DNA from: Sphingomicrobium marinum | GTDB taxonomy: Bacteria > Pseudomonadota > Alphaproteobacteria > Sphingomonadales > Sphingomonadaceae | Assembly (NCBI RefSeq): GCF_026157105.1 | Contig: NZ_JANPVQ010000001.1 | Location: forward strand, 241,501 to 305,500 | Direction: 5' to 3' | Length of the DNA: 64,000 bases | Notes under the pieces: generated by a model | What the model saw: the letters and a program-made list of their open reading frames with translations, nothing else | What the model was told of the DNA's origin: nothing | Database searches by the model: none | Translations under genes and position numbers: made by a program | In this document: in pieces, positions 1 through 64,000 of the stretch | How positions within the stretch are numbered: the stretch's first letter is position 1 | How the letters are laid out: every line of letters begins with the position of its first letter

Positions 1-216
1 GCCGCCAAACATGCTGATTGCAGCCGCGTCGTCGGCAAGGCGGGCTGGGTCGCTCTTCAGTACCGCTCCCTCTACGGACGACTTTTCGGCGGCAAGCTTT
101 TGCAGCAACTGATCGGCAAGGCTGCGCGAACCGGCCTCATCGGGGCCGTAAAACAAGTAGAAGCGAACATTAGGGTCGCCCAATTGGCGTGAGGGATTGC
201 GTTTGTCGGCAATCAC
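1..216 (-). CDS. holA: DNA polymerase III subunit delta, N-terminal part (cut by window edge)
   Basis: Seventy-two in-frame codons run to the left edge of the window, so only the N-terminus is present. The delta subunit opens and loads the sliding clamp as part of the clamp loader. The start is a GTG (216-214) overlapping the lptE stop as GTGA. The visible stretch has the family's opening strand, RFYLFYGPDEAGSR, near residues 18-31. Its position directly after lptE in a leuS-lptE-holA run is the usual proteobacterial arrangement and is the main support. The rest of the protein cannot be checked here. Confidence 0.85.
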   Translation of the reverse strand, partial: MIADKRNPSRQLGDPNVRFYLFYGPDEAGSRSLADQLLQKLAAEKSSVEGAVLKSDPARLADDAAAISMFGG

Positions 217-698
217 TGGCCCGACCGGCTGAGGTAGAGCGCGATCCGCGCGACCATGTCGTCCGCGACTTCCTGCGCCAGGCGCTCGGACGCCGTCTGT
301 TCGGCAGCGACGGTCGCGTATTCGGAACTGGTAATGTCGATACCTGCATCGAAGCCCGCGGTCGCATCGAGCACCGTTTCACCGCTCGACAGGTCGACCA
401 GCTGGTAGCGGGCGCGCAACGTGCGCCGTTCGCGGGTCGCGGCGGCATCGCCGCGAATGCCGAAGCGCGTGATGTCATCGTCGATCACGATATCGAGGCG
501 GTAAAGCGGCGCTTCCTCGCTGCTTCCAAGCCTGTCGACCAGCGCGTTGCGCAGTAGCCAGCCCGAACGTTCGTCGATCGTCGATAACACGATGCGCGAT
601 AGCTCGGCGCGGCTGACCGCACCATCACTCGTCCCGTAGAGCGGTCGGAGCCCGCAGGCCGCCAGCATCAGGGCAAGAGAGAGCATCAGCCACTTCAT
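213..698 (-). CDS. lptE: LPS-assembly lipoprotein LptE
   Basis: This 161-residue outer-membrane lipoprotein is the plug partner of LptD in lipopolysaccharide insertion. The N-terminus is a lipoprotein signal with a LAAC lipobox; the lipidated cysteine is residue 15. It is followed by the family's LRPLYG stretch. LptE proteins diverge strongly, so the call rests on this start motif, the size, and the position between leuS and holA. Its ATG overlaps the leuS stop by four bases and its stop overlaps the holA start, so the three are probably translated in series. Confidence 0.88.
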
Positions 699-3205
699 GC
701 GACGATGTTCACCAACCTGTCGGGCACGACAATCACCTTGCGGGGCGGATTGCCGTCGAGCTGCGACTGGATCTTGTCGAGCGCCAGCGCCATTGCCTCG
801 GCTTCGTCCTTGGGCAGGCCGCGCGCGACCTGGATCTTATCGCGCAGCTTGCCGTTCACCTGCACCACCATCGTCACCTCGTCGTCGACGAGCATCGTGG
901 GGTCGTGCGTGGGCCATGCCGCGTCGGCGATGAACCCCTCACCGCCGCGCGCTGCTGCTGCCTCTTCGGCAAGATGCGGGGCCATCGGGGCGATGAGCTT
1001 GATCAGCGTGTCGATCGCTTCGTCGCGGCTCGCCGAGCCATCGGCCTTTTCGAGCGTATTCACCAACTCGTAGACCGCCGCGACGGCCTTGTTGAATTGC
1101 AGCCCTTCGATCGCTTCGGTGACGGCCGCGATGGTGCGGTGCATCTTCTGGAGCACCGACTTGTCCTCGCCCTTGCCTTTTTCTGCGTGAGCAAGCCGCC
1201 AGACGCGCTGGACGAAACGCCCCGCGCCCTCAATGCCGCCTTCGGACCATTCGAGATCGCGTTCGGGCGGGCTGTCGGACAGCATGAACCAGCGCACCGC
1301 ATCGGCCCCGTATTTGTCAAGGATCGGGGTGGGATCGACCGTGTTCTTCTTCGACTTGGACATCTTCTCGACGCGGCCGGGGGTAACCCGTTCGCCGTTG
1401 TCCACGCGTGTCCAGTCATCACCCGATCGGGTGACTTCGCCCGGCGACAGCCAGCTGCCGTCAGCCGCCTGGTATGTCTCGTGCGTCACCATGCCCTGCG
1501 TGAACAGGCCGGCAAAGGGTTCGGCGATGTCGACCTTGCCGATATACTGCAGCGCGCGGGTGATGAAGCGGGCGTAGAGCAGGTGCAGGATCGCGTGTTC
1601 GACCCCGCCGATATACTGGCCGACGGGCAGCCATTTTTCGGCCTCGGCCTTGTCGAATGGCTTATCCTTGGGCTGGCTGGCAAAGCGGATGAAGTACCAG
1701 CTCGAATCAACGAAGGTGTCGAGCGTATCGGTTTCGCGCCGCGCAGGCGAACCGCATTCGGGGCAATCGACTTTCCCCCACGTCGGGTGGCGGTCGAGCG
1801 GGTTGCCAGGAATGTCGAAGCTTACGTCATCGGGGAGTATGATCGGCAGTTGATCGCGCGGCACGGGCACGGCGCCACAAGCATCGCAATGTATGATCGG
1901 GATCGGCGTGCCCCAGTAACGCTGGCGGCTGACGCCCCAGTCACGCAGGCGGAACACGGTCTGCCCCTCGCCCCATTTACCGGCCTCGGCGCGCTTGATG
2001 ACCTCGGCCTTGGCGGCTTCGGTGTCCATGCCGTCGAGAAAGCGCGAATTGACTGCCACGCCTGCTTCGGTGTCCGCCTCTTTCCCAATCGGCGCATCCG
2101 CCTCCTCGAGCAAGCGGGCTACCACGCGCTTGCTCGGCAGGTCGTATTTGGTCGCAAATTCAAAATCACGCTGGTCGTGGCCGGGCACACCGAACACCGC
2201 GCCGGTGCCGTAATCCATCAGCACGAAGTTCGCGATGTAGACGGGAAGGTGCCAGTCTGGATCGAACGGGTGCACGGCCTTGAGCCCGGTGTCGTAGCCC
2301 TGCTTTTCGGCAGTCTCGATGTCGGCTGCGCTGGTACCACCCGCCTTGCACTTGTCGATGAAGGCCTGCGCGTCGGCATCGTCCGCTGCCACCGCCTGTG
2401 CCAGCGGGTGATCGGCCGCCACGGCGATGAAACTGGACCCAAAGATTGTATCAGGGCGCGTGGTGAAGACCTCGACATCGGTCTGGTCGCCGACGGCGTC
2501 GGCCAGCGCGAACCTGAACTGCAAACCGACGCTCTTGCCGATCCAGTTCTCCTGCATCAGCCGCACCTTGTCTGGCCATTTGTCGAGGCTATCCAAGCCT
2601 TCCAGCAACTCGTCGGCGAATTGCGTAATCTTGAGGAACCACTGGCTCAGTTTCTTGCGCTCGACCTCGGCGCCCGAGCGCCAGCCCTTTCCGTCGATCA
2701 CCTGTTCGTTCGCCAGCACGGTCATGTCGACCGGATCCCAATTGACCTCGCTCTCCTTTCGGAAGACCAGTCCGGCGTCGAGCAGGTCGAGGAAGATCGC
2801 TTGCTCGTGCCCGTAATAATCAGGATTGCAGGTCGCGAGTTCGCGGCTCCAGTCGAAGGCAAAACCGATGCCCTTCAACTGCTCGCGCATGGTGCGGATA
2901 TTTTCCCACGTCCATTCGCCCGGATGCACCTTACGCTCCATCGCGGCATTTTCCGCCGGCATGCCGAACGCGTCCCATCCCATCGGGTGGAGCACTTCGC
3001 AGCCGGTCATGCGGCGATACCGCGCGAGGACATCGCCCATCGTGTAATTGCGCACATGGCCCATATGAATGCGCCCCGATGGATAGGGAAACATCTCGAG
3101 CACATAGGCCTTGGGCTTGTCGCTATCGGAATCCGCCTCGAACAGCCGCGCCTCGTCCCAGCGCTGCTGCCAATGCCGATCGGCTTTTCCCGGATCGAAA
3201 CGCAT
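695..3205 (-). CDS. leuS: leucyl-tRNA synthetase
   Basis: This is a full-length (836 aa) class I aminoacyl-tRNA synthetase that charges tRNA-Leu in the cytoplasm. The HIGH-type motif is HMGH at residues 47-50 and the KMSKS loop is intact near residue 615. The inserted CP1 editing domain shows the TTRPDTIFG segment that removes mischarged amino acids. The C-terminal anticodon-binding and leucine-specific parts are complete. The ATG shares one base with the stop of the upstream DUF3576 lipoprotein gene (TAATG), which implies coupling. A 767-residue open frame on the opposite strand is only a G+C-rich shadow. Confidence 0.98.
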
Positions 3206-3645
3206 TAGCTGGGGGCGACGGTCGCGCGGCGGATGTCGCGTGCGCGCACCAGGATGATGTCTTCGAGCTTCTGCACAGTGGCAGCGCTCACCGGCGCACT
3301 GACCCAGCTGCCGGCCTGGTTGACTTCGCGCACCGCATTGACGCGCACGGCGTCGGCACGAAGCTGCGCATCGAGGATCGACACGGTAAGCTTGACGCGT
3401 TCACCCGGTGCGTTGGGCGAGCTGTACCAATCGGTGACGATCACGCCGCCCGCCGAATCCGCGGTCAGCAGCGGGGCGAACGAAACCGTGTCGATCGCGG
3501 CGCGCCACAGGTAGGTGTTCACGCCGATCTGGTTGGTCACCGCCGGTGCCATCCCGACAGGTGCGACATTGTTCGACTGGCAGGCGCCAAGCGTCAGGCC
3601 GGAAACGGCAATCAACAGGGCGGTACGTGCAAGGGTCGGGCGCAT
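3205..3645 (-). CDS. DUF3576 lipoprotein
   Basis: This is a 146-residue predicted lipoprotein. The signal peptide ends in LGAC, giving lipidation at Cys22. The mature part, with a TDWYSSP core and a following strand-rich domain, matches the DUF3576 family of alphaproteobacterial envelope proteins, often found just upstream of leuS. No biochemical role is known to me. It starts the DUF3576-leuS-lptE-holA run; the presence of lptE suggests, by inference only, an envelope role. The promoter should lie in the 197-base gap up to the divergent gene at 3843, where I see no convincing -35/-10 pair. Confidence 0.85.
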
Positions 3646-3842
3646 AGAATCTCTCTTTAGGAAAACTGGTTTCGCCTAGAGGGTTAGACGGCCAAATCGC
3701 TCCTGCCAAGTCGGCAAGTCGCACCGGCGTGTTGTCCCATCGTGTGACGAGTCCGCCACAGGGGGCCAAGGAATCGTGGAGCCACGTGGATTCTTGTGCG
3801 TTCAGGGCTTATATAGGTGGGGTCGAGGAGTATGTACGAGTC

Positions 3843-4577
3843 GTGAAACAGGGACCTGACAAAGCCTGGAAAGCCCGCGGTCTTGCCGCCACGGCCTCGC
3901 TTTGTGCCCTTGCCGCGCTCGTATCGCTTCCCGCCACTGCCCAGCAAAGCAAAGAGCGCGAACGCCCCGTATCGGTCAGTTATGAACGCAGCTTCACGCC
4001 GGCCGGTGCCGATCCGCGTCTCGCCGCGGCTTTCGCCTCGCGCGGGCCCGATGCGCGCGGCTTCCGTTTTACGCCTGCCGCCGCCAAGGATCGCCCGTCG
4101 CAACTTCGTGTTGCCGTGCGCACCAGCGAAAATGCGGCGCGAACGGGCAATCGCGCTGCCGAAAGCGTGACCAAGTCTTCGGCGGCCCCGAGCCTCAACC
4201 CGACCAGCTACAATCTCGGCGTCGCTGTGGGCTGGAAAGATTTTGCGGTATCGAGCGATGTCGCCAAACGCGACTCGGATGATCCGCGGATCGCCGATCG
4301 CGAAAGCGCACTTGTCGGCGTCAGCTATAATCTCAAGCGCTTCACCGGCCGTGTATCGGTTGCCGCGGATCGTGACATGAACCGTGTCGCTCCTGCGCTG
4401 CGCCCGTCCGAGACCTATTCGCTCGACGTCGGCGGCGAAGTGAAGATCACCGATCGCCTCGCGGTGACTGGCGGCGTTCGCTATCGCATCGACCAAGATC
4501 GCATCGACGATCCGGGCCAGCAGGACAATCGCCGCGACAGCCAGGCGGTCTACGTCGGAACGGCCTTCAAGTTCTAG
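3843..4577 (+). CDS. predicted outer-membrane beta-barrel protein
   Basis: I prefer the GTG at 3843, giving 244 aa, because it places a clean signal peptide at the N-terminus: a basic start, a hydrophobic run, then an ATAQ cleavage site near residue 34. A frame open back to 3729 would put about 38 unlikely residues in front. The mature protein alternates short amphipathic strands and charged turns and ends in Phe (GTAFKF), as outer-membrane barrels do. It resembles porin-like proteins of sphingomonads, but I cannot name a substrate. A purine-rich GAGGAG lies 12 bases before the GTG. The 3' end overlaps thiE by 11 bases, convergently. Confidence 0.7.
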   Translation: MKQGPDKAWKARGLAATASLCALAALVSLPATAQQSKERERPVSVSYERSFTPAGADPRLAAAFASRGPDARGFRFTPAAAKDRPSQLRVAVRTSENAARTGNRAAESVTKSSAAPSLNPTSYNLGVAVGWKDFAVSSDVAKRDSDDPRIADRESALVGVSYNLKRFTGRVSVAADRDMNRVAPALRPSETYSLDVGGEVKITDRLAVTGGVRYRIDQDRIDDPGQQDNRRDSQAVYVGTAFKF

Positions 4578-5103
4578 GCGCGCCGCGCAGTAGCGCGTCG
4601 ATTCCGGCCCACCCTACAAACAAGTCTCTGCCGAACGCTTCGAATCGCGCTTGGTCCATGCCGCCTAGCGCGATGGCAGGGCAGCCGCTGATCCGGGCAA
4701 GGTCATGTGCTGCCTCGATCCCCAGCGCCTGGCCACCAGGATGCGAGTTCGACGGGAAAACAGGTGAAACATAAACGATTGCTGCGCCGCTTCGCCGCGC
4801 CTGTGCGGCTTCATCTTGGTTATGTACGGGCAGCGTAAAGCGCATGCCGTCAGGATCGCTCGTCGGTTTATGGATGTAGGCGGCGCCCACCGATCGCGCC
4901 AAAGCCACGTCCTCGCTCACCGACAGGATCAAGGCCCGCCGCGTACAGATTCCAGCGACCTTGCGTGCCAGCGTGGCGCGTTCTTCCGCTGCAAGGCGTT
5001 TGTGCCGGAATACGACGCCGCTTCCCGCGGGCAATCGCTCGATCGCGGGCAGCAATGCGTCGCCGATCCGCTCGTCGGTGAAGAGGGTCTGGCGGGGAAG
5101 CAT
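4567..5103 (-). CDS. thiE: thiamine phosphate synthase (ThiE-like)
   Basis: This is a 178-residue TIM-barrel protein. ThiE joins hydroxymethylpyrimidine diphosphate and thiazole phosphate to make thiamine phosphate. The barrel is recognisable from the opening LFTDER strand, the YVSPVFPSNSHPGG phosphate-binding and catalytic loop, and the final ALGGM...GWAGID strands. It is somewhat shorter than the usual 200-220 aa, and it may be a divergent ThiE/TenI-family member. The ATG at 5103 is chosen because the frame upstream overlaps the divergent YggS gene, which begins 22 bases away. No TPP riboswitch fits in that gap. Confidence 0.75.
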   Translation of the reverse strand: MLPRQTLFTDERIGDALLPAIERLPAGSGVVFRHKRLAAEERATLARKVAGICTRRALILSVSEDVALARSVGAAYIHKPTSDPDGMRFTLPVHNQDEAAQARRSGAAIVYVSPVFPSNSHPGGQALGIEAAHDLARISGCPAIALGGMDQARFEAFGRDLFVGWAGIDALLRGAPRT

Positions 5104-5125
5104 CGCGCTTCCTATAGCGCAGGCC

Positions 5126-5764
5126 ATGAAAGAGCTCGACCAGGTAAAAGAGAATATCGCACGCGCCGCGAAACGCGCTGGCCGCAAGCCGGAAGATGTG
5201 ACGTTGATTGCGGTCTCCAAGCGGCACGATGCGGACGCGATCCGCCCGCTGCTCGAAGCGGGGCACCGCGACTTCGGGGAAAATCGCGTGCAGGAAGCGC
5301 AAGACAAATGGCATGCGCTCAAGGCCGAGTATCCGGACGTGCGGCTGCACATGGTGGGACAGCTGCAGTCCAACAAGGCAGCGGACGCCGCCGAGATTTT
5401 CGACGTGATCCATTCGCTCGACCGCACGTCGTTGCTCAAGGAATTGGCCAAGCTGGAAACGAAGCCCGCTTGCTACATCCAGATCGATATTGGCGAGGAA
5501 GATCAAAAAGGCGGCCTGCCGATCAAGCAGCTCGAGGACTTCCATGCCAAGGTCAAAGATGCGGGCATCCCGGTCGCCGGCCTGATGGCGATGCCGCCGC
5601 AAGGCGTCGAGGCGTCGCCCTTCTTCGCGCTAACCGCCGAACTGGCGCGGCGGCACGGGATTGACGGTCTTTCGATGGGCATGTCGAGCGATTACGAAGA
5701 GGCTGTGATGCTGGGCGCAACCGCCGTGCGCATTGGAACGGCACTATTCGGCGCCCGCGACTAA
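5126..5764 (+). CDS. YggS/PLPBP-family pyridoxal-phosphate homeostasis protein
   Basis: This 212-residue single-domain PLP-binding barrel belongs to the YggS/PROSC family, which buffers pyridoxal phosphate and affects amino-acid pools without a known catalytic reaction. The cofactor lysine is Lys32 in AVSKRH. FGENRVQEAQ, the HMVGQLQSNK strand and the C-terminal SMGMSSDYEEA loop are all present. The ATG at 5126 is the natural start because it precedes the conserved first helix. It is divergent from thiE and meets ribA tail to tail with a 4-base overlap. Confidence 0.92.
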   Translation: MKELDQVKENIARAAKRAGRKPEDVTLIAVSKRHDADAIRPLLEAGHRDFGENRVQEAQDKWHALKAEYPDVRLHMVGQLQSNKAADAAEIFDVIHSLDRTSLLKELAKLETKPACYIQIDIGEEDQKGGLPIKQLEDFHAKVKDAGIPVAGLMAMPPQGVEASPFFALTAELARRHGIDGLSMGMSSDYEEAVMLGATAVRIGTALFGARD

Positions 5765-6768
5765 TCGTCGATATGGCCTGAACGCGCTTTCTTTACGCTG
5801 AGATAGTGCGCGTTGTGCGGATTGGGCGGCATCTGGTGGCGCACGCGTTTGACCACCGATACGCCCTCGGCTTCCAGCCCTTCGACCTTGGCCGGATTGT
5901 TGGTGAGCAGGCGCACCTGATGCGCCCCTAGCGCTTTCAGGATGGCGGCTGCGGCGCCATAATCGCGCTCGTCGTCGGCAAACCCCAGACGCGCATTGGC
6001 ATCGACCGTATCGAGCCCGCGATCCTGCAGCGCATAGGCGCGCAGCTTGTTCGCCAGCCCGATCCCGCGCCCTTCCTGGCGCAAATAGAGCAGGATGCCC
6101 CCACCCTCTTGCCCGAGAAGCTTGAGCGCCTGCTTCAACTGCGGACCGCAATCGCACTTGAGGCTGCCAAAGACATCGCCCGTCAGGCACTCCGAATGCA
6201 GCCGGACGAGCGGCGGTTTGCCCCCGAACGCCCCGACGATCAGCGCAGCATGTTCTTCGCCATTGGCGCCATCGCGGAAGATGGCCATCTGTGTTTCGGG
6301 AAGACCTTCGAGCGGCAGGTTGGCCCGCGCGACAAGGTCGACGCTGCGCTGCGCACTTTCAATGTCGTGGGAAGATACCGTTTCTGCGTTGCTGGCATCG
6401 ACCAGCCACGCGGCAGGCAGCAACCCGGCCAGCGACAGCAGCTTGACCGCTTCAGCGTCACCTTCCTCGCAAGACGCGGTCTGCAACGGGCCGAGCGGCC
6501 CGCGCGAAAAGTCACCCGCCGGATCGACCAGCGAGCGCGCGGCCTCGACATCGAGCCAATCGGCGCTGACCCGGACCGGCGTACCGCCGCAGGCTTCGCG
6601 CCGGTTGCCGAGCCCAAGCGCTGCGGCCCGCGCCCCGCTAAGGATGAGGACGCCCGCTTTGCTCGGCTTTCCCGTTTCGAGCGCGAGGATGGTCGGACCG
6701 CCCTCGATGCGCACGGGAAGCCCGCGCTGCAACGCCTTCACGGCATCGCGGACGGGCGCATCGGTCAA
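5761..6768 (-). CDS. ribA: GTP cyclohydrolase II (riboflavin pathway)
   Basis: This enzyme opens the GTP ring in the first step of riboflavin synthesis. The catalytic domain begins around residue 160 and has the zinc ligands Cys194, Cys205 and Cys207 (HSECLTGDVFGSLKCDCG), the RQEGRGIGL motif and the C-terminal LLTNNPAK segment. About 150 residues precede it without the catalytic motifs of DHBP synthase; such a degenerate N-terminal region is common in sphingomonad RibA. I infer a TTG start at 6768 overlapping the xth stop (TTGA), giving 335 aa. The open frame beyond that is a shadow of xth. Confidence 0.88.
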   Translation of the reverse strand: MTDAPVRDAVKALQRGLPVRIEGGPTILALETGKPSKAGVLILSGARAAALGLGNRREACGGTPVRVSADWLDVEAARSLVDPAGDFSRGPLGPLQTASCEEGDAEAVKLLSLAGLLPAAWLVDASNAETVSSHDIESAQRSVDLVARANLPLEGLPETQMAIFRDGANGEEHAALIVGAFGGKPPLVRLHSECLTGDVFGSLKCDCGPQLKQALKLLGQEGGGILLYLRQEGRGIGLANKLRAYALQDRGLDTVDANARLGFADDERDYGAAAAILKALGAHQVRLLTNNPAKVEGLEAEGVSVVKRVRHQMPPNPHNAHYLSVKKARSGHIDD

Positions 6769-7556
6769 ATCTCGATGTCCACCGTTAGCGGGACGTGGTC
6801 GGACGGCTTTTCCCAACTGCGCGCCGGTTCCAGGACGTCGTGCGCGACCACATGGTCGGCAAGGTTGGGGCTGGCCCACATATGATCGAGCCGGCGGCCG
6901 CGATCGTTCACCGTGTGGTCGCGATTGCGATAACTCCACCAAGTGAAGCAGCGCTCTGGCGCGGGAATGAATTTGCGGCCGAGATCCACCCAGTCATGGC
7001 TTTTCTGAAAGCGCCTGAGCGTTTCGACCTCGATCGGCGTATGGCTGACCACCTTGAGGAGTTGCTTATGGCTCCACACGTCGCATTCCAGCGGCGCGAT
7101 ATTGAAATCGCCGACGATCAATGTCGGTTCCTTCAAATCCTTGCTCCACGCAGTCATGCGGTCGATGAAATCGAGCTTCTGCCCGAACTTGGGATTCTGT
7201 TCGCGGTCGGGAATGTCGCCGCCTGCGGGCACATAGACATTCTCAAGCCGGAACTTGCCCGCCACGCGCACGCCGACATGGCGCGCCTCGCCATTGTCCT
7301 GCCAATCGTGGCGCAGATCTTCCTCGAGCGGCAGCTTGCTGATGGTCGCGACCCCGTGGTGCATCTTCTGCCCGTTGAGCGCGAGGTGCGGATAGCCCCA
7401 TTGTTCGAACATCTTGCGCGGGAAAACATCGTTGTGCGCCTTGGTTTCCTGCAGGCACAAGATGTCTGGCGCCGTTTCGATCAGAAACTTCTCGACGATA
7501 TGGGGACGGGCGCGAACCGAATTGATGTTCCAACTGGCAATCTTGATTGTCGACAC
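6765..7556 (-). CDS. xth: exodeoxyribonuclease III
   Basis: This 263-residue ExoIII/AP-endonuclease repairs abasic sites and trims 3' ends. The metal-dependent endonuclease fold is complete: SWNINSVRAR at the N-terminus, LQETK with the metal-binding Glu, VGDFNIAP, RRLDHMW and the final PSDHVPL with the catalytic His. It is translated ahead of ribA with a 4-base overlap. Upstream lie a terminator for lolA and about 60 bases in which its own promoter must fall. Confidence 0.96.
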   Translation of the reverse strand: MSTIKIASWNINSVRARPHIVEKFLIETAPDILCLQETKAHNDVFPRKMFEQWGYPHLALNGQKMHHGVATISKLPLEEDLRHDWQDNGEARHVGVRVAGKFRLENVYVPAGGDIPDREQNPKFGQKLDFIDRMTAWSKDLKEPTLIVGDFNIAPLECDVWSHKQLLKVVSHTPIEVETLRRFQKSHDWVDLGRKFIPAPERCFTWWSYRNRDHTVNDRGRRLDHMWASPNLADHVVAHDVLEPARSWEKPSDHVPLTVDIEI

Positions 7557-7615
7557 GAAGAATCCTCTTGGGTTTCGGGCCTTTTAGCGAAGCTATCGAC
7601 AGGCGCAACGCGCGC

Positions 7616-7655
7616 AAAAAGAAGACCCCCGCTCCGGGGGCGTGGAGCGAGGGTC
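7616..7655 (-). terminator. Rho-independent terminator after lolA
   Basis: Read on the minus strand, a 12-bp stem with one mismatch (GACCCTCGCTCC paired with GGAGCGGGGGTC, 8-base loop) is followed by TTCTTTTT. It lies about 145 bases past the lolA stop and before xth, so it should end lolA transcripts. The 7656-7798 stretch between it and lolA holds no gene I can support. Confidence 0.8.
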
Positions 7656-7778
7656 ACCTAGCGTTCGTCACGCAAGGCGATAACGACGTCCGGATAACAG
7701 GGGGAAACTCCGGCTCTTGCCGCTATCGACTTCTTATCTAACGCGAACTGCCTTTCGCCAACATGAACAGTTTCGTTT

Positions 7779-7794
7779 AAAGACTATAGTCTTT
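7779..7794. repeat. perfect 16-bp palindrome
   Basis: AAAGACTATAGTCTTT is a perfect palindrome five bases beyond the lolA stop. As RNA it would form a 6-bp stem with a TATA loop but no U-tract follows on the lolA strand, so it is not a standard terminator. It could be a protein-binding site or a 3'-end stabilising stem. Confidence 0.5.
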
Positions 7795-7798
7795 AGCC

Positions 7799-8407
7799 CT
7801 ACTTTTCGGGGTCGACGAAGGTGAACTTGCTGTCCGAAACGCCCACGTTGTAGCGCTGGTTGTCGAGCCGCACGGCGGTGCGCTTGTTCTGCGCATCGAT
7901 CGCGGTCCAGCCCTCGAGCTGCAGACCGCCCGGGGCCGAAGCGCGTTTGGTGAACGCCAGGATCAACGTGCCGAATTCGGGACGCCGCGAATCGCGGGCG
8001 CGAACGATCACGACGCGCGGATCATCGCTCGGCACGATGCGGGCAATGCGCGACAGGTCGGGCTTGTCGTCCAGCAGCGCAGCAAGCGGCGATTCGGAGA
8101 TCTTCCAGCTCGACTTCTGCTTCACCTCGTAATCGAGGAAGTAGAGCCGTTTGCCGTCACCCACCATCAGCATGTTGGCGTTTTTGCCATAGTCGAAGCG
8201 CACCTTGCCCGGGCGCTTCATCGAAAGGGTGCCCGAAATCGAGCGACCCTTGCCGTCGGTCTGGGTGAAATTGGCGGTCATCGTGCTGGTCGCCGAGATA
8301 TGGCGTTCGACCTGATCGATGGTCGGGGCCTGCTGCACCGCGGCAGGCGCGGGCGCGGCAACCATGGCAACTGCGGCCACGGGGGCCAGAAACGTAGTGA
8401 ATTTCAT
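7799..8407 (-). CDS. lolA: LolA-family outer-membrane lipoprotein carrier
   Basis: This 202-residue periplasmic protein of the LolA/LolB half-barrel fold would ferry lipoproteins from the LolCDE complex to the outer membrane. The signal peptide ends around APAPAAV. The mature part has the family's NFTQTD, GTLSMKRPGKVRFDY and YEVKQ strands. Two start codons are adjacent (GTG 8410, ATG 8407); the ATG has a GAGGA element at proper spacing. It lies downstream of ftsK on the same strand, 97 bases on, a common alphaproteobacterial order. Alphaproteobacteria usually lack a separate LolB, so it may serve both roles. Confidence 0.9.
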   Translation of the reverse strand: MKFTTFLAPVAAVAMVAAPAPAAVQQAPTIDQVERHISATSTMTANFTQTDGKGRSISGTLSMKRPGKVRFDYGKNANMLMVGDGKRLYFLDYEVKQKSSWKISESPLAALLDDKPDLSRIARIVPSDDPRVVIVRARDSRRPEFGTLILAFTKRASAPGGLQLEGWTAIDAQNKRTAVRLDNQRYNVGVSDSKFTFVDPEK

Positions 8408-8504
8408 CACAAATCCTCAAAAGCTTGTTCGGTGCCTTACTGGCAGTCCGGGGTTGAATGCGTGGTGAATTCCCGCGTTCCGCGCGGTTAAGGTAAAACG
8501 AGCG

Positions 8505-10787
8505 CTAAATCGGATTACCGTCCGGGTCGATCAGGACTTCGCGCCGCCCGACATGATCGGGGCCCGACACCAGCCCCTCCTTCTCCATCCGTTCGATCAA
8601 GCGCGCCGCGGTGTTGTAGCCGACGCGCATCTGGCGCTGGAGATAGCTGGTCGACGCCTTCTGGCTTTCCGCTACAATCTGGACCGCCTTGCGGAATTGT
8701 TGCGTCTCGGCGTCGTCTTCGCCGACCGGCTGACCGTCGAACAGATAGCCGCCATCTTCGGGCTCCTCGGTGACCGCCTGGATATAGTCGGGATGCCCCT
8801 GTGCGCGCCAATGATCGGCAACGCGGCGGACTTCGTCGTCGGACACGAAGGGACCGTGGACGCGAATAATCTTCTTGCCGCCGGGCATGTAGAGCATGTC
8901 GCCCTTGCCGAGCAGCTGTTCGGCGCCCTGCTCACCCAGAATGGTGCGCGAATCGATCTTGCTGGTGACCTGGAAGCTGATGCGGGTGGGCAGGTTTGCC
9001 TTGATCACGCCGGTGATCACATCGACCGACGGCCGCTGCGTAGCCATGATCAGGTGGATGCCGGCGGCGCGCGCTTTTTGCGCCAGCCGCTGGATCAGGA
9101 ATTCGACCTCCTTGCCCGCGGTCATCATGAGGTCGGCAAGCTCGTCGACCACCACCACAATCTTGGGCAGCGGCTCGTACTCCAGCTCCTCGATCTCGTA
9201 GGTCGGCTGGCCGGTGTCGGCATCGTAACCGGTCTGCACCTTGCGCTCCAAGGTTTTGCCCTTGGCCTTGGCCTCGCTGATCTTCTTGTTGAAGTTGGCG
9301 ATCGATCGGACCGACAGGTTGGCCATCATGCGATAGCGTTCTTCCATCTGCTCGACCGCCCATTTGAGCGCGCGGATGGCCTTGCTGGGCTCGGTCACGA
9401 CGGGACTAAGCAGGTGCGGGATATCGTCATAGATACTTAGCTCGAGCATCTTGGGATCGATCATGATCATGCGGCAATCGTCGGGGCTCATCCGGTAGAG
9501 CAGCGAAAGGATCATGGCGTTGAGGCCGACCGACTTGCCCGAGCCGGTGGTGCCGGCGACGAGAAGGTGCGGCATCGGCGCTAGGTCCGCGATCACCGGC
9601 TCGCCCGAGATATTCTTGCCCAGGATGATCGGCAGGCTCATCGACTGGCTGTCGAACGCTTCGCTGTCGATCAGCTCGGACAGCATGACCATGTCGCGCT
9701 GCTGGTTGGGCAGTTCGATCCCGATGACGCTGCGCCCGGGGATGGTCGCGACGCGCGCCGACAGTGCGCTCATGTTGCGCGCGATATCATCGGCCAGCTG
9801 GATGATCCGGCTGGCCTTGATGCCGCTCGCGGGTTCGAGCTCGTACATGGTGACGACAGGCCCCGGCTTCACCTCAACGATATCGCCGCGCACCGAGAAA
9901 TCCTCGAGCACGCTTTCAAGCAGCCGCGCGTTGCGTTCGAGCGCGGCCTTGTCGATCTCGTCGTTCTGCCCTTCCTCGGCCGGTGCCAGCAGGTCGAGCG
10001 AGGGTAGGTCGTAATTGTCGCCAAGCGCCAGTGTCGTCTGCTTGCGCGGCGCGGCCTTGGCGCTCTTTGCCCGCACGACCGGCCCCTTGGGTTCGGCGAC
10101 CTTGGGTTCGCGGCGCGGCGGTGCGACCTCCTTGCGCGCGCCCAGCTTGCGCTTCTTGGGCGCGGCGACCTTGGGCTTGGGCTTGCGCTCGAACAGCGGT
10201 GCGATCCAGTCGATATCGTCATCGCGAATGCCGAGCGCGAGAATGAAAAGTGCCAGTCCGCCAACCAGGCCAACCGCCATCAGCGACAGGCGCACCGGCC
10301 CCTCGATGCCGCTGTCGCCGATCAGGCCGAGCAGGCCGTCAAAGCCTTGCGCCCCGGCCATGCCGAGGACACCGCCCCACCCTCCGGGCAGGCCGCTCAC
10401 CGCATCGGGCGCCATCAGCCCGATCGCCGTGCCGAGGATCAGCAGCGACAGGAAGCCCAGTCCCCACTGTTTGGCGGGGCGCCCTGGCTCCGTCAGCCGG
10501 ATCATCCGCGTTCCGATCACCAGCAGCATCGGAACGATCAGGATTGCGGTCAGGCCGAACAGGGTCAGCGAAATATCGCTCGCCATCGCGCCTGGCGTAC
10601 CGAGCCAGTTGGCGGGCGGCCCCGCGGCTGCCGTCGACAGGTCAGGGTCGTTGCGATCGTGCGTGGCGAGCGCGATTGCCAGCCCCAGCCCGAGCGCGAC
10701 GACGACGAAACCGCCGATCCGGCGGCTGATGCGCCGCGTGCTATCGGCCAGCTTGTCCTGCCACTTTTCCTGAGCCTTGGTCGCCAT
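8505..10787 (-). CDS. ftsK: DNA translocase FtsK
   Basis: This 760-residue septal DNA pump clears chromosome ends from the closing septum and activates dimer resolution. The N-terminus carries four membrane segments (roughly residues 25-185), then a short basic, Ala/Pro-rich linker. The motor follows, with Walker A GTTGSGKS near residue 412 and Walker B VVVVDELADLMM near 545. The C-terminal winged-helix gamma domain (QRQMRVGYNTAARLIERME) reads KOPS sequences. The linker is much shorter than in E. coli, typical of this class. It is divergent from the UbiH-type gene. Confidence 0.97.
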   Translation of the reverse strand: MATKAQEKWQDKLADSTRRISRRIGGFVVVALGLGLAIALATHDRNDPDLSTAAAGPPANWLGTPGAMASDISLTLFGLTAILIVPMLLVIGTRMIRLTEPGRPAKQWGLGFLSLLILGTAIGLMAPDAVSGLPGGWGGVLGMAGAQGFDGLLGLIGDSGIEGPVRLSLMAVGLVGGLALFILALGIRDDDIDWIAPLFERKPKPKVAAPKKRKLGARKEVAPPRREPKVAEPKGPVVRAKSAKAAPRKQTTLALGDNYDLPSLDLLAPAEEGQNDEIDKAALERNARLLESVLEDFSVRGDIVEVKPGPVVTMYELEPASGIKASRIIQLADDIARNMSALSARVATIPGRSVIGIELPNQQRDMVMLSELIDSEAFDSQSMSLPIILGKNISGEPVIADLAPMPHLLVAGTTGSGKSVGLNAMILSLLYRMSPDDCRMIMIDPKMLELSIYDDIPHLLSPVVTEPSKAIRALKWAVEQMEERYRMMANLSVRSIANFNKKISEAKAKGKTLERKVQTGYDADTGQPTYEIEELEYEPLPKIVVVVDELADLMMTAGKEVEFLIQRLAQKARAAGIHLIMATQRPSVDVITGVIKANLPTRISFQVTSKIDSRTILGEQGAEQLLGKGDMLYMPGGKKIIRVHGPFVSDDEVRRVADHWRAQGHPDYIQAVTEEPEDGGYLFDGQPVGEDDAETQQFRKAVQIVAESQKASTSYLQRQMRVGYNTAARLIERMEKEGLVSGPDHVGRREVLIDPDGNPI

Positions 10788-10880
10788 GTCTTCCCCTTTG
10801 AATACGGACAGAATGCCCGCTGGTGGACTCCGCGGTCAACGGGGTATCGGCAGGCGGTGTTTGAAGCTAGGAATGGCGGG

Positions 10881-12095
10881 ATGGAAATGCGCGTGATCAT
10901 CCTTGGTGGCGGCCTTGTGGGATTGGCCCTTGCAGCAGCGCTCGACAGCGCCGGCCTGACCTCGACCGTCATCGACCCGGCGGACCCTGAAAGCCGCCTC
11001 AATGCGAAGTTCGATGGACGCACGAGCGCGCTCAGTTCCTCGTCCAAGCGGATGTTCGATTGCGTCGGCATCAGCGATCATTTCCCCGAACCCGGCAATC
11101 CGATCAGGGTCATCCAGGTCTCCGACGGCCTGCTGCCCGGCGGGTTGGCCTTCGATCCGCAGGAAGAGGGCGAACCGCTCGGCTGGATGCACGAAAACCG
11201 CCATTTACGCGCAGCACTGCTGGCGCGCGCACGAGCGGGCGAACATATCGACCTGCGCTACGGCACCAAGCCCGCCAGTATCGAACGCAATGAGTTCGGC
11301 GTGACCGTCATACTCGACAATGGAGATGTCGTGAAAGGTGCCTTGCTGGTCGCTGCCGACGGACGCAATTCGCCGATGCGCGAGCAGGTCGGCATCCGCA
11401 CGGCCAACTGGCGGTACAATCATGCCGCGATCGTCTCCACGCTCCAGCACAGCAAGCCGCATAACGATATTGCGTACGAGATTTTCTATCCTGCCGGGCC
11501 GTTCGCGCTTCTTCCCATGACCGATGACCGGAATGGCCATCGCAGCGCGATTGTCTGGTCGGTCCATGCCAAGGATGCGCCGGGTTACCTGTCGCTTTCG
11601 GACCAGGAATTCGCCGCCGAAGCGCAAGCTGCGATGGGCGATGTGCTGGGCGACATTAAGATGATCGCGCCGCGATCGACCTATCCGCTCGGTTTTCACC
11701 ATGCTGCGCGTATTACCGATAATCGTCTCGCGCTGATCGGCGATGCCGCGCACGGCATCCACCCGATTGCGGGCCAGGGCGTGAACTTAGGTTACCGCGA
11801 TGCCGCCGCGCTGGCGCAGGTGCTGGTCGAGGGCGCACGGCTCGGCCTCGATCTCGGCGATGCCCAGCTGATGGAGCGCTATCAGCGCTGGCGCAGCGTC
11901 GATACGATGATGGTCGCAATGGCCACCGACGGCCTGGCAAGAATTTACGGCATTCCTGGTAAGACAGCCTCGAAAGTCCGCCGTTTCGGGATGAGCCTGA
12001 TCGATCGCATTGGACCGCTGAAACAGCGGCTAATGGATGAAGCGCGCGGGAACAGCGGTGATTTGCCGCTATTGCTGCGCGGGCTGCCGATCTAG
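10881..12095 (+). CDS. UbiH/COQ6-family FAD-dependent ubiquinone hydroxylase
   Basis: This is a 404-residue flavoprotein monooxygenase. The N-terminal Rossmann motif ILGGGLVGLALA binds FAD, and the GDAAHGIHPIAGQGVNLG segment is the UbiH/UbiF/COQ6 signature. It should hydroxylate the aromatic ring of a ubiquinone precursor; which carbon cannot be told from sequence, so no symbol is given. ATG codons at 10881 and 10887 are both possible. The longer upstream frame overlaps ftsK in antisense and is not used. Its 3' end stands three bases from the convergent LON-domain gene. Confidence 0.9.
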   Translation: MEMRVIILGGGLVGLALAAALDSAGLTSTVIDPADPESRLNAKFDGRTSALSSSSKRMFDCVGISDHFPEPGNPIRVIQVSDGLLPGGLAFDPQEEGEPLGWMHENRHLRAALLARARAGEHIDLRYGTKPASIERNEFGVTVILDNGDVVKGALLVAADGRNSPMREQVGIRTANWRYNHAAIVSTLQHSKPHNDIAYEIFYPAGPFALLPMTDDRNGHRSAIVWSVHAKDAPGYLSLSDQEFAAEAQAAMGDVLGDIKMIAPRSTYPLGFHHAARITDNRLALIGDAAHGIHPIAGQGVNLGYRDAAALAQVLVEGARLGLDLGDAQLMERYQRWRSVDTMMVAMATDGLARIYGIPGKTASKVRRFGMSLIDRIGPLKQRLMDEARGNSGDLPLLLRGLPI

Positions 12096-12098
12096 CGC

Positions 12099-12731
12099 TT
12101 ACTGCAGCGTCTGGTCGGCTGCCGCGCCGCCGGGCGCCATGCGCTGGAAATGCATTAGCTGGGTCACGAGTTCGGCGCGTCCGCCCAGTGTCTTTTCCTC
12201 GAGCAGCGCCTGCTTGGCGCCGATATCGAAGGGGGAAACCTGCGCGATGGCATTGACCAGCGTCTCGTCATCGAGCCGCGACACCTGGTCCCAGTCGACT
12301 TCGAGTTCCAGCGCTTCACCGAAGGCGCGGGCTTCGCGTTCGACCTCGCTGCGCATCGCGGCGCTGAGCGCGTCGGGCTCGCTATCATCGAACGCGGCGA
12401 GATCGACATCTGCCTGGCGGTAGAGCGTATCGACCTCGGCTTCGCGGATCCACCGAAAGCGCTTCACGCCCTCCAGGATGATGTTGAATCGACCGTCCTC
12501 CAACTCTTCCATGCCGACGATCGCGCCGAGGCAGCCAACCTTGTGGAGCGGCGCGTTTTCACCGTCATGTACGGGCTGGATCATGCCGATCTCGCCTGAG
12601 CGCGCGACCGCATCGCGGATCATGTCGCGGTAACGCTGTTCGAAAATGTGGAGCGGCAGTTGCGCGCGCGGAAAGAGTAGCGCCCCGGCAAGCGGGAAGA
12701 TCGGGATCCGCGCAGGCTCTGCCCCCATCAT
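12099..12731 (-). CDS. LON N-terminal substrate-binding domain protein
   Basis: This 210-residue protein is essentially one LON substrate-binding (PUA-like) domain, from IPIFPLAGALLFPRAQLPLHIFE at residues 8-30 to the helical C-terminus. The protease and AAA+ parts of Lon are absent. Such stand-alone proteins are common and their function is unknown. The ATG at 12731 overlaps the stop of the upstream thioredoxin-like gene (ATGA); a second ATG follows at 12728. The chaperedoxin-LON pairing is recurrent in alphaproteobacteria and suggests a shared proteostasis role, but that is inference. Confidence 0.85.
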   Translation of the reverse strand: MMGAEPARIPIFPLAGALLFPRAQLPLHIFEQRYRDMIRDAVARSGEIGMIQPVHDGENAPLHKVGCLGAIVGMEELEDGRFNIILEGVKRFRWIREAEVDTLYRQADVDLAAFDDSEPDALSAAMRSEVEREARAFGEALELEVDWDQVSRLDDETLVNAIAQVSPFDIGAKQALLEEKTLGGRAELVTQLMHFQRMAPGGAAADQTLQ

Positions 12732-13639
12732 GTGAAAAGAACAGCCGACAGTCGCCGGCGCTGTTTGGATGACCAGTCGTCTTCCAGCCCAGCGGCCTCG
12801 AGGAGCTGCAGGAACTTGGTCTTGGCGGCCCCGTCGTTCCATTCGCGGTCGCGCTGAATAGATTCCAGCAGCTGGTCGGCCGCGCCATCGCGGTCGCCCG
12901 ATGCCATCAACGCCTGCGCCAGCTCGAAGCGGGCTTCATGGTCGTCGGCGTCTTTTTCGATGCGCGCCGTCAATGCGGACGTGTCGACCGGTTCGGCGGC
13001 TTCGGTCGGTGCGCCCGTCACTTCGAGCATTGCACGGACCCGGCTTATCGCGGGATCGTCACTGTCCACGCCCTCGAGCAGCGCGGCAGCGGCGTCCTTG
13101 TCACCCTTTTCGAGATGGGTTCGGGCCAGCCCGCCGATGACCTTTGGATGATCGGGCGCGATCTGCTGGAGCTGCGTGAAGATCGCCATCGCATCGTCAA
13201 CCGCGCCGTTGTCGAGCGCATCCTCACCCATCGCGATCGCCTGGTTGAGCTGCTCTTCCTGGTCGGCGCCTTCGCCCTTGACCGGAAGCTGCGCCAACAC
13301 CTGGTCCAGCGCCTGCTTGATCGCGCCGGGGGTGCGATATTGCGTCAGGTCGGCCACTGGCTGGCCCTGGTAGATCGAATAGACGGTAGGCACCGATTGG
13401 ATGCGGAACTGCTGTGCGATGAACTTCTGTTCGTCGATATCGACCTTGGCGAGCATTACGCCCTTGTCGGCATAATCGGCGGCGACCTGTTCGAGCACGG
13501 GCGACAATTGCTTGCACGGTCCGCACCAGCTTGCCGTGAACTGGACGATGACAAGCTTGTCCATCGACGGCTTCATCACCTCGGTCTCGAAGCGCTTCAC
13601 GGCCGTTTGCTGTTCTTCGGTCAGCCCTGCGGTTGCCAC
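12728..13639 (-). CDS. cnoX: thioredoxin-TPR chaperedoxin (CnoX/YbbN-like)
   Basis: This 303-residue protein has an N-terminal thioredoxin domain with an intact WCGPC active site at residues 38-42. A C-terminal tetratricopeptide-like helical region (about 130-303) follows. This is the architecture of CnoX, which holds unfolding proteins under oxidative stress and protects their cysteines. E. coli CnoX has lost the first active-site Cys; the full CXXC here predicts real oxidoreductase activity, as in other alphaproteobacterial members. It is coupled to the LON-domain gene. Confidence 0.9.
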   Translation of the reverse strand: MATAGLTEEQQTAVKRFETEVMKPSMDKLVIVQFTASWCGPCKQLSPVLEQVAADYADKGVMLAKVDIDEQKFIAQQFRIQSVPTVYSIYQGQPVADLTQYRTPGAIKQALDQVLAQLPVKGEGADQEEQLNQAIAMGEDALDNGAVDDAMAIFTQLQQIAPDHPKVIGGLARTHLEKGDKDAAAALLEGVDSDDPAISRVRAMLEVTGAPTEAAEPVDTSALTARIEKDADDHEARFELAQALMASGDRDGAADQLLESIQRDREWNDGAAKTKFLQLLEAAGLEDDWSSKQRRRLSAVLFT

Positions 13640-13775
13640 ATCATTCTCCTGAATTTGCTGTGTCCGGCATATGGGAAGGCAAAAGCGAAATCAAAAGGGT
13701 TGCATGGGGAGCAAGGCGTTGCTAACTGCCCGCCACCCACCGGAAGCGCACCAGCGAATCCGGTAGCCCAAGTGA

Positions 13776-13850
13776 GCGGGCGTAGCTCAGGGGTAGAGCA
13801 TCACCTTGCCAAGGTGAGGGTCGGGCGTTCGAATCGCCTCGCCCGCTCCA
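13776..13850 (+). tRNA. tRNA-Gly(GCC)
   Basis: This is a 75-nt cloverleaf. The acceptor stem GCGGGCG pairs with CGCCCGC, the D arm is GCTCAGGGGTAGAGC, and the anticodon stem CACCT/AGGTG has GCC in the loop. The T arm carries GTTCGAAT and CCA is encoded at the 3' end. The anticodon reads GGC/GGU glycine codons. It stands alone between cnoX and trpA. Confidence 0.97.
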
Positions 13851-13876
13851 TTCTTCCTTCAGTTCAAGAACTGCAG

Positions 13877-14662
13877 CTAATCCGGCAGACCTCGCCTAAG
13901 CGCGGCGACCTGCTTCTTCACGGCAGCAACCGGATCATCGGCGTTGGCAGCGGCATCGACGATTGCCGAGCCGCTGATCACCCCTGCAGCGCCAGATGCC
14001 AGCCCTGCGGCGACGTGTTCGGCCGTCGAAATACCAAAACCGAGGATCGGCGGCGGTGCGTCACGCGCAGCCAGCTTTTCGAACAAGTCGTGGTGCTGCA
14101 ACTCCATATCGCTGCGCTGCCCCGTTACGCCCGCGCGCGCCACACAATAGGTATAGCCCTCGCCGAGCGACGCGATCCGATCGAGCGCCGCATCGCCGGT
14201 ATTGGGCGCGGCAATGAAGATCGGCGCGATGCCCGCTTTCTTGCATGCGGCGGCGTAAGGTTCGGCCTCGAGGCTGGGGACGTCGGCGACCAGCAAGCTG
14301 TCGACGCCAGCCGCTGCTAATTCTTCGCAGAATGCGTTCAAGCCCCTCGCCGCGACGATGTTGGCATAGGTAAGGACGCCGACCGGTACGTCGGCGTGAC
14401 GGCGGCGAAAGCGGGCGAGCATGTCGATGCAATCCTGCGTGCGCACCCCGGCATCGAGCGCGCGCTTGGACGCGGCCTGAATTACAGGGCCGTCGGCGAC
14501 GGGGTCGGAAAAGGGGATGCCGACCTCGATCATGTCGGCGCCGCCCTCGACCATCGCGTCGAGCATTTTTTCCGACGTTGCGATGTCGGGATCGCCGAGC
14601 GTCAGGAAGGTGCCGAGCACGCCGCTACCGTTTGCGAACATGGCATCGTAGCGGTTGTTCAC
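13877..14662 (-). CDS. trpA: tryptophan synthase alpha subunit
   Basis: This 261-residue TIM barrel cleaves indole-3-glycerol phosphate to indole and glyceraldehyde 3-phosphate, and passes indole through a tunnel to TrpB. The catalytic pair is present with normal spacing: Glu46 in [11 protein letters not shown] and Asp57 in the following VADGP. It is the last gene of the aroG-trpEGD(CF)BA operon and overlaps trpB by four bases. A 6-bp inverted repeat (13860-13873) follows its stop but lacks a T-run, so I do not call it a terminator. Confidence 0.97.
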
Positions 14663-15876
14663 GCGAGCAGCTCCTGCGCCTGGGCGCGGCCAGCACCTGC
14701 CCCCAGCAGGTCCTGCGCCCGTGCCATGTCCTTGTCGCCGCGGCCGGAAAGATTGACCAACAGGATTTTCTCCTCACCCGCCGCTTCGGCCTTTTCGATT
14801 TGCTTCAAAGCATGCGCAACCGCGTGCGCGGTCTCGAAGGCGCAGATGATGCCTTCCTTGCGCGCCAGCAGCTGGAACGCCGCGAGCGCCGCGTCGTCCT
14901 TGACGCCGACATAGGTCGCCCGACCGATGTCCTGCAGGAAGGCGTGTTCAGGGCCGACCGCGGGATAATCGAGGCCTGCCGAAATCGACCAGCTATCGCT
15001 CACCTGCCCGTCTTCATCCTGCAGCAACATCGTTTCCGCGCCGTGGAGGATGCCGCGGCGGCCCTTGCCGAGTGTGGCGCCGTGATCCGGAGTGTCGAGC
15101 CCCTTGCCTGCCGCTTCGCAACCGATCAGCGCGACATCTTCATCATCGCGAAACGCATGGAAGATGCCGATCGCGTTGGAGCCACCACCGACGCAGGCAA
15201 TCACGCTGTCGGGCAGCCGTCCCTCGGCCTCGAGCATCTGGCCGCGCGCTTCCTCGCCGATCACCGCCTGGAAATCGCGAACCAGGCTGGGGAAGGGGTG
15301 CGGCCCCGCCACGGTGCCGAGCAGGTAATGCGTGTCGGCAAAACGCGCGGTCCATTCGCGCAGCGCCTCGTTGACCGCGTCCTTCAGGGTGCAATCACCC
15401 GATGTCACAGGGATAACCTCGGCGCCCATCAGCTCCATGCGAAACACGTTGAGCTGCTGACGTTCGACATCGTCCTTGCCCATGTAGATGCGCGTCTCCA
15501 TGCCGAACATCGCGCCGGCGATCGCGGTAGCGACGCCATGCTGGCCGGCACCCGTTTCGGCGATTAGCCGGTTCTTTCCCATGCGCTTGGCAAGCAAGGC
15601 CTGCGCGATCACCTGGTTGGTCTTGTGCGCGCCGCCATGAAGCAGGTCTTCGCGCTTGAGGTACAACCGTACCCTGTCCGATCCGATGTTGCGGCAGCGC
15701 GTCAGCGGGGTCGGGCGTCCGGCATAGGTGCGCAGCAGATGATCGAGCTCCGACTGGAACGCGTCATCGACCATCGCCTCAAGATAGGCTGCTTCCAGCT
15801 GCTCGAGCGCGGGCACCAGTATCTCCGGGACATAGGCGCCGCCATAGGTGCCGAACCGGCCATCCATCTTCATCAA
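14659..15876 (-). CDS. trpB: tryptophan synthase beta subunit
   Basis: This 405-residue PLP enzyme condenses indole with serine. The cofactor lysine is Lys85 in GAHKTNQ and the phosphate-binding GGGSNAIG loop is intact. It is of normal TrpB1 length and works as an alpha2-beta2 complex with the adjacent trpA. The first ATG of ATGATG overlaps the trpCF stop, so it is probably coupled to it. Confidence 0.98.
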
Positions 15877-17255
15877 ACTTGCTCCCGTGCGGGGCCGCGC
15901 AAGGCGGCAAACAAGGCGTCGATCTTGGCCGGGTCCTTGACCCGCGGCCGCGCTTCGACGCCCGAACTCGTATCTATTCCGTAAGCGCCAATCGCTGCGG
16001 CGTCGGCGGCATTTTGCGGTGTGATTCCACCGGCGATGAAAGCGTTTGAAAGGTCGTCGCGCCCTTCAAGTGCGCTCCAGTCGAAACTGCATCCGGTGCC
16101 CCCTCTCTGGCTACCGCTGACCGTGTCGAACAAGGTGCGGTGCGCGGCGCTGCGCGCGCCGTCAGCACCATTTTCGTCGACGCCCGCCAGCGCCCAGATT
16201 TCGACGTCTTCATCTAGCACCGCCCGGAGCGCTTCGATGTCGGTATTCCCATCATGGAGCTGGACGGCGCCCAGCTTGAGTGCGCGCGCTATCGCGGCGA
16301 TTTCGTCGGGCTGTGCATCGCGGAAGACTCCCACAGGCTTCAATCCGCTTTCGCGAGCGAGCTTCGCCAGTCGGTGTGCCGGCGGATCGTCGAGCGCGCG
16401 CGGCGTACCGGGCACGAGGATTAGCCCTGCGTGGGTCGCACCCGCCTTTGCGGCGTGCAGCACGTCTTCTTCGCGCGTGAGACCGCAGATCTTGACGGCA
16501 CCGTGCACCAGTTCGCGTGCGGCAAGATCGATGTCATTCGCCGCCATCAGATGGCTGCCGACAAGGAAGCCATCGACCAGCGGGCCGAGTCGTTTGACGT
16601 CGGCGCGTCCCTTGATCCCGCTCTCGCTGATCAGCGTGGCTCCGGAAGGCGCCAGTGGCGCGAGCCGTTCGGTCACGGCAAAGTCGGTCGTCAGCGTCTT
16701 GAGGTCGCGATTGTTGATACCGATAAGCGTGGCGCCAAGCGATGCCGCGCGCGCCATTTCGTTTTCATCATGGACTTCGACCAGCACGTCCATGCCCAAC
16801 CGGGCCGCTTCCATGAGGACGTCTGCTGCGGTCTCGTCATCGAGCACCGAGAGCATGCACAAGACGGCATCGGCGCCATGCGCGCGCGCTTCGGACACTT
16901 GCGCCGGGTCGACGATGAAGTCCTTCGCGAGGATCGGCCCATCAAACTGCGCGCGTAGTTCGCGCAGCAGTTCGAGCGACCCGCCAAAATCTTCGCCGTC
17001 GGTCAGAATGCTGACTGCATCGGCGACGGGCGCGTAGGCCTTGATCGCGCTTTCGGGCGAATGTTTCGCGACATGGCCCGACGGGCTCCTGGGTTTCACC
17101 TCCATGATGAAGCGCGCGCCGGGCTGGCGCAGCGCGGCGATGAGGCTGCGCGTCGTCGGCTCGGCTTTCACCGGTCCATCAAGGCGCGCCGCAACTTCGC
17201 CGCGCTTGCGCGCCACGATCCGGGCGAGGACGTCAGCTTCGGGTGGCATCGACAT
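15873..17255 (-). CDS. trpCF: fused indole-3-glycerol-phosphate synthase / phosphoribosylanthranilate isomerase
   Basis: One 460-residue open frame carries two barrels. Residues about 1-253 are IGP synthase (TrpC), with [26 protein letters not shown] and ISESGI. Residues about 254-460 are phosphoribosylanthranilate isomerase (TrpF), with its catalytic Cys in VKICGLT and Asp in [10 protein letters not shown]. The order is the same as in the enterobacterial TrpC(F) fusion. In the alphaproteobacteria I know, trpC and trpF are separate genes in different clusters, so this is unusual. It catalyses two successive steps, isomerase then synthase, and overlaps trpD by 23 bases. Confidence 0.95.
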
Positions 17256-18285
17256 AGTCCGACGCTACCTTGCCTGCCGCGCCCGATCCGAGCGCGTCCA
17301 ATGCCATCGCGGTGGCCTCCTTGAGCGTGTCCGCCTTGCCCGCCGCAAACAGCAAGCCGCCTGCATTGATCGCGACGATATCGCGCTCCGCCTTGATGCC
17401 GCGACCCGCGAACAGTTCGGCGAGGCGATTCGCGTTCTCCACCGCGTCGCCGCCCGTCAGCACCTTGAGGGGTGCAGGCTCGATACCCGCATCTTCGGGC
17501 GCGATGGTGAATTCGCTGAGTTCCCCATTCGAGAGGCGAATGGCGCGCGTGTCGCCGTGCAACGCGATTTCATCGAGCCCCGATCCGTGCACCACCAGCG
17601 CTTCTTCCACGCCCTGCGCTTCGAGTACCTTGGCAATGCGGCGCATGATCGCAGGATCGGCGACGCCCAGCAGCTGCACACGCGGATGCGCCGGGTTCAC
17701 GCACGGGCCGAGCAGGTTCATCACCGTGCGTACGCCAAGCTGGCGGCGCACCGGCGCGGCGTGTTTCATGCCAGGGTGATAGGCGGGGGCGTAGAGAAAG
17801 CAGAAGCCGAGTTCGTCGAGCATCTTGCGCGACGCTTCGGGGCTTACATCCATCGATGCGCCCATCGCTTCGAGCACGTCGGCGCTACCGCATCTGGAAC
17901 TGACTGAGCGGTTGCCGTGCTTGGCGACGGGGAGTCCGCACGCCGCGGCAACGAAGGCCGCGGCGGTCGACACGTTGATCAGGCTCGATCCGTCCCCGCC
18001 CGTCCCGCAGCAGTCGGCGAAAAGATAGTCGGGGCGATCGAAGTGCGTCGCGGCAGACGAAAGCGCGCGCGCCGCGCCGATCATCTCCTCGGGCGTCTCG
18101 CCCTTCATGCGCAGCGCGATCAGCATGCCGCCGATCTCGCCCGGCTCGAGACGGCCCAAGACGAGGCGCTCGAACAAATGTTCGGCGTCCGCGCTCGGCA
18201 AATCCTCGCCGGTCAGGAGCTTGGGCATGGGATTGGGAACGGGTCCCGTATCTTGGGGTAAGGTCATGGTCGCGCCTTCAGGCAT
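17233..18285 (-). CDS. trpD: anthranilate phosphoribosyltransferase
   Basis: This 350-residue class transfers phosphoribose from PRPP to anthranilate. The PRPP-binding CGTGGDGSSLINVST loop is intact, followed by KHGNRSVSSRCGSADVLEA. It is a stand-alone TrpD, not fused to TrpG as in enterics. The ATG at 18285 overlaps the trpG stop by eight bases; an internal Met at residue 7 is an alternative start. A 23-base overlap with trpCF follows. Confidence 0.96.
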   Translation of the reverse strand: MPEGATMTLPQDTGPVPNPMPKLLTGEDLPSADAEHLFERLVLGRLEPGEIGGMLIALRMKGETPEEMIGAARALSSAATHFDRPDYLFADCCGTGGDGSSLINVSTAAAFVAAACGLPVAKHGNRSVSSRCGSADVLEAMGASMDVSPEASRKMLDELGFCFLYAPAYHPGMKHAAPVRRQLGVRTVMNLLGPCVNPAHPRVQLLGVADPAIMRRIAKVLEAQGVEEALVVHGSGLDEIALHGDTRAIRLSNGELSEFTIAPEDAGIEPAPLKVLTGGDAVENANRLAELFAGRGIKAERDIVAINAGGLLFAAGKADTLKEATAMALDALGSGAAGKVASDYVDATRS

Positions 18286-18886
18286 TTGCGGGTTCCTTGG
18301 CTAGATGGATTTGGGCCCAATCGGCCAGCGCAGCGGCAAGCCGGTGGCCCAGCGGGGTCAAAATGGATTCGGGGTGGAATTGGAGGCCGAGCTGCATCGC
18401 GGCCTCGTCGCGGATTGCCATTGCCATGCCCTTGATCTGGGCATCGACGGTGAAGTTGCCGGGAAGCTCGGCGACTGGCGTGCACAGCGAATGATAGCGC
18501 CCGATGGTGAGCGGATCGGGCAGGCCCGAAAAAGGGCCGCGCCCGCCATGCACCAGCGCGCTCGTCTTGCCATGAACCGCCTGCGGCGCGCGTGAGACGA
18601 CACCGCCCGCCTGCTGCACGATCGCCTGATGGCCAAGGCAGATCCCGATTAGCGGTATCTTGGCTTTTGCCAGCCCGATCAACTCGAGGCAGCATCCTGC
18701 CTCGTCGGGGGTGCCGGGGCCGGGCGACAACATGATCGCCCCGCCGTCGGCCATTGCCAGCGCGTCTCGAGCCGCGATGCTGTTGCGCACCACGCGCACC
18801 ACGCGCACCTGCGCGCCTCCTGCGCGCATCGCGTCGACCAGGTTGAAGGTAAAGCTGTCGCGATTGTCGATAAGCAGGATCTTCAT
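18278..18886 (-). CDS. trpG: anthranilate synthase component II (glutamine amidotransferase)
   Basis: This 202-residue class I amidotransferase delivers ammonia from glutamine to TrpE. The nucleophile is Cys83 in IGICLGHQ, the oxyanion loop is LSPGPGTPDEAG, and the catalytic HPES triad part is present near residue 170. Its ATG overlaps the trpE stop by four bases. In many bacteria this subunit is shared with p-aminobenzoate synthesis; with trpE adjacent, the tryptophan role is the primary one. Confidence 0.96.
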   Translation of the reverse strand: MKILLIDNRDSFTFNLVDAMRAGGAQVRVVRVVRNSIAARDALAMADGGAIMLSPGPGTPDEAGCCLELIGLAKAKIPLIGICLGHQAIVQQAGGVVSRAPQAVHGKTSALVHGGRGPFSGLPDPLTIGRYHSLCTPVAELPGNFTVDAQIKGMAMAIRDEAAMQLGLQFHPESILTPLGHRLAAALADWAQIHLAKEPANA

Positions 18887-20382
18887 GCCGCGGCTCCCAG
18901 CGCGCTCAGCACCGCGCTTGCCTTGGCGCGCGTTTCAGCGGCTTCGGCGGTGGGATCGCTGTCAGCCACCACGCCCGCGCCGGCGCGCACTTCAGCCACG
19001 CCATCGCGCACCAGTGCCGAGCGGATAATCACCGCGCTGTCGAAACCGCCCGCACCCGTCAGCACGCCGATCGCGCCGCCATAGGGCCCGCGCGCGCTCG
19101 TTTCGACCGAACGGATGAGTTCGATCGCCTTGAGTTTGGGCGCGCCCGAAAGCGTACCGACATTCAGGCAGGCGCGGATCGCATCAATGGCGTCGCGACC
19201 CTCGTCGAGCTCGCCCTGCACCGTCGAAACAAGGTGCATGACCTTCGCGAACCGCTCGACCCGCAGCAGGCTGGTTACCCGCCGCGTGCCAGGCTTGGCG
19301 ACGCGCGCGATATCGTTGCGACCAAGATCGACGAGCATCAGGTGCTCGGACACTTCCTTCTGGTCGAGCCGCAGGTCGGCCTCCTGCCGGTCATCGGCGT
19401 CGTTCGTATCCCCGCGCGGACGCGTTCCCGCAATCGGGCTGACGGATACGATACGCCCGCGCACCTCGACACCGTTTTCGGGCGAGGCGCCGAACAGGGT
19501 GCCGTAGGGCGTGTCGGCATAGAAATTGTAAGCGCTGGGATCGGCCTTCACGAGCCGGCGGAAAGCCTGGATCGGCTCCGTGCACGGGGCTTCGAACGTA
19601 CGGCTCGGTACCGCCTGGAAGATGTCGCCTGCGAGGACATGACCTTTCAGCTTCTCGACCGTCGCTTCGAATTGCGCATCGTCGATATCGGGACTGGCGA
19701 CGATGTCCGGCGCGTCTTGGAGAGCGGGAACCGGCGCTTGCTCGATCCGCGCTACCGTGCGCGACAGTCGCTCGACGCCAAGCGATTGCAGCCGATGCGC
19801 TGTCGCCTGGTCGTCATGTCCCGCCACCAGCGCCAGCACGCGGGCCCCGCCACCCGGCTCGACGACCACCAGCGTCTCGGCCAGTCGGAAATAGAGATCG
19901 GGAAAATCGCCGTCGGGCCGGGGCGGCAATGTCTCGACCATGTCGACATGGTCGAAGCCGATCATGCCCAACGCGGCGAGCGCATAAGGCTCGTCCTTGT
20001 CGTGGAAGCGGATCGCGGAGGTCAAGGCGCGCAGTGTATCTAGCGCGCATGGCGCTGCGGCGCGCACTGCTTCGTCGGGATCGTCCGATCGTTCGAAGCG
20101 CAGGCGCAGCCTGTCGCCGTCGACCTTTGCGCCCAGCCTTTCGGCGATGGGCCCGAGCAGCGCGGTGCCATTCTCGCTTACCGCATGGATCGCTGCGTCG
20201 CCGCCCGTCGCCTCGAGCTCGATCGCATGGTCGACGAGGATCAACGCGGTTCCGCCGGTGCGGCGAAAGAACAGGCGGGCGCGACCTTCGGCATGCAATG
20301 CCGCGAACAGGCTGACCGGATCGACGGCCCCGGAGAGCCGCCGCGACAATATGGTCGCTTCGCCTCTCCGGATCTGTCTCAC
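18883..20382 (-). CDS. trpE: anthranilate synthase component I
   Basis: This 499-residue chorismate-binding enzyme makes anthranilate from chorismate and ammonia. The C-terminal domain shows FQAVPSRTFEAP, SPIAGTRPRG, HLMLVDLGRNDIARV and the GTLSGAPKLKA motif. The LSRRL segment at residues 12-16 resembles the LLES-type tryptophan feedback element of TrpE, though it is diverged. It lies between aroG and trpG with 4-base overlaps on both sides. Confidence 0.95.
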   Translation of the reverse strand: MRQIRRGEATILSRRLSGAVDPVSLFAALHAEGRARLFFRRTGGTALILVDHAIELEATGGDAAIHAVSENGTALLGPIAERLGAKVDGDRLRLRFERSDDPDEAVRAAAPCALDTLRALTSAIRFHDKDEPYALAALGMIGFDHVDMVETLPPRPDGDFPDLYFRLAETLVVVEPGGGARVLALVAGHDDQATAHRLQSLGVERLSRTVARIEQAPVPALQDAPDIVASPDIDDAQFEATVEKLKGHVLAGDIFQAVPSRTFEAPCTEPIQAFRRLVKADPSAYNFYADTPYGTLFGASPENGVEVRGRIVSVSPIAGTRPRGDTNDADDRQEADLRLDQKEVSEHLMLVDLGRNDIARVAKPGTRRVTSLLRVERFAKVMHLVSTVQGELDEGRDAIDAIRACLNVGTLSGAPKLKAIELIRSVETSARGPYGGAIGVLTGAGGFDSAVIIRSALVRDGVAEVRAGAGVVADSDPTAEAAETRAKASAVLSALGAAA

Positions 20383-21392
20383 AGTTCGCGGCCCAATGCG
20401 CTCAGCATCGCCGACAGCTGGCCGCCCAGCGCTTCCATCTGGTCAGGGTAGAGCGATTGCGGGCCGTCGCTGAGCGCGCTGGGCGGATCGTAGTGAACCT
20501 CGACCATCACGCCGTCGGCGCCCGCCGCGGCTGCCGCCAGCGCCATCGGCGCAACCAGTTCGCGCTTGCCCGTACCGTGGCTGGGATCGACGATCACCGG
20601 CAGGTGCGACTTCTGCTTGAGCAGCGGAACGGCGGCGAGATCGAGCGTATTGCGCGTTGCCGTTTCAAAGGTGCGGATGCCCCGTTCGCACAGGATCACG
20701 TCATCGTTGCCGCTGGCCATGATATATTCGGCCGCCATCAGCAGGTCGTCGATCTTGGCGGCCATGCCGCGCTTGAGCATGACCGGCTTGCCCGCACCGC
20801 CGACCGCCTTGAGCAATTCGAAATTCTGCATGTTGCGCGTGCCGATCTGGATCGCGTCGGCCTTCTCGGCGAGCAGATCGAGATCGCGCGTGTCAACGAG
20901 TTCGGTGATGATCGGAAGGCCGACCTTGTCGCCCGCCTCGCGCAGCAGATCGAGCCCTTCGGGCCCATGTCCCTGGAAGCTGTAGGGCGAGGTGCGCGGC
21001 TTGTAGGCGCCGCCGCGCAGCACGCGTGCGCCAGCCTTCTTGGCTGCTTCGGCGCTGGCCTGCACCTGCTCGGCATTTTCGACGGCGCACGGACCCGCGA
21101 TCAGCGCGAACTTGCCCCCGCCGATCACCGCGTCGCCGATCGCGATGCGGCTGTCATGCGGGTGCAACTCGCGGCTCACGAGCTTGTAAGGCGACAGGAT
21201 CGGTTTCACGCTTTCAACCGACGGTTCGGCGTCGAAACCGAGCTCGGCCAGCACGCGCTCGTCGCCCAGCGCGCCCAGCACGACGCGTTCGGCGCCGGGC
21301 ATGTGCAGCGGTTTCAGTCCCTTGGCCTTGATCTTGTCGAGCAGGCGATCGACCGTCTCCTCGGTCGCTTCGGGTTTCATCACGATAATCAT
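20379..21392 (-). CDS. aroG: 3-deoxy-7-phosphoheptulonate synthase, type I-beta with N-terminal regulatory domain
   Basis: This 337-residue DAHP synthase commits phosphoenolpyruvate and erythrose 4-phosphate to the shikimate pathway. Residues 1-70 form a ferredoxin-like regulatory domain, as in Thermotoga-type enzymes. The barrel follows, with FALIAGPCAVEN, RGGAYKPRTSPYSFQG, IGTRNMQN, KRGM and IVDPSHGTGKRE. It is the first structural gene behind a Trp-codon leader and terminator, so entry into aromatic synthesis should be attenuated by charged tRNA-Trp together with the trp genes. GGAG lies upstream of the ATG. The symbol is by function; aroF would be equally valid. Confidence 0.93.
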   Translation of the reverse strand: MIIVMKPEATEETVDRLLDKIKAKGLKPLHMPGAERVVLGALGDERVLAELGFDAEPSVESVKPILSPYKLVSRELHPHDSRIAIGDAVIGGGKFALIAGPCAVENAEQVQASAEAAKKAGARVLRGGAYKPRTSPYSFQGHGPEGLDLLREAGDKVGLPIITELVDTRDLDLLAEKADAIQIGTRNMQNFELLKAVGGAGKPVMLKRGMAAKIDDLLMAAEYIMASGNDDVILCERGIRTFETATRNTLDLAAVPLLKQKSHLPVIVDPSHGTGKRELVAPMALAAAAAGADGVMVEVHYDPPSALSDGPQSLYPDQMEALGGQLSAMLSALGREL

Positions 21393-21429
21393 GTCAACTT
21401 ACTCCATTGGGGGCGTGGAGAGCGGACAT

Positions 21430-21454
21430 GAAAAAGCCCGCTCGCGGCGGGCTT
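21430..21454 (-). terminator. attenuator (Rho-independent hairpin) of the aroG-trp operon
   Basis: On the minus strand an 8-bp perfect stem, AAGCCCGC with GCGGGCTT around a 5-base loop, runs straight into TTTTTC. It lies 26 bases after the stop of the Trp-rich leader peptide and 37 bases before aroG. A strong terminator at this place, between a Trp-codon leader and the first gene, is the defining layout of a trp attenuator. The competing antiterminator pairing was not worked out. Confidence 0.88.
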
Positions 21455-21479
21455 CGATAAGTCTGCGTGTCAGGCAGGG

Positions 21480-21569
21480 TCAGTCGGTCGCGCGCCAGGA
21501 TATGGACGAGCGCCACCACCAGCCGGCGAACGCGGCTGCCGAATCGGTGATGGGTGCGAACTTCATCAT
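21480..21569 (-). CDS. trpL: trp operon leader peptide
   Basis: This is a 29-codon open frame beginning ATG ATG AAG at 21569 and ending TGA at 21480. Codons 17, 18 and 19 are three consecutive TGG (21521-21513) and codon 25 is a fourth, so 4 of 29 residues are Trp, far above chance. Ribosome stalling here when tRNA-Trp is uncharged should prevent the terminator at 21430-21454 from forming. A weak purine-rich GGAAG lies about 14 bases upstream. TTGACA further upstream is a possible -35 box, but no good -10 is evident. Confidence 0.88.
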   Translation of the reverse strand: MMKFAPITDSAAAFAGWWWRSSISWRATD

Positions 21570-21664
21570 TGCCCGCGTAACTTCCGTCTCTTCTCCAACA
21601 TGTCAACCCGTTCGTTGCGCAGAACAAAAGGGTTGCAATCGGCCTGATCGATCCCTAGCAGCTC

Positions 21665-21690
21665 GTTCCACTGTTTTAACACGATGGAAC
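21665..21690. promoter_or_regulatory. inverted repeat at the yerC start, possible operator
   Basis: GTTCCA and TGGAAC are separated by 14 bases, and the right arm overlaps the ribosome-binding region four bases before the yerC ATG. It lies in the shared control region of the divergent trp and his operons. A dyad here could be the site of the TrpR-like YerC protein or simply chance. Confidence 0.35.
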
Positions 21691-21693
21691 AAG

Positions 21694-21984
21694 ATGACCG
21701 ATTCGCCCCTTAAGGATCTGGCTGTTGCGATGGCCGGACTGGAAAGTCCCGAAGAAGCCGAAGCTTTTCTCAAGGACCTGTGCACGCCCACCGAACTGCG
21801 CGCCATTTCGGAGCGCTGGCATGTCGCGCGCCTGCTGGCACGCGGGGACAAGACCTACCGGCAGATTCACGACGAAACCGGTGTGTCGACGACGACCATC
21901 ACGCGGGTCGCGCGCTTCCTCAACGCAGAAGAAAATTGCGGCTACCGCGCGATGATCGACCGGCTGGAAGGAAAAGAGGGATGA
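21694..21984 (+). CDS. yerC: YerC/YecD-family TrpR-related DNA-binding protein
   Basis: This is a 96-residue all-helical protein of the TrpR fold. The TPTELRAISERWHVARLL stretch and the helix-turn-helix KTYRQIHDETGVSTTTITRVARFL are typical of the YerC/YecD group. The function is not well established, and the ligand of true TrpR cannot be assumed. It stands first in the his operon, with its stop overlapping the hisG start (ATGA), and is divergent from the aroG-trp operon. I infer control of one or both. The ATG at 21694 starts the conserved domain; the frame further upstream covers the trp leader and is not used. Confidence 0.88.
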   Translation: MTDSPLKDLAVAMAGLESPEEAEAFLKDLCTPTELRAISERWHVARLLARGDKTYRQIHDETGVSTTTITRVARFLNAEENCGYRAMIDRLEGKEG

Positions 21985-22856
21985 GCCGCCTCCACCTTGC
22001 CATCCAGAAGAAAGGCCGCCTTGCCGACCAGAGCCGCGACCTGCTCAAGCAGGCGGGGATCAAGGTGCAGGATACCAAGACGGGCCTGACTGCGCGCGCT
22101 ACCAATTTCCCGCTCGACCTCATGCTGGTGCGCGATGACGACATCCCCACCTTTGTCGGCGACGGCGTGTGCGAGCTCGGCATCGTGGGCCTCAACGTGC
22201 TCGAGGAATATCGGCTCGGCCAGGACGAGGACGACGTCGAGATCATCGCGCGTCTGGGCTTCGGCAGATGCAAGCTGATGATCGCCTGCCCCGAAAGCGA
22301 GGCGTTCGACATGTCCGCGCTCGAGGGCAAGCGCATCGCGACCTCTTACCCGCGCATGACCAGGCGTTTTCTTGCCGAGAGCGGCATCAGTGCGGAGACC
22401 GTTACGATGCAGGGCGCGGTCGAACTCGCGCCGCGGCTGGGCATTGCCGATTATGTCTGCGACCTGGTGTCGTCGGGACAGACGCTCGAGGCCAACGGTC
22501 TCAAACCGGTAGAAACGGTGCTCGAAAGCGAGTCGGTGCTGGTGCGGACCCTCAAACCGATCGACGGGGCGATGGCCGAACTTGTCGACGCGCTCAAGGC
22601 GCGCACCGATGGCGTCATCGCCACCAGCGAAAGCAAATATATCGTCCTCAATGCGCCCGAAAATGCGCTCGAAGACATCACCCGCATCCTGCCCGGCGCC
22701 GAAGCACCGACCGTCATGCCGCTGCTGGGTCGGCAGGGTCAGGTCGCGGTGCAGGCGGTGTGTCAGGAATCGGTGTTCTGGGAAACGCTCGAGCAGCTCA
22801 AGGGCGCGGGCGCGCGCGACATCCTCGTCATGCCGATCGAAAAGATGATGCTCTGA
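21981..22856 (+). CDS. hisG: ATP phosphoribosyltransferase, long form
   Basis: This 291-residue enzyme joins ATP and PRPP in the first histidine step. It is the long, self-regulated form: after the catalytic part, ending in the DLVSSGQTLEANGL PRPP-binding region, there is a C-terminal ACT-like domain closing with WETLEQLKGAGARDILVMPIEKM. Many alphaproteobacteria instead use a short HisG with a separate HisZ. The ATG at 21981 overlaps yerC by four bases, and its TGA shares one base with hisD. Confidence 0.96.
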   Translation: MSRLHLAIQKKGRLADQSRDLLKQAGIKVQDTKTGLTARATNFPLDLMLVRDDDIPTFVGDGVCELGIVGLNVLEEYRLGQDEDDVEIIARLGFGRCKLMIACPESEAFDMSALEGKRIATSYPRMTRRFLAESGISAETVTMQGAVELAPRLGIADYVCDLVSSGQTLEANGLKPVETVLESESVLVRTLKPIDGAMAELVDALKARTDGVIATSESKYIVLNAPENALEDITRILPGAEAPTVMPLLGRQGQVAVQAVCQESVFWETLEQLKGAGARDILVMPIEKMML

Positions 22857-24136
22857 TGACAATGGTAGACTGGAACAGTGCCGATGACTCCCAGCGCCGC
22901 GCCGCGCTGGCCCGGCCCGATATGCGCGGTGCCCCCGAACTGCGCGCCCGTGTCGCAGCGATCGTCGAGCAGGTAAAGGACGAGGGCTGGCCCGCGCTCG
23001 AGCGGTTGGCGAGGAACATCGACGGCGCGCCGCCCGTAAAGGTCGCGGTGGGCCCCCATGCTGACAAAGCGCGCGAAATGTTGGGACACGAAGCGATCGA
23101 TGCCATCGAGATGGCGTGCGCCAATATCGCCCGCTTCCATCGCGAGACCCTGCCGCGCGATACCGAAGTGGAGACCATGCCGGGACTGCGCGTTGCAAAG
23201 CGCTGGGTACCACTGTCGTCAGCGGGGCTCTACGTGCCGGGCGGCAAGGCGCCGCTATTCTCGACCTTGCTGATGCTCGCCGTTCCAGCATTGGTGGCCG
23301 GTGTCCAGCGGCTCGAAGTCGTTACCCCGCCGCGACCGGATGGCGGGCTCGATCCTGCCGTGGCTTACGCCGCGCAGCTATGCGGCATCGAATCGATCTG
23401 GACCGTGGGCGGTGCGCAGGCCATCGCCGCGCTTGCTTTCGGGGCTGGCGAGATACGTCCCGTCGATCGCATCTGCGGACCCGGCAATGCCTGGGTCGCG
23501 GCGGCAAAGAGCATCGTATCGTCGATGCCCGGCGGCCCCGGTATCGACCTGCCCGCAGGACCCTCCGAACTGATGGTGATTGCCGATGCGAGCGCCGATC
23601 CGTCGGTCGTTGCCGCCGATCTGCTCAGCCAGGCCGAACATGGCCCTGACGCCCAGTCGATTATCGTCAGCACCGACACGTTCGTCATCGACCGCGTCCT
23701 CGCCGAAGCGGGGGCGATGATCGCCGACATGGGAGGGGCGTTTGCGCCGCTCAGGGCGATCAAGTGCGACACGCTCGACACGGCTTGCCAGATCGCCAAC
23801 GCCTACGCGCCTGAACATCTGAGCCTCGCGACGCAAGACGCCGAACGACTGGTCAACCGGATCGTCAATGCGGGCGCGATTTTCGTTGGCGGCGGCGCGG
23901 CCGAAACGCTCGGCGATTATCTCGCCGGGTCCAGCCACGTCCTGCCGACCGACGGTGCGGCGCGCTTTACCGGAGGCGTCACGTCGCTTTCCTTCATGAA
24001 AGCGATCAGCATCCAGCGTGTCACCGATGAAGCGGCGCGCTGTCTCGCCGCGCCGGCGGCCGTGCTGGCCCGTCTCGAAGGCCTCGAAGCGCACGCGCGC
24101 GCCGCCGAAATCCGTGTCCGGAAGGTGGACGCATGA
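22856..24136 (+). CDS. hisD: histidinol dehydrogenase
   Basis: This 426-residue zinc enzyme oxidises histidinol to histidine in two NAD-dependent steps. Family segments are intact: LYVPGGKAPLFSTLLM, GAQAIAALAFG, DRICGPGNAWVAAAK, IDLPAGPSELMVIAD, SQAEHGPDAQ, NAYAPEHL and the C-terminal SSHVLPTDGAARF. The ATG at 22856 shares its first base with the hisG stop. The last codons overlap hisCB by four bases. Confidence 0.97.
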   Translation: MTMVDWNSADDSQRRAALARPDMRGAPELRARVAAIVEQVKDEGWPALERLARNIDGAPPVKVAVGPHADKAREMLGHEAIDAIEMACANIARFHRETLPRDTEVETMPGLRVAKRWVPLSSAGLYVPGGKAPLFSTLLMLAVPALVAGVQRLEVVTPPRPDGGLDPAVAYAAQLCGIESIWTVGGAQAIAALAFGAGEIRPVDRICGPGNAWVAAAKSIVSSMPGGPGIDLPAGPSELMVIADASADPSVVAADLLSQAEHGPDAQSIIVSTDTFVIDRVLAEAGAMIADMGGAFAPLRAIKCDTLDTACQIANAYAPEHLSLATQDAERLVNRIVNAGAIFVGGGAAETLGDYLAGSSHVLPTDGAARFTGGVTSLSFMKAISIQRVTDEAARCLAAPAAVLARLEGLEAHARAAEIRVRKVDA

Positions 24137-25764
24137 GCCTCGCCGACCGCCTCGTGCGTCCCGACCTCAAGGACCTGCCCCCCGTAGATCTCGCCGGGGC
24201 GCCAATCCCGGGGACGATCCGTCTCGACGCCAACGAGAATCCGTACGAACCGCTTGCCGGCGGCCCGACGATCAATCGTTATCCCGACCCGCAGCCTGCG
24301 CCGCTTCGCGCCCGGATGGCCGATCTCTACGGCTGCCAGCCCGACCAATTGTGGGTCACGCGCGGCAGCGACGATGCCATCGACCTGCTCTGCCGCGCTT
24401 TCCTGCGTCCGGGTGAAGATCGCATCGTCGTCGTCGAGCCGACTTTTTCCGCTTACGCCCAGTTCGCCCGCATCCAGGGCGCCAAGGTCGATGCGGCGCG
24501 CCTCACCGATGATTATGTCTTCGACGAGCAAGCGGTGCTCGATGTATGCAAGCAGGGCATTGCGCCGAAGCTGCTGTTCCTGTGCACACCCAATAATCCA
24601 ACCGCTACGCCGATCGATCCGGACGCCGTGCGCCGTATCGCCGCGGCGTTGCCCGACACGCTTGTGATCGCCGACGAGGCCTATGGCGAGTTTGCCGACA
24701 CAACGAGCCTTGCTCTTGAAGTCGGCGGCAACATGGTTGTCTTGCGTACGCTGTCCAAAGCCTACGGCTTGGCGGGCGCGCGCATCGGCTGCGCCATCGC
24801 CGATCCCGAGATCATCGATTGGCTCGCGCGCGTCTCGCCGCCTTATCCGCTGCCCACGCCATCGATCGACGCCGCGATGAAAGCACTCGCGCCCGAACGG
24901 ATGCCGGTACACCAGGCGCGGATCGAAAAGCTGCTTGCCGACCGAACAGGCCTTGCGCAGCAGCTACGCGGTGTCGATGAAGTGCGAGCGCTTTACGAGG
25001 GCGGCAGTTACCTTTTCCTCATCGTCGCCGATCCCCAGGATCTTGCGCGGCGCCTTGCTGCTGCCGGGGTCAAGGTCCGCTTCCGGCCCAACGCGGCGCC
25101 GGGCGGCGTGCGGGTCAGTATCGGTACCGACGCCGAGAACCGCGCCCTCCTCGCTGTCTTCGGTATCAGCGCTGAACGCCCGCAGGGCCGCCGCGCCGCG
25201 ATCACGCGCGACACGGGTGAAACCGCCATCGTTGTCGAGGTCGATCTGGATGCTGATGACCCCAAGCGTCGCATCGATACGGGCATCGGCTTTTACGATC
25301 ACATGCTCGACCAGATCGCGGGCCACGGGGGCTTCGGGCTTACCCTCGCCTGCACGGGCGACACGCACATCGACGGCCACCACAGCATTGAAGACGTCGC
25401 GCTCGCGCTCGGCGAAGCGCTCGACGCGGCCGTCGGCGACCGTAAGGGTATTGGCCGTTTCGGCTTCGCGCTGCCGATGGACGAGACGTCTGCCGAAGTG
25501 CTGATCGACCTGTCGGGTCGCCCTTTCGCCAAGTTCGACGGCGACTTCAGCGACGAAAAAGTGGGCGATTTCCCGACCCAAATGACGCCGCACGTCTTCC
25601 GCAGCCTTGCCGACAGCATGCGCGCCGCGATCCACGTGAGGGTCAAAGGCGACAACGACCACCACAAGGTCGAAGCCTGTTTCAAGGCGTTCGGCCGCGC
25701 GCTGCGGCAGGGCCTCGCCACGGCGGGCGGCGGGGGTGTGCCCTCGACCAAGGGGGTATTGTGA
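24133..25764 (+). CDS. hisCB: fused histidinol-phosphate aminotransferase / imidazoleglycerol-phosphate dehydratase (HisC-HisB)
   Basis: A single uninterrupted 543-codon frame encodes two enzymes. Residues 1 to about 350 are a class I/II aminotransferase (HisC) with the LDANENPYEP start, CTPNNPT, ADEAYGEF and the PLP lysine Lys209 in TLSKAYGLAGARIG. Residues about 353-543 are a complete IGP dehydratase (HisB), with GFYDHMLDQIAGHGGF, HIDGHHSIEDVALALGEAL, the second metal site DHHKVEACFKAFGRAL and the terminal PSTKGVL. The linker is only about ten residues. The known HisB fusion is with an N-terminal phosphatase; an aminotransferase fusion is not one I recognise. The dehydratase acts just before the aminotransferase, so channelling is possible. 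Confidence 0.95.
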   Translation: MSLADRLVRPDLKDLPPVDLAGAPIPGTIRLDANENPYEPLAGGPTINRYPDPQPAPLRARMADLYGCQPDQLWVTRGSDDAIDLLCRAFLRPGEDRIVVVEPTFSAYAQFARIQGAKVDAARLTDDYVFDEQAVLDVCKQGIAPKLLFLCTPNNPTATPIDPDAVRRIAAALPDTLVIADEAYGEFADTTSLALEVGGNMVVLRTLSKAYGLAGARIGCAIADPEIIDWLARVSPPYPLPTPSIDAAMKALAPERMPVHQARIEKLLADRTGLAQQLRGVDEVRALYEGGSYLFLIVADPQDLARRLAAAGVKVRFRPNAAPGGVRVSIGTDAENRALLAVFGISAERPQGRRAAITRDTGETAIVVEVDLDADDPKRRIDTGIGFYDHMLDQIAGHGGFGLTLACTGDTHIDGHHSIEDVALALGEALDAAVGDRKGIGRFGFALPMDETSAEVLIDLSGRPFAKFDGDFSDEKVGDFPTQMTPHVFRSLADSMRAAIHVRVKGDNDHHKVEACFKAFGRALRQGLATAGGGGVPSTKGVL

Positions 25765-26342
25765 GCCTCGCTATACTCGACCTTGGCTACGGTAACACCG
25801 AATCGATCCGCCTCGCCTTCCAGCGACTCGGCGCGGACCCGATCCTCGTGTCCGATCCCGCGAGCGTTCAGGCTGCGTCGAAAATCGTGCTGCCCGGCGT
25901 CGGCAACGCTGGATATGGCATGCAGCGGCTCGAAGAAGCCGGCCTCATCGCTACGCTCAAACTGCGCAACAAGCCTGCGCTCGGCATCTGCCTTGGCATG
26001 CAGATGCTTTTCGAAGCATCGGAAGAAACCGATCGCCCTTTGCTCGGCATCCTGAAGGGCAAGGTGAGAGCGCTCAAGCCCGCCAAGGGCCGGCCTGTCC
26101 CGCACATGGGTTGGACAAAGGTCAGTAACGTTGCGCCCGGCATCGGGCTGTCTGAAGGCGACCACCTCTATTTCGCGCATAGTTTCGCTTGCCCCAAAGG
26201 CCCGACCATGGCCGCGCGCGTCGACTATGGCGGGCCGATCCCGGCCGCGCTGCGCCACAAGAACTGGTGGGCTGCACAGTTTCACCCCGAACGGTCCTCC
26301 GGCCCCGGTGCCAACTTCCTGAAGGCCTTCCTCGCCGCATGA
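25761..26342 (+). CDS. hisH: imidazole glycerol phosphate synthase, glutaminase subunit
   Basis: This 193-residue class I amidotransferase supplies ammonia to HisF. The nucleophile is Cys77 in LGICLGMQMLF and the catalytic His-Glu pair is in FHPERSSG near the C-terminus; the LPGVGNAGYGM oxyanion region is present. The start (GTG at 25761) overlaps the hisCB stop, and the stop overlaps hisA by four bases. HisH and HisF work as a heterodimer. Confidence 0.97.
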   Translation: MSLAILDLGYGNTESIRLAFQRLGADPILVSDPASVQAASKIVLPGVGNAGYGMQRLEEAGLIATLKLRNKPALGICLGMQMLFEASEETDRPLLGILKGKVRALKPAKGRPVPHMGWTKVSNVAPGIGLSEGDHLYFAHSFACPKGPTMAARVDYGGPIPAALRHKNWWAAQFHPERSSGPGANFLKAFLAA

Positions 26343-27061
26343 AGCTGATCCCCGCCATCGACCTCATGGACGGCAAGCCCGTCCGCCTTGCCCAGGGCGA
26401 TTTCGATCGCCGGACCGACTATGGTGAGAGCGCTGCGGATGCGCTTGCCATGTTCCTGATCCAGGGTGCCGAGTTGACGCACATCGTCGATCTCGACGGC
26501 GCCAGGGCAGGCGAGCCGAAGCAGCACAACCTCATTGCTGCGTTGGCACCCATCATGCCGGTGCAGGTTGCCGGCGGTTTCCGCTCGCGTGAGCAGGTCG
26601 GGGACATGTTCGAAGCCGGCGCCGCGCGCGTCGTCATCGGCAGCCTCGCCTTGTCGCGTCCGCAAATTTTCATCGAGATGCTCAACTGCTACGGCGCCGA
26701 ACGCATGGTGCTCGCGCTTGACGTGCGTCTCGAAGACGGTGTGCCCTATGTCGCGCGCCACGGCTGGCAGGAGACCTCGACCAGCACGCTCGACGAGGTG
26801 CTCGCCGACTTTCCTCGCGTGCGGAATATTCTCGTCACCGATATCGGGCGCGACGGCATGATGACCGGGCCCAACGTCGCGCTCTATCGAGCGTTGAAAG
26901 AAAATTATCCCGAACTGCAGGTGCAAGCCTCGGGCGGCGTGGCCAGCCTCGGCGATCTCGACGAGTTGCGCGAAGCAGGCGCCGATGCGGCGATCACCGG
27001 CAAGGCCATCTGGGGCAAGACATTCTCGGTTGCCGAAGGGGTGCAGCGTGCCCGTGGCTAG
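26339..27061 (+). CDS. hisA: phosphoribosylformimino-5-aminoimidazole carboxamide ribotide isomerase
   Basis: This 240-residue beta-alpha barrel carries out the Amadori rearrangement of ProFAR. The N-terminal [20 protein letters not shown] holds the catalytic Asp, and the second-half [14 protein letters not shown] strand holds the other. The phosphate-binding [13 protein letters not shown] and ITGKAIW loops are present. The ATG at 26339 overlaps hisH by four bases. The hisF start lies inside its last codons. Confidence 0.97.
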
Positions 27062-27815
27062 GATCATCCCCTGTCTTGATGTCGCCGACGGCAAGGTCGT
27101 CAAAGGCGTACGGTTCAAGGATCACCGCGTCATTGGCGAGGTCGTCGACCACGCGCTGCGCTACCGCGACGAGGGCGCCGACGAGCTCGTCTTCTACGAC
27201 ATCACCGCGAGTGCCGATAAGCGGACGATCGACCCGAAATGGATCCACGATGTCGCTGCGGTCATCGACATTCCCTTCGCGGTCGCCGGCGGCATCGACA
27301 GCGTCGAGACGGCCGAAGCCTGCCTTTCGACGGGCGCCGACAAGGTGTCGGTCAATTCCCCCGCGCTAACCCGGCCCGATCTCGTCGCCGAGCTCGCCGA
27401 TGCGTTCGGCAGGCAATGCGTCGTGCTCGGCATCGACAGCTATGAGGATGAGGGCGGCACCTACCGCGTCAAGCAATTCACCGGTCGCCCCGAATCAACC
27501 GTCGATACCGGGCGCACGATGCTTGATTGGGCGGGCGAGGGTGCGGCGCTCGGGGCGGGCGAGATCGTGCTCAATTGCATGAACCGCGACGGCGTGCGCC
27601 AGGGCTATGACCTCGCGCAGCTTCGCGCGCTCACCGACGCCGTTGACGTGCCCGTCATTGCCTCGGGCGGTGCCGGCAAGGCCGAACATTTTGCCGAAGC
27701 GTTCGACGCCGGATGTTCGGGCGCGCTGGCGGCCAGCGTCTTTCACGACCGACGCATCGCCATCGCGGACCTCAAGGACTATCTGGATGCCCAAGGTTGG
27801 GAGGTGCGCCGATGA
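27048..27815 (+). CDS. hisF: imidazole glycerol phosphate synthase, cyclase subunit
   Basis: This 255-residue barrel uses ammonia from HisH to make imidazole glycerol phosphate and AICAR. Catalytic aspartates are in [18 protein letters not shown] and in the [14 protein letters not shown] segment, and the phosphate loops IPFAVAGGI and VIASGGAGK are intact. GTG codons at 27048 and 27054 can both start it; the first is used because family members have a few residues before the first strand. It overlaps hisA by 14 bases and hisIE by four. Confidence 0.96.
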
Positions 27816-28411
27816 AGCTCGACTGGGACAAGATGGACGGAATGATCCCCGCCATCGTCCAGCAGGCCGACACCGGTGAGGTGCGGATGCTGGGCTATAT
27901 GAACCGCGAAGCACTAGACGCCACGCAGGCCAGCGGAAAGGTCACCTTCTGGTCCCGTTCGCGCGGCGAACTCTGGGAGAAGGGTGCGATTAGTGGCGAC
28001 ACGCTCGATCTGGTCGATATGCGCACCGATTGCGACGGCGATGCGCTGCTGGTGCTGGCGCGGCCCGCCGGCCCCACCTGTCACCTCGGCACGACAAGCT
28101 GTTTTGGCGATGAGGGTGCGCCCGGCGTCGGTTTTCTGGGTGAATTGGCCACGGTCATATCGGCCCGCGCTGCGGGCGCCGATGCACAAGCCAGCTACAC
28201 GGCGCGCCTGCTCGCCAAGGGGGTCAAGCGATGCGCGCAGAAGGTTGGCGAGGAAGGCGTTGAAACAGCGCTTGCCGCCACTGCGGGCGACAAGCGCGAA
28301 ACAGCCAGCGAGGCCGCGGACCTCCTCTACCACCTGCTCGTCCTGCTCGAGGCTACTGACGTGCCGCTCGACGATGTGCTCGCGGTGCTCAAGGATCGCC
28401 ATAAAGCTTGA
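27812..28411 (+). CDS. hisIE: bifunctional phosphoribosyl-AMP cyclohydrolase / phosphoribosyl-ATP pyrophosphatase
   Basis: This 199-residue fusion performs steps two and three of histidine synthesis. Residues about 1-105 are the zinc-dependent cyclohydrolase (HisI), with [39 protein letters not shown] and the Cys of HLGTTSCF. Residues about 110-199 are the pyrophosphatase (HisE), with [22 protein letters not shown] and the acidic [13 protein letters not shown] helix. This enteric-type fusion is unusual in alphaproteobacteria, where the two are generally separate genes. It ends the his operon. Confidence 0.95.
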
Positions 28412-28443
28412 CCGCCAAGGCCCCAGCGCCTTTGGCAGCCGCC

Positions 28444-29616
28444 ATGCAATACGATGTGATCGTTCTTGGCGCCGGCGCCGCCGGCATGATGGCCGCCTTT
28501 ACAGCAGGTCGTCGCGGGCGGCGCGTGCTGCTCGTCGATCATAATGATGCGCCCGGAAAGAAGATTTTGATCTCGGGCGGTGGGCGCTGCAATTTCACCA
28601 ACATTCATGCGGTGCCCGAACGCTATCTCTCGACCAACCCGCACTTCGCCAAGTCCGCCATAGCGCGCTACACCCCGGCCGATTTCATCGCGCTCGTCGA
28701 TAGCTACGGCATCGCGTGGCACGAAAAGACGCTCGGCCAGCTTTTCTGCGACGGCTCGGCCAAACAGATCGTGGCCATGCTGATGCAGGAATGCAGTGAA
28801 GCGGGTGTCGTCACGCGCTTTGGCGATAGTCCTGAAGTTGCGCGCGATGGCGATCAATTCGTGGTCACGCTCGGCGCCGACACAATGCGAAGTGATGCGC
28901 TCATGCTTGCTACCGGCGGTCCCTCGATCCCCAAACTAGGCGCCACAAGTTTCGCCTACGATTTGGCACGCGGCTGGGGTCTCAAGATCATCGAGCCGCG
29001 TCCCGCGCTCGTGCCGCTTAAACTGCCGGCGGACGAAGCGCTTTTCCGCGAACTCTCGGGCGTCGCCACCGGCGTTACCGCTCGCGCCGAACGCGGACCT
29101 GCCTTTCGCGAAGCGGCCTTGTTCACGCATCGCGGTCTGTCGGGCCCTGCCATCCTGCAGGTCTCCAGCTATTGGCGCGGCAATGGCGAGCAGGTCAGCA
29201 TCGACTTCCTGCCCGGGAGGCAGGCGGGTTGGCTGCGCGAAGTTAAGCGCAGCGCGCCGCAACGCACGCTCGGACGTGTGCTGGCCGAAGCCCTGCCCGA
29301 TCGTTTGGCAAGCGCCCTTGTTGATCGACTGTCGATCGACGGCCCGCTGCAAATGCACGGCGACAAGGCGCTCGAGGAAGCCGAAAGCAGGCTAGCCGAC
29401 TGGCGCTTCACCCCCAACGGATCGGAAGGGTTTGCCAAGGCCGAGGTCACTGTCGGAGGCATCTCCACTGATGACTTGTCATCGCGGACAATGGAAGCCA
29501 AGCGCGTGCCCGGCCTCTACTGCATCGGAGAAGCGGTCGACGTAACTGGCTGGCTCGGTGGCTACAATTTCCAGTGGGCGTGGGCGAGCGGTGTCGCCGC
29601 GGGCGAGGCGGCCTAG
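28444..29616 (+). CDS. HI0933/BaiN-family NAD(P)/FAD-dependent oxidoreductase
   Basis: This 390-residue flavoprotein has the N-terminal dinucleotide motif VIVLGAGAAGMMAA, then DAPGKKILISGGGRCNFTN and the C-terminal GLYCIGEAVDVTGWLGGYNFQWAWASG typical of the HI0933-like family. The physiological substrate of most members is unknown. I use the ATG at 28444 because the Rossmann strand starts right after it. A TTG at 28408 overlapping the hisIE stop (TTGA) would add 12 residues and couple it to the his operon. It meets hisN tail to tail. Confidence 0.9.
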   Translation: MQYDVIVLGAGAAGMMAAFTAGRRGRRVLLVDHNDAPGKKILISGGGRCNFTNIHAVPERYLSTNPHFAKSAIARYTPADFIALVDSYGIAWHEKTLGQLFCDGSAKQIVAMLMQECSEAGVVTRFGDSPEVARDGDQFVVTLGADTMRSDALMLATGGPSIPKLGATSFAYDLARGWGLKIIEPRPALVPLKLPADEALFRELSGVATGVTARAERGPAFREAALFTHRGLSGPAILQVSSYWRGNGEQVSIDFLPGRQAGWLREVKRSAPQRTLGRVLAEALPDRLASALVDRLSIDGPLQMHGDKALEEAESRLADWRFTPNGSEGFAKAEVTVGGISTDDLSSRTMEAKRVPGLYCIGEAVDVTGWLGGYNFQWAWASGVAAGEAA

Positions 29617-30365
29617 CCGTTAAGCGCGTCGACGGCCTGGCGGTAAAGCGATTCGCTCGCCGCCGCGATCACGTCGCCGCCTGACAAATCGTCGCCGCCG
29701 CTCCAGTTGCCGATATATCCGCCGGCAAAGCGGACGCAGGCGACCAGCGCATCATAATCGTGCGGCTTCAACCCAACATCGGTGGCAAGGTCGATATCGC
29801 CCGTCGCAACGCGCGCAAACGCCATCGCGTCGAGCCCGTAGCGCACTAACGGCACTTGCGCGCGCAGTCGATCGAACGCGTCGAGATGCGCGCCTTCGAA
29901 CAGATGCGGGTCGGTTGTCGACACGCGCGCTTCGGCGAGCGAGCGGCATCCGCTTGTCTCGACAATTGCGCCGTTCAAGGTGGTTTCGCCTTCGAACCCG
30001 ATCAGCCGTTCGTCGAGATCGGGCAGGTCGATCATGCCGCCGACATGATTTCCATCGTCGATCAGGCCCGCAAGCACGGCCCAGCTCGGCAGGCCGCAAA
30101 TGAAGGCGCGCGTGCCGTCGATCGGATCCAGGCTCCAGTAGCGCGCCGCGCCCTCGCGCGTCCAGCCATATTCCTCGCCCCAGATGGCATCTTCCGGATA
30201 GGTCTTTTCAATCAGCGCGCGCATCGCGCGTTCGGCAGCGCGGTCGGCTTCGGTAACGGGATCGAACAGCCCGTCTTCATCCTTGTTGTCGACGCTATCG
30301 GTGTCGGTGAGTTCGATGGCGGCCCGGGCGACATCACCCAGTCGATCGAAAAAGTCGCGGATCAT
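29613..30365 (-). CDS. hisN: histidinol-phosphatase, inositol-monophosphatase family
   Basis: This 250-residue metal-dependent phosphatase has the family's metal site: DPVTEADRAAE (residues 36-46), GEE (63-65), DPIDGTRAF (80-88) and the late HDYDALVACVRFAGG. It would remove phosphate from histidinol phosphate, the one histidine step missing from the fused genes nearby, since HisB here lacks a phosphatase domain. Other IMPase-fold activities cannot be excluded by motif alone. The ATG at 30365 overlaps the TauE gene stop (ATGA), so it looks cotranscribed with the sulfide genes. Confidence 0.87.
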   Translation of the reverse strand: MIRDFFDRLGDVARAAIELTDTDSVDNKDEDGLFDPVTEADRAAERAMRALIEKTYPEDAIWGEEYGWTREGAARYWSLDPIDGTRAFICGLPSWAVLAGLIDDGNHVGGMIDLPDLDERLIGFEGETTLNGAIVETSGCRSLAEARVSTTDPHLFEGAHLDAFDRLRAQVPLVRYGLDAMAFARVATGDIDLATDVGLKPHDYDALVACVRFAGGYIGNWSGGDDLSGGDVIAAASESLYRQAVDALNG

Positions 30366-31132
30366 AATATCTCCAGTGCGAGGCCCCACCGATAGAGCAT
30401 GTAGACTGCAACACTAAAGATAATCCCAACGAAAATGCGGGTGAGCGCGCCTTTCGTCCCTGCCAACTTCTTGGCGGCGCGGCCGCCTGCCCAGCTGCCG
30501 ATGAATCCGCCTCCGATGAACGCTGCGGCGATGGCCCATTCGACATGGCCGGCCAGGCCGTAGCTGGTTGCAGTGGTGGCGCCCAGCGCCGTCACCCCGA
30601 CCAGGCTGGTCGCCATCGCGTTGAAGATCGGCAGGCTCGCTGCCGCCATCAGCCCGGGCACGATAAGGAAACCGCCGCCGATGCCGAAAAAGCCCGCCAT
30701 CACGCCAGTGGCGCCGCCATAGGCCAGCAGCTTCATCATGTTGGGTTTGACGAAGGCGGTGTTCGGACCCTCTTCCTTCTTGCGCAGCATCAGCGCGCCG
30801 ACGAGGATCATGAGAAGCGCGAACAATCCGAGCAGCATGTCGCCATCGGTCGCTTTGCCCATCTCGGCACCACCAACGGCCCCCACGACGCCGGCCAGCG
30901 CAAAAGGAATACCCGCCTGCCAGCTTACCGCGCCGTCGCGTGCCTTTCCGAAGAGACCGATCGCGGCATTGGCGCCGACGCCGACAGCGCTGGTGCCGAT
31001 CGCAGCATGCGGCGGCAGACCGATGACATAGGCGAGGAATGGGGTAGCGAGGATCGAGCCCCCGCCGCCGATCAACGCCAAGCTGAACCCGACCAGGCTG
31101 CCGCCGAGCGCTGCAATCAGCGCATCAAGCAT
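30362..31132 (-). CDS. TauE/SafE (TSUP) family membrane permease
   Basis: This is a 256-residue integral membrane protein with about eight hydrophobic segments in two repeats, each opening with a glycine-rich stretch (LIGGGGSILATPFLAY and GFFGIGGGFLIVPGLM). TSUP permeases move small sulfur compounds or organosulfonates. Its place after a rhodanese and a BigR-type regulator points to sulfite or thiosulfate export after sulfide oxidation; that is inference. The ATG at 31132 overlaps the rhodanese gene by eight bases, and the frame upstream of it is a shadow. Confidence 0.88.
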   Translation of the reverse strand: MLDALIAALGGSLVGFSLALIGGGGSILATPFLAYVIGLPPHAAIGTSAVGVGANAAIGLFGKARDGAVSWQAGIPFALAGVVGAVGGAEMGKATDGDMLLGLFALLMILVGALMLRKKEEGPNTAFVKPNMMKLLAYGGATGVMAGFFGIGGGFLIVPGLMAAASLPIFNAMATSLVGVTALGATTATSYGLAGHVEWAIAAAFIGGGFIGSWAGGRAAKKLAGTKGALTRIFVGIIFSVAVYMLYRWGLALEIL

Positions 31133-31643
31133 GCGCGGTCCGGTTCCATGGCATCTTCGCAAGCAACATGGCCATCCCGCAAAAACCGGTAATGCCCGCA
31201 AAGGTCAGCCCCGCGCCGACGAAAATGGCAAGATAGATGAACGCGGGCGCGACCAGCAGCGACAGCAAGGTGCCGATCAGCACCAGCGTGCCCGCGGCAA
31301 TCATCACCTGGCGTTGCATCTCCATCGGCGCGCTCTTGTCTTTCACCACCGGCAACCCGGCCTTTTCCCATGCCCCGAGACCACCATCTACGATGTAGCA
31401 CTCGCGATCGCCCGCGCAGGCTTGAAGCTGCGCAGCCGCATTTTGCGTCCGCATGCCCGACTTGCAGTGAAACAACACGGTCTCGCCTTCCAGATGGTCG
31501 CTCGACAGCTGGTCAAGCGGTACATTCCTGGCTTGGGGCACGCGTTCGCGCGCATGTTCGTCGCGCCCACGGATATCGACCAGCATCGCGCCGGCCTCCA
31601 TCTTTTTCATCGCCTCGGCGGGCGAAATCGTACGGATGCTCAT
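31125..31643 (-). CDS. rhodanese domain protein with C-terminal DUF2892 membrane part
   Basis: This 172-residue protein has a rhodanese domain at residues 1-105 with the active-site Cys60 in LFHCKSGMRT. A membrane region of two hydrophobic helices (about 113-160), matching the DUF2892 type, follows. It would move sulfane sulfur at the inner membrane. The ATG at 31643 overlaps the arsR stop by four bases. The layout arsR-rhodanese/DUF2892-permease matches BigR-type sulfide detoxification operons. Confidence 0.9.
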   Translation of the reverse strand: MSIRTISPAEAMKKMEAGAMLVDIRGRDEHARERVPQARNVPLDQLSSDHLEGETVLFHCKSGMRTQNAAAQLQACAGDRECYIVDGGLGAWEKAGLPVVKDKSAPMEMQRQVMIAAGTLVLIGTLLSLLVAPAFIYLAIFVGAGLTFAGITGFCGMAMLLAKMPWNRTAHA

Positions 31644-31963
31644 TGATATTCCTTCTTGATGTCGGGGCAGAACAGGTCGGCCATCAGGTCCACCGTGCGC
31701 TCGGCACGCTCGTCGACCAGTCGATAGTAAAGCGTCTGGGCCTCGCGGCGATATGCAACCAATCCCAGATCCCGCAGTTTGGCCAAGTGCTGGCTCAACG
31801 CCGATGCACTCAGGTTGAGCTGCTCTCCCAGCGCCCCCACGCTCATCTCGCCTTGTGCCATCAGATGGCATAGGATGAGCAAGCGCTGCTCGTTGGCGAG
31901 CAGTTTTAGAAACTGCGCCGCGTCACGGGCTTGTGCCAGGAAAGGATCGGACGTGACTTGCAA
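31640..31963 (-). CDS. ArsR-family persulfide-responsive repressor (BigR/SqrR/YgaV type)
   Basis: This 107-residue winged-helix repressor has its recognition region in LNLSASALSQHLAKLRDLGLV. It has exactly two cysteines, Cys32 (RLLILCHL) and Cys99 (DLFCPD), at the positions that form a polysulfide bridge in BigR and SqrR; metal-binding ArsR motifs are absent. The start is a TTG at 31963 behind a strong AAGGAG six bases away. A 20-base palindrome lies just upstream (31978-31997). It likely represses both its own operon and the divergent metallo-beta-lactamase-fold gene until persulfide builds up. Confidence 0.9.
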   Translation of the reverse strand: MQVTSDPFLAQARDAAQFLKLLANEQRLLILCHLMAQGEMSVGALGEQLNLSASALSQHLAKLRDLGLVAYRREAQTLYYRLVDERAERTVDLMADLFCPDIKKEYQ

Positions 31964-31977
31964 ACTCTGCTCCTTGA

Positions 31978-31997
31978 AATTTAGATGATACTAAATT
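31978..31997. promoter_or_regulatory. palindromic operator for the ArsR/BigR-like repressor
   Basis: AATTTAG and CTAAATT are a perfect 7-bp inverted repeat with a six-base spacer. The site lies in the 67-base A+T-rich gap between the divergent repressor and dioxygenase genes. A TTGAAA at 31974-31979 (plus strand) and a TTGACA at 32020-32015 (minus strand) are candidate -35 boxes flanking it, so bound repressor could block both promoters. Confidence 0.78.
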
Positions 31998-32030
31998 AGG
32001 TATTGCTAAAGTAATGTCAAGGAGCAACGC

Positions 32031-32924
32031 ATGAGCCCGCAAATCCGCGCCTTTTTCGATGAAGCCACCAACACGGTCACCTATCTTGTTTGGTGCCCCG
32101 ACAGCCGCCACGCCGTTATTATCGACCCCGTGCTCGATTATGACCATGCCTCGGGCAAGGTCAGCACGCATTCGGTCGATCGCGTCTTGGCGGCCGCTGA
32201 GGAAGAAGGGCTCACGATCGACTGGGCGCTCGAGACGCATGTCCATGCCGATCACCTCTCCGGCGCACCGCTGATCAAGGCGCGCACCGGCGCGGGCATT
32301 GCCATCGGTGAGCATGTGAAAGAGGTGCAGAAGATCTTCCGCCCTGTCTTCATGGCGGACGACCTCAAGGGCGACGGCGCGGATTTCGACCGGCTGCTCA
32401 AGGACGGCGAGACGATCACCATCGGCAACGACATGGACATCAAGGTGATGCACGTCCCCGGCCATACGCCCGCCGACGTCGCCTATATCATCGGCAATCA
32501 TGCCTTTGTCGGCGATACGATGTTCATGCCCGACTATGGCACCGCGCGGGCGGATTTTCCGGGCGGCGATGCGCGCACGCTGTATCGCTCGATCCGCAAG
32601 ATCCTCGATCTGCCGCCCGAAACCACGCTGCACATGTGCCACGACTACAAGGCGCCAGGCCGCGACGAATATGCCTGGACGACAACGGTCGCCGAGCAGC
32701 GCGCGAACAACCTGCACGTCCATGACGGGATTTCCGAAGACGAATTCGTCGAGATGCGCGAGGCACGCGACGCGACCCTCAAGGCGCCCGCTTTGATCAT
32801 GCCGTCAATTCAGACCAACATGCGCGCCGGACGACTGCCCCCCGCAGAGACCAACGGCGTTCGCTACATGAAGGTGCCGATCAAGCTGCCCACTACGGCA
32901 AGCGAGGACGAGTTGGCCGATTAG
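32031..32924 (+). CDS. metallo-beta-lactamase-fold persulfide dioxygenase-like protein
   Basis: This 297-residue hydrolase-fold protein has the HxHxDH motif His70-Val-His72-Ala-Asp74-His75, a second His in VPGHTPADV, Asp in VGDTMFMPDYGTARADFPGG and a last His in MCHDYKAPG. This pattern, with GTARADFPGGD, is typical of ETHE1/Blh persulfide dioxygenases that oxidise glutathione persulfide to sulfite. A clear AAGGAG lies seven bases before the ATG. It is divergent from the repressor across the shared operator and completes the sulfide-handling module. Confidence 0.9.
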   Translation: MSPQIRAFFDEATNTVTYLVWCPDSRHAVIIDPVLDYDHASGKVSTHSVDRVLAAAEEEGLTIDWALETHVHADHLSGAPLIKARTGAGIAIGEHVKEVQKIFRPVFMADDLKGDGADFDRLLKDGETITIGNDMDIKVMHVPGHTPADVAYIIGNHAFVGDTMFMPDYGTARADFPGGDARTLYRSIRKILDLPPETTLHMCHDYKAPGRDEYAWTTTVAEQRANNLHVHDGISEDEFVEMREARDATLKAPALIMPSIQTNMRAGRLPPAETNGVRYMKVPIKLPTTASEDELAD

Positions 32925-32963
32925 GCTTGTCCTCAGGCGCTAACGGACGCTTGCAGACTGGTA

Positions 32964-34085
32964 TCAGAGCGTGAAGTCGCTCCGCTCGTGCCGCTCATGA
33001 TGCGCGATCACCATGGAACCAATATCGCGCATAAGCTCCTGTGCGCTACCGTCGGTCGAATTGGGGATCGTCATCACGGCGATCGCATAGCTCGACCCAT
33101 CGGGCGCGGTGAGAATGCCGATATCGTTGAGACCGCCGACGCGGCCCCGGAAATTCTGCCCGGTGCCGGTCTTGTGGATCCACGTCCATCCGGGCTTGAG
33201 CGACGACTTGAGCCGCAGGCGGCCGGTCTTGGCCATCCCCATGGTCGTCAGCAGCTTGGCGGTGGATGCCGGTGACAGCAGCTCGCCGCGTTCCAACTTG
33301 GCAAGCGCACGCACGATCGCCAGCGGCGATGCACCGTCATAGGGATCGTCCAAATAGCGTTCGAAGGCAGCCGCGCGTTGCGAGTCCGGCAGGCGCGAGC
33401 GGGCCGCGCTGAAATTGTTGCCCAGCGACAGCGACGGATGCCAATCGAGACCGGCAATCTTGGCCTGCATCAACCGCTCGCCCTCGCCAAAACGAATGTC
33501 GCCAAGGCCCTTGCGTTCGATCATGTTACGGATCGCCTCGGGCCCGCCGACTTCGCGCAGCAACCTGTCGTTCGCGTGATTGTCGCTGCTGACGAGCGCG
33601 TCGTACATCAGCTGGTCGAGCGTCCTGGTGTATCCGCCGCGCAGGATGCTCGCGCGGGTGGCGCTGCTCCACAGCGTCAGGTCGTCGCGGTCCAGCGTCA
33701 CGCGCTTGCGCAGGTCGAGCTCATTTCGGTCGTACTGGTCCATGACGGCCAGGCTCACCCAGAGCTTCGACACGCTCTGCTGCGGGAACAGGCGCGCGGT
33801 CTGCCAGCCCGTTTCCCAACCACCATCGATCGAGTGGATGGCAATGCCCGACGTCCCGTTGAACGAGCGAACGCGGTCAAGGATATCAGTGCCAAGCGCC
33901 TGCACATCGCGTGACTGGGGGACAATTTCGACACTTTGTGTAACAGGCTGCGCAGACGTAAGCGTGACCGAGGCGGTGGCCACCACCGGTTCGGGCTTGG
34001 CGTCGGCCTGGGCAAAGAGCATCGCGACCGGTGAAACGATCGTCATCATGGCTTTGCCCATCATGTTCTGTACTGACGTCAACAT
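32964..34085 (-). CDS. exported serine hydrolase, class A beta-lactamase-like
   Basis: This protein of about 373 residues has a hydrophobic N-terminus, a Pro/Val/Thr-rich linker, and a penicillin-binding/beta-lactamase fold. The SxxK motif is Ser104-Val-Ser-Lys107, the SDN motif is in ALVSSDNHAND and the KTG triad in IHKTGTGQ. I do not see a clear omega-loop Glu of true class A enzymes, so peptidase or esterase activity is equally likely. The start is uncertain: the ATG at 34085 lacks a good ribosome-binding site, and internal Met codons at residues 8 and 9 are alternatives. Confidence 0.78.
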   Translation of the reverse strand: MLTSVQNMMGKAMMTIVSPVAMLFAQADAKPEPVVATASVTLTSAQPVTQSVEIVPQSRDVQALGTDILDRVRSFNGTSGIAIHSIDGGWETGWQTARLFPQQSVSKLWVSLAVMDQYDRNELDLRKRVTLDRDDLTLWSSATRASILRGGYTRTLDQLMYDALVSSDNHANDRLLREVGGPEAIRNMIERKGLGDIRFGEGERLMQAKIAGLDWHPSLSLGNNFSAARSRLPDSQRAAAFERYLDDPYDGASPLAIVRALAKLERGELLSPASTAKLLTTMGMAKTGRLRLKSSLKPGWTWIHKTGTGQNFRGRVGGLNDIGILTAPDGSSYAIAVMTIPNSTDGSAQELMRDIGSMVIAHHERHERSDFTL

Positions 34086-34129
34086 AGGTACGAGTCCGCT
34101 TTTCCCCAAAGATTCAAAGCGATAGAGTG

Positions 34130-34144
34130 TTAACAAAGGGTTGA
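34130..34144 (-). promoter_or_regulatory. possible CtrA-like site upstream of the serine hydrolase gene
   Basis: Read on the minus strand, TCAA-N7-TTAAC lies about 45 bases before the start codon. The CtrA consensus of alphaproteobacteria is TTAA-N7-TTAA(C), so there is one mismatch. Such a short motif also occurs by chance. Confidence 0.25.
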
Positions 34145-34181
34145 TTAACGCGCGATGATGCGCGCGCAAAGCGGTGCGGAC

Positions 34182-35024
34182 TCACCTTGGCGTATTTTCC
34201 CTTCGGGACAGCAGGGCAGCCGACTCGATAGTATCGAGCGCGGAACGAGTAGCGATGTAACGCCGCGCCTCGTCGATCCATTCCTGCGCGGCCTGCGCGC
34301 CGGGGAGGCGAAGCGTCTCGGACAACGCCGATTCGACCTCACCGAGACGCAACTGCACGAGCGCCCGGTCATAACGCGCCTGGGGCCGTGGGTTGGGTTG
34401 ATCGGCCGGGTAGATCGCCACCACGTCGGCCAGACCGCGCTTGAACTTGGTCCACAAGCCAGCTTCGGGATCCCCGCTGCGAAGCGTTGGGCCCAAGGCG
34501 CGGTATTGCTCGACCAATTCGTCGAGCTGCACCGGATCGCGGCTGGCCGTGATGATCCGTGCCACTTCGGCTTCGTGCGCGTCGCCAAAGCGCTCGACGA
34601 GCAGAGGCTCGAGATAACCGAGCGGAACGCCGCGTTCGATGGCGCGGCGCGCGGCAAAGGCGACCAGCAACGCATCCGCGCGGCCGGCCGATCCCTCGGC
34701 CCGCGACAATGCGCCTTCGAGCCGGATGATGCGGCTCTCGAGGTCGTCGACCGATTCTTCGCTTGCCATGGCTACCGGCTCCTCGCGATCATCATCGGGG
34801 GCGACTTCGTTGGTCAGCGTGGATGGGGATGGATCGGGCGAGGGCAGGAACGCCGTCTGGGCCGGCTCGCCCGCCTCGCTCGGCTGTTCGCTGATGGGCG
34901 CGAGCCCGATCGTGCCGGCAAGCCGCGGACTGCTGGCAATCAGCCACAGCGCACCAATCATGCCCACGATCAGCAGCAGCGACGCGACGCCAAGCCGCAA
35001 TTTCCAGTTCGGACCGTCATGCAT
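34182..35024 (-). CDS. mitofilin-like inner-membrane protein (COG4223 type)
   Basis: This 280-residue protein has one N-terminal membrane anchor (about residues 10-32, LGVASLLLIVGMIGALWLIA). An acidic, Pro/Ser-rich linker, a short coiled coil (ESVDDLESRIIRLEGALSRAEG) and a helical C-terminal domain follow. This matches the mitofilin-related proteins that follow hemD in many alphaproteobacteria and are ancestral to Mic60. The ATG at 35024 overlaps the hemD stop by eight bases. A role in membrane or haem-pathway organisation is inferred from context. Confidence 0.78.
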   Translation of the reverse strand: MHDGPNWKLRLGVASLLLIVGMIGALWLIASSPRLAGTIGLAPISEQPSEAGEPAQTAFLPSPDPSPSTLTNEVAPDDDREEPVAMASEESVDDLESRIIRLEGALSRAEGSAGRADALLVAFAARRAIERGVPLGYLEPLLVERFGDAHEAEVARIITASRDPVQLDELVEQYRALGPTLRSGDPEAGLWTKFKRGLADVVAIYPADQPNPRPQARYDRALVQLRLGEVESALSETLRLPGAQAAQEWIDEARRYIATRSALDTIESAALLSRRENTPR

Positions 35025-35700
35025 CGTCACTGCTCTTGCATAGCTGCAGCGCCAGCGCCAGCAGGCTCGCATCGTCGCGCGCGCCCGAAATCTTGATGCA
35101 TTCCCAGCCATCACCGCATGCATCGGCGGCATTCTGGCTGATCGCGGCGATGGCAATTTGCGTACGGTCTATGCCGTCGCGGTCCGCCAATTCGGCCAGC
35201 CGCGCACCCGCGCGCGGACTATGCACACAGGCGACCGCGCTCGCGATCCGCTCAAAATTCTTGGGGTCCTCACGGGCCACGCTCGAATACACGGTAACCG
35301 GCACCAGCGTCTGCCTTGGCTCGGCCGGCGTCCGGCGGTGACGGCCGCCCAGGTGCAGCAAACGAAGATCCTCGGGCAGCATGCCAAGCAATTCGTCGAT
35401 ACCGTCATCGCCCACCGTCTCGACCATCAGCCCGGCGCTGCGGGCCGCCGATGCGGTCGCTTCGCCGACCGTGTGGACCGGCAGCGATCGCAATTCCTGG
35501 AGCTGGTCGCCAGCGGCGCGAACGGCATTGGCGCTGGTGATCAGCAGGCCATCGAAGCGGTCCGGATCGGGGGCTTGCCATTCCACGGGACGGACCTTGA
35601 ACAGGCTCGCGCAGATCACTGTTTCGAAGCCCATCTTCTCCGCGCGGTCGGCGCTAAGCGACGCGCCGGGTTCGGGCCGGAGGATAACAAGCGGCCTCAC
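35017..35700 (-). CDS. hemD: uroporphyrinogen-III synthase
   Basis: This 227-residue two-lobed enzyme closes hydroxymethylbilane into uroporphyrinogen III. HemD sequences diverge greatly. Support comes from the LVILRPEPGASLSA opening, the LITSANAVRA and HTVGEATASAA segments, the size, and the hemC-hemD order. The start is a GTG at 35700 overlapping the hemC stop (GTGA), and the 3' end overlaps the mitofilin-like gene. Confidence 0.9.
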   Translation of the reverse strand: MRPLVILRPEPGASLSADRAEKMGFETVICASLFKVRPVEWQAPDPDRFDGLLITSANAVRAAGDQLQELRSLPVHTVGEATASAARSAGLMVETVGDDGIDELLGMLPEDLRLLHLGGRHRRTPAEPRQTLVPVTVYSSVAREDPKNFERIASAVACVHSPRAGARLAELADRDGIDRTQIAIAAISQNAADACGDGWECIKISGARDDASLLALALQLCKSSDDA

Positions 35701-36602
35701 GCGAAGAGCGACCTGATCGTTTCGGGAGCTCGTTCGAGCATTTCGGTAGCGTAGAGCAACGGCGCGTCCAGATCGCCGCGCACGAACTCCGCCGCCTCGG
35801 CCAGGCACCCGCTCCCGTCCTCGCTATAAAGCGCCATTCGCATTCGGATCGCGGCGCCATCGCAGACCGCGAGCGCGGCCACCGGCGAATGGCAATTGCC
35901 GCCAAGGCCGAGGATAAAGGCTCGCTCGACCAGCACGGCATCGTGGGTGTCCTTGTGATCGATTGCCGCCAGCAATTCCTGCATTGCCGCATCGTCGCTG
36001 CGCGCATCGATCCCCACCGCGCCCTGTGCGGCTGCTGGCAGCATGACGTCAGTTTCGATGAAGTGGCCGACGTCGCTTTGTCCCAACCGGTCGAGCCCTG
36101 CAGCTGCCAGAAGTGTGGCATCGGCCTCTCCCGCCTCCAGCTTGGCAAGCCGCGTGGCGACGTTGCCGCGCAAGGACACCGGGACAAGATCAGGGCGAAT
36201 GGATTGCAGCTGCGCGGCGCGGCGCGGACTGGACGTGCCCACCCGCGCCCCTTGCGGCAGTGCGTCGATAGTGTCGGCGCCGACAAGCTTGTCTCGCACA
36301 TCGGCACGCTCGAGCATTGCCGTGATGCGCAAGCCGTCAGGCCGCTCGCTTTCAACATCCTTCATCGAATGTACGCTGATATCGGTCTCACCCGCCAGCA
36401 GCGCGCGATCGAGTTCCTTGGTCCAGACGGCTTTTCCGCCAATTTCGGCGATCGGCCGATCGGTCACGCGGTCACCGCCGGTCTTGAGCGTGACGATATC
36501 GGTATCGATATCGCCGTGCGCCGCGTGCAGCGCATCCGCCACCATATGCGCCTGTTTGAGCGCCAGCGGAGAACCCCGCGTTCCGATCCTGACCTTTCGC
36601 AC
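35697..36602 (-). CDS. hemC: porphobilinogen deaminase (hydroxymethylbilane synthase)
   Basis: This 301-residue enzyme polymerises four porphobilinogens. The N-terminal IGTRGSPLALKQAHMVADAL, the FTKELD-type segment VWTKELDRALL and HSMKDVE are intact. The residue that carries the dipyrromethane cofactor is Cys237 in GGNCHSPVAALA, a slightly unusual version of the family's GGCQVPIA loop. It is divergent from tsaD across 64 bases, a conserved alphaproteobacterial arrangement. Confidence 0.96.
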   Translation of the reverse strand: MRKVRIGTRGSPLALKQAHMVADALHAAHGDIDTDIVTLKTGGDRVTDRPIAEIGGKAVWTKELDRALLAGETDISVHSMKDVESERPDGLRITAMLERADVRDKLVGADTIDALPQGARVGTSSPRRAAQLQSIRPDLVPVSLRGNVATRLAKLEAGEADATLLAAAGLDRLGQSDVGHFIETDVMLPAAAQGAVGIDARSDDAAMQELLAAIDHKDTHDAVLVERAFILGLGGNCHSPVAALAVCDGAAIRMRMALYSEDGSGCLAEAAEFVRGDLDAPLLYATEMLERAPETIRSLFA

Positions 36603-36666
36603 GGCCTAGCCCTGCCACCCCCAAGCCCCTAGCGCAACGCTCCACTTTTCGGCAGGAGCATCGGCA

Positions 36667-37698
36667 ATGACATTGATCCTTGGCCTTGAGTCTTCGTGCG
36701 ACGATAGCGCGGCCGCGCTGGTGACGTCTGATCGCCAGATCCTGGCGCAGGCCGTGGTCGGGCAGGCCGATCACCACCGTCCCTTCGGCGGGGTGGTGCC
36801 CGAAATCGCGGCGCGCGCGCATGTCGAGATCTTGCCGAGGCTGATCCGCCAGGTGCTCGACGAAGCCGACATTTCGATCAGCGAAGTGGATGCGATTGCG
36901 GCGACGGCCGGGCCCGGGCTGGTCGGCGGCGTCATGGTCGGGCTTCTCGCTGGCAAAGGGCTCGCATTATCGGCGCGCAAGCCGCTGGTGGCGGTCAACC
37001 ATCTCGAGGGCCATGCATTGTCGCCCAGGCTCACCGACGCCTTGCTGCAATTTCCCTACCTCCTGCTTCTCGCGAGTGGCGGGCATTGCCAACTGCTCGA
37101 AGTGCGCGGGGTCGACGATTATCGGCGCCTCGCCACCACCATCGACGATGCCGCGGGTGAGGCGTTCGACAAGTCGGCCAAATTGCTGGGGCTCGGCTAT
37201 CCGGGCGGTCCGGCGGTCGAGCGGCTGGCCAAGGATGGCGATCCGCAAGCAGTGCCCTTGCCGCGTCCGCTAGTGGGCTCGGGCGAACCGCATTTCAGTT
37301 TCGCTGGCCTCAAGAGCGCAGTGCAGCGTGCGGTACAAAACGGGAACCACACGCCCGAAGACATCGCCGCCAGTTTCCAGCAGGCGGTGGTCGACTGCTT
37401 TGTCGATCGCACGCGATTGGCGCTCGAAGACAGCGATGCGCCGGCACTGGTCGTGGCAGGCGGCGTTGCGGCCAATCAGGCCGTACGCGGCGCCTTGCAG
37501 GCCCTGGCGGAAGAGCAGAGCCGTGCTTTCTCGGTGCCGCCGGGCTGGCTGTGCACCGACAATGCAGCCATGATCGGTTGGGCAGGCGTGGAACGATTTA
37601 CCGCAGGGCTCGTCGATGAGCTGGACACGCCGGCGCGGGCGCGCTGGCCGCTCGATGACGGCGCGGAAAAGGTACGGGGGGCAGGCGTAAAGGCATGA
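36667..37698 (+). CDS. tsaD: tRNA N6-adenosine threonylcarbamoyltransferase
   Basis: This 343-residue ASKHA-fold enzyme transfers threonylcarbamoyl to A37 of ANN-decoding tRNAs. The metal-binding HxxxH is His112-Leu-Glu-Gly-His116. GLESSCDDSAAALV, PFGGVVPEIAARAH and the nucleotide loops (LASGGHCQLLEV, VAGGVAANQAVR) are complete. The gpsA start overlaps its stop by four bases. Confidence 0.97.
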   Translation: MTLILGLESSCDDSAAALVTSDRQILAQAVVGQADHHRPFGGVVPEIAARAHVEILPRLIRQVLDEADISISEVDAIAATAGPGLVGGVMVGLLAGKGLALSARKPLVAVNHLEGHALSPRLTDALLQFPYLLLLASGGHCQLLEVRGVDDYRRLATTIDDAAGEAFDKSAKLLGLGYPGGPAVERLAKDGDPQAVPLPRPLVGSGEPHFSFAGLKSAVQRAVQNGNHTPEDIAASFQQAVVDCFVDRTRLALEDSDAPALVVAGGVAANQAVRGALQALAEEQSRAFSVPPGWLCTDNAAMIGWAGVERFTAGLVDELDTPARARWPLDDGAEKVRGAGVKA

Positions 37699-38684
37699 GC
37701 ATCGAGAAACTGGCGGTCATTGGCGGCGGCGCGTGGGGCACCGCATTGGCGCAGGTCGCTGCGACCGGCGGGCGCGAAACGCTTTTGTGGGCGCGCGAGG
37801 ATGACGTCGTCGAGGCCATCAACAAGATCCATGAAAACCCCATCTACCTCAAGGGACTGAAGCTCGATCCGGCAATCCGCGCCACCGGCAAGTTCACCGA
37901 ACTGACGTCATGCGATGCCTGGCTCGTCGTGACGCCGGCACAGCACATGCGCACCGTGTTGAGCTATTGCCCCTGTCCCGAGATGCCGCTGATCCTGTGT
38001 TCCAAGGGCATCGAAGGCAAATCAGGCAAGCTGCTGCACGACGTCGCCAGAGACGTCTGTCCGACATCGCCCATTGCCGTACTGTCGGGTCCGACATTCG
38101 CACACGAAGTGGCCGCTGGGTTGCCGACTGCGGTGACGTTAGCGTGCGAGGACGAGGCGCTGGGTGAACAGATCCGCGATCGCATCGCCCTGCCCACCTT
38201 TCGCACCTATTTGACCGACGATGTCGCGGGCGCCGAAATCGGCGGTGCGATAAAGAACGTGCTGGCGATCGGGTGCGGGATCGTCGACGGCAAGGGGCTC
38301 GGCCAGAATGCGCGAGCATCGCTTATCGCGCGCGGTTTTGCCGAGATGATCCGCTTTGGCGAGGCGATGGGTGCGCGCCGCGACACCATGGCGGGCCTAT
38401 CGGGACTGGGCGACCTCGTGCTGACCTGTTCCTCGACCGCCAGCCGCAACTATTCGCTCGGGGTTGCCATCGGCGAAGGCCAGGCTGCGGCCGACCTGAT
38501 GAAGGACCGCACCACGGTGGCGGAAGGCGCGCATACCGCGCCGGTGCTCAAGAAGCTGGCCGATGACAAGGATATCGACATGCCGATCACCCAAGCGGTG
38601 GCGGCGTTGCTGGCTGCGGACCTGACGATCGACGAAGCGCTCGAACAATTGCTCAGCCGCCCGCCGCGTCCCGAAGCTCACTAG
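37695..38684 (+). CDS. gpsA: NAD(P)H-dependent glycerol-3-phosphate dehydrogenase
   Basis: This 329-residue enzyme makes sn-glycerol 3-phosphate for phospholipids. The N-terminal VIGGGAWGTALAQ binds NAD(P)H. LCSKGIE, AVLSGPTFAHEVAAGLPTAVTLA, the catalytic-lysine region IGGAIKNVLAIGCG and GLSGLGDLVLTCSSTASRNYSLG are all present. It follows tsaD with overlap and converges with the DUF1674 gene. Confidence 0.97.
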   Translation: MSIEKLAVIGGGAWGTALAQVAATGGRETLLWAREDDVVEAINKIHENPIYLKGLKLDPAIRATGKFTELTSCDAWLVVTPAQHMRTVLSYCPCPEMPLILCSKGIEGKSGKLLHDVARDVCPTSPIAVLSGPTFAHEVAAGLPTAVTLACEDEALGEQIRDRIALPTFRTYLTDDVAGAEIGGAIKNVLAIGCGIVDGKGLGQNARASLIARGFAEMIRFGEAMGARRDTMAGLSGLGDLVLTCSSTASRNYSLGVAIGEGQAAADLMKDRTTVAEGAHTAPVLKKLADDKDIDMPITQAVAALLAADLTIDEALEQLLSRPPRPEAH

Positions 38685-38848
38685 AAGTCCCAGGCAATTC
38701 CTTTTCTCTCCCAATCGCCATAGCGCGTCGGGTCGGGACGGTCTTTCTCGCCATAAGGTGCATCCGCCTCGTCGACCTTCTCCGGCTCGGGCACGGGGGG
38801 AGAGGGCGAAAGATATTCGGGCGGTTTGAGATGCTTTGGCCGTTTCAT
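38681..38848 (-). CDS. DUF1674 protein, succinate dehydrogenase assembly factor 4-like
   Basis: This small 55-residue protein ends in the family's strongly conserved block, GEKDRPDPTRYGDWERKGIA. The DUF1674 family includes the eukaryotic SdhAF4 factor, which helps flavinylated SdhA assemble. The N-terminal half is Pro/Lys-rich and probably disordered. I use the ATG at 38848; another ATG at 38878 would add ten residues but overlaps the rsmB start. It is divergent from rsmB by 28 bases and overlaps gpsA tail to tail by four. Confidence 0.88.
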   Translation of the reverse strand: MKRPKHLKPPEYLSPSPPVPEPEKVDEADAPYGEKDRPDPTRYGDWERKGIAWDF

Positions 38849-38876
38849 ATCTGCCAAATGGGGGGTAAGGGGCCGC

Positions 38877-40124
38877 ATGCCAAGACAGGATATAGAAGGT
38901 AGCGCCGCACGCGCCGCTGCACTGCGCATGCTGGATGCGGTGCTGCGACGTGACGAAACGCTCGAGCATGCCGCTGGATTTGCAACCAAGGGGTTGCCGC
39001 CAGCCGATGCAGCTTTGGCCGTGGCGATCGCGGGCGAGACACTGCGCCGCCTGCCCGATCTCGACGCGCTGATCGATAGCGCGATGCAGCGCCCGCTGCC
39101 CGAGGACGCCAAAGCGCGTACGGTGTTGCGGCTGGCGCTGGCCCAGAAAATCGGTCTCGACACGCCCGATCATGCCGTGGTGGCGACCGCGCTGCCGCTG
39201 GTCGATGGCGGCCCGCGCCGCCTTGTCCATGGCGTGCTCTCGACGCTGCTCAAGCGCGATCGCCTGTTGGATGACGAGCCGCCACGCCTGCCGGACGCGG
39301 TGGCGCGTCGCTGGTTCAAGGCGTGGGGCAAGGATGTCGTGATGGCAGCGCGGCGTGCGCTGGCATCGCGGCCACCGCTCGATCTCAGCTTCAAGGCCGA
39401 ACCCGTCAAATTTGACGGTGTGAAACTCGCCCCTCTTCACCGCCGTCTGACCGACGCCGGAAAGGTGACGTCGCTTCCCGGCTTCGCAGAAGGGGAATGG
39501 TGGGTGCAGGACTTGGCGGCCTCCTTGCCCGCGCGCTGCATCCCGGACGATGCCAGCCGCGTGCTCGATGCCGCCGCAGCCCCCGGGGGCAAGGCGATGC
39601 AGCTGGCTGCTGCCGGGCATCAGGTCACCGCGCTCGACCGTTCTAAAAGTCGTCTCAGGCGACTTAGGGAGAATTTCACGCGCGTCGGTATCGAAGCCGA
39701 GATCGTCGAGGCCGCGCTCGAAGACTATGCTCCAGACGCGCCGTTCGATGCCGTCCTTCTCGACGCGCCTTGCAGTGCCAGCGGCACGCTGCGCCGCCAT
39801 CCCGAAGTCCTCTACCGTGCGCGCCCGGCAGTGATCGAGCAGATGGCGGAGGTGCAGCACCGCCTGATCGACGCTGCTGCCAAGCTGGTCGGCCCGGGCG
39901 GTCACCTTGTCTACGCCACCTGTTCGCTCGAGCCCGAAGAGGGCGAAGAAATCGTGACTGCCTTCGTCGAACGAAACGGCGATTTCTCGATCGATCCGAT
40001 AGCGCTCGATATCGACGGCATCGCGGCTGACGAGGCGGGATGGCTGCGGATCCTGCCCGGGATGCTCGAAGCCCAGGGCGGGCTGGACTTTTTCTTTATC
40101 TGCCGCCTTGTCCGAAAGGGCTGA
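38877..40124 (+). CDS. rsmB: 16S rRNA m5C967 methyltransferase RsmB-type
   Basis: This 415-residue protein has an N-terminal NusB-like RNA-binding domain (about 1-130) and a C-terminal Rossmann methyltransferase. The SAM loop is [16 protein letters not shown], motif IV is [17 protein letters not shown] and motif VI is [13 protein letters not shown]; these hold the two cysteines of m5C RNA methylases. The ATG at 38877 puts the NusB domain at the very start. The exact rRNA position is assumed from the family. Confidence 0.92.
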
Positions 40125-40144
40125 TCAAGGCTAATCGGGAAGCC

Positions 40145-40804
40145 ATGGCAAAACCCCTCATTTCCCCGTCGATCCTGTCCGCCGATTTCGCCAAGCTGGG
40201 CGAGGAAGTCCGTGCCATCGACGAGGCGGGGGCCGACTGGATCCATGTCGACGTGATGGACGGTCATTATGTCCCAAACATCACGATCGGTCCGGCCGTG
40301 GTGAAGGCGCTGCGACCGCACACCGACAAGCCGTTCGATGTCCACCTGATGATCAGCCCGGTCGACCAGTATCTCGAAGCCTTCGCCGACGCGGGTGCCG
40401 ATATCATCACCGTGCATCCCGAAGCAGGCGCGCATACCCATCGCACGCTGCAGGCGATCCGCGCGCTGGGCAAGAAGGCTGGGGTGGTGCTCAATCCGGG
40501 CACGCACGAAAACGAGCTCGACTATTTGCTCGACCTGGCGGACCTGGTGCTGGTGATGAGCGTGAATCCCGGTTTCGGCGGGCAGAAATTCATTCCCTCG
40601 CAGCTCCACAAGATTGAAATGATTGCCGAAAAGGTTTCCAAGCGAGGCCTTGACGTCACCATCGAAGTCGACGGCGGTGTAGATCCCGACACGGCGCCGC
40701 GTTGTGTCGACGCGGGTGCCTCGGCACTGGTCGCGGGCACGGCGGTCTTCCGCGGCGGGCCATCCGCCTATGCCGACAATATCAGGGCGCTGAAGGGGGC
40801 CTGA
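40145..40804 (+). CDS. rpe: ribulose-phosphate 3-epimerase
   Basis: This 219-residue barrel interconverts ribulose 5-phosphate and xylulose 5-phosphate. The metal and catalytic residues lie in [43 protein letters not shown] and IEVDGGV. It follows rsmB by 20 bases, and its TGA shares one base with the next ATG (TGATG). Confidence 0.97.
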
Positions 40805-42429
40805 TGGCATCGCTCGGTCGCCTCGCGCGCGGCGGCCCGCTGGAGCGCCTGCTGGGGCAGCGCAACAATGCGCTACGTCTGACGGCAATCCCGCGCGACC
40901 ATGTCGAAGGCGACCGCCGCCTCGGCGAAGCGTTCCTTACCGGTACGCTCGTTCATGGCGCCGAGCGGCTCGATCTTCACGACCTCGATTTTTCAAACTT
41001 TCCGCCCAAATCGCCGGCGGCGCGGCACCTGCATAGCTTCGCCTGGCTACGCGACCTGGCCGCGGCGACAGGGCGCGAACAGGGTTCGCCGCTGGGCGAG
41101 GCCATTGCCGGACGCTGGCTGGTCGTCCACGGCGCCAAGCCTGACGAGGCGTGGGCACCGGAGCTTTGGGGCGAACGGCTGCTCTTCTGGACCGCCTATG
41201 CGCCCTACATCCTATCTACCCGCGAAACCGCGTATCGCTCGGCGCTGCTCAACACGATGGCGCGCGGTGCGCGGAGTCTGGCCAAGAATGCCGACAAGGC
41301 GCGGCCCGGGCTCGACCGCATTACCGCGTGGGCGGGGCTTGTGGTGACCAGCCTGTGCCTTGAGGGCATGCCGCGGGTTGCGCGCGCCGAAAGCGGGCTG
41401 ATGCGCGCGCTGGCGCAGGGCCAATTCGATGATGGCGGGCTGATGAGCCGCTCGCCCTCCGAACAGTTACTGCTGGTCGACCGGCTGGGCTTGGTCCGCG
41501 CTGCCTATTTCGCTGCCAAGCAGACGCTGCCCAACGCGCTCGAGGATGCCGCTTCCGCCGCGCTTGCTGCCTTGCACGGTGTCACGATGGGCGATGGCGC
41601 GCTGGCCAGCTGGCAGGGGGGAAATGCAGGCAGCGCGCCGCGTATCGCTGCGATTACTGAAGGATGCGGCCTGCGTGCGCGCCCACTGCGGCAGGCGCGC
41701 GGGTGGGGTTATCAGCGTCTGAGCGCGCTCGGCACGGTGGTGAGTTTCGATGCTGCACCGCCGCCGCTCGCCACGATGATCGAGACGGGCTGTGCATCGA
41801 CTCTCGCCATCGAACTGTCCGACGGTTCGCAGCGGCTGGTGGTCAGCTGCGGCGGGCCTGGTCGTGCCAAGGCCAGCTTGCCCAACGAACTGGTCGAAGG
41901 GCTGCGCTCCTCGGCGGCGCATTCCACACTCATCCTTGATGACATGAACAGCACCGCGATCCAGCCCGACGGACCGCTCGGCAAGGGAGTCAACGACGTC
42001 ATCCTCGATCGCTCGGAAGATCAGGACGCCAGCATGGTGAGCGCCAGCCACGACGGCTACGCGCGTCGCACCGGCTTTGTCCACGAACGCGCGCTTACGC
42101 TCGGTAATGATGGCAAGGAGTTGGCGGGGGAGGACAGGCTTACGCCCAAGGGCCGCCGCAAGGGCAAAGCCGGCCTACCGTTCGCACTGCGATTCCATCT
42201 CGCGCCCGGGGTCGAGCCCACACCGACGGCCGACGGCATGGGCGCGATCCTGCGCTCGGACACCGCGCCCCCGTGGAACTTCCGCTGCCGTGGCGCGCGG
42301 CTCAGGATCGAACAATCGCTGCACGTTTCGGCGCGCGGCGAACCACTCCAGACCCAGCAGCTGGTCGTGACCGGCGAAACGCAGCGCGATGGCGCTGACG
42401 TCAGCTGGACCTTCCGTCGCTCAAGCTAA
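40804..42429 (+). CDS. heparinase II/III-family protein
   Basis: This 541-residue protein has an alpha-helical N-terminal toroid (roughly residues 60-290) followed by a beta-sandwich heparinase II/III-like C-terminal domain (about 305-540). That is the polysaccharide lyase PL12/PL21-like architecture. There is no signal peptide, so the substrate may be handled inside the cell or the protein may be exported otherwise; the substrate is unknown. It sits between rpe and purH, a setting common in sphingomonads. The ATG at 40804 is fixed by the overlap with rpe. Confidence 0.85.
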   Translation: MASLGRLARGGPLERLLGQRNNALRLTAIPRDHVEGDRRLGEAFLTGTLVHGAERLDLHDLDFSNFPPKSPAARHLHSFAWLRDLAAATGREQGSPLGEAIAGRWLVVHGAKPDEAWAPELWGERLLFWTAYAPYILSTRETAYRSALLNTMARGARSLAKNADKARPGLDRITAWAGLVVTSLCLEGMPRVARAESGLMRALAQGQFDDGGLMSRSPSEQLLLVDRLGLVRAAYFAAKQTLPNALEDAASAALAALHGVTMGDGALASWQGGNAGSAPRIAAITEGCGLRARPLRQARGWGYQRLSALGTVVSFDAAPPPLATMIETGCASTLAIELSDGSQRLVVSCGGPGRAKASLPNELVEGLRSSAAHSTLILDDMNSTAIQPDGPLGKGVNDVILDRSEDQDASMVSASHDGYARRTGFVHERALTLGNDGKELAGEDRLTPKGRRKGKAGLPFALRFHLAPGVEPTPTADGMGAILRSDTAPPWNFRCRGARLRIEQSLHVSARGEPLQTQQLVVTGETQRDGADVSWTFRRSS

Positions 42430-42438
42430 GGACATTTC

Positions 42439-44025
42439 ATGCAGGACCATAAGAAGATTACGCGCGCCCTCTTGTCGGTGACGGACAAGGAAGGGTTGGA
42501 GCCGCTGGCGGCGGCGCTCGCGCGCCACGGTGCCGAACTGGTCTCGACGGGCGGCACCGCGGCCAAGCTGCGCGAATGGGGTCATGACGTCAAAGACGTG
42601 TCCGAGCTCACGGGCTTTCCCGAGATGATGGATGGCCGCGTGAAGACGCTGCATCCCAAGGTGCATGGCGGGATTCTCGGGGTGCGCAATAATGCCGACC
42701 ACATGGCGGCGATGGACGAGCACGGCATCGGCCCGATCGATATGGTGGTCGTCAACCTCTATGCCTTCGAGAAGACGGTGATGAGCGGCGCGGACCGCGA
42801 CACGATCATCGAGAATATCGACATCGGCGGCCCATCGATGGTGCGCTCCGCGGCCAAGAACCACGAGGATGTGGCGATCGTCACCGATCCGCTCGATTAC
42901 GATGCGGTGATTGGCGAACTCGACGCTCACGGCGGGCTGACGCAGGAATTTCGCAGCATACTGGCGGCAAAGGCCTTTGCGCTGACCGCGGCCTATGACG
43001 CCGCCATTTCGAGCTGGTTTGCGTTCGGTGACCAGGGACAGGCCTATCCCGATCGCCGCGCGCTGGCGATGCACAAGGCAGACGAACTACGCTACGGTGA
43101 AAATCCGCACCAGAAGGCCGCGCTCTACATCCCGCAGGCGGTAGCGCCCGGGATCGCCGCTGCCAGACAGGTGCAGGGCAAAGCGCTCAGCTACAACAAC
43201 CTCAACGATGCCGATGCGGCGTTCGATCTGGCATCCGAGTTCCGCGGCGGTGATCCCGCGATCGTCATCGTCAAGCACGCCAATCCATGCGGCGTCGCGC
43301 AGGCCTCGAGCCTACGGCAGGCGTGGCAGGATGCGCTTGAATGCGACAGCGTGTCGGCCTTTGGCGGCATTGTCGCGATGAACCGGACGTTGGACGGCGA
43401 GACGGCAGAGGCGATCGCGGAAATCTTCACCGAAGTCGTAATCGCGCCCGATGCCGACGAAGCAGCGATGGCGGCATTGTCGAAGAAGAAGAACCTGCGC
43501 CTGCTACTCACGGGCGATCTGCCCGATCCGGCGCGTCCGGGGCAGACGATGAAGCCGATCGCGGGCGGCATCCTGATTCAGGACCGCGACAACGGCAAAG
43601 TCGTGCGAGACGACTTGAAGGTGGTCACCAAGCGCGCGCCCAGCGAGCAGGAACTGGCCGACTGCCTGTTTGCCTGGACGGTTGCCAAACACGTGAAATC
43701 AAATGCGATCGTCTATGCCAAGGACGGCATGACCGCGGGCATTGGCGCCGGCCAGATGAACCGGCGCGACAGTGCACGCATCGCCGCGATCAAGGCTGGC
43801 GAAGCGGCCGAGAAATATGGCTGGGACCAGCCCAAGACGGTGGGCAGCGCCGTGGCGTCAGACGCCTTCTTCCCATTTGCGGACGGGTTGTTGAGCGCAG
43901 CCGAGGCCGGCGCGACGGCGGTGATCCAGCCGGGCGGTTCGATCCGCGACGATGAAGTCATTGCGGCGGCGGACGACGCGGGTCTCGCAATGGTCTTCAC
44001 CGGGATGCGCCACTTCAGGCACTAG
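42439..44025 (+). CDS. purH: bifunctional AICAR transformylase / IMP cyclohydrolase
   Basis: This 528-residue purine enzyme performs the last two steps to IMP. The N-terminal methylglyoxal-synthase-like domain (about 1-195, [34 protein letters not shown]) closes the ring. The rest transfers the formyl group ([47 protein letters not shown]). AAGGA lies ahead of the ATG. The substrate AICAR is also released by HisF/HisH, which links it to the his operon metabolically. Confidence 0.97.
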
Positions 44026-44027
44026 GA

Positions 44028-45587
44028 TCAGGTCGGTGCGCTTCCGCTCGATCCGGGCGGGGGCAATTCGACGTCGTCTTCGGTGATTTCGCTCTTCTTC
44101 ATCTTGAATAGTTCGCGATCCTCGGGGCCGAAGCCTTTTTTCCAGATGATGAAGCCGAAGGCGATCATGATGGCGGGCGCACCAATGGCGACCTGGCCCC
44201 AATCGGGCATCATGACCGCGAAGAAGCCGACGACCAATGCGGCGGCTGCGGCCCACAAGAGCGGCCAACGCCATCCCGATACGGGCGCATCGACGATGCC
44301 CGAAAGCAGCCACGCCTTGCTGAGCGCGGCAAAGCCCAGGGCCAGCGCCAATCCGATGGCCGGGCCCGTCGCCTGCACATAATCGGGTACGTCCATCGAT
44401 CGCAGCACCAGGATAGCCCCAATCCCCAGCGCGACTTCCAGCCCGATCATGACGAAGCTGATCAGCATGTTGCGATGCCGCGCAAGGTAGATAAGCGCGG
44501 CTTCCGACACCGCGGCCATTGCAGCGATGACTTCAGCCGCCAGCAGCACGCCCAGGATGAGGAAGCCGACGCCGAATTCGGGGCCGATAAGGTTCATGAT
44601 TGCCATTGCCGGAATGCCGAGCGCCAGCGCAACGCCCGCCTGCGCGGCGATAATCCAGAAACCCACTTGCCGCACCTGCTTGGCCACCGCCTTGTGGTTC
44701 CCGGCTTCGACATTACGCGAAATGACCGGGCCCATGATCGGGTCGAAACTGGTCTTCAATTTGGACGGAAGTGACGCCACTTGCTGCGCGCCCCAGTAGA
44801 TCCCGACGATTGCAGGCGAGAAAAAGAGGCCGAGGAGCGCCAGGTCGATGCGCCGTGATCCCCATTCCACCGCATCGGCTGCCGCCACGGGCAGGTTTCG
44901 CCGCGCCATTTCCCACAGCTTCACGGGGTGCGGGCGCCAGTGGTGCGGGAAGCCGTAGCTCTTGAAGAACGGCCACATCGCGGCGAGCAGCGCGCCGACC
45001 ATCGAGGCCACATAGGCGATGATCAGCCCGCTTTCGACCGCCCAGAAGGCCAAGATGCCTGCCACGATCGAGATGGTGAATGGCTCGACGATCGCGCGGC
45101 TGCGCACCGTCGAGGCGATATCGTGGCGGTAGGCGAGCGCGGCGAGCATGATCTCGGTCCAGGCCAATGCCAGCGCGGTGATCGGCAACAACCGCTCGAG
45201 CCCGCGTATCTCCGAGTTGGGGAACATCGCCTGCGGAAACACGAACAGGATCGCCATCATGATGAGCGAGCCGAAAAAGGCGACGATCAGGCCGTCATAG
45301 ACAACCGCGGTGTGATCCTCATCGGGTGCAGCGGATAGCTGCTGCGCAAGTCCTCGTTTGAGGCCAAGCGTGGCCAGCTGCGCGGCAAATTCGACCACGA
45401 TCAGCGCATAGGCAAAGCGGCCGACTTCATCGGCGCCATAGAACTGCCCGGCGATGAACAGGAACGGGAGACGCGCCAGCAGGCGAATGAGGAAGCCGCC
45501 GAAATTGATGCGGCCGCCGCGCGCCAGCGCCGCAAGGTCGGCCTTGCCGCCGTCAGCTTTCGGTGACGCCACTAGGTTTTCCCCCAA
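44028..45587 (-). CDS. polysaccharide flippase (Wzx/MOP superfamily)
   Basis: This 519-residue membrane protein has about 12-14 hydrophobic segments from residue 27 onward and ends in a short acidic cytoplasmic tail. The pattern fits lipid-linked oligosaccharide flippases (RfbX/Wzx, MATE-like fold). No glycosyltransferases are nearby, so the substrate cannot be inferred. It converges with purH two bases away and follows polA on the same strand after 15 bases. Confidence 0.82.
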   Translation of the reverse strand: MGENLVASPKADGGKADLAALARGGRINFGGFLIRLLARLPFLFIAGQFYGADEVGRFAYALIVVEFAAQLATLGLKRGLAQQLSAAPDEDHTAVVYDGLIVAFFGSLIMMAILFVFPQAMFPNSEIRGLERLLPITALALAWTEIMLAALAYRHDIASTVRSRAIVEPFTISIVAGILAFWAVESGLIIAYVASMVGALLAAMWPFFKSYGFPHHWRPHPVKLWEMARRNLPVAAADAVEWGSRRIDLALLGLFFSPAIVGIYWGAQQVASLPSKLKTSFDPIMGPVISRNVEAGNHKAVAKQVRQVGFWIIAAQAGVALALGIPAMAIMNLIGPEFGVGFLILGVLLAAEVIAAMAAVSEAALIYLARHRNMLISFVMIGLEVALGIGAILVLRSMDVPDYVQATGPAIGLALALGFAALSKAWLLSGIVDAPVSGWRWPLLWAAAAALVVGFFAVMMPDWGQVAIGAPAIMIAFGFIIWKKGFGPEDRELFKMKKSEITEDDVELPPPGSSGSAPT

Positions 45588-45602
45588 GAAGGACAGCGCG
45601 GC

Positions 45603-48401
45603 CTAATGCGCTGCGCCCCAGTTCTGGCCCCATCCGACATCCACGTCGAGAGGAACATCGAGGGCAAGCGCGGGCCCGGCGGCGCCTTCCATCACTTCGC
45701 GAATGACCTTGGCGGCGCTTTCTTCCTGCCCCTGGGGCACTTCGAAGATGAGTTCGTCGTGCACCTGCAGCAGCATCTTGACGTCATCGAGCCCCGCGTC
45801 GGCGAGCGCATCTTCCATCCGGACCATGGCGCGTTTGATGAGATCGGCGCTGGTGCCCTGGATCGGCGCGTTCATCGCGGCGCGCTCGGCCCCGGCGCGC
45901 ACATTCTGCATCTTGGAGGTGATGTTTTCGAAATGCGTCTTGCGGCCGAACAGGGTGGTCGAAAAGCCCCGTTCGCGGACTTCGGCGAGGGTCGTGCCGA
46001 TATAGTTCTTGATGCCCGGGAAGCGCTCGAAATAGCGGTCGATCATCGCCTGCGCTTCGCTGCGTTCGATCTCGAGGCGGTTGGCGAGGCCGAAGGCGCT
46101 GATACCGTAGAGGATCGAGAAGTTGACTGTCTTGGCGCGCCCGCGCGTCTCCTTGTTCACCTCGCCGAACAGTTCCTTGGCGGTGCGGTCGTGAATGTCC
46201 TCGCCATTCTGGAAAGCGTCCTTGAGCGGTTCGACATCGGCCATGTGCGCGGCCAGGCGCAGCTCGATCTGGCTATAGTCGGCACTCAGCAGGCTCATGC
46301 CTTCATCGGCGATGAAGGCATCGCGGATCTTGGCGCCGATGGGCGTGCGAATGGGAATATTCTGCAGGTTGGGATCGGTCGATGACAGTCGCCCGGTCTG
46401 CGCGCCCGCCAAGCTGTAGCTGGTGTGCACGCGACCCGTAGTCGGGTTGATCTGCTCTTGCAGTGCGTCGGTATAGGTGGACTTGAGCTTTGAAAGCTGC
46501 CGCCAGTCGAGCACCAGCCGCGCCACTTCGAACCCCTCGCCGGCAAGCCGTTCGAGCTCGTTGACGTCAGTCGAGTAATTGCCGCTCTTGCCCTTGCGAC
46601 CGCCGGTGGCCCCAAGCTTGTCGAACAGGATGTTGCCGAGCTGCTGGGGAGATCCGATCGTGAACTTCCCTCCGGCCGCATCGAAGATCTTTTCCTCGAG
46701 ACCTGCGATATCTTCGGCAAATTCCTGGCTCAGCTGGGCGAGATAGTCGCGGTCGACCTTCACCCCGCGCTCTTCCATGCGCGCCAATACGGCGACCATG
46801 GGACGGTCGATTATCTGGTAGACGCGCGTGACCTTTTCGGCCGCCATGCGCCGCGCGAAGCGCTGCCACAGGCGCAGCGCAATATCGGCATCCTCGGCAG
46901 CATATTGCGTCGCCTTGTCGAGCGGGACTTCGTTGAAGGGGATCTGCTTCTTGCCGGTGCCGCAGACGTCCTTGAACGGGATGCATTCATGACCGAGCAG
47001 CTTCTTCGACAGCGCATCGAGACCGTGACCGCCAAGGCCTTTGCCGGCGTCGAGATCGAAGCTCATGACCAGCGTATCGTCATACGGTGCGATGGTGACG
47101 TCATGCTCGCACAGGAGAACGAGGTCGTATTTCAGATTATGCCCGATCTTCAGGACGTCGTCGGCACTGAATAGCGGTTTGAGCGCAGCGAGCACCGCCT
47201 CGAGCTCAAGCTGGTCCGGCCGTTCCGCAAGCAGATCGTCTCCGCCATGGGCGACCGGTATATAGCAGGCCTTGCCCGGCGCGGTCGCAAGGCTCAGCCC
47301 GACGAGCCGTGCCCCCATCGCATCCAGGCTGGTACTTTCGGTATCGATCGCGACGAAGCCCTGCGCCTTAGCTTCTTCGATCCATGCGTTGAGACGCTCC
47401 ATGCTGGTGACAGTCTCATAGGCTGACCGATCGACTTCGATTTGTTCGGGTTCGAGCGCGGCGGGCATCGACGTCATGACGTCATCGCTTTTACCCCGCT
47501 CTTCGGCGGTTTTCGATCCGCCGCCCATGCGCGCCAGCAGCGATTTAAACCCCTGGCCCTCGAGGAAGTCACGCAGCGGCTCGGCGGGAATGCCGTCGAG
47601 CTTGAGATCATCGAGCGGTTCGGGGAGCGGCGCATCGCACACCAGCTCCACCAGTTCGCGGCTCATCCGCGCGGCGGCTTCATGTTCGGTAAGATTGCGC
47701 TTGAGCGCGGGCTTGGTGATGTCCTCGATGTGCGCCAGCACGTTTTCGAGGTTGCCATACTCCTTGAGCAGCGTTGCCGCCGTCTTGGGCCCGACACCCG
47801 GCACGCCCGGAATATTGTCGACCTTGTCGCCCATCAGCGCCAGCAAGTCGCCCACCAGTTCGGGCCCGACCCCGAATTTGGCTTCGACGTCGGCGGCGCG
47901 AATGCGCTTGTCCTTCATCGTGTCATACATCTCGACATCGGCGCCGTTGTCGCGCGTTTCGATCAGCTGCATCAGGTCCTTGTCGCTGCTGACGATCGTG
48001 ACCTTCCAGCCCTGGTCGGCAGCCGCGCGGGCATAGCAGGCGATAATATCGTCGGCCTCCAACCCCTCTTCCTCGATACACGGCAGCGAGAAAGCGCGCG
48101 TCGCATCGCGCACCAGCGGGAATTGCGGCACCAGATCTTCGGGCGGCGGTGGTCTATTGGCCTTGTATTCGGGAAAGATCTCGTTGCGATGCGATTGCGA
48201 CGATTTGTCGAGGATCACCGCCATGTGCGTCGGCCCCTCGGATTCATTGAGATCCTTGGCTAGTTTCCACAGCATCGCGGTGTAGCCGTAGACGGCGCCC
48301 GCGGGCGTGCCGTGCTTGTTGGTGATCGGCGGAAGCTGGTGATAGGCGCGAAAAATATAGCTCGAGCCATCGACGAGGTAGAGGTGGGGCTGGTCTGCCA
48401 T
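45603..48401 (-). CDS. polA: DNA polymerase I
   Basis: This is a full-length 932-residue repair and Okazaki-fragment polymerase. The 5'-3' exonuclease occupies about 1-290 (LYLVDGSSYIFRAYH, EADDIIACYA, NIPGVPGVGPKTA). The 3'-5' domain is about 325-515 and its DxE motif (AIDTEST) is intact, so proofreading is expected. The polymerase domain follows, with DYSQIELR, the finger helix KTVNFSILYG and LLQVHDELIFEVP. The opposite strand shows long shadow frames only. Confidence 0.98.
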   Translation of the reverse strand: MADQPHLYLVDGSSYIFRAYHQLPPITNKHGTPAGAVYGYTAMLWKLAKDLNESEGPTHMAVILDKSSQSHRNEIFPEYKANRPPPPEDLVPQFPLVRDATRAFSLPCIEEEGLEADDIIACYARAAADQGWKVTIVSSDKDLMQLIETRDNGADVEMYDTMKDKRIRAADVEAKFGVGPELVGDLLALMGDKVDNIPGVPGVGPKTAATLLKEYGNLENVLAHIEDITKPALKRNLTEHEAAARMSRELVELVCDAPLPEPLDDLKLDGIPAEPLRDFLEGQGFKSLLARMGGGSKTAEERGKSDDVMTSMPAALEPEQIEVDRSAYETVTSMERLNAWIEEAKAQGFVAIDTESTSLDAMGARLVGLSLATAPGKACYIPVAHGGDDLLAERPDQLELEAVLAALKPLFSADDVLKIGHNLKYDLVLLCEHDVTIAPYDDTLVMSFDLDAGKGLGGHGLDALSKKLLGHECIPFKDVCGTGKKQIPFNEVPLDKATQYAAEDADIALRLWQRFARRMAAEKVTRVYQIIDRPMVAVLARMEERGVKVDRDYLAQLSQEFAEDIAGLEEKIFDAAGGKFTIGSPQQLGNILFDKLGATGGRKGKSGNYSTDVNELERLAGEGFEVARLVLDWRQLSKLKSTYTDALQEQINPTTGRVHTSYSLAGAQTGRLSSTDPNLQNIPIRTPIGAKIRDAFIADEGMSLLSADYSQIELRLAAHMADVEPLKDAFQNGEDIHDRTAKELFGEVNKETRGRAKTVNFSILYGISAFGLANRLEIERSEAQAMIDRYFERFPGIKNYIGTTLAEVRERGFSTTLFGRKTHFENITSKMQNVRAGAERAAMNAPIQGTSADLIKRAMVRMEDALADAGLDDVKMLLQVHDELIFEVPQGQEESAAKVIREVMEGAAGPALALDVPLDVDVGWGQNWGAAH

Positions 48402-48585
48402 CAGCGGGGTTTAGCAGGCTTGGCGCGGCTTGCCAGCATAAGACGCCCCGTCCCGTCGCAATCCCATCCCGCCGTTACCAGTCGACCAGCCGACGCGCCC
48501 CTGCGACCATCGGCGCTATCGTTGGTTTACGTTCAGCTTCGGACAGCAAAAGTCGGTGGCACGCGAAACTATTGGAGTTCAATCG

Positions 48586-48762
48586 ATGGCCCCGATTTCC
48601 ATTCTCTATTTCGACGGTCACCAACTGGTCGATTCAGAATTACTGTCAGAAGGCGACCTCCTCGACGCTATCGACCGGGCGATCGAGATGCGCAGCGATT
48701 ACCGCTCCGAAATCTGGATGCGCGGCACGAAGATGGGCGAAATCGACATCCCGGCGGAATAA
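48586..48762 (+). CDS. small conserved-looking hypothetical protein
   Basis: This is a 58-residue acidic protein with a possible alpha/beta layout: a hydrophobic opening strand (PISILYFDG), a helix rich in Asp/Glu, and a terminal strand (SEIWMRGTKMGEIDIP). No family is recognised. GGAG lies ten bases before the ATG at 48586, which supports real translation; a GTG at 48556 is in frame. It lies between polA and the FNR-box gene. Nothing in the context gives a function. Confidence 0.55.
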   Translation: MAPISILYFDGHQLVDSELLSEGDLLDAIDRAIEMRSDYRSEIWMRGTKMGEIDIPAE

Positions 48763-48773
48763 TTCGCGCCGAT

Positions 48774-48787
48774 TTGACCAGGATCAA
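48774..48787 (+). promoter_or_regulatory. FNR/FnrL-type binding site
   Basis: TTGAC-CAGG-ATCAA differs from the FNR consensus TTGAT-N4-ATCAA by one base. It is centred about 60 bases upstream of the membrane-protein ATG at 48841, which suits activation from about -41. An FNR-type regulator is encoded 0.5 kb away at 49280-49966. Confidence 0.7.
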
Positions 48788-48840
48788 AGCAGGGGCGCCG
48801 CCGACATGAGACACAAGGGCATCAAACAAGGAGATGCCCA

Positions 48841-49278
48841 ATGTCCCGTCCGCTCAAGCATGCCGATCTCAAGTTGGCGCAGGAACTTGCCCCCGCCCCC
48901 GCGCTCAAGCCCAATGTCCGCCAGGATATCGAAACCCGCCACTTCGACCTGCCGGTGGCGATCCATGCCGGCTTTTTCGGTCTGTTCCTCGCCTATCTGA
49001 CGGTGATGTTCATCGGCTTTTACGAGCCGCAGATGATCCTGCCGATGGCGATCTTCGTCATCTTCACTGTCGGCTTTTACGTGGTGCCGGCCATGTGGGC
49101 CCGCGTTGGCCCCGACCGTAAAGCCAAGGCGATGAGCATGCAGCGGTTGCTCGGCGAAGGAATTGCCACCCATGTAGGTTGGTGCAACGGGCGCGATGCC
49201 ATCATCCAGGCGCTCATCCTTCCGGTTCTCATCCTCGGCTGGGGCATCGCCGTGGTGAGCATCGCAGCGCTGGTCTGA
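48841..49278 (+). CDS. predicted inner-membrane protein, possibly FNR-controlled
   Basis: This 145-residue protein has a soluble N-terminus of about 35 residues and three hydrophobic segments (about 38-60, 64-85 and 123-145). I do not recognise the family. AAGGAG lies eight bases before the ATG, and an FNR-type site lies about 60 bases upstream, which suggests expression at low oxygen. It converges with the fnr gene, one base apart. A respiratory or envelope role is plausible but not shown. Confidence 0.75.
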   Translation: MSRPLKHADLKLAQELAPAPALKPNVRQDIETRHFDLPVAIHAGFFGLFLAYLTVMFIGFYEPQMILPMAIFVIFTVGFYVVPAMWARVGPDRKAKAMSMQRLLGEGIATHVGWCNGRDAIIQALILPVLILGWGIAVVSIAALV

Positions 49279-49279
49279 A

Positions 49280-49966
49280 TTAACCCCCCAGTGCTTCGAG
49301 CCGCGCGGCATCCACCACCAGGATGCCGCGCGTGCTCGTGCGTTCGATGATGCCGTCTTTTTCCAGCTTGGTGAGCTGGCGACTCACCGTTTCGATGGTC
49401 AGCCCGAGCAGGCCGGCCATTTCGCCGCGGGTCAACGGCAAGTCGAACCGCTCGGCACCATGGCACGGCGAATGGCTCGCCGCGCGCGAAAGTGCCGCGA
49501 GCAGGTTAGCGACCTTTGCTCCCGCCGATCGTTTGGCGTCGAGCGCGATCTGCGCCCGCGCATCGTACAGGTCCTCGGCCGAGCGCCGCAGCAGCGCGCG
49601 CGCCAGCGCCGGGAAACGGTCGATCGCGGCTTCGTAGTCGCTGCGCGGAAAGAGGCAGAGCTTGCTGTCGGTCAAGGCGATGACGTCATGATGCGCGACG
49701 GGCGCGAACATCTCGCCGACGAACCCTGCCGGATGGACGAGACTCAAAATGCGCTCGTTGCCGTCCTCGTCGACATGGCTGATCTTGAGCAGCCCCTCGG
49801 TCAGCGTGGCGCAAGCATCAAGGTCGTCGCCCGCCGCAAACACGGTATCGCCGCGCTCGAAGCTGCGATGCGCCCCGAGCCGCGCCAGTTCCGTCCGTTC
49901 GTCTTCGCTAAGCGCCGCGCAGGCGGCGCGCTCACGCACGGGGCAGGTTTCGCAGTGCAGCTTCAC
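49280..49966 (-). CDS. fnrL: Crp/Fnr-family oxygen-sensing regulator (FnrL type)
   Basis: This 228-residue regulator has an N-terminal Cys cluster (Cys5, Cys8, Cys16) plus Cys104 in SKLCLFPR, which aligns with the fourth [4Fe-4S] ligand of FNR. Oxygen-sensitive dimerisation is therefore likely. The cyclic-nucleotide-like sensor barrel is followed by a dimer helix and the helix-turn-helix GEMAGLLGLTIETVSRQLTKLEKDG; its ExxSR recognition signature reads TTGAT half sites. The GTG at 49966 overlaps the nadB stop (GTGA). Very close by is a matching binding site at 48774. Confidence 0.9.
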   Translation of the reverse strand: MKLHCETCPVRERAACAALSEDERTELARLGAHRSFERGDTVFAAGDDLDACATLTEGLLKISHVDEDGNERILSLVHPAGFVGEMFAPVAHHDVIALTDSKLCLFPRSDYEAAIDRFPALARALLRRSAEDLYDARAQIALDAKRSAGAKVANLLAALSRAASHSPCHGAERFDLPLTRGEMAGLLGLTIETVSRQLTKLEKDGIIERTSTRGILVVDAARLEALGG

Positions 49967-51546
49967 GGCACCAGCACCGTATCGACTGCCTCCGCATCCG
50001 TCTCGGGATAATCGAGCGTGTAATGGAGCCCGCGGCTTTCGTGGCGGCGGAGCGCCGAGCGGATGATGAGGTCGGCGACCTCGACCAGGTTGCGCAGCTC
50101 GATGAGATCGGGCGTGACGCGGAAATTCGAATAATATTCGTCGACTTCCTTGCGCAGCAGGTCGACGCGGTTCTTGGCGCGCTGGAGCCGCTTGGTCGTG
50201 CGCACGATGCCGACGAAATTCCACATGAAGCGGCGGATCTCGCCCCAGACCTGCTGGATGACGACCTCTTCGTCGGAATCGGTGACGCGGCTTTCGTCCC
50301 ACGCCTTGACGTTCCGCGCCTTGGGAAGGTCGTCCCAGTTGGCGCAAATGTGGTTGGCGGCAGCTTCGCCGAACACGAAACATTCGAGCAGGCTGTTGGA
50401 GGCGAGGCGGTTGGCGCCGTGCAGCCCCGACATGGTCACCTCGCCTGCGGCATAGAGGCCGGGCGCGTCGGTCTTGCCGTCAAGATCCACCACCACGCCG
50501 CCGCACGTATAATGCTGCGCCGGGACGACCGGGATGGGCTCCTGCGTGATATCGATGCCGAGCCCGATCAGCTTGTCGTAGATGGTCGGGAAGTGCTCCT
50601 TCACGAACTCGGGCCCGCGATGCGAAATGTCGAGATGGACATAATCGAGGCCATCGCGCTTGATCTCGGCATCGTTGGCGCGCGCGACGATATCGCGCGG
50701 GGCGAGCTCCAAGCGCTCGTCGTAATTCTTCATGAAGCGCTCGCCGCTTTCGGGATTGATCAAAATCCCGCCCTCGCCGCGCACCGCTTCGGTGATGAGG
50801 AAATTCTTGACCTGCAGGTTGTAGAGGCAGGTCGGATGGAACTGCATGAATTCCATGTTCGATACGCGGCATCCGGCGCGCCATGCCATCGCGATGCCAT
50901 CGCCCGTTGCGCCGCGCGGCGCCGTCGAAAACTGGTATGCACGCCCGGCCCCGCCCGACGCCATGATGGTGGCGCGCGCGCATAATGTTTCGATCTCGCG
51001 GGTGCCGCGATTGAAGGCGTAGCAGCCATAGACTTCGCCGCTGGTGGAGAAATCTTCGAGGTGCCGGCCCTGCACCAGGTCGATCGCGACCATGTTGGGT
51101 AGCAGCGTGATATTGTCATGCATCACCGCTGCTTTTTCGAGCGCTTCGGCCACTGCCCACCCTGTGGCATCGTGGACGTGGACGATGCGGCGGTGGCTAT
51201 GCCCGCCCTCGCGCGTGAGGTGCCAATCGCCGTCGGTGTCGAGGTTGAAGGGCACGCCGAGTTCCGCGAGCCGCGCGATGGCGGCGGGCGCGCGTTCGAC
51301 GACGAATTCGACGACGTCGCGGTCGGGCAGGCCGGCGCCCGCGACCATCGTGTCCTTGATATGGTTGTCGAAACTGTCTTCGTCCTCGAGCACCGCGGCG
51401 ATGCCGCCCTGCGCCCACTCGGTCGCGCCGCCGCCAAGCTTGCCCTTGGCCAGAACGGCAACTTTCTTGCCGCAATTGGCGAGCGTCAGGGCAGCGGTAA
51501 GCCCGGCAGCACCGGTACCGATGACCAGCACGTCATAGTCGCTCAT
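49963..51546 (-). CDS. nadB: L-aspartate oxidase
   Basis: This 527-residue flavoenzyme makes iminoaspartate, the first step of NAD synthesis. The FAD motif is VLVIGTGAAGLTAAL. Other segments are GGIAAVLEDEDS, the catalytic region REGGHSHRRIVHV and a C-terminal helical domain with the long SNFRVTPDLIELRNLVEVADLI helix. Succinate-dehydrogenase flavoproteins share the fold, but the length and C-terminus fit NadB. It is overlapped by four bases at each end, with the ABC ATPase gene upstream and fnr downstream. Confidence 0.95.
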   Translation of the reverse strand: MSDYDVLVIGTGAAGLTAALTLANCGKKVAVLAKGKLGGGATEWAQGGIAAVLEDEDSFDNHIKDTMVAGAGLPDRDVVEFVVERAPAAIARLAELGVPFNLDTDGDWHLTREGGHSHRRIVHVHDATGWAVAEALEKAAVMHDNITLLPNMVAIDLVQGRHLEDFSTSGEVYGCYAFNRGTREIETLCARATIMASGGAGRAYQFSTAPRGATGDGIAMAWRAGCRVSNMEFMQFHPTCLYNLQVKNFLITEAVRGEGGILINPESGERFMKNYDERLELAPRDIVARANDAEIKRDGLDYVHLDISHRGPEFVKEHFPTIYDKLIGLGIDITQEPIPVVPAQHYTCGGVVVDLDGKTDAPGLYAAGEVTMSGLHGANRLASNSLLECFVFGEAAANHICANWDDLPKARNVKAWDESRVTDSDEEVVIQQVWGEIRRFMWNFVGIVRTTKRLQRAKNRVDLLRKEVDEYYSNFRVTPDLIELRNLVEVADLIIRSALRRHESRGLHYTLDYPETDAEAVDTVLVP

Positions 51547-52466
51547 GCAGCGTCTTTCGTCAGTTGGAGGAAGACGTCCTCGAGATCGGGTTCGCGGGTG
51601 CGCACGTCGATAATGTCGTAGCCGCTATCGGCCAGCGTGCGAAGGACCTCGCCCGCATTCACTTCGCCCTTGTCGTAGGTGATGGCGAGATCGTGATCGC
51701 TCAGCCGCTCGACCCGCTCGAAACAGCGCGCGTCAGGCAGCGTCTCGATCACCTTGTCGACGGTCACGACCACTTCCTTGTCGGTCGCCTTGGCGATGAG
51801 GTCACGGGTGGATTCGTTGGCGATCAGCTTGCCATGGTTGATGATCGCGATGCGATCGCACAATTCTTCGGCCTCTTCGAGATAATGGGTGGTCAGCACC
51901 ACCGTCACGCCCTGCGCATGGAGCGCGCGCACATAATCCCAAAGCTGCTGGCGAAGGTCGATATCGACGCCCGCGGTAGGCTCGTCGAGCACCAGGACGG
52001 GCGGCGCGTGGACCAGTGCCTTGGCGACCAGCAGCCGCCGCTTCATCCCGCCCGACAAGGTCCGCGCATAGGCTTCGGCCTTGTCGGTGAGACGCATGGC
52101 TTCGAGCAGTTCGGCGGTGCGCCGGTGGCCCTTGGGCACACCGAACAAGCCGGCCTGGTTTTCCAGTGCCTCGCGCGGGGTGAAGAAGGGATCGAACACG
52201 ATCTCCTGCGGTACGATGCCGATCGACATCTTCGCGTTGCGATGATCGTGATCGATATCGAAACCCCAGATCGAGGCGCTTCCGCTGGTCTTGTCGACCA
52301 GCCCGGCAAGGATGTTGATCAGGGTCGACTTGCCCGCCCCGTTGGGACCCAGCAGACCAAAGATCTGGCCGCGCGGCACGTCGAGGCTGACATCGTCGAG
52401 CGCCTGTTTGCCGCCTGCATATGTCTTCGACAGGTTTTGGATCGAGATGGCGGCGTCATTTTGCAT
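51543..52466 (-). CDS. ABC transporter ATP-binding protein (ABC-2 type)
   Basis: This ATPase of about 307 residues has Walker A GPNGAGKS near residues 40-47, the LSGGMKRRL signature and Walker B VLVLDEPTAGVD. After the nucleotide domain comes a C-terminal extension ending DLEDVFLQL, typical of ABC-2 (DrrA/YadG-like) exporters. The permease is not in the window. The start could be the ATG at 52466 or 52478; neither has a clear ribosome-binding site. It overlaps nadB by four bases. Confidence 0.88.
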   Translation of the reverse strand: MQNDAAISIQNLSKTYAGGKQALDDVSLDVPRGQIFGLLGPNGAGKSTLINILAGLVDKTSGSASIWGFDIDHDHRNAKMSIGIVPQEIVFDPFFTPREALENQAGLFGVPKGHRRTAELLEAMRLTDKAEAYARTLSGGMKRRLLVAKALVHAPPVLVLDEPTAGVDIDLRQQLWDYVRALHAQGVTVVLTTHYLEEAEELCDRIAIINHGKLIANESTRDLIAKATDKEVVVTVDKVIETLPDARCFERVERLSDHDLAITYDKGEVNAGEVLRTLADSGYDIIDVRTREPDLEDVFLQLTKDAA

Positions 52467-52512
52467 GGCAACGGCCATAGCGGGGGGAGCAGGCGCGCGC
52501 AAAGTGATATGG

Positions 52513-52527
52513 TTAGCGCGCTGTTAA
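52513..52527 (+). promoter_or_regulatory. possible CtrA-like site upstream of the first DUF4402 gene
   Basis: TTAG-N7-TTAAC has one mismatch to the CtrA consensus TTAA-N7-TTAAC and lies about 50 bases before the DUF4402 start. A second GTTAACC follows 25 bases later without its partner half site. Support is weak. Confidence 0.3.
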
Positions 52528-52574
52528 CCCTAATTCTTAGAGTGTATTTCACGTTAACCATCTAGCTCGCGGGC

Positions 52575-53093
52575 ATGTTCAAGTATCTACTATTGGTGGC
52601 GCTCGCCACCTTCTCGATCATCACGCCGGCCAAGGCGCAGGTTGCAGAGCCTGACGGCAAGGCGCGTGTCACCATCGTCTCGCCGCTATCGGTGGTGAAG
52701 CTTCGCGATCTTGACTTCGGCACCGTCTACCTGGCCAGCGGCGCCGCGGGCGGCTCGGTGATCCTCGATCCGACCGCGCCCGAAGGGAGCGAATTGTCGG
52801 TCACCGGCGATCTTGTCAGTGGCAATGACGGCCATACCGCCAAGTTCGCCGGCTCGCCCGAACGGACCAAGAAGATCAAGATCCGCGTCCCCAAAGCCGA
52901 TATCGTCCTGACGCGCGTGGGTGGTACGGAAACGTTGGTAGCGCGCAATTTCACCTTGGATGGACCCGACCAGCGCACCGTGACAGGCGGGACCTATTTC
53001 GATTTTCGCGTCGGCGCGACGCTCGACGTGCCGGGCGGCACCACCGACGGGGTCTACGAAGGCACGTTCGAGGTTCAGGTCCAATACCCCTAG
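52575..53093 (+). CDS. secreted DUF4402 protein, first copy
   Basis: This 172-residue protein has a clear signal peptide (about residues 1-21, cleavage after AKA) and a beta-rich mature domain. It opens with ...VSPLSVVKLRDLDFGTVYL and closes with GVYEGTFEVQVQYP, the two conserved ends of DUF4402. These proteins are common in sphingomonads and resemble fimbrial or surface-matrix subunits, but no function is established. A paralogue follows 117 bases downstream. Confidence 0.85.
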   Translation: MFKYLLLVALATFSIITPAKAQVAEPDGKARVTIVSPLSVVKLRDLDFGTVYLASGAAGGSVILDPTAPEGSELSVTGDLVSGNDGHTAKFAGSPERTKKIKIRVPKADIVLTRVGGTETLVARNFTLDGPDQRTVTGGTYFDFRVGATLDVPGGTTDGVYEGTFEVQVQYP

Positions 53094-53210
53094 TCGCAGC
53101 AAAATGCTGAAAAAACAGGGTTAACACCGCGCTATCCATATTCCGAAAACGCTTGGTCACGGGTTGGCGGGCATTATTGCCATTCCGGTAACTATCACTG
53201 GAATACGGTT

Positions 53211-53729
53211 GTGGACCAGATACTGCGATTCCTGATCGGCGCCTTGGGCGCCACCTTGATGCTGAGCACGCCTGCGCATGCCCAGCCAGTATCCAATAGT
53301 GATGGCCGGGCAATCGCCGAAGTCCTCAAGCCGCTCGCCGTCGTGGAGATGTCGGATCTCGATTTTGGGACGGTTGTCACCTCGCCGCTTGCCGGGACCG
53401 TTTTCATTCCCGCCAATGGCGGCCCGCCTGTCTACACCGGCGGCGTGACGGGCGTTCCTTCCGACCCTGTCATGCGCGGCGAATATCTGGTCGTCGGCGA
53501 TCCTGGCCGCGATATCATTGTCACTTGGACCTGGCCGCCAATCCTGAGCAATGGCACTGGCGATACGATCGCCCTTTTGTCGGTAAATCTCGACGGTTTT
53601 GCAGTGCGCACGCTGAATGCGACCAATGGCCAGTCGACATTGCATTTTGGCGGCATGATCGCCGTCCCGGCCGATGCGCCCGAGGGTCTTTATGAAGACT
53701 TTTACACGGTGACCGTCGATTATCGCTGA
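53211..53729 (+). CDS. secreted DUF4402 protein, second copy
   Basis: This is also 172 residues, with a signal peptide ending in AHA (about residue 24) and the same frame: LKPLAVVEMSDLDFGTVVT near the start and GLYEDFYTVTVDYR at the end. Outside these ends the two copies differ strongly, so the duplication is old. The start is a GTG at 53211 without a strong ribosome-binding site. Both copies are probably made together, though each gap is long enough for its own promoter. Confidence 0.82.
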   Translation: MDQILRFLIGALGATLMLSTPAHAQPVSNSDGRAIAEVLKPLAVVEMSDLDFGTVVTSPLAGTVFIPANGGPPVYTGGVTGVPSDPVMRGEYLVVGDPGRDIIVTWTWPPILSNGTGDTIALLSVNLDGFAVRTLNATNGQSTLHFGGMIAVPADAPEGLYEDFYTVTVDYR

Positions 53730-53765
53730 TTGAAGCGGCGTCGCCCACGCGCTAAGCGGGCTGCC

Positions 53766-53960
53766 ATGTCGACGATTCCTCCCCCCGAAACCGTCAAGGT
53801 CAAGACGGTCAAGGTCCATTGCGACGGCGCGACCGAAATTGACGCTTCGCTAGGCCATCCGCGCGTCTTTTACGAGATCGACGAGAAGGGTTTCGTCGAA
53901 TGCGGCTATTGCGATCGTCGCTTCGTCCTTGAAGGCGGGCCCGCGGATACCGATAGTTAG
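53766..53960 (+). CDS. zf-CHCC zinc-finger domain protein
   Basis: This 64-residue protein is mostly a CHCC zinc finger: VHCDG, then GHPRVFYEI, then VECGYCDRRFVL. The ligands are one Cys, one His and the closely spaced Cys pair. The fold is shared with the NDUFS6 subunit of complex I, and bacterial stand-alone members are widespread in alphaproteobacteria. The role is unknown. It is separated from tldD by three bases and probably cotranscribed with it. Confidence 0.85.
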   Translation: MSTIPPPETVKVKTVKVHCDGATEIDASLGHPRVFYEIDEKGFVECGYCDRRFVLEGGPADTDS

Positions 53961-53963
53961 GGG

Positions 53964-55385
53964 ATGAACCCCCGCGACTTTCTATACCGCGACGGCATGC
54001 TCGACCCCGACGGGGCACGCGCGCTTGCCGCCACCCATCTCGCCGCCCACGACGACGGCGAACTTTATCTCCAGTATCGCACCAGCGAATCCTTCCTGTT
54101 CGATGATGGGCGGCTGAAGAACGCCGACTATTCGGGCGATGCCGGTTTCGGGCTGCGCGGGGTAAGCGGCGAAACCACCGCCTTCGCGCACGCCAACGAG
54201 ATCAGCGCCGCGGCAATTCAACGCGCCGCGCAGACGCTCAAATTGCTCGATCCACGCGACGGCGCAAAGGCTCCCGCGCCGCGCCGCACCAACACTGCCA
54301 TGTACGGCGCGGGCGATCCGCTGACGGCGGTTGCGTTCAAGGACAAGATCGCGCTGTGCGAAAAGATCGAAGCGGCAGCGCGCGCGCGTGACCCGCGGGT
54401 CGACCAGGTAAGCGTGATGCTGACCGGCAGCTGGAGCGTAATCGAGATCGTGCGCGCCGATGGCTTCACCGCAACCGACGTGCGCCCGCTCGTGCGGCTG
54501 GGCGTGCAGGTCGTCATGAAGGACGGCGACCGGCAGGAAAGCGGCTTCCATGGGCTTGGCGGTCGCTATCTCTACGACCGCCTGATGGACGAAGCGACGT
54601 GGAACCGCGCCATCGACGAGGCCATCCGCCAGGCCGACGTGAACCTGCGCAGCGTGGCGGCGCCCGCCGGCGAAATGGAAGTCGCGCTGGCGCCAGGCTG
54701 GTGCGGAGTTCTCCTCCACGAAGCGGTCGGGCACGGGCTCGAAGGCGATTTCAATCGCAAGGGTACCAGCGCTTTCTCGGGCCGCATCGGCGAACGCGTT
54801 GCCGCGCCCGGCGTGACCGTCATCGATGAGGGCGCGATCGCGGATCGCCGCGGCAGCCTGACCATCGACGATGAAGGCACGCCCACCGGTCGCACCGTCC
54901 TGATCGAAGACGGCATTCTCAAAGGATATCTGCAGGACCGGCTGAATGCGCGCCTGATGGGCATGGAACCGACCGGCAACGGTCGCCGCGAAAGCTTTGC
55001 CCACGCGCCGATGCCGCGCATGACCAACACCTTCATGCTGGGCGGCCAGGACGATCCCGAAGAACTGGTCAGCAGGGTCAAGGACGGCATCTTCGCCAAG
55101 AGCTTTGGCGGCGGCCAGGTCGACATCACCAGCGGCAAGTTCGTCTTCAGCTGCACCGAGGCCTACCGCGTCAAAAACGGCAAGATCGGCGATCCCGTGA
55201 AGGGCGCGACGCTAATCGGTGACGGGCCCACCGTCCTCACCAAGGTCAAGGGCATCGGCAACGACATGGAACTGGACGAAGGTGTCGGGCTGTGCGGGAA
55301 GGGCGGCCAGACCGTCCCAGCGGGCGTCGGCCAGCCCACCCTCTATGTCGACGGCATCACCGTGGGCGGCACCGAGGCGGCGTGA
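53964..55385 (+). CDS. tldD: metalloprotease TldD
   Basis: This 473-residue cytoplasmic protease subunit has the zinc motif HEAVGH at residues 252-257 followed by GLEGDFNRKGTSAFSG. The N-terminal domain contains the DDGRLK and GLRGV strands, and the C-terminus has the SGKFVFSCTEAY and GNDMELDEGVG segments. TldD works with TldE (PmbA) to degrade unfolded or modified peptides; the partner is not in this window. Its stop overlaps the DUF2007 start. Confidence 0.96.
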   Translation: MNPRDFLYRDGMLDPDGARALAATHLAAHDDGELYLQYRTSESFLFDDGRLKNADYSGDAGFGLRGVSGETTAFAHANEISAAAIQRAAQTLKLLDPRDGAKAPAPRRTNTAMYGAGDPLTAVAFKDKIALCEKIEAAARARDPRVDQVSVMLTGSWSVIEIVRADGFTATDVRPLVRLGVQVVMKDGDRQESGFHGLGGRYLYDRLMDEATWNRAIDEAIRQADVNLRSVAAPAGEMEVALAPGWCGVLLHEAVGHGLEGDFNRKGTSAFSGRIGERVAAPGVTVIDEGAIADRRGSLTIDDEGTPTGRTVLIEDGILKGYLQDRLNARLMGMEPTGNGRRESFAHAPMPRMTNTFMLGGQDDPEELVSRVKDGIFAKSFGGGQVDITSGKFVFSCTEAYRVKNGKIGDPVKGATLIGDGPTVLTKVKGIGNDMELDEGVGLCGKGGQTVPAGVGQPTLYVDGITVGGTEAA

Positions 55386-55588
55386 GCCTCGTCGAACTCA
55401 AACGCTTCGGCACCAAGGTAGAAGCCGATCTGGCCGGGCACCAGCTCGACCAGGAAGACATCCACTATGTCATCCTCGATGACGGGATGAACAACGTCTT
55501 TGGCGGCGCCGGGCTGATCGCCGTGCGCCTGATGGTGCTCGATGAGGACTATGACCGCGCCGCCGCGGTGCTCGCCGCGCTAGAGTAA
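55382..55588 (+). CDS. DUF2007 domain protein
   Basis: This 68-residue ferredoxin-like domain protein runs from ELKRFGTKVEADLAGHQLDQEDI to VRLMVLDEDYDRAAAVLAALE. DUF2007 is described as a putative signal-transducing (PII-like) domain, without a defined ligand. The GTG at 55382 overlaps the tldD stop (GTGA). It ends nine bases inside the convergent phosphatase-like gene. Confidence 0.85.
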   Translation: MSLVELKRFGTKVEADLAGHQLDQEDIHYVILDDGMNNVFGGAGLIAVRLMVLDEDYDRAAAVLAALE

Positions 55589-55987
55589 GTGTGCCACCGG
55601 GCTGATATCGTAGCCCGCCAGCGCCGCTTCCCTGATCAGCGCATCGCCTTCTTCGCCAGCTTCGGATCGCGCGATCGCGCTGGTCATGCATGACCGCATC
55701 CCCGAGCGGCAAAAAGCAAACACCTTGCCGTCCGCGCTGGCGAGCGCATCGCCCATCGCCTCGACATCGGCATGTTCGGGCCCGCGCGTCACAGGGATAT
55801 GATGGTAGGTCAGCCCGGCTGCCTCCACCGCATCTTCGATCGCGCCGCTCGTTGGCTGGCCGGGTTCCTCCCCGTCGGGGCGGTTGTTGATGATCGTGGT
55901 GAAGCCCGCTTCCTTGAGCGCTGCGACATCCTCGGGCTGGATCTGCGGGCCGACCGACAGGCGGTCGTTAAGCTGGCGTATTTGCAT
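55580..55987 (-). CDS. TIGR01244-family phosphatase/sulfurtransferase-like protein
   Basis: This 135-residue protein has the dual-specificity-phosphatase-like fold of the TIGR01244 family, also found as the N-terminal part of Blh-type sulfide enzymes. The nucleophile is Cys93 in AFCRSGMRS, with the NNRPDGEEPGQP loop upstream. The reaction is unknown, either phosphatase or sulfur transfer. The ATG at 55987 lies inside the last codons of recQ (20-base overlap), so it is probably coupled to it; the longer frame upstream is a recQ shadow. Confidence 0.82.
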   Translation of the reverse strand: MQIRQLNDRLSVGPQIQPEDVAALKEAGFTTIINNRPDGEEPGQPTSGAIEDAVEAAGLTYHHIPVTRGPEHADVEAMGDALASADGKVFAFCRSGMRSCMTSAIARSEAGEEGDALIREAALAGYDISPVAHLL

Positions 55988-57737
55988 CAATATCCTCCAC
56001 GGCCTTGAGGAGCGAACTCCCGTATTTCTCCAGCTTCTTATCGCCGACGCCTTCGATTTGCGACAGCATGGCAAGCGTGGTCGGGCGGGTCGCCGCCACC
56101 GCGCGAAGCGTGGAGTCATGGAACACAACATAAGGCGGGACGCCCTGTTCCGTCGCAATGTCGCGCCGCCATGCGCGCAGCGCCTCGAAGCCGGGATCGT
56201 GCGGATAGTCCGCTGCCGTGCGCTTGGCCGCCTTGCGCTTGGGCGGCACGGCAATCACCAGCTTTTCGCCGCCGATCAGGATCGGCTTGGCGGCCGGGCC
56301 GAACGAAAGCCCGCCATAGCTGTCGGCGCGCAGCGCGTCGCGGGCAAGCAATGAGCGCGCAACCGGCTTGATGAGCGCAAGTTCTTCGTCTTCGGCGATC
56401 CCGAACACGCTCAGATGATTGTGGCCGTTGCTGATAACCTTCTCGGTCTCCTTGCCCGCCAGCACATCGGCCAGGTGCCCGACGCCAAAGCGCATCTCGG
56501 TACGGAACGCCGCACTGAGCAATTTCTGCGCCACTACGGTGACGTCGATAGTCGGCGGCGGGTCGATACAGTTGTCGCAATTGCCGCAGATCTCGGGCGG
56601 ATCCTCGCCAAAATGTTTGAGCAGGATTGCGCGCCGACAGGTCGCAGCCTCGACAAAGGCGGCCATCGCGTTCAGCCGCGCACGTTCTTCGTGGCGACGA
56701 CCCTCTTCGGTCTCGGTCTCGATCCGCTGGCGGGCGCGGGCGAAGTCTTCGGCGCCCCAGAACAGCCAGGCTTCGGCAGGTTCGCCATCGCGCCCCGCGC
56801 GGCCGGTTTCCTGGTAATAGGCCTCGATCGACTTGGGCACGCCGGCATGGGCGATGAAGCGCACGTCCGGCTTGTCGATCCCCATGCCGAAGGCGATCGT
56901 CGCCGCCATCACCATGTCCTCGGAGGCAACGAAAGCTTCCTGGTTGGCTTGGCGCACCGGCTTGTCGAGCCCGGCATGATAGGCCCCACTCGTACGCCCC
57001 GTCTCGCGCAACTGCTCGGCGACGCGGTCAGCCTGCGCGCGGCTCGGGCAATAGACGATGCCTGCGCCCTCATGCGCCTTGGCGAGCCGTTTGAGCTGGC
57101 TGGGCAGACCCGATCGCGGGACGACGTGATAGCGTATGTTGGGCCGGTCGAAGCCCGCGACGATCAGCCCCTCTTCCTCGATCCCCAGCTGGGTGAGGAT
57201 GTCGGCGCGCGTGCGCTTGTCGGCGGTGGCGGTGAGCGCGAGACGCGGCGCCCCGAAATGATCGAGCAGCGGACGCAGCAGGCGGTAATCGGGCCTAAAA
57301 TCATGCCCCCATTCGCTCACGCAATGCGCCTCGTCGATGGCGAAGAGCGATATGCGCGCCTGCTCCAGCAGCCGCCCGAATCCGTCGGTCGTCGCCCGCT
57401 CGGGCGCGACATAGAGCAGGTCCAGGTCACCCCGCACGAAGTCGTCCTGCACCTTACGCCAGTCATCGCTCAGCGAGGTGAGCGACGCCGCCTTCATCCC
57501 GTTTTCGGTGGCCGAACGCACCTGGTCCTGCATCAACGCGATCAGCGGCGAAATGACGATGCACGTCCCCTGCTTGGCGACGGCGGGCAGCTGGTAACAG
57601 AGCGATTTCCCCGCCCCCGTCGGCATCACCGCGAGCGTATTTCGGCCCGCCATGACCCGATCGACCACATCCCCCTGCACCCCGCGAAACGAGGAAAAGC
57701 CGAAGACGTCGTGGAGGATTTGGTGGGGGTCGGTCAT
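55968..57737 (-). CDS. recQ: ATP-dependent DNA helicase RecQ
   Basis: This 589-residue 3'-5' helicase acts in recombination repair. The core has Walker A PTGAGKSLCYQLPA, DEAHCVSEWGHDFRPDYR and the ATGRAGRDG-like motif VI (QETGRAGRDGEPAEA). The zinc-binding RQC part has CRRAILLKHFGE...CGNCDNC, then a winged helix and one C-terminal HRDC domain (about 510-585). The ATG overlaps the upstream lipoprotein gene (ATGA). A diverged copy of its first 47 bases lies 0.5 kb upstream. Confidence 0.96.
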   Translation of the reverse strand: MTDPHQILHDVFGFSSFRGVQGDVVDRVMAGRNTLAVMPTGAGKSLCYQLPAVAKQGTCIVISPLIALMQDQVRSATENGMKAASLTSLSDDWRKVQDDFVRGDLDLLYVAPERATTDGFGRLLEQARISLFAIDEAHCVSEWGHDFRPDYRLLRPLLDHFGAPRLALTATADKRTRADILTQLGIEEEGLIVAGFDRPNIRYHVVPRSGLPSQLKRLAKAHEGAGIVYCPSRAQADRVAEQLRETGRTSGAYHAGLDKPVRQANQEAFVASEDMVMAATIAFGMGIDKPDVRFIAHAGVPKSIEAYYQETGRAGRDGEPAEAWLFWGAEDFARARQRIETETEEGRRHEERARLNAMAAFVEAATCRRAILLKHFGEDPPEICGNCDNCIDPPPTIDVTVVAQKLLSAAFRTEMRFGVGHLADVLAGKETEKVISNGHNHLSVFGIAEDEELALIKPVARSLLARDALRADSYGGLSFGPAAKPILIGGEKLVIAVPPKRKAAKRTAADYPHDPGFEALRAWRRDIATEQGVPPYVVFHDSTLRAVAATRPTTLAMLSQIEGVGDKKLEKYGSSLLKAVEDIDANTPA

Positions 57738-58174
57738 TGTCGTGAGGCAGCCAGTTCAACGTACAAGCGCCCATAAAGCGAGGTACAGGAGTAGCTCGAC
57801 TTGCCCCCTGCCGTGCGGTGCACAGTGAAATCGTCTCTCAGGTTCGCCACGACAAATCGCTCGTCGTTCTGAAAAGCAGATATCTGTAGATAGGACTCAT
57901 GTCGTCCGGTCGAGCCGACGCTAAGTATTGCCTCCGCGTCTAGGTTAGGGTCGGAAAAGCGGCGATCAAACTCAAACCCTGGAACGGTTCCAACAACTGG
58001 CCCGCCGCCGGTACGAAGATCCCCGTCTTGCAGCTCCGACAGCCCCGCCTGTTGGAGAAAATCCTGCCATTCACTTTCATTATGAACTTCGACGTGCGCT
58101 ACCTTTGTGCAGTGCTCTTCATTCGACGTGCAGGCCGTCAGCAACGGTGTCGCGACCAATGCCAGCGTGCGCAT
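57734..58174 (-). CDS. hypothetical lipoprotein, probably acquired
   Basis: This 146-residue protein has a lipoprotein signal ending in LLTAC (lipidated Cys15) and a soluble domain without a recognised family; two further cysteines may pair. AAAGGA lies ten bases before the ATG at 58174. The same frame is open upstream to a GTG at 58249 that belongs to a relic of the recQ start, so a longer product is possible. A hand count over 57781-58140 gives about 56% G+C, against 63-70% in sampled neighbouring lines, which suggests foreign origin. Confidence 0.65.
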   Translation of the reverse strand: MRTLALVATPLLTACTSNEEHCTKVAHVEVHNESEWQDFLQQAGLSELQDGDLRTGGGPVVGTVPGFEFDRRFSDPNLDAEAILSVGSTGRHESYLQISAFQNDERFVVANLRDDFTVHRTAGGKSSYSCTSLYGRLYVELAASRQ

Positions 58175-58202
58175 CGGAAAGCGTCCTTTGGTTGCTGAAG
58201 AA

Positions 58203-58249
58203 GTGGACAAGCCGAAGACATCGTTTGGTTGTTGGTGCGTGTCGGTCAC
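58203..58249 (-). repeat. relic copy of the recQ 5' end
   Basis: Read on the minus strand from 58249, 35 of 47 bases match the first 47 bases of recQ (57737-57691). The copy translates to VTDTHQQPNDVFGLS, beside MTDPHQILHDVFGFS in RecQ. It carries no helicase beyond that point. It lies just upstream of the lipoprotein gene, so the two copies bracket it. Confidence 0.75.
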
Positions 58250-58323
58250 AGGCCCAGCCTTTCCAGCTTCACCGCGCACACGCAAGCTTGCATCGCGATT
58301 CACCGCCCGCCACAGTCACCTCG

Positions 58324-59781
58324 ATGACCGTTTGCGTAGATATGGGAACCGACCCGCTCGGAAAATCGGTGACCGTCGATCTTGAAGAGCTGCTTGCGAC
58401 GCGTTTGCTCGTGCAGGGCAATTCGGGGAGCGGGAAGTCGCATCTGCTCCGCCGCTTGCTCGAAAAGTGCGCGGGGCAGGTGCAGCAGGTCGTCATCGAT
58501 CCCGAGGGCGAATTCACCACGCTCGGCGACAAATATGGCCATGTCGCGATCGAGGCCGCTGAGCATAGCGAGAGCGAAATTGCCAAGCTCGCCGTGCGCA
58601 TCCGTGAACATCGCCTGTCGGTGGTGCTGAGCCTCGAAGGGCTGGAGACGGACGGGCAGATGCGCTGCGCCGCCAGCTTCCTGAATGCCCTGTTCGATGC
58701 CCCGCGCGAGTTCTGGTATCCCGCGCTGATCGTGGTTGACGAAGCGCAGATGTTCGCCCCCACCGGCGGCGGCGAGGTACCCGAGGACGTGCGCCGCGCC
58801 AGCCTGTCGGCGATGACCAACCTGATGTGCCGCGGGCGCAAGCGCGGGCTCGCCGGCATTATCGCCACGCAGCGGCTTGCCAAGCTGGCCAAGAATGTCG
58901 CGGCGGAGGCCTCCAATTTCCTCATGGGCCGGACTTTTCTCGATATCGACATGGCGCGCGCCGCCGATCTGCTCGGCATGGAACGCCGCCAGGCCGAAGC
59001 GATCCGCGATCTGGAACGCGGGCAGTTCTTGGGCCTTGGCCCCGCCATCACGCGGCGGCCGCTAAAGGTAATGATCGGCGCGGTCGAAACCGGCCCGCGC
59101 GAGGGCACGCCAACGCTCATGCCGCTCCCTGAACCCGCCGAGAATGCCGAGAGCCTATTGTTCGACGGAATCGAGGATGCACCCGCGCCCGCCCCGCCGC
59201 CAAAACCCGAACTCAAGCCGCTGCCGTCCGAAGCGCTGATGGCCGAGCTTGCCGCCAGCGCCGCCGCCAAGCAGGCTGCGCCAAAGGAGGAGGCACCCGC
59301 CAAATCGGACGACGAGATCGAAACCGTGGTCACCGCGGCGCTTCGCGACATTGTCACGGACGAAGCGAGCGCGGGGCGCAATGCGTCGATCCTCTACCAG
59401 GATTTCACCGTGCGCTGCCGGATGGGCGGGATCGGCCTGCCGCCGCTCGATCTCGCCGGGTTCACCCGTCGCCTCTCCGCCGCGCGCGCGGGCATTTTTG
59501 AGGCGCCCGATGCTGAATATGGCGATGCGCTCGCGGTGGCCGAGGGGCTGCCCGAGGATATGCTCGGCCCCTATCTCCTCCTCGCGCGCGCCGCGCGCGA
59601 CGGCGCGCCGAGCCCGAGCGACGAGGAACTCGCCGACTGCTACGGCACCGCAAGCCTGGCGCGCGCCCGCCGCCTGCTGGACTATATGGAAGAACGCGAC
59701 CTCATCGTCGCCCGCACCGATCTCGGCGGAAAGCGGAGTATCGCGATACCCGCACTAGGCTGGGCGACGACGGCGGCTTAG
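58324..59781 (+). CDS. HerA-like (DUF87) ATP-binding protein
   Basis: This 485-residue protein has a HerA/FtsK-type ATPase domain with Walker A GNSGSGKS (residues 32-39) and Walker B ALIVVDEAQMF. A conserved IIATQRLAKLAKNVAAEASNF sensor region follows. After about residue 270 comes an Ala/Pro-rich linker and a helical C-terminal domain. HerA-like ATPases move DNA, but stand-alone members like this are uncharacterised, and I see no NurA partner. The ATG at 58324 starts the conserved domain. It meets the SRPBCC gene tail to tail with a 4-base overlap. Confidence 0.82.
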   Translation: MTVCVDMGTDPLGKSVTVDLEELLATRLLVQGNSGSGKSHLLRRLLEKCAGQVQQVVIDPEGEFTTLGDKYGHVAIEAAEHSESEIAKLAVRIREHRLSVVLSLEGLETDGQMRCAASFLNALFDAPREFWYPALIVVDEAQMFAPTGGGEVPEDVRRASLSAMTNLMCRGRKRGLAGIIATQRLAKLAKNVAAEASNFLMGRTFLDIDMARAADLLGMERRQAEAIRDLERGQFLGLGPAITRRPLKVMIGAVETGPREGTPTLMPLPEPAENAESLLFDGIEDAPAPAPPPKPELKPLPSEALMAELAASAAAKQAAPKEEAPAKSDDEIETVVTAALRDIVTDEASAGRNASILYQDFTVRCRMGGIGLPPLDLAGFTRRLSAARAGIFEAPDAEYGDALAVAEGLPEDMLGPYLLLARAARDGAPSPSDEELADCYGTASLARARRLLDYMEERDLIVARTDLGGKRSIAIPALGWATTAA

Positions 59782-60224
59782 TCTTCGACTGCCTTGGCAA
59801 GCTCGTCGAGCGCGAGCGGCCAGTTTTCGGCGTGCGCATTGCGCGATACCTTGTTTGGGAATCCGGAGTGGGTGAGGCGCACGCAAGTGCCGCCCTTGAC
59901 CGCGTCCAGCGCGATCCGGAGGATCGTTTCGGCACCCTGCGTCCCATCGGCTCTGCCATCGCCGGTGAGCCATGTCATCTCCACAAGCCTGTTGGTTTCC
60001 AAGGTTAGGAAACGCCCGTAATGGGGGTGCCGACCCCACTCGTCGCGATTATAGAAGAAGAAGGGCTGCCCCGATTTAACCTGCATGACCAGGGTGCCCG
60101 TCTGCGCGAACCAGCGGTCGAACCCGGTGGTCCACGCCTCGAACAAGGCTTCGGGCGAGGCTGCAACGATGCGCTCGCAACTGCACGAAAATGGTCGATT
60201 GTTATGGTCCGGGCGCGGGATCAT
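59778..60224 (-). CDS. SRPBCC/AHSA1-family protein
   Basis: This 148-residue START-like (helix-grip) domain protein has the AHSA1-type pattern: ERIVAASPEALFEAWT at the start, GRFLTLETNRLVEMTWLTG in the middle, and a C-terminal helix. The family binds hydrophobic ligands or activates Hsp90-like chaperones, but here the function is unknown. It lies 46 bases after the Atm1-type exporter gene on the same strand. Confidence 0.83.
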   Translation of the reverse strand: MIPRPDHNNRPFSCSCERIVAASPEALFEAWTTGFDRWFAQTGTLVMQVKSGQPFFFYNRDEWGRHPHYGRFLTLETNRLVEMTWLTGDGRADGTQGAETILRIALDAVKGGTCVRLTHSGFPNKVSRNAHAENWPLALDELAKAVED

Positions 60225-60270
60225 GTTGCGCAGACACTATCTTGCGCATCGCTTCGCCGCAATAAAGTGC

Positions 60271-62085
60271 CTATTCCGCCGCCTGCTCCAGTTCGCGCTC
60301 GGCCTGCTGGCGCGTCCAGAGCTCCGCGTAAATCCCGCCTTGCGCCATCAGCGCGTCATGCGTGCCGCGTTCGGCGACCTTGCCATCGTCGAGCACAACG
60401 ATCTGGTCGGCGCCGACGATGGTGCTGAGGCGGTGGGCGATGACGATGCTGGTGCGCTTGCGCATGACGCGGTCGAGGGTGGACTGGATCGCTTCCTCGG
60501 TGCGGCTGTCCAATGCGCTGGTGGCCTCGTCGAGAATCAGGATGGGCGGGTCTTTTAACAGCGTGCGGGCGATGGCCACGCGCTGCTTCTCGCCGCCCGA
60601 CAATTTCAGCCCGCGTTCGCCCACCTTGGTGTCGTAGCGTTCGGGCAGTTTTTCGATGAAGCTGTCGATGCTCGCGCCCTTGGCGGCTTCGCGCACCGCG
60701 GCGTCATCAGCATCCTCGCGGCCATATCCGATATTGTAGCCGATCGTGTCGTTGAACAGCACCGTGTCCTGCGGGACGATCCCGATCGCCTCGCGCAGGC
60801 TCTCCTGCGTCACGCCCGAAATGTCCTGCCCGTCGATGCAGATGCGCCCGCCTTGCACGTCGTAGAAACGGTACATCAGCCGCGCCAGCGTGGACTTGCC
60901 CGCGCCCGATGGCCCCACCACCGCAAGGCTGGTGCCAGCGGGGATCGTGAAGCTCACGCCTTTCAAAATCTCGCGCCCGTCCTCGTAGGAGAAATGCACG
61001 TCCTCGAAGCTGACATCGCCATCGTCGACCACCAGCGGCGCGGCGTCTGCGCGGTCCTCGATCTCGGCGGGCGTATCGAGCAGGTCGAACATCTTTTCCA
61101 TGTCGATCAGCCCCTGCTTGATCGAACGATAAACCCAGCCGAGCATGTTCAATGGCCGGAAGAGCTGGAGCAGCAGCGAATTCACCAGCACCACGTCACC
61201 TGGCGTGAAGCGTCCCGTCGACCAACCGTACACGGTATAGGCCATCGCCCCGCCCAGCATGATCGTGGTGATGATCGCCTGCCCCGCGTTGAGCCAGGCA
61301 AGGCTCGTCTCCGTCTTCACCGCGGCGTCGGTATAGGCGACGATTGCCTTGTCGTAGCGCCTGGCCTCGCGTTCTTCGGCGCCGAAATATTTTACCGTTT
61401 CGTAGTTCAGCAGGCTGTCGACCGCGCGCTGGGCGGCCTGCTGGTCGACCTCGTTCATTTCGCGCCGGATGGCGACGCGCCACTCGGTCACCTTGCGCGT
61501 GAAGCCGATATAGACGGCGACCATCGCCAGCGTCGCGGCGGTCAGCCCCCATCCAAACTGGACGGTGAAGATGATGCAGATGCCGGCGAGCTCGATGAAG
61601 GTCGGCGCGATGTTGAACAGCACGAAGTAGAGCATGCTGTCGATGCTCTTGGTGCCGCGCTCCACGATCCGCGTCAGACTTCCGGTGCGGCGTTCGAGGT
61701 GGAATCGCAGGCTCAGCCTGTGGATATGGCGAAACAGCTGCTGCGCGAGTTTGCGCGCGGCATTCTGGCCCACGCGCTCGAAAATCGCGTTGCGCAACTG
61801 GTCGACCAGCGTCGAGAGCACGTAGAGCACTGCATAGCCCGCCACCGTACCCGCCACGATGGTGAAGGCGGCATTCTCGACCGCCATGCCATCAATGATC
61901 GCCTTGTAGGCAAAGGGAACAGTGAGCACCGCCGCCTTGCTGGCCAACACCAGCAGGACCGCAATGACGACGCGCGCCTTCAGCCCGGTTTCGCCTTTGG
62001 GCCAGAGCATGGGGAGAAAACGCCACAGCGTTCTGAGGCTGCCGCCATCCTCTGAGGGTTTGGAAGAAGAGGATCCGCGCGCCAT
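60271..62085 (-). CDS. Atm1-type ABC exporter (membrane and ATPase fused)
   Basis: This 604-residue half-transporter works as a homodimer. Residues about 30-330 hold six membrane helices, with the exporter motif KYFGAEEREARRYD after NYETV. The ATPase follows: Walker A GPSGAGKST, signature LSGGEKQR and Walker B LILDEATSALD. The NYETVKYFGAE stretch is characteristic of Atm1/ABCB7 proteins, which export glutathione-linked sulfur or metal species; that substrate is inferred. It is divergent from the PspC unit. Confidence 0.9.
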   Translation of the reverse strand: MARGSSSSKPSEDGGSLRTLWRFLPMLWPKGETGLKARVVIAVLLVLASKAAVLTVPFAYKAIIDGMAVENAAFTIVAGTVAGYAVLYVLSTLVDQLRNAIFERVGQNAARKLAQQLFRHIHRLSLRFHLERRTGSLTRIVERGTKSIDSMLYFVLFNIAPTFIELAGICIIFTVQFGWGLTAATLAMVAVYIGFTRKVTEWRVAIRREMNEVDQQAAQRAVDSLLNYETVKYFGAEEREARRYDKAIVAYTDAAVKTETSLAWLNAGQAIITTIMLGGAMAYTVYGWSTGRFTPGDVVLVNSLLLQLFRPLNMLGWVYRSIKQGLIDMEKMFDLLDTPAEIEDRADAAPLVVDDGDVSFEDVHFSYEDGREILKGVSFTIPAGTSLAVVGPSGAGKSTLARLMYRFYDVQGGRICIDGQDISGVTQESLREAIGIVPQDTVLFNDTIGYNIGYGREDADDAAVREAAKGASIDSFIEKLPERYDTKVGERGLKLSGGEKQRVAIARTLLKDPPILILDEATSALDSRTEEAIQSTLDRVMRKRTSIVIAHRLSTIVGADQIVVLDDGKVAERGTHDALMAQGGIYAELWTRQQAERELEQAAE

Positions 62086-62138
62086 TGCCTATGCAAGTAA
62101 GGTGGAGGCTCTCGAGCCGCAAGATTTCCCGTTCATCA

Positions 62139-62155
62139 TTGGGAAAGTTTCCCAA
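62139..62155. promoter_or_regulatory. 17-bp palindrome, candidate activator site upstream of the sigma-54 promoter
   Basis: TTGGGAAAGTTTCCCAA is a perfect 8+1+8 palindrome. Its centre lies about 95 bases upstream of the -12 element at 62241-62245, the normal distance for an enhancer-binding activator of sigma-54 promoters such as PspF. It also lies close to the divergent Atm1-type gene start at 62085. Confidence 0.6.
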
Positions 62156-62229
62156 CCCTTCGCAGGAAATACCACCAACCTTTGCATGGCGGAAGGCCGT
62201 CGCACTGAAAAACAACAACTTTTTCAAAT

Positions 62230-62245
62230 TGGCACGGCAGTTGCA
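62230..62245 (+). promoter_or_regulatory. sigma-54 (-24/-12) promoter of the PspC unit
   Basis: TGGCACGGCAGTTGCA fits the sigma-54 consensus TGGCACG-N4-TTGCA at every defined base. It lies 50 bases before a 36-codon gene with a strong ribosome-binding site, followed by pspC. Phage-shock genes are sigma-54-dependent in E. coli, which makes the context coherent. Confidence 0.82.
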
Positions 62246-62294
62246 ATGTGTAGGGCGAGCCCAAACGGGGGCTCAACAAAAAGGAGAAAAGACA

Positions 62295-62405
62295 ATGTTT
62301 GCCCAGGTTTCCAACGCTCGCGAAATGATCATCACGGTCGCTGCTTCGCTGTTTGCTGCTTATGTTTTTGTTGGTTCGACCATCGGTGCGACGCCGATCG
62401 CCTAA
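62295..62405 (+). CDS. 36-residue single-pass membrane peptide
   Basis: This small gene has an excellent AAGGAG ribosome-binding site seven to ten bases before the ATG. The peptide is one hydrophobic helix (about residues 10-33, ITVAASLFAAYVFVGS) after a short amphipathic start. I recognise no family. It lies 50 bases behind a sigma-54 promoter and 29 bases before pspC, so it looks like a phage-shock-linked membrane peptide; that is inference. Confidence 0.72.
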   Translation: MFAQVSNAREMIITVAASLFAAYVFVGSTIGATPIA

Positions 62406-62434
62406 GCCGACGTCACCCCAATCAAGGAGAAGAA

Positions 62435-62623
62435 ATGTCCAATCGTTATGTCCTGAACCCCACCGAGGGTAAAATCATGGGCGTGGCCGCAGGTCTTGCG
62501 GACTATACCGGCTGGGATCCCCTGCTGATCCGCTTGGGCCTGATTGCCACCGTCCTCATTACCGGGCCGATTGCCATCCTGTTCTACATTCTGACCGGCT
62601 GGCTTGCCCCTACCAAGGGATAA
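62435..62623 (+). CDS. pspC: PspC-domain membrane protein
   Basis: This 62-residue protein is a single PspC domain: YVLNPTEGKIMGVAAGLADY, then DPLLIRLGLIATVL and a hydrophobic tail ending GWLAPTKG. PspC senses or relays inner-membrane stress with PspB and PspA, none of which is in this window. It is shorter than E. coli PspC because the cytoplasmic tail is missing. AAGGAGA lies before the ATG. It is followed by a terminator. Confidence 0.9.
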   Translation: MSNRYVLNPTEGKIMGVAAGLADYTGWDPLLIRLGLIATVLITGPIAILFYILTGWLAPTKG

Positions 62624-62653
62624 GGCGCGGGGCTTACGGGGCCCCGCCCTTTT
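62624..62653 (+). terminator. terminator after pspC
   Basis: Directly after the pspC stop, a G+C-rich stem (GGC and GGGGC paired with GCCCC and GCC, with a two-base bulge) is followed by TTTT. The T-run is short, so strength is uncertain, but it closes the PspC unit before the convergent permease gene. Confidence 0.6.
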
Positions 62654-62686
62654 CATCCGCCCATCCTGTCAGATGACGGTCCGGCC

Positions 62687-64000
62687 CTAAAGACCGTAGG
62701 TGATCGACAGGATGGCCGACAGGCTGGCGACCATCAGGATCACCAGCGGAATCCCCGTCTTCAGATAATCGTTAAACTTGTAATCGCCCTCGGCCATGAT
62801 CAGCATGTTGGTCTGGTAGGCGATGGGAGTCGCGTAACACAGGTTGCAGCCGAACAGCACGGCCAGCACCAGCGGTTCCACCGGCAATTGCAATTGTCCT
62901 GCCAATGCAAATGCGATGGGCGTGCCGACCGCCGCCGCGGTCGCGTTCGACGCAAAGTTGGTCAGCAACGTCACGAACAGCATGATCAGGCTGAGCACCA
63001 GCCAACCGGGCGCACCCTGCATGCCTGCCCCCAACAATTCCCCGAGATATTGCGCCGCGCCGCTTTCGAAGATGAGCGCGCCGATGGCGATCGATGCGGC
63101 GACCAGCACGATCACCTTGGCCGACAGCGCGCGCCCGACCTTGTCGAAATGCACGCATCCGGTGATGAACATCGCAATCGCGCCGGCCAGCGAACTGATC
63201 GCGATCGGCACGAAGCCGAGCGTCGCGGCAAGCACCGCCGTCCCCATGATGGCAACGGCGGTGAGCGCTTTCGACGTGCGCGGCAACGGACGGGCGCCGT
63301 CGAGCATCAGGAGCGCCTCGGCCTGCGCGAATTCCTGCAAGGCGCTTTCGCGGCCCAGCACCAGCAGGATGTCTCCTTCGGCAAGCCGCGCTTCGGCGCT
63401 TTTCTCGCGCGGGGCGGCAAAGCTGCGCGTCGGGGCCTGCGATACACCCAGCACGGCAACGCCTTCGAGGCCCGCAGTCTGTAGTGTGCGACCGACAAGG
63501 CGACTGTCGGCGCTAAGCGCCATTTCGGCTTCGATCAGATCCTCGCCGGTGCTCGACGCTTCTCGCTCGATCCTTTCGATTAGCCAGCGCGGCGCCGCCG
63601 TTGCGCTAAGCTTGCGTGCGCCCTCGCGCAGCGCTTCGGCCGTGGCGGTTACGGCTACGCGGGTGCGCGCTTCGAGGACGTCGATGGGGCGCAGGAAGCT
63701 GAACCCTTCGGGCAAACGCTCGATCAATTCTTCGCCCGTCTTGCCGAGGAGCCCGCCGCCATCGCCGATGCGCAAGGACGCAATGAACTGGCGCGGATCA
63801 TGGCCCGCTTCCGGACTATTGTCGGGCAGCAGGCGCGGCATCACGAGCCAGATGTAGGGCAGGCAGATCAGCGCCGCCATCATCACGATCGGCGTAAAAT
63901 GGAAGATGCCGAGTTCGGGGAGGCCGAGATCGGCCGCGATCGAGACCACGAGCAGGTTGGTCGACGTGCCGATGGTGGTGGCCATACCGCCGATAAGGAT
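62687..64000 (-). CDS. SLC13-family permease with regulatory TrkA-C domains (N-terminus outside window)
   Basis: This covers 438 codons running in frame off the right edge. The ATG at 63985 is internal: it lies in the GGMATTIGTSTNLLV motif of divalent-anion/sodium symporters (SLC13/DASS). Two RCK C-terminal-like domains are inserted about 100-240 residues into the visible part (DVLEARTRVAVTATAEALREG and ALEGVAVLGVSQ-type strands). A second transport half with the NFASNATAAAVGTPIAFALA motif follows. The substrate is uncertain: dicarboxylate, sulfate or other anion. Confidence 0.9.
   Translation of the reverse strand: MLIGGMATTIGTSTNLLVVSIAADLGLPELGIFHFTPIVMMAALICLPYIWLVMPRLLPDNSPEAGHDPRQFIASLRIGDGGGLLGKTGEELIERLPEGFSFLRPIDVLEARTRVAVTATAEALREGARKLSATAAPRWLIERIEREASSTGEDLIEAEMALSADSRLVGRTLQTAGLEGVAVLGVSQAPTRSFAAPREKSAEARLAEGDILLVLGRESALQEFAQAEALLMLDGARPLPRTSKALTAVAIMGTAVLAATLGFVPIAISSLAGAIAMFITGCVHFDKVGRALSAKVIVLVAASIAIGALIFESGAAQYLGELLGAGMQGAPGWLVLSLIMLFVTLLTNFASNATAAAVGTPIAFALAGQLQLPVEPLVLAVLFGCNLCYATPIAYQTNMLIMAEGDYKFNDYLKTGIPLVILMVASLSAILSITYGL

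Follow-up and report, generated by a model that had tools for sequence, protein, structure and literature searches.

The fused gene and its catalytic residues

Does the histidine operon of Sphingomicrobium marinum encode two enzymes of the pathway as a single polypeptide, and where could such a join have come from? In the window, which is the whole stretch of 64,000 nucleotides analysed here, one open reading frame on the forward strand (24133..25764, +) runs from ATG to TGA over 543 codons with no internal stop in its translation. The HisC domain (residues 1-343; 24133..25161, +), with PLP Lys209, is matched by PF00155 (residues 41-341, 158.4 bits, above the cut-off of 19.7) and by TIGR01141 hisC (residues 26-343, E 4e-80, 269.3 bits, just below the cut-off of 276.55), and it is the genome's sole strong HisC match. 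A linker of about 7 residues (344-350; 25162..25182, +), placed by the ends of the profile matches, leads into an imidazoleglycerol-phosphate (IGP) dehydratase (IGPD) domain (residues 351-543; 25183..25761, +), which is matched by PF00475 (residues 383-524, 198.3 bits vs a cut-off of 27) and by NF002111 HisB (residues 353-543, 232.3 bits, reaching the cut-off of 231). The top-scoring HisB model is the one for the bifunctional HisNB, NF003937, matched only from model position 165 (270.1 bits, below the cut-off of 443), and a Pfam profile search found no HAD domain in the fusion protein. Both domain ends are complete. The first-pass annotation had described one intact frame with HisC, a short linker and a full dehydratase, and this description is borne out by the 543-residue frame and the matches to both profiles.

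Residues N155, D181, Y184, S208, K209, R217, and R327, which we take to be the HisC active-site positions, are all present and invariant across 23 aligned fusions (alignment A1). K209 lies in the motif RTLSKAYGLAG, which aligns to RTLSKAF of the solved HisC 7szp. In the dehydratase half, H390, H416, H417, E420, H487, H510, H511, and E514 are invariant in the same 23 fusions, as is the C-terminal STKG (S538-G541). The His/Glu pattern of dimanganese ligands in IGP dehydratase is that given in the available text of PMC10978614, and the ligands were assigned by motif match rather than by alignment to the protein described there. The PLP lysine and both metal-binding motifs named in the first-pass annotation are thus conserved throughout, and its observation that the fused enzymes catalyze consecutive steps stands, with both sets of catalytic residues present.

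An internal translation start could yield a separate HisB as well, in which case the fusion would be only partial. Between codons −12 and +8 relative to the IGPD start, 51 of 65 fused loci have some in-frame ATG, GTG, or TTG, a Shine-Dalgarno-like stretch precedes one such codon in 8/65, and in locus L145 an ATG falls exactly at the IGPD start. However, the candidate codons sit at scattered positions and are absent from 14/65 loci, and the window gene has no in-frame start codon in that range. We regard internal initiation as very unlikely.

Distribution of the fusion

Among the 61 congeners in the sample, 41 (the own genome included) have the fusion as one unbroken gene, and the other 40 proteins are 55-85% identical to the window protein. 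One further congener (G010, a genome 86% complete) carries it in pieces, so that all 42 HisB-bearing congeners sampled have the fused form. HisB and HisD are missing from 19/61, which were counted as lacking the whole pathway. Among loci checked by script, some of which share a genome, 57/140 are fused; fusions also occur in SAR116 and other Alphaproteobacteria and in one Bacteroidales metagenome-assembled genome (MAG), L081. The architecture, whose taxonomic spread the first-pass annotation had proposed to map, is therefore widespread rather than a singleton, and no stop or frameshift interrupts the junction in the window gene.

These counts also bear on whether a sequencing or assembly artefact fused two genes. 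Such artefacts do occur: L156 (G978) looks fused but was discarded as a frameshift, because a normal HisC C-terminus and stop sit in another frame. A join common to dozens of other assembled genomes, in a gene whose domain ends are both complete, leaves this explanation with practically no weight, and we reject it. In Kitasatospora/Streptomyces, in Acidimicrobiales L096 and in L155, hisC and hisB proved to be adjacent, unfused genes.

In the family sample, HisB was missing from 5/11 genomes of fusion-bearing genera vs 1/188 genomes of other genera, that one being 70% complete. Of the 72,556 records in a plasmid collection, 79 gave a match at E 1e-30, and all of these stayed below 60% identity. 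The 15 matches examined, from Pasteurella, Klebsiella, Salmonella, Proteus, Aeromonas, and Escherichia, each consist of two pieces that span ~2.1-2.2 kb, as a hisC gene together with hisNB would give.

The operon and the putative histidinol phosphatase

The first-pass annotation left out that the fusion belongs to a complete his operon. Its overlapping genes follow the order yerC-hisG-hisD-[hisC-hisB]-hisH-hisA-hisF-hisIE, with an inositol-monophosphatase (IMP)-type hisN alongside. The cluster is led by a yerC/HisR-like TrpR-family regulator (21694..21984, +; PF01371, TIGR02531), followed by the long form of hisG (21981..22856, +; PF01634 and PF08029) and hisD (22856..24136, +; PF00815, 442.6 bits). 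Downstream of the fusion are hisH (25761..26342, +; TIGR01855), hisA (26339..27061, +; PF00977, and TIGR00007 with 204.7 bits, below the cut-off of 228.95), hisF (27048..27815, +; TIGR00735, 315.6 bits, with a GTG start that we picked), and hisIE (27812..28411, +; NF002747, 261.8 bits). A HI0933-family flavoprotein gene (28408..29616, +; PF03486, TIGR00275), which is no known his gene, overlaps hisIE. A search of the window for the HisR operator, using the consensus in the available text of PMC9413887, gave no match at up to 3 mismatches.

The hisN gene (29613..30389, −) encodes a putative IMP-type histidinol phosphatase. TIGR02067 is its best NCBIfam model (222.3 bits, below the curated cut-off of 275.15, which is reached in 0/32 genomes), and HisN presence was counted at our own threshold of at least 200 bits. 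By this measure HisN is present in 16/16 fusion genomes tested vs 1/16 his-less genomes; the his-less genome G036 retains a strong HisN (228.6 bits). Coordinates put HisN no more than ~5 kb from the fusion in 12 of these 16 fusion genomes and away from it in the other 4. The HAD phosphatase part of HisB (TIGR01261) is above the cut-off in none of 19 fusion genomes and has no match at all in the own genome, while weak HAD matches (52-72 bits vs a cut-off of 140) occur in 4/19. Judged by these profile matches, hisN is probably the replacement for the lost HAD domain.

Kinship with HisNB and the origin of the fusion

The careful HisB tree contains 77 rows, that is, 88 rows of our selection minus 11 long or near-identical ones; for HisC there were 73 rows, of which 3 were dropped for the AU test and 4 for the careful tree. 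As a result of this pruning, L173 has a place only in the quick tree. In the HisB tree, 22 canonical HisB rows separate from all others (99/97). A single group (84/58) unites the 37 rows from Alphaproteobacteria, of which 33 have a complete HisC half, 3 a dead HisC half, and 1 a remnant of it; this group adjoins the HisNB of the gammaproteobacterial MAGs L097 and L121 (93/95). In the HisC tree, the fused HisC is separated from the native HisC of Alphaproteobacteria and groups with HisC genes that neighbour HisNB (99/95). The native alphaproteobacterial enzymes catalyze the same reactions, but they are encoded by separate genes and fall in different clades in both trees, the native HisB being ~40-50% identical to the fused HisB part where listed.

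Gene order points the same way. The yerC-headed order of the fusion operon also occurs in L097, L120, L121, and L111; in L097 and L121 the last operon gene matches over only ~92 residues and is HisI-like, and hisC and hisNB overlap by ATGA. The gap from HisC to IGPD measures 506-579 bp in 10/10 HisNB neighbours vs 18-27 bp in 18/18 alphaproteobacterial fusions. No alphaproteobacterial intermediate between HisNB and the fusion was found.

Taking architecture, conservation, constraint, HisNB kinship, gene order, and HisN co-occurrence as the data, we infer a deletion as a real event, catalysis by the protein, and HisN activity: the gene probably encodes a working bifunctional enzyme, derived from an acquired HisNB-type operon by a ~485 bp deletion, with step 8 carried out via HisN. 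A gammaproteobacterial-type operon (yerC-hisG-hisD-hisC-hisNB-hisH-hisA-hisF-hisI(E)) would have been acquired horizontally. A single internal deletion of ~485 bp would then have taken out the HAD phosphatase domain along with the stop codon of hisC, uniting both frames and swapping a non-consecutive pair of activities (steps 6 and 8) for a consecutive one (6 and 7). The IGPD half would make imidazole-acetol phosphate (step 6), the HisC half would transaminate it to histidinol phosphate (step 7), and the IMP-type HisN, here adjoining the operon, would take over step 8.

A fusion without any HisNB ancestor is also conceivable, if hisC lay next to a stand-alone hisB and its stop codon was lost. 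Such gene pairs exist in Actinomycetota (L082 and others), and three HAD-less Balneolota HisB rows (L125, L126, and L130), whose N-terminal part differs, also lie within the HisNB/fusion part of the HisB tree. However, the fused IGPD adjoins gammaproteobacterial HisNB and is distant both from the HisB of Actinomycetota and from the canonical HisB of Alphaproteobacteria; the yerC-headed order agrees with HisNB operons, and the best HisB profile is the bifunctional one. This route therefore appears unlikely, and we favor deletion within a HisNB-type operon.

The deletion may have occurred more than once, since a single origin of the alphaproteobacterial fusions is only moderately supported: it is recovered in 81% of bootstrap trees for HisB and in just 6% for HisC, where an AU test still allows it (p 0.569). 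A single origin that includes the Bacteroidales MAG L081 is rejected by the AU test on HisC (p 0.0039). In HisB trees L081 has a long branch that sits in different places in the quick and careful versions, so its independence rests on HisC. The conversion thus apparently happened at least twice, in Alphaproteobacteria and in a Bacteroidales MAG.

Compared with HisNB of the Escherichia coli type, the fusion has the same IGPD lineage by tree, the same operon place, and likewise an N-terminal enzyme on IGPD. It differs in that the partner is HisC (step 7) in a protein lacking the HAD phosphatase (step 8); the task of step 8 appears to have passed to a separate HisN. The contrast drawn in the first-pass annotation with the established HisB-phosphatase fusion therefore holds for the architecture but apparently not for descent, as trees and gene order suggest that the one arose from the other. 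With stand-alone HisC, a fold type I PLP enzyme, it shares the full domain with the K209 motif, and its closest kin are HisC genes in HisNB-type operons; unlike these, the fused HisC has no stop and runs into IGPD after ~7 residues.

Selection and the possible benefit of the join

Purifying selection acts on both halves of the fusion. In seven comparisons dN/dS is 0.12-0.19 for the HisC half and 0.04-0.23 for the IGPD half; the linker, of only 8 codons, is the least constrained region (0.29-4.5 in the 5/7 comparisons giving a value). The alphaproteobacterial genus g158 (f63) has a fused HisC whose PLP lysine is replaced by leucine. This half is dead, yet constrained, and HisB persists; tethered transamination is therefore dispensable there. 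Channelling cannot be the sole reason that the join persists, since relatives retain a fused HisC that is dead.

Any gain from the join is likewise something we infer. We give an even chance to the join being a neutral by-product of operon compaction, with no channelling and with the halves independent on a short linker, which concerns benefit and is compatible with the proposed deletion origin. The loosely constrained linker, the dead HisC half of g158, and the congeners counted as lacking the whole pathway all favor neutrality. The fused form in every HisB-bearing congener and the short linker maintained in all alphaproteobacterial fusions measured speak for a benefit, although neutrality is still compatible with both.

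IGP dehydratase is a 24-mer with 432 symmetry. More speculatively, the fusion may form a shell-like particle, in which a 24-mer IGPD core with outward N-termini would display HisC dimers and hand over imidazole-acetol phosphate, and the g158 HisC may serve the dehydratase as a pseudoenzyme with a structural or regulatory role; we hold this only tentatively.

Significance

The available text of Fani 2007 (PMC1963479) and that of a 2023 review (PMC10138114) each name seven genes of the pathway (hisD, hisN, hisB, hisH, hisF, hisI, and hisE) as having undergone fusions; hisC is left out of this set, and neither main text contains the term hisC. The portions available of these two, PMC8305728, and PMC6029752 describe no his fusion involving HisC, in agreement with the statement in the first-pass annotation that no HisC-HisB fusion is well described. 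HisIE (also present in this operon), HisHF/HIS7, HIS4, and the Acanthamoeba heptafunctional protein are likewise fusions of his enzymes. To this list hisC can now be added, and one of the best-studied pathways gains a bifunctional enzyme for the consecutive steps 6 and 7. Passage from HisNB to HisC-HisB through one deletion suggests a simple route between fusions, and the losses of HisB, concentrated in fusion-bearing genera, speak for an all-or-none mode of loss in compact operons. The natural series from an intact HisC half through loss of the lysine to a remnant lets one ask what a tethered domain does after its chemistry is redundant, and bears on whether channelling ever was the point.

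The hisC-hisB gene and its operon

The gene at 24133-25764 on the forward strand is one ORF of 543 codons running from ATG to TGA. The proposal of the first-pass annotation that it encodes HisC and HisB fused in one frame is confirmed by the single ORF, by matches to both domains, and by its occurrence, full-length and in one frame, in 41 of the 61 genomes of the genus sample, own genome counted. Pfam places Aminotran_1_2 at residues 41-341 and IGPD at residues 383-524. Among NCBIfam models, the hisC model TIGR01141 matches residues 26-343 with 269.3 bits against a cut-off of 276.55, and HisB models cover the protein from about residue 351-356 to 543; the top-scoring of these is NF003937, the model of the E. 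coli-type bifunctional histidinol-phosphatase/IGP dehydratase (HisNB), with the match beginning at model position 165. The closest solved structures are stand-alone HisC for residues 7-340 (7szp, 1fg3) and stand-alone IGPD for residues about 352-543 (6fwh and others); none of the 53 matched structure sequences spans both halves. Lys209, already named as the PLP lysine, lies within RTLSKAYGLAG, and the corresponding motif of 7szp aligns with it. An alignment of 23 fusions shows no change at this residue or in the dehydratase's histidine/glutamate motifs.

Overlaps of a few bases join the gene to both of its neighbors in the order yerC, hisG, hisD, hisC-hisB, hisH, hisA, hisF, and hisIE. The operon opens with yerC (21694-21984), encoding a YerC/HisR-like TrpR-family regulator, and hisIE ends at 28411, where it is overlapped by the gene of an HI0933-type flavoprotein (28408-29616); an IMP-type hisN (29613-30389) lies convergent to the operon. 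A search of the window for the published HisR consensus of proteobacteria, allowing up to three mismatches, finds no site. In the 2.24-Mb genome the fusion gene is the only strong HisC match (271 bits, the next being 111 and 103), and no second match to its HisB part is found elsewhere.

The earlier statement that no HisC-HisB fusion is well described agrees with the open-licence literature searched: in the available text of PMC1963479 and PMC10138114, seven his genes are known to fuse and hisC is not included, and no such fusion is described in the available text of these two papers or of PMC8305728, PMC4921024, PMC6029752, PMC9413887, and PMC10978614. Other records of it, unreported or unindexed, may well be found, for example in protein database annotations or subscription papers.

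Conservation and distribution

In the remainder of the genus sample the fusion is in pieces in one of the 61 genomes (G010) and a HisB match is absent from 19, 12 of which are at least 96% complete. HisD was checked in 26 genomes and found only in the three fusion-bearing controls, being absent from all 19 HisB-less congeners as well as from four HisB-less family genomes (G204, G183, G188, G245). Separate hisC and hisB genes of this type were seen in none of the 61 genomes, and the histidine pathway is thus either present with the fusion or absent in this sample. Both halves are under constraint; Nei-Gojobori comparisons with seven relatives put dN/dS at 0.12-0.19 for HisC and 0.04-0.23 for IGPD, rough values since dS is near 1.

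In the family sample of 199 genomes the fusion occurs in six, spread over 4 of 96 genera. Six others give no match at E 1e-30: five belong to fusion-bearing genera and the sixth is a genome 70% complete. In the other 187 the matches are only weak, with best E values of about 1e-31 to 1e-54, and run through the HisB part where listed; the 24 of their loci that were checked by script encode HisB alone. In the named genome collection at least 545 loci encode a relative. Single-ORF fusions account for 23 of the best 80: 14 are sphingomonad-like, 8 are SAR116/Puniceispirillum-like or alphaproteobacterial and otherwise unplaced, and one comes from a Bacteroidales MAG, Candidatus Egerieousia. The remainder of the 80 are separate genes. 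The closest named fusion among the matches listed is that of Sphingomicrobium nitratireducens (L067), at 75% over the whole protein.

The class- and phylum-level samples were thresholded, and their fusion counts are therefore lower bounds. At class level, 13 of 385 genomes match at E 1e-66, own genome included, comprising 8 full-length fusions (all 8 loci checked by script), a degenerate HisC half in G318 and G531, a remnant alone in G341 (locus L172), and a gene cut by a contig end in G343. At phylum level, 9 of 398 match at E 1e-75, again with own genome, adding one further fusion (L150) and five genomes of an alphaproteobacterial genus, g158 of family f63. The remaining two of the nine were rejected as fusions: L155, with hisC and hisB adjacent and unfused, and L156 (G978, from another class of the phylum), with a frameshift near the hisC end and a normal HisC end in another frame.

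Probable origin from a HisNB operon

In a HisB tree of 77 rows, 22 canonical HisB rows split from all others (support 99/97). One group (84/58; recovered in 81% of bootstrap trees) takes in all 37 fusion rows of Alphaproteobacteria, of which 33 have a full HisC half, three a dead one and one a remnant; its sister is HisNB from two gammaproteobacterial MAGs (93/95). For HisC, the tree groups the fused domains with HisC encoded beside HisNB (99/95), apart from native alphaproteobacterial HisC; one origin of the alphaproteobacterial fusions appears in only 6% of bootstrap trees, but a single clade is not rejected (AU p 0.569). A single HisC clade that also holds the Bacteroidales fusion (L081:215-1903, linker about 20 residues) is rejected (AU p 0.0039). 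This fusion, known from a single MAG, is independent by the HisC data, and in the HisB trees it forms a long branch whose position shifts from one tree to the other.

The gene order of the window operon, with yerC at its head, is the same as in gammaproteobacterial or gammaproteobacterial-like his operons with HisNB in place (L097, L120, L121, L111), the last gene in L097 and L121 matching hisIE over about 92 residues only. The HisC end and the IGPD start lie 18-27 bp apart in all 18 measured fusions of Alphaproteobacteria and 60 bp apart in L081, against 506-579 bp in 10 HisNB neighbors. In two Balneolota, whose N-terminal part is shorter, the distances are 391 and 369 bp. An ATGA overlap joins hisC to hisNB in L097 and L121. 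From these distances and overlaps, the fusion would be explained by one deletion of about 485 bp that took out both the phosphatase and the stop codon of hisC. Movement of gammaproteobacterial hisNB, perhaps as whole operons, into other groups including one alphaproteobacterium is proposed in the available text of Fani et al. 2007 (PMC1963479). HisNB is also found in Actinomycetota (Serinicoccus, L111 and L117), at L111 within the gammaproteobacterial-like operon, and this looks like another horizontal transfer.

The phosphatase step

Such a deletion would take away the histidinol-phosphate phosphatase. In none of 19 fusion genomes does the HAD HisB-N model attain its cut-off of 140 bits; four give weak matches at 52-72 bits. 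For HisN we set a threshold of 200 bits. The comparison covered 32 genomes, 16 taken from the fusion genomes then known and 16 from the 23 without a HisB match, and no match among them attains the curated cut-off of 275.15. A HisN-type protein at or above 200 bits occurs in all 16 fusion genomes vs one of the 16 his-less genomes (G036), and most genomes of both groups have a second IMP-family match that is weaker, at about 148-180 bits where listed. Judged by coordinates, 12 of the 16 have the strong HisN no more than about 5 kb from the fusion, and four (G104, G190, G056, G052) have it elsewhere. In the his-less close relative G019 (L239), compared with window 18883-30389, the flanking gene order is intact, trpE, aroG, yerC to hisIE, and hisN are absent at this location, and the flavoprotein stays. 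Of the genomes tested for the HI0933-family flavoprotein, 7 of 9 his-less ones and all 5 with the fusion have it; in G024 it lies far from the operon. Taken together, the co-occurrence, the G019 gap, and the flavoprotein distribution indicate that hisN behaves like part of the pathway, unlike the flavoprotein, which seems to be a passenger.

Fused HisC without its chemistry

In all five g158 genomes fetched (L149, L151, L152, L153, L154), leucine occupies the K209 position of the fused HisC. Y184 and N155 are lost and the half is shortened with the frame kept, while D181 and R217 are retained in five of five and R327 in four. Ten pairwise comparisons over 259-269 codons give a dN/dS of 0.14-0.50 for the dead half, with 0.08-0.16 for IGPD, both rough since dS reaches 1.5. 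Each of the five genomes encodes a separate HisC over the family cut-off, of native alphaproteobacterial type in the three placed in the tree. We infer that g158 is a Caulobacteraceae genus, since a group with 95/86 support joins its IGPD to that of Peiella sedimenti, which is listed under Caulobacteraceae. In the G341 HisB (L172:304-1980) phmmer finds no HisC within a long N-terminal stretch, which we read as what is left of a fusion in more advanced decay; the separate HisC of this genome scores 272.1 bits, slightly below cut-off.

Constraint thus persists on the dead half in g158 although its chemistry is lost, an argument that a fused HisC can be kept for something besides transamination. 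That something is perhaps packing against the outside of the IGPD shell; the N-terminal sheet of a plant IGPD lies on the outside of a 24-mer, according to the available text of PMC10978614. As judged from sequence, the fusion is conserved and constrained, and it probably works as a bifunctional enzyme within an acquired operon.
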